Origin: an uncultured Pelagibacteraceae bacterium | GTDB lineage: Bacteria > Pseudomonadota > Alphaproteobacteria > Pelagibacterales > Pelagibacteraceae | Direction of reading: 5' to 3' | Length of the DNA stretch: 45,440 nt | Assembly (NCBI GenBank): GCA_902515175.1 | Contig: CABXTP010000003.1 | Coordinates: 1-45,440, forward strand | Part shown: positions 1-45,440 of the stretch, piece after piece | How positions within the stretch are numbered: position 1 is the first letter of the stretch | Layout: each line of letters starts with the position of its first letter | The notes under the pieces: model-generated | The model's input: only the letters and a program-made list of their open reading frames with translations | Databases searched by the model: none | What the model was told of the DNA's origin: nothing | Position numbers and translations under genes: made by a program

Positions 1-3000
1 CAGTAGATGCTGATGGAAAAACAGGTGATGGTGCAGGAATTCATGTAGAAATTCCAAAAGATTTTTTTATAGAAAAAATTGAGGTAACTGGACATGATTA
101 TGATAATTCAGAAATTTGTGTCGGAATGATTTTTCTACCAAGAAATGATTATTCATCACAGGAGAGTTGTAAAACAATTGTTGAAAGTGAATTAACAAAA
201 AATAATTTTAGTATTTATGGTTGGAGACAAGTACCGGTTAACCCAAAGGTTTTAGGAGAAAAGGCTCTCTTAACAATGCCAGAGATTATTCAAGTTTTAT
301 TTAAATCTAATGACACAAACCTAACAGATAGAAATCTGGAGAGAAAAATTTATGAGGTTAGAAAAAAAATAGAAAATAAAGCTTTAGAAGTATCTCTAAA
401 TAATTTTTATATTTGTTCAATCAGCTCCAAATCTATTATTTACAAAGGATTATATTTGGCAGAGGCTATATCTGATTTTTATTTAGACTTAAAAGATCAA
501 AGATTTGTCTCAAGATATGCAATATTTCATCAAAGATTTTCCACTAATACTGCTCCTAGCTGGAGCTTGGCACAACCATTCAGGGCAATTGCACACAATG
601 GAGAAATAAATACTTACAAAGGAAATAAAAATTGGATGAAAGTTCATGAGCAAGAAATGAGTAGCCCTCTTTTTGATGATATAGAAAATTTAAAACCTGT
701 AATTCAAAAAGGAGTTTCTGACTCAGCTGCATTAGATAATGTTTTTGAACTTTTAAATAAATCTGGTCAACCAGCGCCTTTAGCAAAATTGATGTTGATA
801 CCAGATGCTTGGTCAAAAAAAAACAAAACATTATCAAAAAGTCATCAACAATTATTTAATTTTTTAAATAGTACTATGGAGCCATGGGATGGCCCCGCTG
901 CAATAGCAGCTACAGATAATGAGTGGGTTATAGCGGCAAATGACAGAAATGGATTAAGACCTCTTAGGTATGCAATTACAAGGGATAAATTATTTTTTGC
1001 AGGATCTGAAACAGGTATGTTTGAATTAAATGAGAAAAAAATTATTTCTAAAGGAAGATTAGGACCGGGAGAAATTATAGGAGTAAGAATCGAAAAAGGT
1101 AAAGTTTTTTCAAATGAAAAAATCAAAGATTATTTAGCTAAAGAGTTTAAACATTTTAATAATCAAATAATTGATTTAGATGAAAAGTTGCCAATTACTA
1201 ATGAAAAATTTTCATATAGTGGCGAAGATTTAAGAAGAAGACAGTATACTTATGGAATTAGTTTAGAAGATTTAGAATTAATTTTGCATCCAATGGCCGA
1301 GGATGCAAAAGAAGCAACAGGGTCTATGGGTGATGATACACCTTTAGCTGTCCTTTCTGATAAATATAGACCACTGTACCATTTTTTCAGACAAAATTTT
1401 AGCCAGGTGACCAATCCTCCAATAGACTCTTTAAGAGAAAATAAAGTTATGAGTTTAAAAACAAGATTTGGAAATCTCGGTAACATATTAGACTTTGATA
1501 CTTTAACTAAAGAGAATATTTATGTTTTGAATAGTCCAATTTTGTCAAACACCCAATTTAGAAAGTTTACTAATTTTTTTGGTAAGAATTCTGAGATTAT
1601 TGATTGTACATTCTTCCATACAGACACATTATCAGATGCTATAGAAAGAATTCAGAAAGAGTCGGAAATTGCTGTAAGGCAAGGCGTAACTCAATTAATT
1701 TTAAGTGATAAAGAACTTTCCTCAAAAAAACTCCCAATGCCCATGCTGCTTTGTGTAGGTGCTATTAATACTTTTTTAATTAAAAAAAAACTAAGAGGAT
1801 ATGTATCAATCAATGTTCAGTCAGGTGAGGCTTTAGATACACATTCGTTTGCAACATTGATAGGTGTTGGTGCAACTACCGTGAATCCTTATTTAGCTTT
1901 TGACAGCTTATACAACAGACATGAAAAAAAACTTTTTGGCCAATTTAGTTTTGATGAATGTGTACAAAGATATATCAAGTCTGTGAATGCAGGTCTTTTA
2001 AAAATAATGTCTAAAATGGGTATATCAGTTTTAAGTTCTTACAGAGGTGGCTGCAATTTTGAAACAGTTGGTTTGAGTAGAACAATAGTAGATGATTATT
2101 TTCCTGGTGTAACCTCAAAAATTTCAGGTATTGGATTATTAGGAATAGAAAAAAAAATTAGAGATATTCATAAAGAAGCCTTTGAAAGTACTGAGACTGT
2201 TTTACCGATTGGGGGAATTTATAGATATAGAAAGAATGGTGAAACCCACCAATACCAAGGAAGATTAATACATTTATTACAGAGTGCTGTAGGATTAAAT
2301 TCATATACAGCTTACAAAAAATATGCTGAGGGTATTTATAATCTTCCACCGATAAATTTGAGAGATTTAGTTGATTTTAGGAAAAAAAAATTAAATTCCC
2401 CAATAAATATTTCAGATGTTGAGCCTATTGAAAATATATTAAAAAGATTTGGAAGTGGGAGTATGTCCCATGGTGCATTATCTAAAGAGGCACACGAAAC
2501 TTTAGCAATTGGGATGAATAGAATTAAAGGTGCTTCTTGTAGCGGAGAAGGTGGTGAAGATGAAAAAAGATTTAACATTATGGATAGTGGTGATAGTGCT
2601 AATTCAAGAGTGAAACAAATTGCTTCTGCAAGATTTGGAGTTACAATAAACTATCTTAATAATTGTAATGAAATTGAAATAAAAATTGCACAAGGGGCCA
2701 AACCAGGAGAAGGTGGTCAATTGCCTGGTTTTAAGGTAACTGATGAAATAGCAAAATTACGTCATTCTACGCCTGGAGTCACTTTAATTTCTCCCCCACC
2801 ACATCATGATATTTATTCAATCGAAGACTTGGCACAACTTATTTATGATCTAAAACAAATTAATCCTAAAGCTAGAATAGGCGTAAAGCTGGTTGCGTCT
2901 TCTGGTGTAGGGACTATTGCTGCTGGTGTTGCAAAAGCTAAAGCTGATATAATCTTGATATCAGGGCATAATGGTGGAACTGGAGCGACACCTCAAACAA

Positions 3001-4334
3001 GTGTAAAATATGTCGGTATTCCATGGGAGATGGGATTGACAGAAGCCAATCAAGTTCTGACATTAAATAATTTAAGACATAAAGTAACTTTAAGAACTGA
3101 TGGTGGTATTAAAACTGGTAGAGATGTAGTTATAGCTGCAATGATGGGTGCGGAAGAATTTGGAGTTGCAACTACTGCATTGGTTGCAATGGGATGTATA
3201 ATGGTTAGACAGTGTCACTCCAATACATGTCCAGTTGGAGTTTGTACTCAAGATGAGAAACTAAGAGAAAAATTTACTGGGACTCCAGATAAAATAGTTA
3301 ATTTATTTACTTTTATCGCAACAGAGGTAAGAGAAATATTAGCGACCCTTGGTTTTAAATCTTTAAATGAAATTATTGGAAGAACAGATTTATTAATGCA
3401 AGTAAACAAAGCCTCTCCAAATTTAGACGACCTAGATCTGAATCCTTTATTTGTTCAGGCTGATCCAGGCAATAATAAAAGATATTGTGAAAAACAAGTT
3501 ATCAATGATGTTCCTGATACATTAGACCAAGCTATATGGCCTGAAATAGATCAATTACTAGATAACTCTGAAAAACCAAAAAAAGAATATCATATCAAGA
3601 ATACAAATAGAGCAGTAGGAACTAGAATCTCGCATCATCTATATAAAAAATATGGATACGATAAATTAAAAGAAAACTTTTTAGTTCTCAATTTTAAAGG
3701 ATCAGCTGGTCAATCTTTTGGAGCATTTTCGGCAAAGGGTTTAAAACTCGTGCTCAAAGGTGATGCAAATGATTATGTTGGAAAAGGTTTATCGGGGGCT
3801 ACAATTTCAATAAAATTGTCTGATGAAAGTAATTTAGTTTCAAATGAAAATACAATAATAGGAAATACTGTCCTCTACGGAGCTACATCAGGAAAACTTT
3901 TTGCTGCAGGTCAAGCAGGTGATCGATTTGCAGTTAGAAATTCAGGTGCTACAACAGTTATAGAGGGGTGCGACTCCAATGGATGTGAATATATGACAGG
4001 AGGTACAGTTGTAATACTTGGAAATGTTGGTGATAATTTTGCAGCAGGAATGACAGGAGGTATGGCCTTTATTTATGACAAAGATAAGGAATTTGAAAAG
4101 AAAATTAATCCAGACTCAGTTGTTTGGCAAAATATCGAAACTGACTATTGGTTAGGTTTTTTGAAGGATCTAATAACTGAGCATCATGTAGAGACAGAAT
4201 CTATCTTATCTAAAAAAATTATTACTAATTTTAATGAAGAAATAAAAAATTTTGTTCAAGTTTGTCCAAAGGAAATGCTAGATAAACTTAAAAACCCTTT
4301 ATCAAATAGATCTAAAATTAAAAATGTTAGTTAA
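1..4334 (+). CDS. gltB: Glutamate synthase (NADPH) large subunit, 5' end outside window
   Basis: Frame stays open upstream of the listed ATG (VDADGKTGDGAGIHVEIPKDFF...); GATase-II, FMN-binding and C-terminal GXGXG-type repeats (GATSGKLFAAGQAGDRFAVRNSGA) present. Confidence 0.97.
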   Translation, partial: VDADGKTGDGAGIHVEIPKDFFIEKIEVTGHDYDNSEICVGMIFLPRNDYSSQESCKTIVESELTKNNFSIYGWRQVPVNPKVLGEKALLTMPEIIQVLFKSNDTNLTDRNLERKIYEVRKKIENKALEVSLNNFYICSISSKSIIYKGLYLAEAISDFYLDLKDQRFVSRYAIFHQRFSTNTAPSWSLAQPFRAIAHNGEINTYKGNKNWMKVHEQEMSSPLFDDIENLKPVIQKGVSDSAALDNVFELLNKSGQPAPLAKLMLIPDAWSKKNKTLSKSHQQLFNFLNSTMEPWDGPAAIAATDNEWVIAANDRNGLRPLRYAITRDKLFFAGSETGMFELNEKKIISKGRLGPGEIIGVRIEKGKVFSNEKIKDYLAKEFKHFNNQIIDLDEKLPITNEKFSYSGEDLRRRQYTYGISLEDLELILHPMAEDAKEATGSMGDDTPLAVLSDKYRPLYHFFRQNFSQVTNPPIDSLRENKVMSLKTRFGNLGNILDFDTLTKENIYVLNSPILSNTQFRKFTNFFGKNSEIIDCTFFHTDTLSDAIERIQKESEIAVRQGVTQLILSDKELSSKKLPMPMLLCVGAINTFLIKKKLRGYVSINVQSGEALDTHSFATLIGVGATTVNPYLAFDSLYNRHEKKLFGQFSFDECVQRYIKSVNAGLLKIMSKMGISVLSSYRGGCNFETVGLSRTIVDDYFPGVTSKISGIGLLGIEKKIRDIHKEAFESTETVLPIGGIYRYRKNGETHQYQGRLIHLLQSAVGLNSYTAYKKYAEGIYNLPPINLRDLVDFRKKKLNSPINISDVEPIENILKRFGSGSMSHGALSKEAHETLAIGMNRIKGASCSGEGGEDEKRFNIMDSGDSANSRVKQIASARFGVTINYLNNCNEIEIKIAQGAKPGEGGQLPGFKVTDEIAKLRHSTPGVTLISPPPHHDIYSIEDLAQLIYDLKQINPKARIGVKLVASSGVGTIAAGVAKAKADIILISGHNGGTGATPQTSVKYVGIPWEMGLTEANQVLTLNNLRHKVTLRTDGGIKTGRDVVIAAMMGAEEFGVATTALVAMGCIMVRQCHSNTCPVGVCTQDEKLREKFTGTPDKIVNLFTFIATEVREILATLGFKSLNEIIGRTDLLMQVNKASPNLDDLDLNPLFVQADPGNNKRYCEKQVINDVPDTLDQAIWPEIDQLLDNSEKPKKEYHIKNTNRAVGTRISHHLYKKYGYDKLKENFLVLNFKGSAGQSFGAFSAKGLKLVLKGDANDYVGKGLSGATISIKLSDESNLVSNENTIIGNTVLYGATSGKLFAAGQAGDRFAVRNSGATTVIEGCDSNGCEYMTGGTVVILGNVGDNFAAGMTGGMAFIYDKDKEFEKKINPDSVVWQNIETDYWLGFLKDLITEHHVETESILSKKIITNFNEEIKNFVQVCPKEMLDKLKNPLSNRSKIKNVS

Positions 4335-5073
4335 TAATTAATTTAAGCTCTTTCTGCAATAAAATTAACCATTTGGATGATGAAAGACTGTGATCTCCAT
4401 TTTTAACAATTACTAACTTTTTTTTTGCATTTTTGAAAATCTTTAAAACTTTTCTAGAGAAAGAAACAGGAACCGATTTATCTTTACCACCATGCACCAT
4501 GGTAACATTTAAAATTTTTTTAATTTTCTTATTTAAAACTCTATTTTTCTTACCGTCTTTGATTAATTGATATGTGATAGGATACTCATATTCACCATGC
4601 TTTAAATTAATGATACCTTTTTTCTTAATTTCTTTTTTCTTTTGTTTCGAAAATTTTTTCCACATTAGATGATCAAGAAAATCAGGTGCAGATCCTATAC
4701 CTAAAAAACCATTAATTTGTTTTTGAAAATATTTGAATTGATTAATCGCTATCCAAGCTCCCATACTTGATCCGATTAGTATCATTTTATTTGTTCTAAC
4801 AACTTTTTTAATTAACGAAGAAGTATCTCGTGTCCATTTTGTGATATTTCCGTTAATAAAATTACCTGATGATTTTCCATGACCAGAATATTCAAGAGCC
4901 AGGTATCCAAATTTGTTTCTTTTTGCAAAATTTAAAAAGGCTTTGGGTTTTTTACCATTCAAATCTGACATGAATCCGTGTAAAAAAACAATATAGGTTG
5001 TATTTTTTCGATCGTACTTGAGATATCTAATCTTTTTTGATTTGCTTATTTTTATGTATTTAAAATTAGTCAT
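4327..5073 (-). CDS. Alpha/beta hydrolase
   Basis: HGF motif, GSSMG nucleophile elbow, C-terminal GDHSLS histidine region. Confidence 0.85.
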   Translation of the reverse strand: MTNFKYIKISKSKKIRYLKYDRKNTTYIVFLHGFMSDLNGKKPKAFLNFAKRNKFGYLALEYSGHGKSSGNFINGNITKWTRDTSSLIKKVVRTNKMILIGSSMGAWIAINQFKYFQKQINGFLGIGSAPDFLDHLMWKKFSKQKKKEIKKKGIINLKHGEYEYPITYQLIKDGKKNRVLNKKIKKILNVTMVHGGKDKSVPVSFSRKVLKIFKNAKKKLVIVKNGDHSLSSSKWLILLQKELKLIIN

Positions 5074-5115
5074 TAAAGTTTATTAGTTTTAGCTAATATT
5101 ATATAATCTTATTTA

Positions 5116-6270
5116 ATGTCGTCTAATATAAATGTTTTACAAGTCATACCAAAATTAGGTTTTGGAGGCGCTGAAACGGGCTGTTATGACATTGCACATT
5201 ATCTTCCAGAAAATGATTGTAAATCTTTTATAGTAACAAGTGGAGGAGAATTAATTAAATACGTTGATAAGGAAAAAGTTAAAATTATAAAGCTTCCTGT
5301 TCATAGTAAAAATCCCCTTTTAATCCTATTTAACGGAATTGCCCTTATTACAATAATTTTTATTTACAATATTCAAATAGTTCATGCTCGGAGTAGAGCA
5401 CCTGCTTGGTCTTGTTTGCTAGCAACCAAATTAACTGGAAGAAAATTTGTTACCACTTTTCATGGAACTTATAATTTTAAAAGTAGATTTAAAAAAATTT
5501 ACAATTCAGTAATGGTTAGATCTGATTTGATCATAGCTGGATCAAATTTTATATTTTCTCATATAAAAGAAAATTATTCAGAATATTTGAATATTAACAA
5601 AAGATTTTTGGTTATATTTAGAGGAATTAATGTTGATTATTTTGATGAAAGTACAAAAATGGAGACTGAGCAAAATAATTTACTGAAGAGTTGGGAAATC
5701 AGTGAAAATAAAAAAATAATTCTTATGCCTGGAAGACTTACATCTTGGAAAGGTCAAGAATTGTTTTTGGAATCCATCAATCTGATAAACATTCAATTAG
5801 GCTATGAAGCATTTTATGCTGTTATTCTTGGAAGCGATCAAGGTCGCGATTTATATAAAAAAAAATTGATTAGACTAAGTGAGCAGTTTCGAACCACAAA
5901 TCAGGTTAAATTTATTGATCATTGTAAAGATATGGCGCTAGCTTATAAAGTTTCAGATATTGTTATTTCAGCCTCTATAGAACCAGAGGCTTTCGGCAGA
6001 GTATCTGTAGAAGCCCAATCAATGAAAAAATTGATTATAGCAAGTGATATTGGTGGTTCTAGAGAGACAGTTATTGATGAAAAAACTGGTTTTTTATTTA
6101 AATCTGGTAATGCTAAATCACTGAGCGAAAAAATTCTTAAAGCATTAAGTTTAGATGAATTAACATTGCAATCTATAGGAGCTAAGGGTAGAAAAAATGT
6201 TGTTGAGAAATTTAATGTTGAAAAAATGTGTTTTTCTACTTATTCAGAATATAAAAAATTAATTAATTAA
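5116..6270 (+). CDS. Glycosyltransferase, GT4-like
   Basis: N-terminal PKLGFGGAE, C-terminal GRLTSWKGQ and EPEAFGRVSVEAQ motifs typical of GT-B GT4 enzymes. Confidence 0.88.
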   Translation: MSSNINVLQVIPKLGFGGAETGCYDIAHYLPENDCKSFIVTSGGELIKYVDKEKVKIIKLPVHSKNPLLILFNGIALITIIFIYNIQIVHARSRAPAWSCLLATKLTGRKFVTTFHGTYNFKSRFKKIYNSVMVRSDLIIAGSNFIFSHIKENYSEYLNINKRFLVIFRGINVDYFDESTKMETEQNNLLKSWEISENKKIILMPGRLTSWKGQELFLESINLINIQLGYEAFYAVILGSDQGRDLYKKKLIRLSEQFRTTNQVKFIDHCKDMALAYKVSDIVISASIEPEAFGRVSVEAQSMKKLIIASDIGGSRETVIDEKTGFLFKSGNAKSLSEKILKALSLDELTLQSIGAKGRKNVVEKFNVEKMCFSTYSEYKKLIN

Positions 6271-8190
6271 ATGCCTACAATAACATTACCTGATGGTAAA
6301 AATATAGATTTTAAAAAGACAGTAACTGGTTTAGAAGTTGCTGATAAAATTAGCAAATCTCTATCTAAGCAAGCATTAGTAATGAGTGTTGATGGAGAAA
6401 TGAAAGATTTATATTTTGAAATAAATAAAGATTGTTCAGTAAAAATTTTTACCTCAAAAGACCCAGAAGGTTTAGAAGTGATTAGACATGATACAGCACA
6501 TATTATGGCTATGGCTGTTCAAGAATTATTTCCCGGTACACAAGTGACTATAGGACCAGTGATAGAAAATGGCTTTTATTACGACTTTGCTAGAAAAGAG
6601 CCTTTCACAAGTGATGATCTAAAAAAAATTGAAAAAAGAATGTCAGAAATAATTGACAAAGACGTAAAAACAAGACGAGAAGTTTGGGAAAGAAAAAAAG
6701 CAATAAGTCATTTTAAAAAAATTGGAGAAAAATATAAAGCAGAGATAATAGAGAGTATCCCCGAGAATGAGGAGCTTTCAGTTTATCATCATGGTGATAC
6801 ATGGCATGATTTATGTAGGGGACCTCATTTATTATCCTCTGGTAAAATTGGTAAAGCTTTTAAACTTACAAAAGTTTCAGGAGCATACTGGCGCGGAAAT
6901 TCAAAAAATGAAATGCTTCAAAGAATTTATGGAACTGGTTGGGCTAATCAAAAAGATTTAGATTCATATTTAACAAGAATTGAAGAGGCAGAAAAAAGAG
7001 ACCACAGAAAGTTAGGTAAAGAAATGGATTTATTCCATTTTAGAGAAGAGAGCCCGGGCTCAGTTTTTTGGCATGAAAAAGGGTGGGCGATTTTTCAAAA
7101 ATTAATTCATTACATGAGAGCAAAACAAGATGCTGCTGGTTATAAAGAGGTAAATACACCTGAGGTGCTAGATCGATTGTTGTGGGAGAAATCTGGTCAT
7201 TGGGAAAAATATGGTGAAAATATGTATACTTCTGAAACACCAGATGAAAAAATATTTGCAATTAAACCAATGAATTGTCCGGGTCATATTCAAGTTTTTA
7301 ATCAAGGTCTGAAAAGTTATCGAGATTTACCTTTAAGAATTACAGAATTTGGAAAGGTCCATAGATATGAGCCTTCAGGTGCTTTACACGGACTGCTAAG
7401 GGTAAGAGCTTTTACTCAAGATGATGCTCATATATTTTGTTCTGAAGACCAAATTACTAGCGAGTGTTTAAGTGTAACTAATTTAATTTTAGATATTTAT
7501 AAAGATCTTGGTTTTGAAAATGTAATTCTTAAATATGCTGATCGACCAAAAGTTAGAGTTGGTAATGATGAAATTTGGGACAAAGCCGAGGCATCATTAT
7601 TGGAGGCAGTTAAAGCATCTAAATTAGAGTATAGTATTAATAAAGGGGAAGGAGCTTTTTATGGTCCTAAAATTGAATTTGTTTTAAGAGATGCAATTGG
7701 TAGAGATTGGCAGTGTGGAACACTTCAAGTAGATTTTAATTTACCAGGTAGATTAGATGCATCTTATGTTGATAAAGATGGAACAAAAAAAGTTCCTGTG
7801 ATGTTACATAGGGCGTTGTTCGGTTCATTAGAAAGATTTATTGGAATTTTAATTGAAAATTATGCTGGTAAATTTCCTTTTTGGATTTCACCTCTCCAAA
7901 CAGTTGTAATTCCAATTTCTGAAGAGTTTGATGATTATGCTTCAAAAGTCTCAAAGAAAATAAAAGAAGCTGGAATGAGTTCTACAGTTGATTTAAAAAA
8001 ACATAACTTGAATTATAAAATAAGAGATCATTCACTGACAAAAATACCTGTTTTATTAATTTGTGGTAAAAAAGAAGTTGACAGTAACTCAGTAACGATT
8101 AGAAAGTTGGATTCTAATAAACAAGAAAATATGGATTTGAATTTATTTTTAAAAACTTATTCAGCTTTAAATAAAGCTCCTTCAAACTAA
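6271..8190 (+). CDS. thrS: Threonyl-tRNA synthetase
   Basis: N-terminal TGS domain, class II motifs (MNCPGH, FGKVHRYEPSGALHGLLRVRAFTQDDAHIF), anticodon-binding C-terminus. Confidence 0.98.
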   Translation: MPTITLPDGKNIDFKKTVTGLEVADKISKSLSKQALVMSVDGEMKDLYFEINKDCSVKIFTSKDPEGLEVIRHDTAHIMAMAVQELFPGTQVTIGPVIENGFYYDFARKEPFTSDDLKKIEKRMSEIIDKDVKTRREVWERKKAISHFKKIGEKYKAEIIESIPENEELSVYHHGDTWHDLCRGPHLLSSGKIGKAFKLTKVSGAYWRGNSKNEMLQRIYGTGWANQKDLDSYLTRIEEAEKRDHRKLGKEMDLFHFREESPGSVFWHEKGWAIFQKLIHYMRAKQDAAGYKEVNTPEVLDRLLWEKSGHWEKYGENMYTSETPDEKIFAIKPMNCPGHIQVFNQGLKSYRDLPLRITEFGKVHRYEPSGALHGLLRVRAFTQDDAHIFCSEDQITSECLSVTNLILDIYKDLGFENVILKYADRPKVRVGNDEIWDKAEASLLEAVKASKLEYSINKGEGAFYGPKIEFVLRDAIGRDWQCGTLQVDFNLPGRLDASYVDKDGTKKVPVMLHRALFGSLERFIGILIENYAGKFPFWISPLQTVVIPISEEFDDYASKVSKKIKEAGMSSTVDLKKHNLNYKIRDHSLTKIPVLLICGKKEVDSNSVTIRKLDSNKQENMDLNLFLKTYSALNKAPSN

Positions 8191-8736
8191 GTGGCAGATT
8201 TCAAACAAAACTATTTTCAGAGAAGAACAAAAGATAGAGGCCCAAGGTCTAACAACAGAATTTCATCACCTGATGTTCAAGTAATAACAAGTGAGGGTGA
8301 AAATTTAGGAATCCTAAGTACTAATGAAGCTATCTCAATGGCAAAAAATCAGGGGCTTGATCTAATAGAGATTGCTCCAAATGCTAAACCCCCAGTATGT
8401 AAAATTATGGATATGGGAAAGTTTAAATATGATGCTCAAAAAAAAGCTAATTTAGCAAAGAAAAAACAAAAAATAGTTTCTTTAAAAGAAATAAAAATGA
8501 GACCAGTGACCGAAACACATGATTATGAATTTAAAGTAAAAAATGCTAAAAAATTTATTTCTAAAGGTGATAAAGTAAAATTCACAATTAGATTCAAAGG
8601 AAGAGAGCTTCAGCATTCTCATTTAGGAAATGAATTAATGACCAAAATTAAAGAGGATATGAAGGAGGTAGGTAAGGTAGAATTACAACCAAAGTTTGAT
8701 GGCAAACAAATGATCATGGTAATTCAACCATTATAA
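8191..8736 (+). CDS. infC: Translation initiation factor IF-3 (GTG start abutting the thrS stop)
   Basis: IF-3 motifs (DLIEIAPNAKPPVCKIMDMGKFKYD) and position between thrS and rpmI. Confidence 0.97.
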   Translation: MADFKQNYFQRRTKDRGPRSNNRISSPDVQVITSEGENLGILSTNEAISMAKNQGLDLIEIAPNAKPPVCKIMDMGKFKYDAQKKANLAKKKQKIVSLKEIKMRPVTETHDYEFKVKNAKKFISKGDKVKFTIRFKGRELQHSHLGNELMTKIKEDMKEVGKVELQPKFDGKQMIMVIQPL

Positions 8737-8789
8737 GGGTTTATTAGGGTTGTAAATTTTTATCATTCTTTGTATAACCTCGCAGAAAT

Positions 8790-8996
8790 ATGCCAAAACT
8801 AAAAACTAAAAGCTCAGCTAAAAAAAGGTTTAAAATATCAGCAAGAGGGAAAGTATTATCTGCTCAAGCGGGTAAAAGACATGGCATGATAAAAAGAACA
8901 AATTCACAAATACGAAAGCTAAGAGGCACCACTACGTTATCAAAACAAGATGGAAAAATTGTAAAGTCGTATATGCCTTACAGCTTAAGAGGTTAG
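8790..8996 (+). CDS. rpmI: Ribosomal protein bL35
   Basis: [22 protein letters not shown]; synteny infC-rpmI-rplT. Confidence 0.97.
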
Positions 8997-8997
8997 A

Positions 8998-9354
8998 ATG
9001 GCTAGAGTAAAAAGAGGTGTAACAAGTCGGGCAAAGCATAAAAAAGTTTTAAAAGCTGTCAAAGGACAATGGGGCAGAAGAAAAAATACTATTAGAGTAG
9101 CAAAACAAGCGATGGAGAAAGCAATGCAATATGCTTATAGAGATCGTAGAAATAAAAAAAGAGATTTTAAATCACTTTGGATACAAAGAATTAATGCTGG
9201 AGTTAGAGCTGAAGGATTAACATATTCTAAGTTTATTAATGGATTGAATAAATGTGGAATAAAAATTGACAGAAAAATACTTGCTGAGATAGCCTACGAT
9301 AGCCCAGAAGCCTTTAAAACTATTGTTCAAAAAGCACAATCTGCTTTAAATTAA
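8998..9354 (+). CDS. rplT: Ribosomal protein bL20
   Basis: [38 protein letters not shown]. Confidence 0.98.
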
Positions 9355-9397
9355 TCTTCACTATTGTTTTATTTCGCTGAAGAAATAATCTGTAAAA

Positions 9398-10465
9398 ATG
9401 TCAGATCTTACAAAAATAAAAAACGAATTTTTTATAAAATTAAATAGGAAACTGAACCTCTCTGAATTAAATGATATAAAATCTAATCTATTTGGTAAAA
9501 ATGGATTAATTACTTCACAGTTTAAGAAAATTGGATCTATCACTGAGAATGAGAGAAAAAAATTTGCATCAGACTTAAATATTTTAAAAGATGAATTACA
9601 AAATCTTATCAACGTTAAGATAACAGAAATTCAAAATGCTGAAATTAATGAAAAACTAGAAAAAGAGAAAATAGATATAACTCTACCTGAAAGACCTTTT
9701 GTAAAAGGTAAAATTCATCCTGTTTCACAAACAATTGATGAAATATCCTCAATATTTTCTGAAATAGGCTTTAACGTTGAGGAGGGCCCAGATGTTGAAA
9801 ATGAATATAATAATTTCACTGCTTTAAATACTCCTGATAATCATCCAGCAAGAGATATGCATGACACTTTTTATTTAGATAAAAAAAAACAAAAATTATT
9901 AAGAACTCATACTTCACCAGTTCAAATTAGAACTATGCTAAATAATAAACCACCATTTAAAATTATTGCACCGGGAAGAACTTATAGATCAGATAGTGAT
10001 CAGACCCATTCTCCAATGTTTCATCAAGTAGAAGGACTTCACATAGATAAAAACATTAATATGGGACATTTAAAAGGATGTTTAGAACATTTTATAAAAG
10101 AATTCTTTGAAGTTAATAAAATCAAAATGAGATTTAGACCAAGCCACTTCCCTTTTACAGAACCATCTGCTGAGGTTGATATTGGGTATCAATTTAAAAA
10201 TGGAAAATTAAAGATTGGTGAAGGTGACCAATGGCTTGAAATATTAGGATGTGGAATGGTACATCCAAATGTTTTGAAAAATGTGAAAGTTGATCCTAAT
10301 AAATTTCAAGGATATGCATTTGGTATAGGTATAGATAGATTAGCAATGCTAAAATACGGTATTAATGATTTAAGAGCTTTTTTTGACTCTGATTATAGGT
10401 GGTTAAATCATTTTGGGTTTGATCCATTAGATGTGCCTACAAATTACAGGGGTTTGAGTCGATGA
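9398..10465 (+). CDS. pheS: Phenylalanyl-tRNA synthetase alpha subunit
   Basis: Class II motifs [22 protein letters not shown] and [15 protein letters not shown]-like C-terminus. Confidence 0.98.
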
Positions 10466-12870
10466 AGATTACATTTGACTGGCTTAAAGATCATTTAATT
10501 ACAAAAGAGAAAGATACAAAACTTTTAGAGCAACTCACTAATATTGGTCTAGAGGTTGAAAGTGTAGAAAATTTATCTAATGGCCTTGATTTATTTAAGG
10601 TAGCAAAAATAATTAAAATAGAGAGACATCCAAATGCAGATAGACTGAAAGTCTGCGATGTTAGTATTGGTAACCAAGAAATACTAAAAGTTGTTTGTGG
10701 CGCCAATAATGCTAGAGAGGGATTAATCACAATATATGCTCCGCCAGGATCAGTTATCCCTAAAACAAATACAAAATTAGTAGTAGCAAAAATTAGAGGT
10801 GTTACTTCCTATGGTATGCTTTGTTCAGAGTCAGAATTAGATTTATCAAATGAGAGTGATGGAATAGCAGAGTTATCATCAACAAAATATGCAAAAAGAA
10901 TTGGAAAGAGTTTTTTTTCAAAATCAAGTTCGAATCTAATTGATTTATCTATAACACCTAATCGACCTGATTGCCTTGGTGTTAGAGGGATAGCAAGAGA
11001 TTTAGCTGCTTCAGGTTTTGGAAAATTAAAAGAATTAAAAGAAATTAAAATCAAATCTAAAATAAAACAAACATTAAATATTAAAATAAATAAAGAAAAA
11101 GACCAAGGATGTGGTGTTTTTGGAAGTTGTTTGATTTCTAACGTAAAAAATATTGAGAGTCCTAAATGGTTAAAAGATAAATTAATCTCAGTTGGTCAAA
11201 AACCAATTTCAGCAATTGTTGATATAACTAATTATGTAATGCTCGATATAAATCGCCCACTACATGCGTACGATGCTGATAAAATTGAAAAAGGTATCAT
11301 AGTAAGAAATTCTAAAGAGGGAGAAGAATTTACAGCACTTGATAATAAAGTTTATAAATTAGAAAATGGCATGTGTGTTATAAGCGATTATAAAGGTATT
11401 TTGGGATTAGGTGGAATAATTGGAGGAACAAGATCAAGCACAGAATTCAATTCAAAAAATATATTATTAGAGTCAGCTTATTTTGATCCAAGATCTATAA
11501 GAAAGACTGCAAAAAAATTAAATTTAGATACAGATGCAAAATTTAGGTTTGAAAGAGGTATTGATCCACAATCCATCGAAGCAGGTTTAAATAAAGCTTC
11601 AATATTGATTAAAGAAATCTGTGGCGGTGAAATTAGTAAAGTAGATATCCAAAAATTAGAAACATATAAAAATAAAATAATAAGATTTAATCCATTTTTG
11701 TTTGAAAAAATATCTGGCTTCAAAATTTCTACTACTCAAATATTTAAGATATTAAAAGATCTTGGTTTTCAATATAAAAAAGAAAAAAACTTTATAAAAA
11801 TAATAGTACCATCTTGGAGACCTGATATTTCACAAGAAATTGATATTGTCGAAGAGTTAGTAAGGATAAGTGGTTACGACAAAATAAAAACTATTTATCC
11901 AACAAAAGTTAGATCAAAATCTACTTTAACTAAATCACAAAAATTATTTCATTTCTTACAAAGAGCTATTGCATCTAAAGGTTATTTAGAAGCAATAACA
12001 TGGTCATTCACTGACTCTAATTATAATATTCATTTTAAAGAAAAGAATAAAGAAATTGAGATTGTAAATCCAATTAGTTCTGATTTAGGTGTTTTGAGAA
12101 ATTCAATATTTTCAAATTTAATCATGTCTATTAGAAAAAACTTAGATAGAGGTTTTAAAGATTTATCAATATTTGAAATAGGTCCAATTTTTACTGGTTC
12201 AAATCCAGGTGAACAAAATACTGTGGTTTGCGGTCTGTCTTCGGGTAAAAAATCTAGACTATCCTGGATTGAAGAAGAGAGAAATGTGGACGTATTTGAT
12301 GTTAAGAGAGATGTAATTCAGACTTTAGTGGAGGCAGGATATAGCTATGATAAATTTTTCATAGATAATGAAACTCCAACTTATTATCATCCAGGTAAAT
12401 CAGGTAGATTATTTTTGAATTCTGGAAAAGATAATGTAGCAGCATACTTTGGAGAAATTCATCCTAATATTCTTAAGAAAGTAGACGTTAAAACTGAGTC
12501 TTTAGTTGGATTTGAAATATTTTTAGATAATTTAAAATTACCAAGAAAAACATTAAATGATCAAAAAAAACAATTTGATGTTTCAGATTTTCAAAAATCA
12601 GAGAGAGACTTTGCTTTTATTGTTAATAAAGATGTTAAAGCACAAGATTTAGTAAATGTTATTTCGAGTGTTGATAACAAGTTAATTAGCAATATTAAGG
12701 TTTTTGATGTTTATGAGGGGCAAAATATTCCAGAAAATCAAAAATCAATAGCAATAAGCGTAACTATTCAATCTAATGAAAAAACATTAAATGATAATGA
12801 CTTAGAAAATATCACTAATTTGATAATTAAAGCTGTTGAGAATAAAACTGGCGCTAAAATTAGATCTTAA
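10462..12870 (+). CDS. pheT: Phenylalanyl-tRNA synthetase beta subunit
   Basis: [13 protein letters not shown]3/B4, B5 and FDX-ACB domains; ATGA overlap with pheS. Confidence 0.98.
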
Positions 12871-12874
12871 TAGT

Positions 12875-14683
12875 ATGAGCACTATCAATAACATCAGAAA
12901 TTTCGCAATTATTGCACATATAGATCATGGTAAATCAACTATAGCTGATAGGATTATTCATAAATGTGGAGGTTTAACTGAAAGAGAGATGAAAGCTCAA
13001 GTTCTAGACTCAATGGATATTGAGAGAGAAAGAGGTATTACAATTAAAGCTCAAACTGTAAAATTAAATTATAAATCTAAAGATGGAAATAATTATATAC
13101 TAAATATTATTGATACTCCTGGCCATGTTGATTTTAGTTATGAGGTAAGTAGATCCCTATATGCTTGTGAAGGATCTATATTAATTGTTGATAGCACCCA
13201 AGGAGTTGAAGCACAAACCTTGGCTAATGTCTATCAAGCATTAGATATTAATCATGAAATAATTCCAGTTTTAAATAAAATAGATTTACCAGCATCAGAT
13301 ATCGATAAAACTAAAAAACAAATTGAGGATGTAATTGGAATAGATACTGATAATGCTGTTCCATGTTCAGGAAAAACCGGTGAAGGTATTGATGAAATAC
13401 TTGAACAAATTATAAATAAGTTGCCTGGTCCTATTGGAAATTCTAAAGAGGATTTAAAATGTTTATTAGTTGATAGTTGGTATGATACATATCTTGGAGT
13501 TGTGATTTTAGTGAGAATAATTAATGGTAAAATTACAAAAAATATGAAAGTTAAGATGCTTTCTACAAATCAAGATTATATTGTTGAAAAAGTTGGTGTA
13601 TTTACCCCAAAGCCAAAAGATATAAAAGAATTAAATAGTGGAGAAATTGGTTTTATAACAACTGGGATAAAAGTTTTATCGGAAACAAAAGTTGGAGATA
13701 CTATTTGTGATGCTTCGAAGCCTGCAGTAGAACCTTTACCCGGTTTTAAACCAAGTAAACCAGTAGTATTTTGTGGTTTATTTCCAGTTGATAGCTCAGA
13801 ATATCAAAAATTAAAAGATGGTTTAGCAAAGTTACAGCTAAATGACTCAAGTTTTTCTTTTGAGGCAGAATCCTCGTCAGCCTTGGGATTAGGTTTTAGA
13901 TGTGGCTTTTTAGGTCTTCTTCATCTTGAGATCATAACTGAAAGACTTGAAAGGGAATTTGATGTTAATTTACTTACAACAACTCCGGGTGTGGTTTATA
14001 AGGTCAATTTGAACAAAGGTGATGTTATTGATCTACAAAATCCTTCAAGTTTACCAGATCCAACAATAATTAAATCTATTGAAGAACCTTGGATAAAAGC
14101 AACTGTAATCACGCCAGATCAATATTTGGGTTCAATAATTAAATTGTGCCAAGACAAAAGAGGCATTCAGACAAATTTAACTTACTCAGGAAATAGAGCT
14201 GTAATAACATACGAGCTACCTTTAAATGAAGTAGTTTTTGATTTCAATGATCGAATAAAATCAATGACGAGTGGTTATGCGAGCTTTGATTATGACATAG
14301 ATGGATACAAAGAAGGAGACTTGGTAAAGTTAGGAATTTTGGTGAATGGTGAGCCTGTAGACGCTCTTGCAATGATGATTCATAAAGATTTTGCACAAAA
14401 AACAGGCAGAGAAGTTTGTGAAAAATTAAAAGATTTAATTCCAAGACATAATTTTATGATTCCGGTACAAGCAGCGATTGGAGGAAAAATTATAGCTCGG
14501 GAAACCATCAAAGGATTTAAAAAAGATGTGCTTACAAAAATACATGGAGGTGGCGCTACAGATAGAAAGAGAAAATTATTAGAGAAACAAAAAAAAGGGA
14601 AAGCTAGATCAAAACAATTTGGCAGAGTAGAAATTCCACAAGAAGCATTTATAGGAGTTTTAAAAATTTCTAAAGATCAATAA
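12875..14683 (+). CDS. lepA: Elongation factor 4 (LepA); likely start is ATG 12875, not ORF start 12836
   Basis: [37 protein letters not shown] and LNKIDLP GTPase motifs; LepA C-terminus [19 protein letters not shown]. Confidence 0.98.
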
Positions 14684-15770
14684 TTTTTTTTATTAATTTT
14701 AAGTGCTTCTTTTCAAGATAAATTTTAAATGGATAATTTTTGTCAGAATTATTTTTTTTTGTTTTTATTCGATAATATTTTAAATTCAAAAATTTACTTA
14801 TCGTCTCACATTTTTTATTTGGGTGGTCAGATGGAATTATTTCAATAATTTTTGTTCCGGGTTTACAAAATATGATATTTGTAAAAGATGCACCATGAGC
14901 ACCGAGGATAATAGATGCTTTTTTATAAATATGTATTTGATTTTGAAAACTCTTTTTTTCTGGCTGAATTATTTCAAAATTTTCTCTAAATAATAAATTT
15001 TTTATGTCATTTATATTTTCAATTTGGCAATGATTGTAATTTGAACTTGAACGGTCTAAAAATATTTTTTTTTTTGTGACTATTTTTAAAGATCTTTTTA
15101 AAAATATTTTTCTATTAAAATCAATTATCCATCGGGGTATATTCTTTACTTGTCTCTGAAATTCCCCTTTTTCATACCATGGATGTTCTACAGAAAAAAT
15201 TTCATTAGCATAAATATGATTAAATTCTTCACTATCTAAAAGTTTTTTATTCTTAATACCGATCATATTGAAAATCTTAATTTGCCAAAATTTTATATTT
15301 GAGACATAAAAAAAATTAATTTCAGTTAAATTAATTTTTGATTTTAAAATATAAATTTTTGGCAAAATATCAAAAATAAAATGAAAAAAATTATTACCAC
15401 TTGCTCCTTGATTTAAATTACAAACCTTACCTTTGATTTTTTTTATAAAAGAGTTTGTTCCATTTTTTATTACAGAATTATATTTAGCATTTCTTAGGAT
15501 CCCATTAGATTGTTGAAATGACATTTCAGGAACGATAATATTATTTTTTATAATTGCTACGTTTTCATTTTTATCAGTAAAAATTCTTGCGTTTTTAATT
15601 TTATAAATCTTATATTTTAAATTCGTTTTTGGTTTTGATATTAAACTTTTGATTATTTTCAGATGCAATCTTGACTTCACTTTTTTTGGTGTAGATACTT
15701 TCCCGTATAAAAAAATAAAAATTATTTTAATTACTTGTTTATAAAAATATTTGATTTTTTTCTTAATCAT
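14670..15770 (-). CDS. Glycosyltransferase family 61-like protein
   Basis: [16 protein letters not shown]...[46 protein letters not shown] matches the GT61 C-terminal signature (GAHGAxxTNxxFxxPG). Confidence 0.8.
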
Positions 15771-15788
15771 TTGATGTAAGTTGATGAA

Positions 15789-16820
15789 ATGAGTCGAATA
15801 GTAAAATGGGGCATTTTAGGTCTTGGGAATATAGCATATGAATTTGCAAAATCATTTTATAATACAAATAACGCGAAATTAATAGCAGTAGCCAGCCGAA
15901 GTAGCGATAAATTAAATACATTTAAAAAGGATTTCAAAATTAAAGATGAATTCTTATTTTCTAATTATGAAGAATTGATTAATAACAAAGAGATTGACAT
16001 TGTTTATATAGCTTTACCAAATAATCTTCATTATCATTGGATTTCAAAATTATTGGATATTAAAAAAAATATTTTTGTTGAAAAGCCCTCATTTATTAAT
16101 TTTGAAGAATGCAAATTAGTATTTGAACATAAAAATTTTAAAGAAATTTTTTTTGGGGAGGGTTTTATGTATAGATATCACCCACAATTACTTAAGGTAT
16201 CTGAAATAATAAATAATAAAGTAATAGGTAATCTGATTTCGATGAAATCAGATTTTGGAAAAAATTTAATTTATAAAAAAAATTTTTTTGGCTTTTTGAA
16301 AAAAAAAATAGATAAAAATAAAAGACATTTTAATAATGAGCTTGGGGGTGGAGTTATTTTCGATCAAGGCTGTTATCCTCTATCAATGAGTATATTTATT
16401 GCATCGTTGATAAAGGATGTTAATTATGAATATTTTGAAACTAAAGGGATTAAAAAAACTTACGAATTTAATGATTTAGATATTGAAAGTTCTATTGATA
16501 TAATATTTGATAAAAAATTTACATCTCAAATATCGGCATCATTTAAAAATAATTTGGGTAGCAAAACTGTCATTATTGGTGACGAGGGTCAGATCATTAT
16601 CAAGAATTCCTGGAATCCGAATGCAGGGGAAATAGAGGTAATTAATAATAACCAAAAAAAATATAATTTTAAAAATGTTAAAAGTATTTATAGTTTGGAG
16701 ATTGAAAATATTAGCAACGACATTTTAGAAAATAGACGAGAAGCCAGTTTTCCAGGAGTTAATAAAAAAGAAATATTTATAAATTCAAAATTAATAAATG
16801 AATGGGCAAATGAAAAATAA
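15789..16820 (+). CDS. Gfo/Idh/MocA family oxidoreductase
   Basis: WGILGLGNIAYEFAKS Rossmann start; IVYIALPNNLHYHW; EKPSFIN. Confidence 0.92.
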   Translation: MSRIVKWGILGLGNIAYEFAKSFYNTNNAKLIAVASRSSDKLNTFKKDFKIKDEFLFSNYEELINNKEIDIVYIALPNNLHYHWISKLLDIKKNIFVEKPSFINFEECKLVFEHKNFKEIFFGEGFMYRYHPQLLKVSEIINNKVIGNLISMKSDFGKNLIYKKNFFGFLKKKIDKNKRHFNNELGGGVIFDQGCYPLSMSIFIASLIKDVNYEYFETKGIKKTYEFNDLDIESSIDIIFDKKFTSQISASFKNNLGSKTVIIGDEGQIIIKNSWNPNAGEIEVINNNQKKYNFKNVKSIYSLEIENISNDILENRREASFPGVNKKEIFINSKLINEWANEK

Positions 16821-17613
16821 AATTTTTGATTGTATAACCTTTTTTGACAACAATTTTATTTTTGATTTTAGATTTAATATTTTAAAGGATGTTGTAGATT
16901 TCTTTGTAGTTTGTGAGTCAAAATTTGATCATAGAAATAAACCAAAAAAATTAAATTTTGACAATAATTTATATCCTAAAAATAAAATTAAATATTTTGT
17001 ATTAGATACTCCGTTTCCTGAAAAAACAGACTTATGGCAAAATCAGGCAATACAAAGAGAATTTTTACTTGAAAATTTAGATTTCGCAGAACCAAATGAT
17101 TTTATTTTTTTTTCTGATCCAGATGAAATACCTAATCCAAAAATTTTAGAAAATTTTCAACTAGAAAAAAAATATGGTATTTTTTTTCAAAAATGTTTTA
17201 ATTATAAATTCAACCTTTTCAATGCTTACGAGTCTCCTTGGGAAGGCACAAGGGTTTGTAGAAAAAAAAATTTAAAATCTATTGATTTTATGAGACAGAA
17301 AATCAAATCTAAAAATTTAAAATATAAATTTTATAGATTTGATAAGGAGAAAAGTATAGAAATTTTTAGAAATGCTGGTTGGCATTTTAACAATATAATG
17401 TCTCCAGAAACAATATCAACAAAACTAAAAACATTTGCACATTCTGAATTTAGCTCTACAAAATTTTCTGATCCCATAATCATTAAATCAAAAATTGAAA
17501 AAAAAATTGATCTTTTTGAAAGAGGACATCGGTATGAAAAAATAAGATTAGATAATACGTTTCCAGATTATTTATTAAAAAATCATGAAAAATACAAACT
17601 TTACATATTATAG
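16810..17613 (+). CDS. Glycosyltransferase family 17-like protein (likely start ATG 16810)
   Basis: [14 protein letters not shown]...[28 protein letters not shown] and NAGWHFNNI motifs typical of GT17. Confidence 0.82.
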
Positions 17614-17617
17614 AAAA

Positions 17618-17707
17618 GGAGAGGTGGCCGAGTGGTTGAAGGCGCACGCTTGGAAAGCGTGTAAAGGGGAAACTCTTTCATGGGTTCGAATCCCATTCTC
17701 TCCGCCA
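17618..17707 (+). tRNA. tRNA-Ser (GGA), CCA encoded
   Basis: Acceptor GGAGAGG/CTCTCC, anticodon stem-loop ACGC-TTGGAAA-GCGT (GGA), long variable arm, T-loop TTCGAAT, 3' GCCA. Confidence 0.95.
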
Positions 17708-17750
17708 TTCTATATATCTCCGATTGTGATATTATTAAAAAATTAAAAAA

Positions 17751-18500
17751 ATGGGATTGAGAACTTTTATAAAAAAAAAAATTTATAATTTAAAATTTTC
17801 CAAAGGAAAGCACTCTGAAATCAAGAATAAAACAATTTTAATTACGGGAGCAAGCTCTGGGATTGGTTTAGGTCTTTGTAAAAAATTAGTTAAGTATAAT
17901 AAAATAATTGCCATTTATAATAAAAATTTACCAAATTTAGGAGACATAGAAAATTCTAATTTTATCTCTGTAAAGTGTGACCTTGCTGATATGGATAATT
18001 ATCAAAATATAGAGAAAACAATTTTAGATAACAATGTTGAATTAATTATTAATTGTGCCGGTCAATTTGGATCAAGTAGTCAATTAATAAGTAATATAGA
18101 TTTTAATAATTTAATTAATATTTTAAAGTTGAATTCTCTTTCCATTTTGAAAATATTACAGTTAATTTACCAAAACAATAAAATGAATTATCTAAAAAAA
18201 ATAATTAATTTGACTAGTAGAGCTGGAAGTATTGAATTAAATGATAAAGGTAATTTATATGTTTATAGGACAAGCAAATCTACTTTAAACTCTATCTCAA
18301 AAAACTTATCAGTAGATTTAAAAAAACAATTCGGAATTTCAACAATAACGATTGATCCTGGAAATGTACAAACAGGTATGAATCAAAAGGGATTTCTCAG
18401 TTCAGAAAAATGTGCTGAATATTTAATTGATATTATTTGTGATAATAAAGATCATAATGGCGCATTCATAAACTTATTAAAAATAAAAATGCCCTGGTAG
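17751..18500 (+). CDS. SDR family NAD(P)-dependent oxidoreductase
   Basis: TILITGASSGIGLGL (TGxxxGxG) and YRTSK (YxxxK) with upstream Ser. Confidence 0.9.
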   Translation: MGLRTFIKKKIYNLKFSKGKHSEIKNKTILITGASSGIGLGLCKKLVKYNKIIAIYNKNLPNLGDIENSNFISVKCDLADMDNYQNIEKTILDNNVELIINCAGQFGSSSQLISNIDFNNLINILKLNSLSILKILQLIYQNNKMNYLKKIINLTSRAGSIELNDKGNLYVYRTSKSTLNSISKNLSVDLKKQFGISTITIDPGNVQTGMNQKGFLSSEKCAEYLIDIICDNKDHNGAFINLLKIKMPW

Positions 18501-18577
18501 GGTGAATTTATAGGCTATATCAAACAATTTTTTTATATATTTAAGATTTTAAAATAAGCAATTTTTAAAAAAAATGT

Positions 18578-20664
<2,087 letters not shown>

Positions 20665-20666
20665 AA

Positions 20667-21950
20667 ATGAAGTTTTTTGAAACTTCAAAATACCATTCAT
20701 TCAAAAAATCGACTTATATTGCTTTAAGATGGATTGGTATCATTGGACAGTTAATAGCAGTAAATTTTGTCTATTTTATTTTAAATTTTAAGTTTGATTT
20801 TATAACCTCAAATTTAGTAATATTTTTAGGAATAATTAGTAATTTATACTTAACTTTTGTTTATCAAAAAACTCAATTATCTGACAGATCAGCATTTATT
20901 TTTTTAGTAATTGATATTTTGCAATTAGGAATATTACTCTATTTAACCGGAGGTATAGTTAATCCTTTTATAATATTCATATTAATACCAAGTGTATTTT
21001 CTTCTTCAAATTTAAGTTTCAGAACTAATTGTTTATTTGTTGCTTTGACCACTATTATAATAATAATTCTAACCTTTTATTCAACGGATTTACCCTTTCC
21101 TTTAAGTAACCATTTTCATGTAAGTCCTTATTATCTATACTCTATACCTATCGCATTAATAATTGCCTTGATTTTTTTAAATTACTTTGCAATGACATTT
21201 GGGACTGAATCTCGCCTTAGAAAAGAGGCATTATCTAAAATAGAGGAAGTTATGGCAAATGAACATGAACTTCTATCCTTAGGTGGCCAAGCAGCTGCTG
21301 CAGCTCATTCATTAGGAACACCCCTTTCAACTATAACAATTATTTCTAACGAATTGTCAAAACAATTTAAAGGTCAAAAGGAAGTTGAGAAGGATATAGA
21401 ATTACTATCTAGTCAAGTCGAAAGATGTAATGCAATTTTGAAAAAATTAACCCTAAATCCTGTAGAGGAAGACGATTTTATTGATAAAGATATTTCTATA
21501 AGGGAATATATCAATGAAATAGTTCAGTCATTTAAAGAAATAAGTAAAAAAAATTTTATCTTTAATTATGATCAAGACTCAAACAAAAAAAAAATTACAA
21601 AATCTATAGAAATTATTTATGGATTAAGAAATTTTATAGGGAATGCAAATAAATTTGCAAAAAATAATGTTTTTATTAATCTTAAAAGTAATAGTGAATT
21701 TACAGAAGTAACGATTGAGGACGATGGTTCTGGATACCCAAGTGATATAATACAAAAAATAGGTGAACCTTATTTGAAAACTTATGATTTGCAGTCAAAG
21801 TTAAAAACTGGTTTAGGTTTAGGTATCTTTATAGGAAAAACCTTATTAGAAAAAAACTTCGCATCAGTAAATTGCAGGAATTCAAAAACTAGGAGTGGTG
21901 CTGAGGTCTTAATTAAATGGAAAAACAAAGATTTATTTAATATTAATTAA
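20667..21950 (+). CDS. regB: RegB/PrrB/ActS-type redox-responsive sensor histidine kinase
   Basis: Six-TM N-terminus with GGIVNPF (GGxxNPF quinone-site motif), H-box [15 protein letters not shown], redox Cys context [10 protein letters not shown]-terminal ATPase domain. Confidence 0.85.
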
Positions 21951-23739
21951 GTTTAAATTTTGTGTCGAATAAGGAGCTTAGCTGAGAAATCATTACATCT
22001 CCAAGCTCATTAACATCTGTAATTTTAATTGCACGATTATAGTATCTTGACACATCATGACCTATCCCGATTGCGAGTATTTCAATTTCAGTTTTTTCCT
22101 CAATAAATTTTACTATTTTTTTCAAGTGTTTTTCTAAAAAGTCTCCAGTGTTCACTGATAAAGTAGAATCATCAACTGGTGCTCCATCAGATATCACCAT
22201 TAAAATTTTTCTTTCTTCCCTACGTTTTTTTAATCTAGTAAAAGCCCAATTAATTGCCTCTCCATCTATATTTTCTTTCAGCAAGCCCTCTTTTAACATT
22301 AAACCCAGGTTACCTTTTGCTTGTCTCCAATGAGTGTCTGCACTTTTATATATTATATGTCTTAAATCATTCAGTCTTCCGGGAGTTTTGGGCTTTCCCT
22401 CTTTGTTCCAGGCTTCTCTACTTTGTCCACCTTTCCAGTTTTTTGTAGTAAATCCTAATATTTCAACTTTTACCGAGCAACGTTCCAATGTTCTAGATAG
22501 GATATCAGCACAAATTGCTGCAATGGTAATGGGCCTTCCTCTCATTGAGCCTGAGTTATCTATCAATAAAGTTACAACTGTATCTTTGAAATCCAAATCT
22601 TTTTCTTTTTTAAAAGATAAAGAATTATAAGGATCCATAATAATTCTAGGAAGTTTTGAACTATCTAAAAGACCCTCCTCTAAATCAAATTCCCATGCCC
22701 TATTTTGTTTAGCAAGTAATTGTCTTTGAAGTTTATTTGCTAGCTTTGTTACTAGATCTTGAAATCCATTTAATTGTTGATCCAAAGTTTTTCTGAGTTT
22801 ATTGGCCTCATCTGTATTTTCTAAATTTTCAGCTTTTATAATTTCATCAAAATTATTTGTGTAAACTTTATAATCTACATTAAGTTCATTTAAATTTTTC
22901 TTTTGTATTACTTGTTCAGAATTTTGTTGTTCAGAATTTGCATCTACAACTTGTTCATCTAACTTATATTCATCAATATTATAGTCAGAATCTAAGCTAG
23001 CTTCATTATCGTCATCTCTTCTTTGATCTTTTTGATCTTCGTGAGAATTTTCTTGATCATCGTTTGATGGGTTATCTTGTCCATCATCTTTATTTTCCTC
23101 TTTTGATTCTGTCTCATCAGAACTAAAAATGTCTAAATTTTGAAGTATTTCTGAGAATTTTGAAGCATATTTCTTCTGATCATTTAAGTTTTGTTTAAAA
23201 AATTTAATATGTTCCTTGATTGATTGATCAAAATCTTTTTCCCAAATATTTAGCATTTTAGAGGTTACTGAATTCAGCTTTATATTATGAAAGTTTTTAA
23301 GCATATAAAGCTCAAATGCCTCTTTAACCGGAACATCTTCTTTATTTTGAATTTGTTCATTTTTCTTAAAGTTGATTTGCTGGTTATAGTTATCTTTAAG
23401 GTTTTTCTCTATCCCCCTCAACATTTGACTTCCTAAGCTTTCATATCTAATTCTTTCAGCAATTGCATATAAAGATTTGCAATCAGAATTTATTGGTGAG
23501 TAAGTTTTATATATTTTTTCATTAGAAAATTTTTTCTTTAAAGCAGTAGTGTCAGCCTCAGCTCTGGCTTTTATAAAATCACCTATATTATTGAGGCTGT
23601 CTAACTCAATATGATGTAATTCTTTTAAATTTTTTTTACTATTTACTTTACTTTTTACATCCAAATCATCAGAAATTACTCTTATTGTTGATGTAAGTGC
23701 TTGTTTTAATTTTTCTTTAAGATTTATTTCTTTACTCAT
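21943..23739 (-). CDS. cobT: Cobaltochelatase CobT subunit family protein (VWA domain)
   Basis: C-terminal VWA with MIDAS DNSGSM, acidic central linker, full-length CobT architecture next to cobS. Confidence 0.9.
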
Positions 23740-24713
23740 TAGATTTGAATATTTACTAAAGATTCTGGTAAATCTTCACCAAAACATCTTTGGTAATATT
23801 CTGCGATTGTATTTTTTTCCATTTCATCGCACTTATTAAGAAAAGTTACTCTAAAAGCATAACCTGTGTCTTTAAATATTTCTGCATTATCTGCCCAATG
23901 CATAACTGTTCTTGGACTCATAACAGTCGAAATATCCCCAGCAATAAAACCTTTTCTAGTTAATGAAGCAACTTTAATCATATTCGCAACTTTTTCTTTT
24001 CCTTTTTGATTATTTAAGTTTTTGTTTTTAGCCAAAATGATTTCCATTTCTTTTTCTAGGCTAAGATAATTTAAGGTTGTCACAATATTCCATCTATCCA
24101 TTTGACCTTGATTAATTTGTTGTGTGCCGTGGTAAAGTCCAGTTGTATCCCCCAAACCTACTGTGTTTGAAGTTGCAAATAATCTAAAATATTTGTTCTG
24201 TTTTATTACTTTGTTTTTATCTAGAAGTGTAAAATTTCCCTCAGCCTCCAAGACCCTTTGAATAACAAACATTACATCTGGTCTTCCAGCATCATATTCG
24301 TCAAAGACAAGAGCTACGGGATTTTGAATTGACCAGGGCAAAATACCCTCATTGAATTGAGTAACTTGTTTCCCTTCTTTCAAAACTATTGCATCTTTAC
24401 CTATTAAATCTATACGACTGATATGACTGTCCAGATTTACTCTTATACAAGGCCAGTTCAATCTTGCAGCTATCTGCTCAATATGAGTAGATTTGCCAGT
24501 TCCATGATATCCTTGAACAAGAACTCTTTTATTAAAAGCAAATCCAGAAATAAGAGCTAATGTAGTATCTCGATCAAATTTATAAGTTTTATCAATTTCA
24601 GGAACATATTCACTTTTTTGCGAAAAAGCGTCTACTTCCATCTCAGTATCTAACCCAAAAGTTTGTTTAATAGAAATTTTTATATCAGGTTGTAAGTTAA
24701 TATTAGGTGTCAA
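23739..24713 (-). CDS. cobS: Cobaltochelatase CobS subunit family AAA+ ATPase
   Basis: Walker [14 protein letters not shown], Walker [23 protein letters not shown]. Confidence 0.92.
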
Positions 24714-25230
24714 TTTTTTCTCTATATGTGTTTTTTAGTTGCGTATAAGCTAATGTAATTTGTTTTAATTTTTCCTCGTATTTTTTATTTCCAGCATTTA
24801 TATCTGGGTGAAATTTTTTGACAAGGATTTTAAATTTCTGCTGAATTTTTTCCCATTTCAAACCTACTGAAATTCCTAAAATTTCAAATGCTTTTATGTC
24901 TTTATGATCAAATTTGAATTGTCGCATGTGGTCATATTCTTTCCCAAATCTCTCTTTTCCGAATTCATCTTTCAAAGTGTTATTCCATAAAACTTTAAAG
25001 AAATTATCTGATGAACTAAAACTTTGTGTAGGTTTGTGCCACGTCATGTCAGATTTTAAAAAATTTATAACCTGGTCATCGTCCATGCCCGAGAAATAAT
25101 TCCAATTTTTGTTAAATTCTTTAACATGTTCTAAACAAAGCATTCTATATTTTCTGCTATTATCTTTTTCAACAGGTGCCTTGTACTCACCAACTTCTTT
25201 ACAATTGTTCCAATTACAAATATTTTTCAT
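24703..25230 (-). CDS. J-domain protein with C-terminal J domain and N-terminal Cys/His motif
   Basis: [28 protein letters not shown] (HPD loop); N-terminal C-x4-C ... C-x2-H. Confidence 0.88.
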
Positions 25231-25248
25231 GATATATTAATAATATAT

Positions 25249-25509
25249 ATGAACATAAATGACCTAATTTCAATTGTAAAAAAAAAGTTAGAGAGTAATT
25301 TTAAAATTGAGAACATACAAATTGAGGATAAATCTTTTCTTCATAAAAATCATGCTGGAAATTTTCCAGGAAAGTATCATTTAAAATTAAAAATAAGTTC
25401 AAAGGAACTTAATAAAATTAGCCGTATCGAAAGTAACAAAAAAATTTTTAAAATCTTAAAAAATGAATTAGCCGAATATATTCATTCAATTCAAATTTTA
25501 ATTAACTAG
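25249..25509 (+). CDS. BolA family protein
   Basis: DKSFLHKNHAGNFPGKYHLKLKI... matches BolA (HxxH...G..HF/L). Confidence 0.85.
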   Translation: MNINDLISIVKKKLESNFKIENIQIEDKSFLHKNHAGNFPGKYHLKLKISSKELNKISRIESNKKIFKILKNELAEYIHSIQILIN

Positions 25510-26604
25510 CTCTTTTCTTAAAAAATTTTTAATTTTTTGTTTTTCATAATGATTTTTTGAAACCGTATAACCAATTTCCCTTAATAAGATTAAATTAATT
25601 TTTTTTGTATAATTTTTTTTATCTTTAATCATAAAAAAAAGTATTTTATTCAAGTCATTAATTGAAAAATAGTCATTTATTTCTAATGAGATCTTTATTT
25701 TTTTTATATGGGAAATTATTGAGTCATAATCAGCAAACGATAGAATTTTATTTTTCAGCGAAAATTTAAGAGCACTTTTCATACCTAGAATTACAGCCTC
25801 ACCATGATTTAATTTTTTTGAATATCCCAAAGATGCCTCGTATGCATGAGCAAAAGTGTGTCCAAAGTTTAAAATTTTTCTAATTCCTTTTTCATTTTCA
25901 TCTTTTTCGACTACATCCTTTTTGATCTTACAACTTTGATAAATAGCTTTTTCGATGTAGCTTGGTTTTAGATTTAATATCATTTGAAGATTATTATTTA
26001 AATAATTATAAAATTTTTTGTTTTTTATAAGTGAATGTTTTAAAATCTCTGCGTAACCACATATTATTTCTCTATATGGAAGCGATTCTAAAAATTCAGT
26101 ATCTGTTAAAACAAGTTTTGGTTGATAAAAACTACCAATAAGATTTTTCCCTTCTTTAGTATTAACACCTGTTTTACCACCTACAGAGGAATCAACTTGA
26201 GATAAAAGAGTTGTCGGCAAATTAACAAATTGAAGTCCTCTTTTAAAAAGACTTGCAGCAAAACCAGCAACATCGCCAGTAATTCCTCCTCCAATAGCAA
26301 TCAAACAATCTTGTCTTGAAAAATTTTTTTTAAGTAAAATATCTAACATTTCATTTACTTTTTTAAGATTTTTATTTTTTTCACTCGCATGAAATGAGTA
26401 TTTAAAAACTTTCGTAGCTCTTAAAGATTTTGTTATTTTTGTAATTATTTTACTTGGAATTTTTTTATCAATGACTAATAAACATTGATTAAAATTTATT
26501 GAGTTTTTTTTTAATATAGACCGTAGGTTTTTAGTCAAACTATGACCAATTATGATTGGATAAGTTTCGTTTTTAGTTTTTATATTTAGTTTAATGGGCT
26601 TCAT
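25498..26604 (-). CDS. aroB: 3-dehydroquinate synthase
   Basis: AIGGGITGDVAGFAASLFKRGLQFVNLPTTLLSQVDSSVGGKTGVN; LNFGHTFAHAYE. Confidence 0.98.
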   Translation of the reverse strand: MKPIKLNIKTKNETYPIIIGHSLTKNLRSILKKNSINFNQCLLVIDKKIPSKIITKITKSLRATKVFKYSFHASEKNKNLKKVNEMLDILLKKNFSRQDCLIAIGGGITGDVAGFAASLFKRGLQFVNLPTTLLSQVDSSVGGKTGVNTKEGKNLIGSFYQPKLVLTDTEFLESLPYREIICGYAEILKHSLIKNKKFYNYLNNNLQMILNLKPSYIEKAIYQSCKIKKDVVEKDENEKGIRKILNFGHTFAHAYEASLGYSKKLNHGEAVILGMKSALKFSLKNKILSFADYDSIISHIKKIKISLEINDYFSINDLNKILFFMIKDKKNYTKKINLILLREIGYTVSKNHYEKQKIKNFLRKELVN

Positions 26605-27103
26605 ACATATTCAATATATTATTTGCGACCTCATTTTTAGATAATCCTTCACAGTCAATCTTATAATGTGCTTTAGAATAAACAATAGAACGATTATTTA
26701 TAATTTTTATCAATTCATTTTTTGTAGACTTGAAAGCTATAGGTCTTTTATGGCTATTTTTTATTCTATTTAACAAAGTTTTAAAGTCCCAATTTAACCA
26801 AAAAGATATATGATTTTCTATAATTTCCTTATTAACTTTTTTATTTAAAAATGCTCCACCACCTAAAGATATTACTTTTTTTTTATTTTTTAAAATTTTT
26901 AATGTTATTGCTTCTTCAATATTTCTAAAATATTTCTCACCTTTTTCTTCAAAAATTTTTGTAATCTTCATGCCCAATTTTGTCTCAATCTCGTAGTCTA
27001 CATCAATAAATTCTATATTAAGTTTTTTTGACACAATTGAGCCTATAGATGACTTTCCCGATCCCATCATGCCAATAAAAACTAAATTTTTTTTTGATTT
27101 CAT
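26591..27103 (-). CDS. aroK: Shikimate kinase (likely start at MKSKKNLVFIG; track start 27166 is probably too long)
   Basis: GMMGSGKSSIG P-loop, FIDVDYEIE, GEKYFRNIEE, LGGGAF. Confidence 0.95.
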   Translation of the reverse strand: MKSKKNLVFIGMMGSGKSSIGSIVSKKLNIEFIDVDYEIETKLGMKITKIFEEKGEKYFRNIEEAITLKILKNKKKVISLGGGAFLNKKVNKEIIENHISFWLNWDFKTLLNRIKNSHKRPIAFKSTKNELIKIINNRSIVYSKAHYKIDCEGLSKNEVANNILNMYEAH

Positions 27104-27160
27104 AAGTTTCTGTATTGAAAAAACACAAATATGTCTTAATTTGAATTTATTCAAAGTTAT

Positions 27161-27340
27161 ATGCAATTTACTAGAAAAACAAGTTCAAGAAAGATAATTT
27201 TTAGTCTAGTCATTAAGTTATCTTTAATTTCAGTAATTGTTGTTGGAGTAATTTTTCTTTTGAATAAAATTGATTTTCCAGCTCCTAAAAAAGAAATTGA
27301 AAAAATTATTTCAAATGAAAACTTTAAAATCGTTAAATAA
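27161..27340 (+). CDS. Small single-TM protein, 59 aa (not in ORF track)
   Basis: ATG..TAA frame: MQFTRKTSSRKIIFSLVIKLSLISVIVVGVIFLLNKIDFPAPKKEIEKIISNENFKIVK; fills the gap after aroK and overlaps the next CDS start by 26 nt. Confidence 0.65.
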   Translation: MQFTRKTSSRKIIFSLVIKLSLISVIVVGVIFLLNKIDFPAPKKEIEKIISNENFKIVK

Positions 27341-29081
27341 AAAGTATCCGATAATTATATTCATTGTTTTCTTTTTTGGATCAGTTCTAAATGCAGAAGA
27401 ACAGCCAATCGATATTTGGAATATTGATAAAAATAAAAAGAAACAAGAGTTATCTAATGATAATTCTAAAGTAGATAGTGATGATCAAATAGCAGAGACC
27501 AGTATTTATGATTTGCAATCATCTAATCAGAATAATTCTATTTTAATAGACTCTACGCTGAACTCAAAAAAATTAAAAATTATAGGTCTTTATGATCCTG
27601 AAGATTATGATTTAAAAATTGATATGTGGTCAAATTCTAATGGAGATCAACTAAAGTATTTATTTTCTAATTTATCTAAAATAAGTTTATCTGAAGATGC
27701 TTCAGATTTAATGAATATAGCTTTATTAACTAATGCATATTATCCAAAATTAAATATACAAGAAGATGAATTTTTAAAAATTAAATCAAATTGGTTGATC
27801 AAAAATAAAGATAGAGAACTAATAGAACAATATTTGATAAAGAATCAAAGTGTTAATTTACATCCAGAGCTTACTAGGTTTCTAGTCGATGAATATTTGT
27901 CTGAGTCAAATGTTTCAAAAGCTTGTGAATTTTTTTCAAAAATTAATGAAATTATAAGTGATGAATATTTGTCAAAGTTTAATTTATATTGTTTAATTAA
28001 CGATGGAAAAAATGATGAAGCTCAATTAATTTTTGATTTAAAAAAAGAATTGGGATTTCAGGATGAATACTTTGAAAATAAATTAAATTTCTTGTTTGGA
28101 TATACAGAAAAAACTGAAACCATTATATCAGAAAAAAATATCTTAGATTTTCATTTGGCACATAGAACTAACCCAGAATTTAACTTTGAGCCAAAAGATA
28201 CAACTGCAAAATTAATTTGGAAATATTTAGCCTCATCAAATTTATTATATAATATTGATGATATAGAGATAGACGATATAGATAAAATTTTGTTAATTGA
28301 AAAAGCAACTCATGATAAGAATTATTCAGAAAATGATTTATTTGAGTTGTATAAACGATTTCAATTCAACATTAATCAACTTTTAAATGCTACAGAAGCT
28401 TATAAAACTTTATCTAATGTTGAGGCGAAAGCTTTAATCTACCAGAAAATCCTCCTAGAGTCTGAAACAAATAATAAACTTCAACTTTTAAGGATATTAA
28501 AAAATCTTTTTATAAAAGATAATCACGGAAATGCTTTTGATAAAAAATTAGTTGAATTTTTAGAAAATATAAATCCTGAAGAAGTAGCTTCAAATTATAG
28601 TAGTTTCTATTTTACATATCTTAAAAATACTGAGGAGAAACAAAAAAATATCAAATTTAGCAAAGATATACTTCACCAATCAAGATTACTAAATTATTTT
28701 AATGGCGATTATGCAAAGTCTAAAATAGAAAAAGATTTAAATAATTTTTTAAAGAAGATTAAAAAGGATAAAAAGTATCAATTAAGTAAAAAAGATATAA
28801 TTTTGATTGAGTCAATTAAATCAGATGGAATTAAAATTTCAAAAAAATATGATGATCTTTATAAGCTAAATGACTCAGAAATCCCAACTGACATGCAAGT
28901 TATGATAAATAATAATGAAGTTGGTGCAACAATTTTAAGAATTATTGAGGTTATTGGACAGGATAAACTTGAAGCTTTGGATGAGGATACTATATATTTT
29001 ATAGTTACCGCACTTAATCAATTAAATATTGATTACATCAGAAATAAGATTTTATTAAAAGTTCTTCCTTTAAAAGTCTAA
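27315..29081 (+). CDS. Uncharacterised exported protein (likely start ATG 27315)
   Basis: MKTLKSLNKKYPIIIFIVFFFGSVLNAEE resembles a signal peptide; long helical body without a recognised catalytic motif. Confidence 0.75.
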   Translation: MKTLKSLNKKYPIIIFIVFFFGSVLNAEEQPIDIWNIDKNKKKQELSNDNSKVDSDDQIAETSIYDLQSSNQNNSILIDSTLNSKKLKIIGLYDPEDYDLKIDMWSNSNGDQLKYLFSNLSKISLSEDASDLMNIALLTNAYYPKLNIQEDEFLKIKSNWLIKNKDRELIEQYLIKNQSVNLHPELTRFLVDEYLSESNVSKACEFFSKINEIISDEYLSKFNLYCLINDGKNDEAQLIFDLKKELGFQDEYFENKLNFLFGYTEKTETIISEKNILDFHLAHRTNPEFNFEPKDTTAKLIWKYLASSNLLYNIDDIEIDDIDKILLIEKATHDKNYSENDLFELYKRFQFNINQLLNATEAYKTLSNVEAKALIYQKILLESETNNKLQLLRILKNLFIKDNHGNAFDKKLVEFLENINPEEVASNYSSFYFTYLKNTEEKQKNIKFSKDILHQSRLLNYFNGDYAKSKIEKDLNNFLKKIKKDKKYQLSKKDIILIESIKSDGIKISKKYDDLYKLNDSEIPTDMQVMINNNEVGATILRIIEVIGQDKLEALDEDTIYFIVTALNQLNIDYIRNKILLKVLPLKV

Positions 29082-29104
29082 AAATTAGTTTATTTATTTA
29101 CATC

Positions 29105-29629
29105 ATGAGTATTAGAGAGATAATAACTGTTCCTGATGAAATATTAAAAAGAGTTTCAAAACCTATTGAAAAGGTTGGAGAAAGTGAAAAAAAACTTATT
29201 AAAGACTTGTTTGAAACTATGTATAGCGCAAAAGGAATTGGTCTTGCGGCTGTTCAAGTAGGGATATTAAAAAGAGTTTTAGTTGTCGATGTGTCTTTGA
29301 AAGAAGAAAAAAAAAAACCAATGTGTTTCATTAATCCGACTATTAGAAAATTAAGTGATGAAATGGCCGTATATGAAGAAGGATGTCTATCAATTCCTGA
29401 TACTTTTATAGAAATTCAAAGACCAAAAATTTGTGAAATAGAATATGTGGATATTGATGGAAGAACTCAAATTAAAGAGTTTGATGGACTTCTTTCAACT
29501 TGTGTTCAACATGAAATTAATCATTTAGACGGTAAATTAATCATTGATTATTTATCAAAATTAAAGAGGGACATTGTAATAAAAAAAATTTCTAAAATAA
29601 AAAAAAATCCAGATAGAATATTAGTTTGA
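29105..29629 (+). CDS. def: Peptide deformylase
   Basis: GIGLAAVQVG, EEGCLSIP, QHEINHLDG. Confidence 0.98.
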   Translation: MSIREIITVPDEILKRVSKPIEKVGESEKKLIKDLFETMYSAKGIGLAAVQVGILKRVLVVDVSLKEEKKKPMCFINPTIRKLSDEMAVYEEGCLSIPDTFIEIQRPKICEIEYVDIDGRTQIKEFDGLLSTCVQHEINHLDGKLIIDYLSKLKRDIVIKKISKIKKNPDRILV

Positions 29630-29630
29630 A

Positions 29631-30563
29631 ATGGCCAAAAAAATTATCTTTATGGGTACCCCTTTATTTGCTGTACCAATATTAAAATCTTTATATCAAA
29701 ACGGATTTCCCATAACAAATGTTTACACACAACCTCCACAAAAATCTCAACGTGGTCAAAGAATTAACAAATCACCAATCCAGGGTATATCTGAAACTTT
29801 GAATATTGATTTTAGGTGTCCAAAAAGCTTAAAAAACAATATTGAGGAATTTGAATTTCTAAAAAATATAAACGCTGATCTTGGCATTGTTGTTGCTTAT
29901 GGACAAATCATACCGAGAGACTTTTTAAGTCTTACAAAAAAAGGTTTCATAAATATTCACGCATCTATTCTTCCCTCATGGCGCGGTGCAGCACCTATAC
30001 AAAGATCGATAATGAATTTAGATTCTGAAATAGGTATTAGTATTATGAAAATTAATGAAGAATTAGACTCAGGACCTGTTTGTAATACCTATAAAATTAA
30101 ATTAGATCAAAATCTAAATGCACAAGAGGTTTCAGAAAAACTATCACTTTTAGCTTCAGAGAAAATCTTGGATAACGTAGATGATATTTTAGAAAATAAG
30201 TCAATTTTTATAGATCAAGATCATTCAAAAGCTACATACGCAAAAAAAATAAAGAAAAATGAGGGACTGATATGCTGGGATGATGCAGCTACAAAAATTA
30301 TTGGACAAATTAATGGCTTATATCCTTCACCAGGGGCCTATTTTAACTTTAACGGTGAAAGATATAAAATTCTGAAAGCAGAAGTTGGAAATGGTATTGG
30401 AAAAGCCGGTGAAATTTTAACAGATAATTTAGAGATAGCATGTGGCAACAATAAATCTTTAAAGATTCTTGAAATCCAAAGACAAGGAAAAAATGTGCAA
30501 AAAATTGGTGAGTTCATCCTAGGGTCTCAAATTAAAAAAGGACTTGTGATAAATAATGTATAA
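29631..30563 (+). CDS. fmt: Methionyl-tRNA formyltransferase
   Basis: FMGTPLFAVPIL, NIHASILPSWRGAAPIQRSIMN. Confidence 0.98.
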   Translation: MAKKIIFMGTPLFAVPILKSLYQNGFPITNVYTQPPQKSQRGQRINKSPIQGISETLNIDFRCPKSLKNNIEEFEFLKNINADLGIVVAYGQIIPRDFLSLTKKGFINIHASILPSWRGAAPIQRSIMNLDSEIGISIMKINEELDSGPVCNTYKIKLDQNLNAQEVSEKLSLLASEKILDNVDDILENKSIFIDQDHSKATYAKKIKKNEGLICWDDAATKIIGQINGLYPSPGAYFNFNGERYKILKAEVGNGIGKAGEILTDNLEIACGNNKSLKILEIQRQGKNVQKIGEFILGSQIKKGLVINNV

Positions 30564-31296
30564 ATATCAAATCTTGATTGAATATGTTGGCACAAATTTC
30601 AGAGGTTGGCAAATTCAGATTAAAGGCAAAACTATTCAAGGATTAATTCAAGAAAAAATCTCAAAAATATTAAAAGAAAATGTAGTATTAATTGGTTCTG
30701 GAAGGACTGACAAAGGAGTGCATGCAATAGAGCAATCAGCTCACTTTGAAAGTAAAAATAAAATAGACAATCCACATAAATTTTTGAAATCTATTAATTT
30801 TTTTTTAAATAAGGATGCGGTTACAATTCTAAATTTGAAAAATAGAAATAAAAATTTTCACGCAAGATTTTCCGCAAAATTTAGAATATATAAATATATC
30901 ATTATTAATCGAATGAGTACCCCAGTAATTTATAAAGATAGAGCTTGGCATGTAATTAACAAACTCCACCTAATACCTATGAGAAAAGCAGCAAGAAAAT
31001 TAGTTGGAACTAAAGATTTTTCTTGTTTCAGATCCTCTAGTTGTCGAGCAAAAAGTCCAATAAAAACTATGAAATCAGTAAAAATAAGGTCTTCAAAAAA
31101 TAAAATTGAAATTGAATTTCAATCTCAATCATTCTTACAACAACAAGTTCGTTCTATGGTAGGATGTTTGAAATATGTTGGTGAAAAGAAGTGGACAATA
31201 AAAAAATTTGATTATGTTTTTAAATCAAAAAAAAGAATATTATGTGCTCCTCCGGCCCCTGCAGAAGGTCTTTATTTAATGAGAGTTATTTATTAA
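30556..31296 (+). CDS. truA: tRNA pseudouridine(38-40) synthase
   Basis: YVGTNFRGWQIQ, GSGRTDKGVHA, FSCFRSS, QQVRSMVG. Confidence 0.97.
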   Translation: MYKYQILIEYVGTNFRGWQIQIKGKTIQGLIQEKISKILKENVVLIGSGRTDKGVHAIEQSAHFESKNKIDNPHKFLKSINFFLNKDAVTILNLKNRNKNFHARFSAKFRIYKYIIINRMSTPVIYKDRAWHVINKLHLIPMRKAARKLVGTKDFSCFRSSSCRAKSPIKTMKSVKIRSSKNKIEIEFQSQSFLQQQVRSMVGCLKYVGEKKWTIKKFDYVFKSKKRILCAPPAPAEGLYLMRVIY

Positions 31297-31767
31297 TTTT
31301 TTTTTATTTTTCATAGAAAATTTTTTATCTATTCTCCATCTTGACTCAGCTCTAACAATATAACCACAGCAATTTTTGGAACCACATTTGCATGGAAATT
31401 GTCTATAATCTTCATCATAGCCAAAACCATAGTCACATGTAAACTCTTCACCTTTTTTTATATCTCTAATTGCTGTAATCCAAATCTTAAGACCTTTACC
31501 ATTATAATCACAATTATTATTACAAGAATGATTAACTAAACCAGCTGTATTCCATGAAAAATCACCATCAAGTGTATATTTTTTATTCAAAGTAAAAAGG
31601 TAGATAGGTTTTTTGTTATCAAACTTAGCTGATTCTTCAACTTGTTTATTTGTTACAATCTTACCAACGTAATCTATTATTTTAGTACCTTCCTTGATAT
31701 CTTTTGTAGCATATAGTCCACGTCCTTTACTATCTATTTTGGATTTTTTAATTTTGTATAATCTCAT
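31276..31767 (-). CDS. SET domain protein-lysine methyltransferase-like protein with post-SET motif
   Basis: SKGRGLYATKDIKEGTKI, LVNHSCNNNC, GEEFTCDYGF, and CKCGSKNC (CxCx4C post-SET). Confidence 0.9.
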   Translation of the reverse strand: MRLYKIKKSKIDSKGRGLYATKDIKEGTKIIDYVGKIVTNKQVEESAKFDNKKPIYLFTLNKKYTLDGDFSWNTAGLVNHSCNNNCDYNGKGLKIWITAIRDIKKGEEFTCDYGFGYDEDYRQFPCKCGSKNCCGYIVRAESRWRIDKKFSMKNKKKLINNSH

Positions 31768-31797
31768 TGAAGCTAATTATAATTTGGAAAATATTTT

Positions 31798-32721
31798 TCA
31801 ATTAAACTCTACAAGTGCGTTGACATGTTCATTCGCACTTTCAGCTAAAGCATTTAAATCATATCCACCTTCAAGTATGGAAACAACTTTACCATTAGTA
31901 AATTTATTAGTGGCTGATAAGGTTCTTTTTGTAATCTCATAAAAGTCTTTTGAACAAAGTTGAAATTGAGCCAAAGGATCATTTTTATGTGCATCAAAAC
32001 CTGCTGAAAATAATAGAAAATCAGGCTTATACTCTATTAATCTATCTAAAACTCTATCGTAAGCGTTGAGGTACTGTTCAGAGGTTGTGCCTGCAGGCAA
32101 AGGAATATTTAGAGAGTTATTAAAATCTCCTTTATCTTTATCCGTTCCACCTCCAGGATAAAAAGGATATTGGTGAGTAGAAATGTATAAAGAGTTTTTG
32201 CTACCACGCATAACATTGTAATTTCCATTACCCCAATGTACATCGAAATCTACACAGGCAATCTTTTTATATTTATATTTGCTGATTAAATAATTCATTG
32301 CTACGCCAGCATTTGATATACAGCAAAATCCCATTGCTTTGTTTTTTTCTGCATGATGACCTGGAGGTCTCGTTAAGCAAAAAGCATTTTTGAATTCATT
32401 TTTTTCTATTCCATCTATTGCTCTAATAGTTGAACCTGCAGCTTCAAATACAGCTTTTTTACTAGCCGGTGATACAACAGTGTCTCCATCTAAAAATCTA
32501 AGGCCTTTTTGTGGAAATGAACTATTTAAATTATCAATATATTCTTTAGAGTGTGTCATAGCTAATATGTTTTTTGGGACAAGATCCGGTTTTTTCCAAA
32601 TCAGATCATTTCTTTTTTTTAATTTTTCTTTTATAACAACAACTCTTTTTGGTTGTTCAGGATGACCATCTCCAGTGATATGTTTTTCATAAGATTCAGA
32701 ATTTATAATTACTGTTTTCAT
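31798..32721 (-). CDS. Histone deacetylase superfamily protein
   Basis: RPPGHHAEKNKAMGFCCISNAGVA, VDFDVHWGNGN, LLFSAGFDAHKNDPLA, LEGGYDLNALAES. Confidence 0.93.
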   Translation of the reverse strand: MKTVIINSESYEKHITGDGHPEQPKRVVVIKEKLKKRNDLIWKKPDLVPKNILAMTHSKEYIDNLNSSFPQKGLRFLDGDTVVSPASKKAVFEAAGSTIRAIDGIEKNEFKNAFCLTRPPGHHAEKNKAMGFCCISNAGVAMNYLISKYKYKKIACVDFDVHWGNGNYNVMRGSKNSLYISTHQYPFYPGGGTDKDKGDFNNSLNIPLPAGTTSEQYLNAYDRVLDRLIEYKPDFLLFSAGFDAHKNDPLAQFQLCSKDFYEITKRTLSATNKFTNGKVVSILEGGYDLNALAESANEHVNALVEFN

Positions 32722-33875
32722 CTAAAATAGTTTTGTAGAATATTTTCATAAATCTTAGTCAAATTTTTTAAGTCTTTTAAAGAAACTGACTCATCTATTT
32801 TATGCATATTTTTTCCTACTAATCCAAACTCTAAACAAGGTGATATTTTTTTTATAAATCTTGCATCAGAAGTTCCTCCGGTTGTAGAAAGTTTAGGTTT
32901 AATTTTTGTAATTTTTTTAATAATTTTCTGTATCATTAAAGTTGTACTGTTAATTTTAGTCAAAAAAGCTTCTCCAGAAACTTTATAATCTATTGCATAC
33001 TTTGATTTTTTTTTTTTACTAATTCTCTGAAAAATTTTATTGAGCTTCCTTTTAATTGAATTCGAGGAATGTTTATTATTAAATCTTATATTAAATGTCG
33101 CTTGAGCTGTTTGAGGAATTACATTATCGGCAACATTATTAATATTAATTCTAGTTATTTCTAAATTAGTTGGTTGAAAATTTTTTGTTCCATTATCAAA
33201 TTTGATTTTTTTGAGTTCATTAAGAATTTCCACAATAGTTGTTGAGGGATTATTTGCACGATCTGGATACGCTACATGACCTTGAATACCTGAAATTGTT
33301 AGATTTCCAGTTAAACTTCCTCTTCGTCCTATCTTAATCATTTCTCCTAGTCTGCTTGGATTAGTAGGTTCTCCAATTAAACAAAAATTTATTTTTTCTT
33401 TTTTTCTAATTAAATACTCTACTACTTTTTTTGTACCATTAACCGCATCTCCCTCCTCATCACCAGTAATCAAAAAACTAAGTGATCCATTAAATTTTTT
33501 ATTTTTTGATAAAAAACAACTAACCGCTGAAACAAAAGCTGCGACTGAACTTTTCATGTCATTCGCACCTCTTCCAATTAAATGACCTTTTTTTATTAAT
33601 GGTCTAAAAGGATTTACAGACCAATTTTTGATATTTCCTGGGGGTACAACATCCAAATGTCCGGCAAAACAAAAATTTGGACCTTTAGAGCCAAGTTTTG
33701 CATATAAGTTTTTGACCGGCTTAAAATTTTTTTCTTTAAACTCAATAATTTTTGTTTTGAAACCTAATTTTTTTAATTTTTTTTCTAAAAATTTCATTAC
33801 GCCCGCATCTATTGGAGTAATGGATGGATACTTAATTAGCTCTTTAGCTAACTTAATTTCATTAAAAACTGTCAT
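32718..33875 (-). CDS. dapE: Succinyl-diaminopimelate desuccinylase
   Basis: FAGHLDVVPPG, GRGANDMKSSVAAFV, GDEEGDAVNGT, TTGGTSDARFI. Confidence 0.96.
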   Translation of the reverse strand: MTVFNEIKLAKELIKYPSITPIDAGVMKFLEKKLKKLGFKTKIIEFKEKNFKPVKNLYAKLGSKGPNFCFAGHLDVVPPGNIKNWSVNPFRPLIKKGHLIGRGANDMKSSVAAFVSAVSCFLSKNKKFNGSLSFLITGDEEGDAVNGTKKVVEYLIRKKEKINFCLIGEPTNPSRLGEMIKIGRRGSLTGNLTISGIQGHVAYPDRANNPSTTIVEILNELKKIKFDNGTKNFQPTNLEITRININNVADNVIPQTAQATFNIRFNNKHSSNSIKRKLNKIFQRISKKKKSKYAIDYKVSGEAFLTKINSTTLMIQKIIKKITKIKPKLSTTGGTSDARFIKKISPCLEFGLVGKNMHKIDESVSLKDLKNLTKIYENILQNYFR

Positions 33876-33879
33876 TATT

Positions 33880-34707
33880 TTATTCTCTTAAAAGATCGTT
33901 TACAGATGTTTTTGATCTAGTTTTTTCGTCAACTTGTTTAATAATTACTGCACAATATAAAGATGGTTTTGAGGAATCGTTTTTATCTGGCAAGGAGCCT
34001 GGAACCACAACTGAATAAGGAGGAATTTTACCGTAAGAGATTTTTCCAGTCTTTCTATCAACTATTTTAGTTGATTGCCCAATATACATTCCCATACTTA
34101 AAACAGATCCTTCGCCTACAATTACTCCCTCCACAACTTCCGACATTGCACCAACAAAAACATTATCCTCAATTATAGTTGGAAGTGCTTGAGCAGGTTC
34201 TAATACTCCTCCTATTCCTGAGCCAGCCGATATATGACAATGTTTTCCTATCTGAGCACATGATCCTGCTCGCGAAAAAGTATCTAACATTGTACCTTCA
34301 TCAATGTATGCACCTATATTTACATAGCATGGCATTAGAACAGCATTCTTTCCTACAAAAGAGCCTTTTCTAACTGGTGAATTTGGAACCATCCGAAAAC
34401 CAGCTTTTTCATGATCTTCCTTAGACCATCCAGCTGTTTTTCCTTTAAGTAAATGAGATTTGTCATACCAACTGCTATACGGACCGTTCAAATTTTCCAT
34501 TGGGTAAATTCTAAAACTTAACATAATTGCTTTCTTTAAATGCTGGTGAGTAATCCATTCACCATTTATTTTTTCAGCAACACGAGATTTACCACTATCT
34601 AAATCATTTATAATTTGATTTATTACATTTTTTAAAGATTGATCTGAATTGGGATTAACTTGATCTTTGTTTTCCCAAGCATCATTTATGATTTTTTCTA
34701 AAGACAT
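33880..34707 (-). CDS. dapD: Tetrahydrodipicolinate N-succinyltransferase
   Basis: Left-handed beta-helix hexapeptide protein; RMVPNSPVRKGSFVGKNAVLMPCYVNIGAYIDEGTMLDT. Confidence 0.97.
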   Translation of the reverse strand: MSLEKIINDAWENKDQVNPNSDQSLKNVINQIINDLDSGKSRVAEKINGEWITHQHLKKAIMLSFRIYPMENLNGPYSSWYDKSHLLKGKTAGWSKEDHEKAGFRMVPNSPVRKGSFVGKNAVLMPCYVNIGAYIDEGTMLDTFSRAGSCAQIGKHCHISAGSGIGGVLEPAQALPTIIEDNVFVGAMSEVVEGVIVGEGSVLSMGMYIGQSTKIVDRKTGKISYGKIPPYSVVVPGSLPDKNDSSKPSLYCAVIIKQVDEKTRSKTSVNDLLRE

Positions 34708-34710
34708 AAT

Positions 34711-35400
34711 TTATTGACTTTTTAATAACCTTATTTCCTTAAGAAATAAAGATAGATTTTCAATTTTATGAGAAATATAATCTTTATCTGAGTCTATCTT
34801 TCCAAAATGCTCATCATTGATTAACCAAACAGTTGTACATCCTCTCTCATGACCTATACTAAGATTTTTAGCGATATCCTCTATATAAATAGTTTGTTTA
34901 GGATCAATGCCAAATTTTTTTACCATTAAATCAAAAGTTTTCGCCTCAGGCTTAGGTACATAGCCAGCATCTTGAATATCAAATACCTTTTCCCTTCCAA
35001 ATAAGTCATATAACCCAAGATGTGATAAAATATTTTTAGCATGTTCTGCACTTCCATTTGTAAAGATAAATTTTTCCATATCTAATTTTTCAAGTTCATT
35101 TCTCATTATTTTATCCTCTTTCATAAATGTAAGATCTATTGTGTGTACATATTTCAAAAATTCTTCTGGCGGTATATTGTGATGTATCATAAGACCATTT
35201 AAACTTGTGTTATATTTGTAAAAATAATTTGTTTGAAGTTCCTTTGCAGAACTCATATCTATATCAAGTCTTTCAGAAATAAATTTAGTCATCCGTTTTG
35301 AAACTTGGCCAAATACTTTTTCTAAAGAGTAGTTATTATGTTTTCCATAACAAACACCGTCTAAGTCAAGCAAAAGATATTTTTTTTCCTTTAAATTCAT
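34711..35400 (-). CDS. HAD superfamily pyrimidine 5'-nucleotidase-like protein
   Basis: LLLDLDGVCYG motif I, FTNGSAEHAKNIL motif II, KPEAKTFDLM and IEDIAKNL motifs III/IV. Confidence 0.88.
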   Translation of the reverse strand: MNLKEKKYLLLDLDGVCYGKHNNYSLEKVFGQVSKRMTKFISERLDIDMSSAKELQTNYFYKYNTSLNGLMIHHNIPPEEFLKYVHTIDLTFMKEDKIMRNELEKLDMEKFIFTNGSAEHAKNILSHLGLYDLFGREKVFDIQDAGYVPKPEAKTFDLMVKKFGIDPKQTIYIEDIAKNLSIGHERGCTTVWLINDEHFGKIDSDKDYISHKIENLSLFLKEIRLLKSQ

Positions 35401-36266
35401 TCTTTTCTTATAAGTGTGCCTGATCCCTCGTCAGATAGTAATTCATATAATATTGAGTGGTTTTTACGACCGTCAATGATTACAACACCTTTCACTCCAT
35501 TATTTGCAACATCTAAACAATTTTGAATTTTTGGGATCATTCCACCACTTATTATCTTTTTTTCAATTAATTCTCTAACTTTTTGAGTATTGATTTCAAG
35601 GATTAAATTTTTATTAGCATCTAATACTCCCTCAACATCACTCATAATAATTAACCGTCTAGCATTAAGTTTTTTAGCAATTGCACTGGCAACTGTATCA
35701 GCATTAATGTTGTAAACACGATTTTTATTATCTAAACCAAGGGGCGCAATTACCGGAACTTTTTTTTCCTCAATTACTTTTTCAATAATGTAATGATTAA
35801 TTTCCTGAGGTATACCAACAAATCCTAGTTTTTCATGTTCTTGAGTAACAGTAATAATATTTTTTTTTCTATTACTAATTCCTTGACTTGAACATGCGTT
35901 TTTTTCTAAAGCATCAGTGATATCTTTATTAAAAGAGTTTAAAACTTCTTCAACAATTTTTATTGATTTTTCATCTGTTACTCTTAGACCATTAACAAAA
36001 TCACTTTGAATTCCGTTTTCATTTAGTTTTTCAGAAATTTTTTTTCCTCCACCATGAATTACAATTGGATTAAAACCCAACTGATTTAATATAGAAATAT
36101 TTTTAATAAAATTATTAAATAGCTTTTGATTAACTAGGACACTACCACCACATTTAATAACAATGTATTCCTTATTATATTTCTCAAGATATTTTTTGAC
36201 CTCAGAAATTGTTGGACCATCTTGTGGCAGAATTTTATTTAATTCATCTTCTGTAATCTTAAACAT
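35397..36266 (-). CDS. argB: Acetylglutamate kinase
   Basis: IVIKCGGSVL, VIHGGGKKISEKL, NINADTVASAIA, GGMIPKIQNCLDV. Confidence 0.97.
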   Translation of the reverse strand: MFKITEDELNKILPQDGPTISEVKKYLEKYNKEYIVIKCGGSVLVNQKLFNNFIKNISILNQLGFNPIVIHGGGKKISEKLNENGIQSDFVNGLRVTDEKSIKIVEEVLNSFNKDITDALEKNACSSQGISNRKKNIITVTQEHEKLGFVGIPQEINHYIIEKVIEEKKVPVIAPLGLDNKNRVYNINADTVASAIAKKLNARRLIIMSDVEGVLDANKNLILEINTQKVRELIEKKIISGGMIPKIQNCLDVANNGVKGVVIIDGRKNHSILYELLSDEGSGTLIRKE

Positions 36267-37942
36267 TAAGTTGTAGTTTTGACTGTAGTTCGTTTCATGA
36301 TGAATACTTGTTGAGCCATAGTCAAAATGTTATTAACAGTCCAATATATTACTAATCCTGCAGGGAACGGTGCTAATATTACTGTTAAAAAAAGAGGAAA
36401 AAACATAAATATTTTTGCTTGTATGGGATCTGGTGGTGCTGGATTTAATTTTTGCTGTATGAACATACTTACACCCATAGCAACTGGCCAAGCACCGATT
36501 ACTAAAAATGAGGGGACGTCATATGGTAGTAACCCAAATAAATTAAATATAGATGTTGGATCTCTTTCTGATAAATCCTGTATCCAACCATAAAAGGGCA
36601 TTTGCCTCATTTCTATAGTTACAAATAAAACCTTATACAATGCAAAGAAAACTGGTATCTGGACTAAAATTGGTAAACATCCTGACATTGGATTTACTTT
36701 CTCTTTTTTGTAAAGTGCCATCATTTCTTGCTGAAGCTTCATTTTATCGTTTTTATGAAGCTCCTTTAATCGAGCCATTTCTGGTTGTAACACTTTCATT
36801 TTTGCCATACTTCTAAAAGAAAAGTTAGCTAGTGGAAAAAATGCTAACCTAATACAAATAGTTACAGCAATAATAGCTAATCCATAATTTCCAAGAAGTT
36901 TAAAAAAGTAATCAATTGCATGGAAGAGGGGTTTAGTAAACCAATATAAGAAACCCCAATCAATGGTTAAATCAAATTTATCTATTTTCAGTGAGTCAGC
37001 ATAACCATCAATAACGTCCACTCTTTTAGCAGCTACTATAACTTGCATCCTATCTTCAATTGATGAATTTTCATTAAGCTCCAATGGCTCTGTAGCAACA
37101 AAATTGGCTCTAAATTTATTTTTATAATCAAAAGTAGTTTTAAATTCTTTACCTTTTGGAGGAATTAATGAAGTAATCCAATATTTATCTCCAATTCCTA
37201 ACCAACCTTTTTGAGAAGTTTTTGTAAATTTTTTTTCCTGTATGTCGTCATAATCTTCCTCATAAAGCTCATCATCAAGAGTAGCAATTAAACCTTCGTG
37301 AAGAATGTAAAAATTTGTTATATCAGGAGCCTTATTTCTTATAATTTGTCCGTATGAATAAAAGTCATACTTTTTATCTGTTGTATTAATCACCTTCTGT
37401 TTTATGGTAAATAAAAATTTATCATCTAAAGTTATTTCTTTTTCAAATGTAATACCCTGATCATTCACCCAAGTTAATTTTACAGAAGACTGGTCAGTCA
37501 GTTTATCATTACCTACAACAGACCAAACTGAGCCTGGATCTGGAATATCAACATTTTTATCAGTAGTGATAAATCCACTCTCTATTATATAGCCATCTTC
37601 AGAGTCTCTAGGGGAAAGTAAATTTACTTTTTTAGTGCTATCTAAGCTCACATTGTAATCCTTAAATGTAAGATCATCAATTGAAGCACCTTTTAAAGAT
37701 ATAGAACCAACAATACTTTGGTTTTCAAATTGAATTCTTTTACTTTGACTTAAGGCTTCTTCTCGAGAAATTTTAATGATTTTTTCTTTTTGCTCTAGAC
37801 TTGGGGCGTCAGAGTTTTCAATTTTATTCTTTTCTGTTGAACTTTGATCAATTTTTTTTGGCGGTGGCTGAAAAAATAACGAATACAAAATTATAACTGC
37901 TGCTGATAATGAAATTGCTGCAATGACGTTTCTTGTATCCAT
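36266..37942 (-). CDS. yidC: Membrane protein insertase YidC
   Basis: N-terminal TM and periplasmic domain; C-terminal YidC core (MALYKKEKVNPMSGCLPILVQIPVFFALYKVL). Confidence 0.98.
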   Translation of the reverse strand: MDTRNVIAAISLSAAVIILYSLFFQPPPKKIDQSSTEKNKIENSDAPSLEQKEKIIKISREEALSQSKRIQFENQSIVGSISLKGASIDDLTFKDYNVSLDSTKKVNLLSPRDSEDGYIIESGFITTDKNVDIPDPGSVWSVVGNDKLTDQSSVKLTWVNDQGITFEKEITLDDKFLFTIKQKVINTTDKKYDFYSYGQIIRNKAPDITNFYILHEGLIATLDDELYEEDYDDIQEKKFTKTSQKGWLGIGDKYWITSLIPPKGKEFKTTFDYKNKFRANFVATEPLELNENSSIEDRMQVIVAAKRVDVIDGYADSLKIDKFDLTIDWGFLYWFTKPLFHAIDYFFKLLGNYGLAIIAVTICIRLAFFPLANFSFRSMAKMKVLQPEMARLKELHKNDKMKLQQEMMALYKKEKVNPMSGCLPILVQIPVFFALYKVLFVTIEMRQMPFYGWIQDLSERDPTSIFNLFGLLPYDVPSFLVIGAWPVAMGVSMFIQQKLNPAPPDPIQAKIFMFFPLFLTVILAPFPAGLVIYWTVNNILTMAQQVFIMKRTTVKTTT

Positions 37943-38193
37943 TATTTTTTAATTTTAATATTTTTATTTACTGGATCATATCCTTCACCACCACCTAAAA
38001 GCTTAATCGGATGACAGGAAAGAATTCTCTTAATACTTAATAATAAGCCTTTAATGAGTCCAAATTTTTTTAATGCCTCAATACTATATTCTGAACATGA
38101 TGGAAAATATCTACAATTTTGCCCTAGCAGTGGGCTAAAAAGATAATTGTAATATTTAATAAGTTTAATTAAAATTAAAGTAATAATTTTCAT
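37942..38193 (-). CDS. yidD: Membrane protein insertion efficiency factor YidD
   Basis: [19 protein letters not shown]; position between rnpA and yidC. Confidence 0.96.
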
Positions 38194-38534
38194 TATTGTA
38201 TTCTCTTAAAGTCCTGAAATAGTTTTTCTTTTATGTTTGTATATTCGTTGTTTAACATAGTTGGCTTAGCAATAACAAGGTATGAATAATCAAATTTTAT
38301 TGCTATTTTTTTAATAGCATCATTTGCTATGCTTCTTAAACGTCTTTTAATTTTATTTCTTTTAACTGCATTGCCAATTTTTTTTTTTGTAACAAAACTT
38401 ATGTTGAGCATCTTTTTATTTTTATTTTCTAAATACCCATAAAAAATAGTTACATATTTATTTGATATTTTTTCTTTTTTTAGAAGATTTTTGAACTCTT
38501 CATTTTTTGAAAGAGCAAGAATTTTGCTTTTCAT
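38193..38534 (-). CDS. rnpA: Ribonuclease P protein component
   Basis: [18 protein letters not shown] (RNR-type motif); rpmH-rnpA-yidD synteny. Confidence 0.95.
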
Positions 38535-38545
38535 ATTATTAAAAA

Positions 38546-38707
38546 TTATTTTCTTTTTCTTTTGACTTTAGAGGAAACAGTTAAGTTTTTTCTGCCTCTA
38601 GCTCTTCTTCTTTTTAACAGTTTTCGACCTCCTTTAGTTTTCATTTTAGATCGAAATCCATGTTTTTTTAATCTTTTGCCTTTTTTGGGTTGGTAAGTTC
38701 TTTTCAT
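38546..38707 (-). CDS. rpmH: Ribosomal protein bL34, 53 aa (not in ORF track)
   Basis: Reverse-strand translation [53 protein letters not shown]. Confidence 0.97.
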
Positions 38708-38800
38708 AATTGTAGGTTCAAATTTAATTAAATTTCGCCCTTTATATTAATTAAATATATAAATAGCAAATATAAGATTTTATTATTAACATTAATAATT

Positions 38801-39523
38801 ATGGAAAAATCAAAAAAAACTAAATTATTTATTGGTGTATTCTATATTACCATTGTAGGTTTATTTCTTTATTACTTATTTTCAAAATTTAGTTTTCAAG
38901 AGCTAACCTCATATGAATTTATTAAAGATAACGTAGATTATTTTTCAGATATCAAAGAGACCAATTTATTTTTTTTATCAATTTCTTTTTTATTATTTAC
39001 AATTTTGTGGGTGTTCCCCTTTCTCGGTTTTGGATCACCAGTAGCATTATTAGGAGGCTTTATTCTAGGTAAATGGTTAGGCGTATTAATTGTAGTTTTA
39101 GGATTAAGCATTGGAGCAACATTTTTGTATATTTTTGGAAATTTTTATTTAAAAGATTTTATAAAAGATAAATTTTTGAACAAATATCAAAAATTAGAAC
39201 AAAAGTTCAAAAAATCAGAATTTTTATATTTATTAATTTATAGAGCTGTTGGTGGAATTCCATGGCAACTTTCATGTATTTTACCAACTTTATTTAATGT
39301 AAAAATAATTAATTTTTTCTTTGCAACACTTATAGGAATTATACCCCAAATTTTTTTAGTTGTTTCAATTGGAAGTGGATTAGAAACAGTTATAAATGAA
39401 AATTTAACTCCTCCTGGGATTAAAGATATAATACTATCTCCTAGTATTTATTTTCCTCTATCTGTTTTCTTAATTTTAATCATAATTACGATTTTCATCA
39501 GAAAATTTTTTTATAATAATTAG
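38801..39523 (+). CDS. TVP38/TMEM64 (VTT domain) family membrane protein
   Basis: Multi-TM; FGSPVALLGGFILGKWLGVLIVVLGLSIGATFLYIFGNF, YRAVGGIPWQLSC. Confidence 0.85.
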   Translation: MEKSKKTKLFIGVFYITIVGLFLYYLFSKFSFQELTSYEFIKDNVDYFSDIKETNLFFLSISFLLFTILWVFPFLGFGSPVALLGGFILGKWLGVLIVVLGLSIGATFLYIFGNFYLKDFIKDKFLNKYQKLEQKFKKSEFLYLLIYRAVGGIPWQLSCILPTLFNVKIINFFFATLIGIIPQIFLVVSIGSGLETVINENLTPPGIKDIILSPSIYFPLSVFLILIIITIFIRKFFYNN

Positions 39524-39526
39524 ATG

Positions 39527-39600
39527 TGGTGCTCCCACCCTGTACTGACCAGGGAACTAGTCATTACCAATGACTTGTTATACCATTTAACTACAGGAGC
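39527..39600 (-). tRNA. tRNA-Thr (GGT), CCA encoded, atypical T-loop
   Basis: Reverse strand GCTCCTGTAGTTAAATGGTATAACAAGTCATTGGTAATGACTAGTTCCCTGGTCAGTACAGGGTGGGAGCACCA; anticodon arm AGTCA-TTGGTAA-TGACT. Confidence 0.9.
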
Positions 39601-39701
39601 ATTTACTTACAATTGTATTTCATTGATAATAAAGCATTTTTTTCAAATTATTGCCTTAATTTTTTGATGAATATGATTTATATCTATTTTAGGAAAATGC
39701 T

Positions 39702-39902
39702 ATGGGAATTCATTACGATTACAAATCAACTAAAGGTAATAAGCTTATGGAAAAGCAAGCTAAAAGAGAAAAAAAGCTTGCTGAAAAAAAAGCTAAACGT
39801 TTAGCTAAAGAAGGTCCAAAAAAAGAGGAAGAAAAAACACCTGCATTAGATCCTAAAAAACCTATTTCCTTAGATTTCTTGACTAATCCAAATAAAGAGT
39901 GA
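39702..39902 (+). CDS. Small Lys-rich protein of unknown function, 66 aa
   Basis: Open frame filling the tRNA-Thr to dcd gap; MGIHYDYKSTKGNKLMEKQAKREKK...PISLDFLTNPNKE; no antisense gene to explain it. Confidence 0.6.
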   Translation: MGIHYDYKSTKGNKLMEKQAKREKKLAEKKAKRLAKEGPKKEEEKTPALDPKKPISLDFLTNPNKE

Positions 39903-40018
39903 AAGAAAAAATAGATAAAATTAAGGAAAAAAAAAATAGAGAAGCAATTGCATTACGAATTAATTTAAAAAAAAGAAAAATTTTTCAAAAAAAAATAAAA
40001 AAAAATGATATTAAATGA
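39899..40018 (+). CDS. Possible 39-aa basic protein (GTG start, not in ORF track)
   Basis: GTGA overlap with the previous stop; VKEKIDKIKEKKNREAIALRINLKKRKIFQKKIKKNDIK; overlaps the dcd start by 14 nt. Confidence 0.45.
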   Translation: MKEKIDKIKEKKNREAIALRINLKKRKIFQKKIKKNDIK

Positions 40019-40556
40019 TAAGCAAATAATTAAATTAGCAGAGGAACATGAAATGATTAGTCCCTTTGTAAATAAAAGTGTTGCTAATGGAATTAGTCAT
40101 GGTGTTAACCCATTTGGTTATGATCTTCGCTGTGGATCTGAATTTAAAATTTTTACAAATATAAAAGGAGCAACTGCAGATCCAAAAAATTTTAGTGAGG
40201 ATAATTTTATTACTGTAAAAGACGAAGAATCTATTTTAATTCCACCTAATAGCTTTGCACTCGCCGCGAGTCTTGAATATTTTAAAATGCCGAGAAATGT
40301 TACTGGTCTTGTCACAGCAAAATCAACTTATGCAAGGTGTGGTTTAGGAGTCCCACCAACAGTACTAGAGGCAGGCTGGGAAGGTGTTTTGGTTTTAGAA
40401 TTTTCAAATCATACTTCAAATAGTATTAGGCTTTATGCAAATAGCGGTGCTGCCCAAATCCTTTTTTTTCAAGGAGAACATCCAAAAGTTTCTTATGCTG
40501 ACAGAGATGGAAAGTATCAAGGTCAAACAGGAATTACTTTAGCAAAATCAAAATAA
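40005..40556 (+). CDS. dcd: dCTP deaminase
   Basis: GYDLRCGSEF, AKSTYARCGL, EAGWEGVLVLEFSNH, GKYQGQTGITLAK. Confidence 0.97.
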   Translation: MILNDKQIIKLAEEHEMISPFVNKSVANGISHGVNPFGYDLRCGSEFKIFTNIKGATADPKNFSEDNFITVKDEESILIPPNSFALAASLEYFKMPRNVTGLVTAKSTYARCGLGVPPTVLEAGWEGVLVLEFSNHTSNSIRLYANSGAAQILFFQGEHPKVSYADRDGKYQGQTGITLAKSK

Positions 40557-40559
40557 TTT

Positions 40560-41819
40560 ATGGATAAGTTTCAAATTAAAGGCCCTTGCAAAATCAAGGG
40601 TGAAGTTGAAATTTCAGGAGCAAAAAATAGTGCTCTTGTTTTACTTGCTGCAACTCTTTTATTCGACAAGCCTGTAATTTTAAAAAATTTACCTAGAGTA
40701 AGAGATATAGATACAATGCTAAATTTATTGAAGTCTCTCGGATCTAAAATAATTTTATCTAAAGATAAGAAAATTGTAAAAATTCAAAATAAAAAAAAGA
40801 TGAAAACATTAGCCAAGTATTCACTTGTCAAAACAATGAGAGCATCCATACTTGTTTTAGGACCATCAATATCAAAATTTCATAAATCAATTATATCATA
40901 TCCTGGTGGCTGTAATATTGGATCCCGTCCAGTAAATTATCATCTATCAGCTTTAAAAAAACTTGGAATGAAATATGAAATTAAGCAGGGTTATATTCAT
41001 GCAAAAACTAATGGAAGATTAAATGGTGCAAAAATAAATTTTCCAAGAATAAGTGTAGGCACTACGGAAAATACGATTCTTGCAGCTTCTTTAGCTAGTG
41101 GAAAAACAATTTTAAAAAATTGTGCAATTGAGCCTGAGATAAAAGATCTTACAAATTTTTTAAATGCCGCAGGAGCTAAAATTAAATGGAGTGGAAGAAC
41201 TTGCTCAATTACTGGAGTTAAATCATTAAAAGAAATCAATTATTCTGTTATGGGAGACAGAATAGAGGCAGGTACATTTTGTATAGCTGCTACATTAGCT
41301 GAAGGTGATTTACAGATAAAAAATTTTAATCCAAAAAATATAGAAACAGAGTTAAAACTATTAAAAAAAGCAGGTGCAAAATTTAAAACTTTTGAAAATA
41401 AAATTTTCATTAAAGGACCTAAAAAAATTAAGCCAATTAAAAACATTAAAACAAAAGAATGGCCTGGTGTAGCAACAGATATGCAGAGCCAATTAATGGT
41501 ACTAATGTGCAAAGCTAATGGTCAGAGTTCAATTACTGAAAATATATTTGAAAACAGATTTTTACATGTTGGCGAGCTTCAAAGACTTGGAGCTAAAATA
41601 AAAATTAAAAATAGCACTGCTACAATAGAAGGAAATACTAAATTTATTGGCGCCGAATTAATGTCTAGCGACTTGAGAGCAAGTGTTGCTTTAGTATTGG
41701 CCGCAATGGTTTCCAAAGGCAAATCTGCAATTAATCGTATTTATCATTTAGATAGAGGGTATGAAAAATTAGAAAATAAACTAAAAAAAATTGGTGTTAA
41801 AATTAAAAGATTAAAATAG
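40560..41819 (+). CDS. murA: UDP-N-acetylglucosamine 1-carboxyvinyltransferase
   Basis: GEVEISGAKNSALVLLAATLL, GGCNIGSRPVNYHL, GVATDMQSQLMVLMCKANG, SSDLRASVALVLAAMVSKG. Confidence 0.98.
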   Translation: MDKFQIKGPCKIKGEVEISGAKNSALVLLAATLLFDKPVILKNLPRVRDIDTMLNLLKSLGSKIILSKDKKIVKIQNKKKMKTLAKYSLVKTMRASILVLGPSISKFHKSIISYPGGCNIGSRPVNYHLSALKKLGMKYEIKQGYIHAKTNGRLNGAKINFPRISVGTTENTILAASLASGKTILKNCAIEPEIKDLTNFLNAAGAKIKWSGRTCSITGVKSLKEINYSVMGDRIEAGTFCIAATLAEGDLQIKNFNPKNIETELKLLKKAGAKFKTFENKIFIKGPKKIKPIKNIKTKEWPGVATDMQSQLMVLMCKANGQSSITENIFENRFLHVGELQRLGAKIKIKNSTATIEGNTKFIGAELMSSDLRASVALVLAAMVSKGKSAINRIYHLDRGYEKLENKLKKIGVKIKRLK

Positions 41820-42208
41820 TGAAATATTTGGCTAAAATTATTGCTACTGATCAAGAGGGTTTACAAATGATTTCGGCTTGTAGTTCAGCAGCTAAAGTCA
41901 AAATTTCAGATATCAAGTATCTTGCATCTAATAAGGTATTTTTATTGTCAGTAGAGAGAATTAAAGTTGAAAATGACAATGAGGATAAAAAGGTTAATAG
42001 TATATTGAGATTTGATTTTGTTGATAAAGTAAGATCAAAGAACATAGATCAATCAAATCAAGAAGCAGTTTTAGAATTAGTAGGTATAGATTATTTGAAA
42101 AATAATAATGTTTATGAAATAAATCTTATTTTTAACAATAATGCTTATATTGCTTTAAGCACAGAAACTATTGAAGCAAGATTAGAGGATCAAAGTGATA
42201 TTAAATAG
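41819..42208 (+). CDS. DUF2948 family protein
   Basis: KYLAKIIATDQEGLQMISACSSAAKVKISDIKYLASNKVFLLSVERIKVE; murA-DUF2948-hisD synteny known in alphaproteobacteria; GTG start overlapping the murA stop. Confidence 0.85.
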   Translation: MKYLAKIIATDQEGLQMISACSSAAKVKISDIKYLASNKVFLLSVERIKVENDNEDKKVNSILRFDFVDKVRSKNIDQSNQEAVLELVGIDYLKNNNVYEINLIFNNNAYIALSTETIEARLEDQSDIK

Positions 42209-42210
42209 TT

Positions 42211-43497
42211 ATGAAGATATTAAATAGTAACAGCAAAAATTTTGATAAATCATTGGATAATTTGCTTTCTAAAAGAAAAAAGAAACTTAAAGCAAGTTCT
42301 GTCTCAGTTACAAATATAATTAATGATGTTAAAAAAAATGGTGACAAAGCTTTGTTAAAGTATGAAAGAAAATTTAATAAAAATAATATTATTGTGCCAA
42401 CGACAAAGCAAATAAACAAATCAATTAAATCTTTAGATAAAAAAGTAAAAAAGGCAATCGATGATGCCTACAACAGAATTTATAAATTCCACTCTCTACA
42501 AAAATTTAAAAATATTTCTTACAGAGATAAATATAAAAATAAAATTGATTATAAATATTTACCATTAGAGTCTGTTGCAATTTATGTTCCAGGATCTACC
42601 GCATCCTATCCTTCAACAGTCTTGATGAATGCCATTCCAGCTAGAGTTGCTCAAGTAAAAAGAATAGTAATGATCAATCCTGGATATAAAGGATATCAAA
42701 ATTCAGCTGTATTATATGCTGCAAAAATTTGCGGTATTAAGGAAATTTATTCCATTGGTGGACCAAGTGCGATTTCGGCAGTTACTTATGGAACTAAAAA
42801 AATAAAACCAGTAAATAAAGTTATAGGGCCTGGGAATCAATTTGTGTCTGCAGCAAAAAAAGAAGTTTCTGGTGATATTGGTATTGAGGCAATGACTGCT
42901 GGTCCTTCCGAAATTTTAATTGTTGCTGATAAAAGTTCTAATCCTGAATGGTTAGCAAGCGACCTGTTAGGACAGGCAGAGCATGATCAACTAGCTCAAT
43001 GTATTTTAATTTCTAAAGACAAAAATGTTTTAGAAAAAACTAAAAAAGAGTTATTTGAACAACTTAAAAAACTTCCAAGATCACTAATTGCAAAAAAAAG
43101 TTTAATGGAGAATGGAGTATTAATTTATACAAATTCAGATAAAAAAATTTTAGAAATCACAAACAAAATTGGACCTGAACACCTTGAGTTAAATGTTAAA
43201 AATTACAAGTCATTTGTAGCTAAAATTAAAAATGCTGGTTCGATTTGTTTAGGAAAATATGCGGTCATGGCAATGACAGACTATGGAGCTCCAGGTAGCA
43301 ACCATGTATTACCAACTAATATGACAAGTAAATTTTCAAGTGGATTAAATGTTTCTGAATTTATGAAAAAAATTTCCTATATAACATTATCAAAAAAGGG
43401 GATTGATAAACTTGGACCATCAGCTATAACTTTGGCAAATTATGAGGGTTTGCAAGGTCATGCACAATCAATCATAAAACGAATAAGGAGAAAATAA
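42211..43497 (+). CDS. hisD: Histidinol dehydrogenase
   Basis: [60 protein letters not shown]. Confidence 0.98.
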
Positions 43498-43499
43498 AT

Positions 43500-43715
43500 T
43501 TGTCAAAACAAGACTTATTGGAGTTTAAAGGCGTAGTGATTGACTTGCTCCCGAACGCAATGTTTAGAGTAAAATTGGAAAATGGACATACAGTTACCGC
43601 ACATACTGCTGGTAAGTTGAGAAAAAATAGAATTAGAGTTCTTCAAGGTGACAATGTCACTGTAGAGATGACACCTTACGATCTTACTAAAGGTAGAATA
43701 ATCTTTAGAGGATAA
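43500..43715 (+). CDS. infA: Translation initiation factor IF-1 (TTG start)
   Basis: [63 protein letters not shown]. Confidence 0.97.
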
Positions 43716-43719
43716 ATAA

Positions 43720-43794
43720 GGCTGAGTAGCTCAGGAGTAGAGCAGAGCCCTGAAAAGGCTTGTGTCGGAGGTGCGAATCCTTCCTCAGCCACCA
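43720..43794 (+). tRNA. tRNA-Phe (GAA), CCA encoded
   Basis: Acceptor GGCTGAG/CTCAGCC, anticodon arm GAGCC-CTGAAAA-GGCTT, 3' ACCA; T-loop TGCGAAT. Confidence 0.94.
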
Positions 43795-43874
43795 CCACAA
43801 AGTTTCATCTTGAAATAATCTTAAAAGAAATTACCTTTAAGAAATAATAAATAACAAAAGGACGAAGAAATAAG

Positions 43875-44087
43875 ATGAGTACACTTAAAGGACAAGTTAA
43901 ATGGTTTAATTTTCGTAAAGGCTTCGGTTTTATTGAGCGAGAAGATAAAGAAAAAGATGCGTTTGTACATATTACAGCAGTTAAAGCTGCCGGTATCAAA
44001 ACTCTTGAAGAAAACGACAAATTAGAGTTTACTTTAGAAGATGGTCCAAAGGGCCCTTCTGCAGTTAATTTAAAAAAAATAGACTAA
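43875..44087 (+). CDS. Cold-shock domain protein
   Basis: MSTLKGQVKWFNFRKGFGFIEREDKEKDAFVHITAVK with RNP1/RNP2-like motifs. Confidence 0.96.
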   Translation: MSTLKGQVKWFNFRKGFGFIEREDKEKDAFVHITAVKAAGIKTLEENDKLEFTLEDGPKGPSAVNLKKID

Positions 44088-44101
44088 TTCATAAATCTTG
44101 T

Positions 44102-44147
44102 AAAGGGCGTTTTATCTAAGTAGTAGATAAACGTCCTTTTTTGTTTT
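44102..44147 (+). terminator. Rho-independent terminator of the cold-shock gene
   Basis: AAAGGGCGTTTTATCTA-AGTAG-TAGATAAACGTCCTTT stem-loop followed by TTTTGTTTT. Confidence 0.8.
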
Positions 44148-44169
44148 ACCTCTTGATTATTAATAATTT

Positions 44170-44198
44170 TTGTCTAAAAGGCTGAGTATGAATATAAA
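44170..44198 (+). promoter_or_regulatory. Candidate sigma70-like promoter (TTGTCT-17 nt-TATAAA)
   Basis: Spacing of exactly 17 nt in the gap between the csp terminator and tRNA-His. Confidence 0.4.
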
Positions 44199-44322
44199 TA
44201 TTACATACAAGAATACTTTAAGAAGCACACACAGAAACTGTTTTCATAGCCAGTAGGCTAGGCTATTTATTTATATTATAATTTTAAATCCACATAAAAT
44301 AAGATAAAAACGAAGAGGATAA

Positions 44323-44397
44323 GCCCGGGTGGTGTAATGGTTAGCACGGAAGTTTGTGGAACTTTAAGTTTGAGTTCGACTCTCAGCCCGGGTACCA
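44323..44397 (+). tRNA. tRNA-His (GTG), CCA encoded, no encoded G-1
   Basis: Acceptor GCCCGGG/CCCGGGT with discriminator A and CCA; anticodon loop TTGTGGA; preceding base is A. Confidence 0.94.
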
Positions 44398-44401
44398 AAA
44401 A

Positions 44402-45440
44402 ATGAATAAAGAAAAAAAATTAATTCCTGGATTACCTTCAGGATTTGAAGATCGTTGGGATAAAAAACTTCTTCTCAAAAAAAAGCTTTTAAAAGCTATT
44501 GAGAATAATTTTGTTAAATTTGGAGCAGAGGCTCTGGAGACCCCATCGTTTGAAATAAGTGAAAATATAGGATCTTTTTTGGCAGAAGATGATGCTAATC
44601 CTATGTCTGATGTATTCTCATTTCAGGATGGAGAAAAAAGCATTACTCTTAGGTATGATCTTTCAAGCCCGCTAGCTAGATTTGTTGCTCAAAATAATCA
44701 AGAGCTTCCATCAATCTTTAAAAGGTATGCTATTCAAAATGTTTTTAGAAACGAAAAGGCTGGTAATGGAAGATACAGAGAATTTATGCAAGCAGACTTT
44801 GATATTGTTGGAAATGTTAATCCTGCCCAAGCAAATGCTGAGCTTTGCAATTTAATATCAAGTACTTTATTAGACTGCGGGCTAAAAAAAGATCAATTTA
44901 CAATTAATGTTAGCAATAGAAAAATAGTTCAAGGATTAATTAATGATTTAAATATATCAGAAGAAAAGCAGGCAAAAGTAATTAGGGCAATTGATAAATT
45001 AGATAAACCAGGTTTTGGTTTAAAAGGTGTTGAAGATCTTCTTAAAAAGGAGAGAAAAGATATAAGTGGTGCAATCACTAAGGGTGCAGATTTAAATGAT
45101 CAACAAGCTTCTGAAATAATTAATTTTCTAAAAATAAGAGATTTAAAAGAATTAAAAAAAACATTAAAAAATCCATTGTCTCAAGAAGGTATAAATGAAT
45201 TAGAACAAGTATTTGAAGTATTGGGTTACAGTTCAAATTTAAATCAGGTTAAAACAAATTTTACAATTGTAAGGGGATTGGCTTATTATTCAGATTTTAT
45301 TGTTGAAACAAATCTAAATTTTAGAGTTACAAATAATAAAGGTAAAGAGGTCGATATAGGTAGTATTTGTTCTGGAGGAGCCTATGCGAAATTAATTTCA
45401 AGATTTAAAGGTGTGGATATTCCAGGCACTGGAATTAGTT
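44402..45440 (+). CDS. hisS: Histidyl-tRNA synthetase, 3' end outside window
   Basis: MNKEKKLIPGLPSGFEDR..., motif 2 FRNEKAGNGRYREFMQADFDIVG, HisA-like RGLAYYSDFIVE; open to window end. Confidence 0.93.
   Translation, partial: MNKEKKLIPGLPSGFEDRWDKKLLLKKKLLKAIENNFVKFGAEALETPSFEISENIGSFLAEDDANPMSDVFSFQDGEKSITLRYDLSSPLARFVAQNNQELPSIFKRYAIQNVFRNEKAGNGRYREFMQADFDIVGNVNPAQANAELCNLISSTLLDCGLKKDQFTINVSNRKIVQGLINDLNISEEKQAKVIRAIDKLDKPGFGLKGVEDLLKKERKDISGAITKGADLNDQQASEIINFLKIRDLKELKKTLKNPLSQEGINELEQVFEVLGYSSNLNQVKTNFTIVRGLAYYSDFIVETNLNFRVTNNKGKEVDIGSICSGGAYAKLISRFKGVDIPGTGIS

Follow-up and report, generated by a model that had tools for sequence, protein, structure and literature searches.

A tRNA-His gene directly upstream of hisS is a conserved arrangement in the Pelagibacteraceae and probably in large part a passive product of genome compaction

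The tRNA-His/hisS junction

The window, i.e. the whole stretch of DNA analysed here (45,440 bases), is an entire contig from a 595-kb genome assembly that is 54% complete. Close to the end of the window a tRNA-His(GTG) gene is followed on the same strand by hisS, the gene for histidyl-tRNA synthetase (HisRS), and the junction reads ...CCCGGGTACCA AAAA ATG AAT AAA... (Table 1). The preliminary description had put the end of the encoded CCA at 44397 and the hisS ATG at 44402, with only AAAA between them, and this is confirmed by the sequence, ARAGORN and Rfam: the two programs agree on the placement of the tRNA, and the Rfam match to tRNA-His (59.5 bits) reaches 44394, with CCA beyond. Lying 4 nt apart on one strand, the two genes have the arrangement expected of a tRNA-mRNA dicistronic operon. 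The hisS ORF scores 85 bits against the Pfam model tRNA-synt_His, and its closest relatives belong to uncultured Pelagibacteraceae and Candidatus Pelagibacter ubique, i.e. to SAR11. The nearest solved relatives of the enzyme are eukaryotic cytosolic HisRS, the best being human cytosolic HisRS.

Table 1. Features around the tRNA-His/hisS junction in the window, and tRNA-ORF junctions in closed SAR11 relatives
Feature	Position	Strand	Gap (nt)	Basis and remarks
Cold-shock domain protein gene, upstream neighbour	43875..44087	+		Pfam CSD, 84.9 bits
Probable intrinsic terminator of the cold-shock gene	44102..44146	+		Imperfect stem AAAGGGCGTTTTATCT / AGATAAACGTCCTTT, T-rich tail; read directly
-10-like element TAAGATAAA, presumed tRNA-His/hisS promoter	44300..44308	+		AT-rich TATAAA-like block, conserved in relatives
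AGAGGA, SD-like	44314..44319	+		Directly before the tRNA-His 5′ end; motif recurs in relatives
tRNA-His(GTG)	44323..44397	+		Encoded CCA; G1:U72; discriminator A73; A at -1 (no G-1)
AAAA spacer, tRNA-His to hisS	44398..44401	+	4	Read from the sequence; 3–8 nt and A-rich in nearly all relatives
hisS (histidyl-tRNA synthetase)	44402..45440	+		ATG at 44402; Pfam PF13393; PDB relatives; gene cut by the contig end
tRNA-Gln, CCA-adding-enzyme-like gene			3	
tRNA-Leu(TAA), NAD-kinase-like gene			4–6	
tRNA-Pro, gene for a 93-aa protein			3–6	
tRNA-Leu(CAA), ORF			6	
tRNA-Leu(TAG), trigger-factor-like gene			9–10	

The ATG at 44402 is the only plausible start of hisS. The preliminary description had allowed for a different start codon, for which the sequence holds no plausible candidate: an in-frame upstream ATG is absent, and a TAG in the D-loop closes the frame. 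The sole earlier start-like codon in frame, a TTG in the anticodon loop, was rejected as the hisS start; start-like codons upstream of hisS vary in kind and position among relatives. Nor does hisS appear to have a promoter and 5′ UTR of its own, the other possibility raised at the outset, as the junction offers no room for them and a scan found neither promoter nor terminator between the two genes. A hisS promoter inside the tRNA gene is barely credible: the scan found none, the 3′ half of the tRNA gene is GC-rich and has no -10-like box, and the sequence there changes completely between lineages.

Upstream of tRNA-His, a consensus scan detected no consensus -35 and no full sigma-70 promoter. 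All but a few of the 74 leader haplotypes compared below have a TATAAA-like block ~14–23 nt before tRNA-His. The hairpin that follows the cold-shock gene, which a scan for perfect stems did not list, probably separates this gene from the tRNA-hisS unit.

A tRNA-His that carries A73 and lacks G-1, paired with a derived HisRS, is known in the RRCH alphaproteobacteria and SAR11 (PMC3937112, PMC4284800), and the HisRS of this group has been described as eukaryote-like (PMC3937112). The window shares A73, G1:U72, the absence of G-1 (base -1 is A) and a eukaryotic-cytosolic-like HisRS with this pair. The motif IIb loop of the enzyme reads EKAGNGRYREF, which would be compatible with Gly in place of Gln. 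Of the 74 leader haplotypes, 65 have T or A at position -1 and eight have G. What distinguishes the Pelagibacteraceae within the G-1-less/A73 group is the physical linkage of the tRNA to hisS, seen only there among the loci tested.

Conservation of the linkage and exchange of tRNA-His bodies

The hisS loci compared were taken from the family, from GTDB contigs, from a pattern search in 399 members of the genus, and from the order and class; some represent one genome present in two collections, and merging left 74 distinct leader/tRNA/gap haplotypes. A tRNA-His gene lies directly upstream of hisS at 161 of the 162 scored Pelagibacteraceae loci and in 11 out of 11 genera tested; at the single exception (L208) tRNA-His is present but ~48 nt from hisS, and its 3′ end is aberrant. 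Since no tRNA-His was found near hisS at any of the six loci examined in another family of the order, or at any of 20 loci from other alphaproteobacterial families, the linkage is, within the loci sampled, a Pelagibacteraceae feature. Literature on Pelagibacter and tRNAHis yielded no description of it, the published G-1-loss papers lying outside that search.

As measured, the gap between tRNA-His and hisS is 4 nt at 116 of the 161 loci, 5 nt at 29 and mostly 3–8 nt otherwise, three of the raw values being artefacts of start picking (the true gaps are 4 nt in L108, 11 nt in L026 and 27 nt in L203). About six lineages (L201, L202, L203, L204, L206 and L207) have gaps of 21–29 nt, each of which holds a hairpin of 5–8 bp, so a 4-nt gap is not obligatory. 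The conservation of spacing that the preliminary description had named as a check thus stands for most relatives, with 4–5 nt, but does not extend to the lineages with long, hairpin-bearing gaps.

Five main types of tRNA-His body occur in the genus, with at least 12 changes of type among 22 rows of the HisRS tree. Identical type-1 tRNA-His genes are found beside hisS genes only 75–86% identical (L001/L113, L001/L239), and, conversely, hisS genes ~93% identical are found beside tRNA-His genes 65–66% identical (L001/L088, L001/L098). One of these loci, L088, resembles L007 upstream (81–93%) and across the tRNA (100%), but L001 in hisS (84–94%), which marks a recombination breakpoint at the tRNA-hisS boundary. 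Recombination at the junction thus moves tRNA-His bodies from one hisS background to another, and the conserved spacing is therefore in part a result of homologous exchange at a junction that the lineages share, and not of independent selection acting again and again.

One of the bodies is unusual (L005, L007, L009, L057, L088, L098 and L206): its T-loop reads AGCGTAA or a close variant, and its D-loop has only one G. ARAGORN misses it, and Infernal scores it at 48 bits. It is apparently the only tRNA-His of the closed genome G017, since the other Infernal matches there fit tRNA-Leu(GAG) and tRNA-Thr(GGT) by length and score. Remolding of tRNA-His from another isoacceptor was considered and rejected, with no donor among the tRNAs of two closed genomes: the best identity to other tRNAs is 0.81 (tRNA-Pro) for the canonical bodies and ~0.64–0.71 for the unusual ones.

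Tight gaps and Shine-Dalgarno motifs in SAR11

Of 28 same-strand gene pairs in the window, 16 are separated by no more than 4 nt, the median gap being ~3 nt, and a median intergenic length of 3 nt has been reported for P. ubique (PMC2704228). Tight junctions behind tRNAs are common as well. In the closed relative G035, roughly nine of the 30 tRNAs (-His, -Gln, -Leu(TAA), -Leu(CAA), -Leu(TAG), -Pro, -Gly(GCC), -Trp and -Glu) are followed by an ATG-initiated ORF 2–17 nt downstream, and a doubtful 69-aa ORF follows tRNA-Leu(GAG); most of these junctions recur with similar gaps in G017 (Table 1, where product names of the tRNA-adjoining genes were read from the sequences without a database search).

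No Shine-Dalgarno (SD) motif precedes the hisS ATG. Such motifs are found before three of 37 ORFs of at least 100 aa in the window (4.5 in control windows) and before six of 91 genes in two relatives (L141–L200; two in controls), and so stand at or close to background; the counts take the furthest upstream ATG as the start, a choice that may be mistaken for some genes. This near-absence suggests that SD-independent initiation is the default in SAR11. A leaderless mRNA would likewise need no SD, in keeping with its absence at hisS. Given the gaps in the window, the other tRNA-ORF junctions and the SD counts, the 4-nt gap together with the missing SD is the lineage default and not special to tRNA-His/hisS; the geometry to which the preliminary description drew attention, and the lack of an SD, are real, but they are ordinary for a SAR11 genome rather than distinctive. 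One of the rare exceptions is infA (43500–43715 in the window): it has an apparent TTG start and, unlike most genes, a clear SD-like AAGGAG upstream.

A motif of the SD type does occur on the far side of the tRNA. AGGA, GGAG or GAGG lies no more than 14 nt upstream of tRNA-His in 43 of the 74 haplotypes and accompanies several different tRNA bodies. In two closed genomes, the only other tRNA leader with such a motif is that of tRNA-Phe, where it falls at the 3′ end of infA. The folded tRNA could conceivably bring the upstream AGGA close to the AUG, at an effective spacing of ~8–13 nt (AGGA 0–5 nt before the tRNA, plus ACCA, plus 4 nt), in which case the intact precursor would serve as the mRNA and RNase P would switch translation off. 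While both the recurrence of the motif before tRNA-His and its scarcity before other tRNAs fit such bridging, we consider it very unlikely because SAR11 genomes hardly use SD motifs and because the motif is missing from many haplotypes with gaps of 3–7 nt (L125, L135, L205, L227, L228, L236 and three other genera). The AGGA may, moreover, sit at or before the transcription start.

The less expected part of the arrangement is the pairing of a tRNA with its cognate synthetase: by our estimate, chance would place the cognate synthetase downstream at a rate of ~1 in 1,300 genes per tRNA, or ~2% over 30 tRNAs. Cognate feedback is one conceivable reading of the pairing. HisRS would bind the unprocessed tRNA-His in the leader of its own mRNA and block access of the 30S subunit to the AUG 4 nt away, thereby balancing enzyme and tRNA. 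The near-universal adjacency within the family and its absence at the tested loci outside it speak for this mechanism, as does the geometry: any synthetase or ribosome on the acceptor stem would also cover the AUG. Yet recombination re-pairs tRNA body and HisRS and nothing points to an operator that co-evolves, the equally tight tRNA-CDS junctions elsewhere in the genome are non-cognate, and RNase P should quickly remove the precursor; we therefore regard cognate feedback as unlikely.

Transcription, processing and translation of tRNA-His and hisS

With slightly better than even confidence, we favour a tRNA-hisS dicistron that has one promoter before the tRNA and an SD-independent start, the coupling of the two genes being mostly a passive outcome of compaction. 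Because a -10-like block lies upstream, a terminator-like hairpin follows the cold-shock gene and the junction holds neither promoter nor terminator, a single promoter, with its -10 ~14–23 nt before tRNA-His, would drive one dicistronic tRNA-His/hisS transcript. Genome streamlining would have stripped the intercistronic sequence down to a short A-tract, and translation of hisS, as of most SAR11 genes, would begin independently of an SD at the first AUG in a run of unpaired, A-rich sequence. In the predicted fold, the transcript is unpaired from A73 through codon 7 of hisS whether the tRNA is attached or not, so the hisS start should be accessible either way, and initiation could take place on the unprocessed or the trimmed transcript.

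How the 3′ end of the tRNA is made bears on which of these would be translated. A model for RNase E/G matches above its cut-off in all four SAR11 genomes searched (G035, G026, G017 and G009; 461–467 bits). RNase Z does not reach its curated cut-off (293 bits) in any of the four, with scores of 33–50 bits in three and no match in one. With no full RNase Z detected in these genomes, 3′ maturation of tRNA-His would most likely proceed by an RNase E-type cut followed by exonucleases. Maturation might thus yield a near-leaderless hisS mRNA or destroy the hisS start: a cut inside the AAAA spacer would do the former, and cuts at A/U-rich sites slightly further downstream would behead hisS.

In bacteria, tRNAs with an encoded CCA are commonly cut a few nucleotides past or within the CCA and then trimmed (PMC3848588, PMC4681348). 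An endonucleolytic cut of this kind at CCA/AAAA could free a 5′-(A)nAUG hisS mRNA that is the main translated species, a reading that goes back to the preliminary description and is possible but doubtful. It agrees with the short A-rich spacer of 3–8 nt in nearly all relatives and with the absence of an SD at hisS. Against it, the closest sequence resembling an RNase E site (RN^WUU) lies 17 nt inside the hisS ORF, where cleavage would behead hisS, no RNase Z-like protein scores above cut-off, relatives with 21–29 nt and a hairpin would keep a leader, and genes that follow ordinary ORFs elsewhere in the genome also lack an SD, yet cope without any tRNA processing.

The dicistron with largely passive coupling, in turn, builds on observations, namely the geometry, its conservation, the lack of an SD and the presence of RNase E; its promoter, the co-transcription, the position of the 3′ cut and the choice of translated RNA are inferred. 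The failure of the consensus scan to detect a full sigma-70 promoter counts against it. Cognate pairing and its retention in 11 of 11 genera exceed what pure compaction predicts, nor does the model account for the AGGA that 43 of 74 haplotypes carry before tRNA-His. Overall, the observation in the preliminary description is confirmed and its interpretation only partly supported: this conserved arrangement is probably a largely passive product of compaction, with some chance of control through the tRNA as a leader.

Known systems offer three comparisons. Bacteria have tRNA-mRNA dicistronic units, such as thrU-tyrU-glyT-thrT-tufB, secG-leuU and metY-nusA in E. coli; like tRNA-His/hisS they combine a same-strand tRNA and protein gene, presumably in one transcript cut at the tRNA ends, whereas here the genes are 4 nt apart, an SD is lacking and the protein is the cognate synthetase. 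In mitochondrial tRNA punctuation, mRNA ends are set by excision of the flanking tRNAs. Excision of tRNA-His would likewise give an mRNA almost without a leader, although here in a free-living bacterium and by RNase E rather than mitochondrial RNase P and ELAC2; a tRNA is present upstream of hisS, and the downstream side of the gene lies beyond the contig end. Finally, E. coli thrS carries a tRNA-like operator before its start codon, through which the synthetase represses its own translation. In both thrS and hisS a tRNA-shaped element immediately precedes the start codon of a synthetase gene, but the element before hisS is the functional tRNA itself, and repression is putative.

By extension, the tRNA-His precursor could be the regulatory leader of hisS throughout the Pelagibacteraceae: each transcript would become either tRNA substrate or HisRS mRNA, as set by HisRS binding and the access of RNase P and RNase E, giving stoichiometric control without extra sequence, and tRNAs would act as leaders also for about eight other SAR11 genes, including the CCA-adding-enzyme-like gene behind tRNA-Gln. 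We hold this to be improbable. Few cells on Earth are as abundant as those of SAR11. Should tRNA excision routinely define where their mRNAs begin, some of their gene expression would resemble mitochondrial punctuation, and tRNA and enzyme would be supplied from the same molecules. Even if it does not, the loci form a natural series (4 nt, 21–29 nt with a hairpin, several tRNA bodies) for translation after a tRNA without SD or UTR.

Two minor observations concern the members of this series and the other tRNA junctions. In G035 (L158) and G017 (L191), tRNA-Gln precedes a gene resembling CCA-adding enzyme/poly(A) polymerase (VRYVGGCVRK...DDIDLATN), another case of a tRNA adjoining a tRNA-maturation gene. 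The hairpins in the 21–29 nt spacers differ in sequence, and in three cases GGAG or AGGA lies within the loop or close to it.
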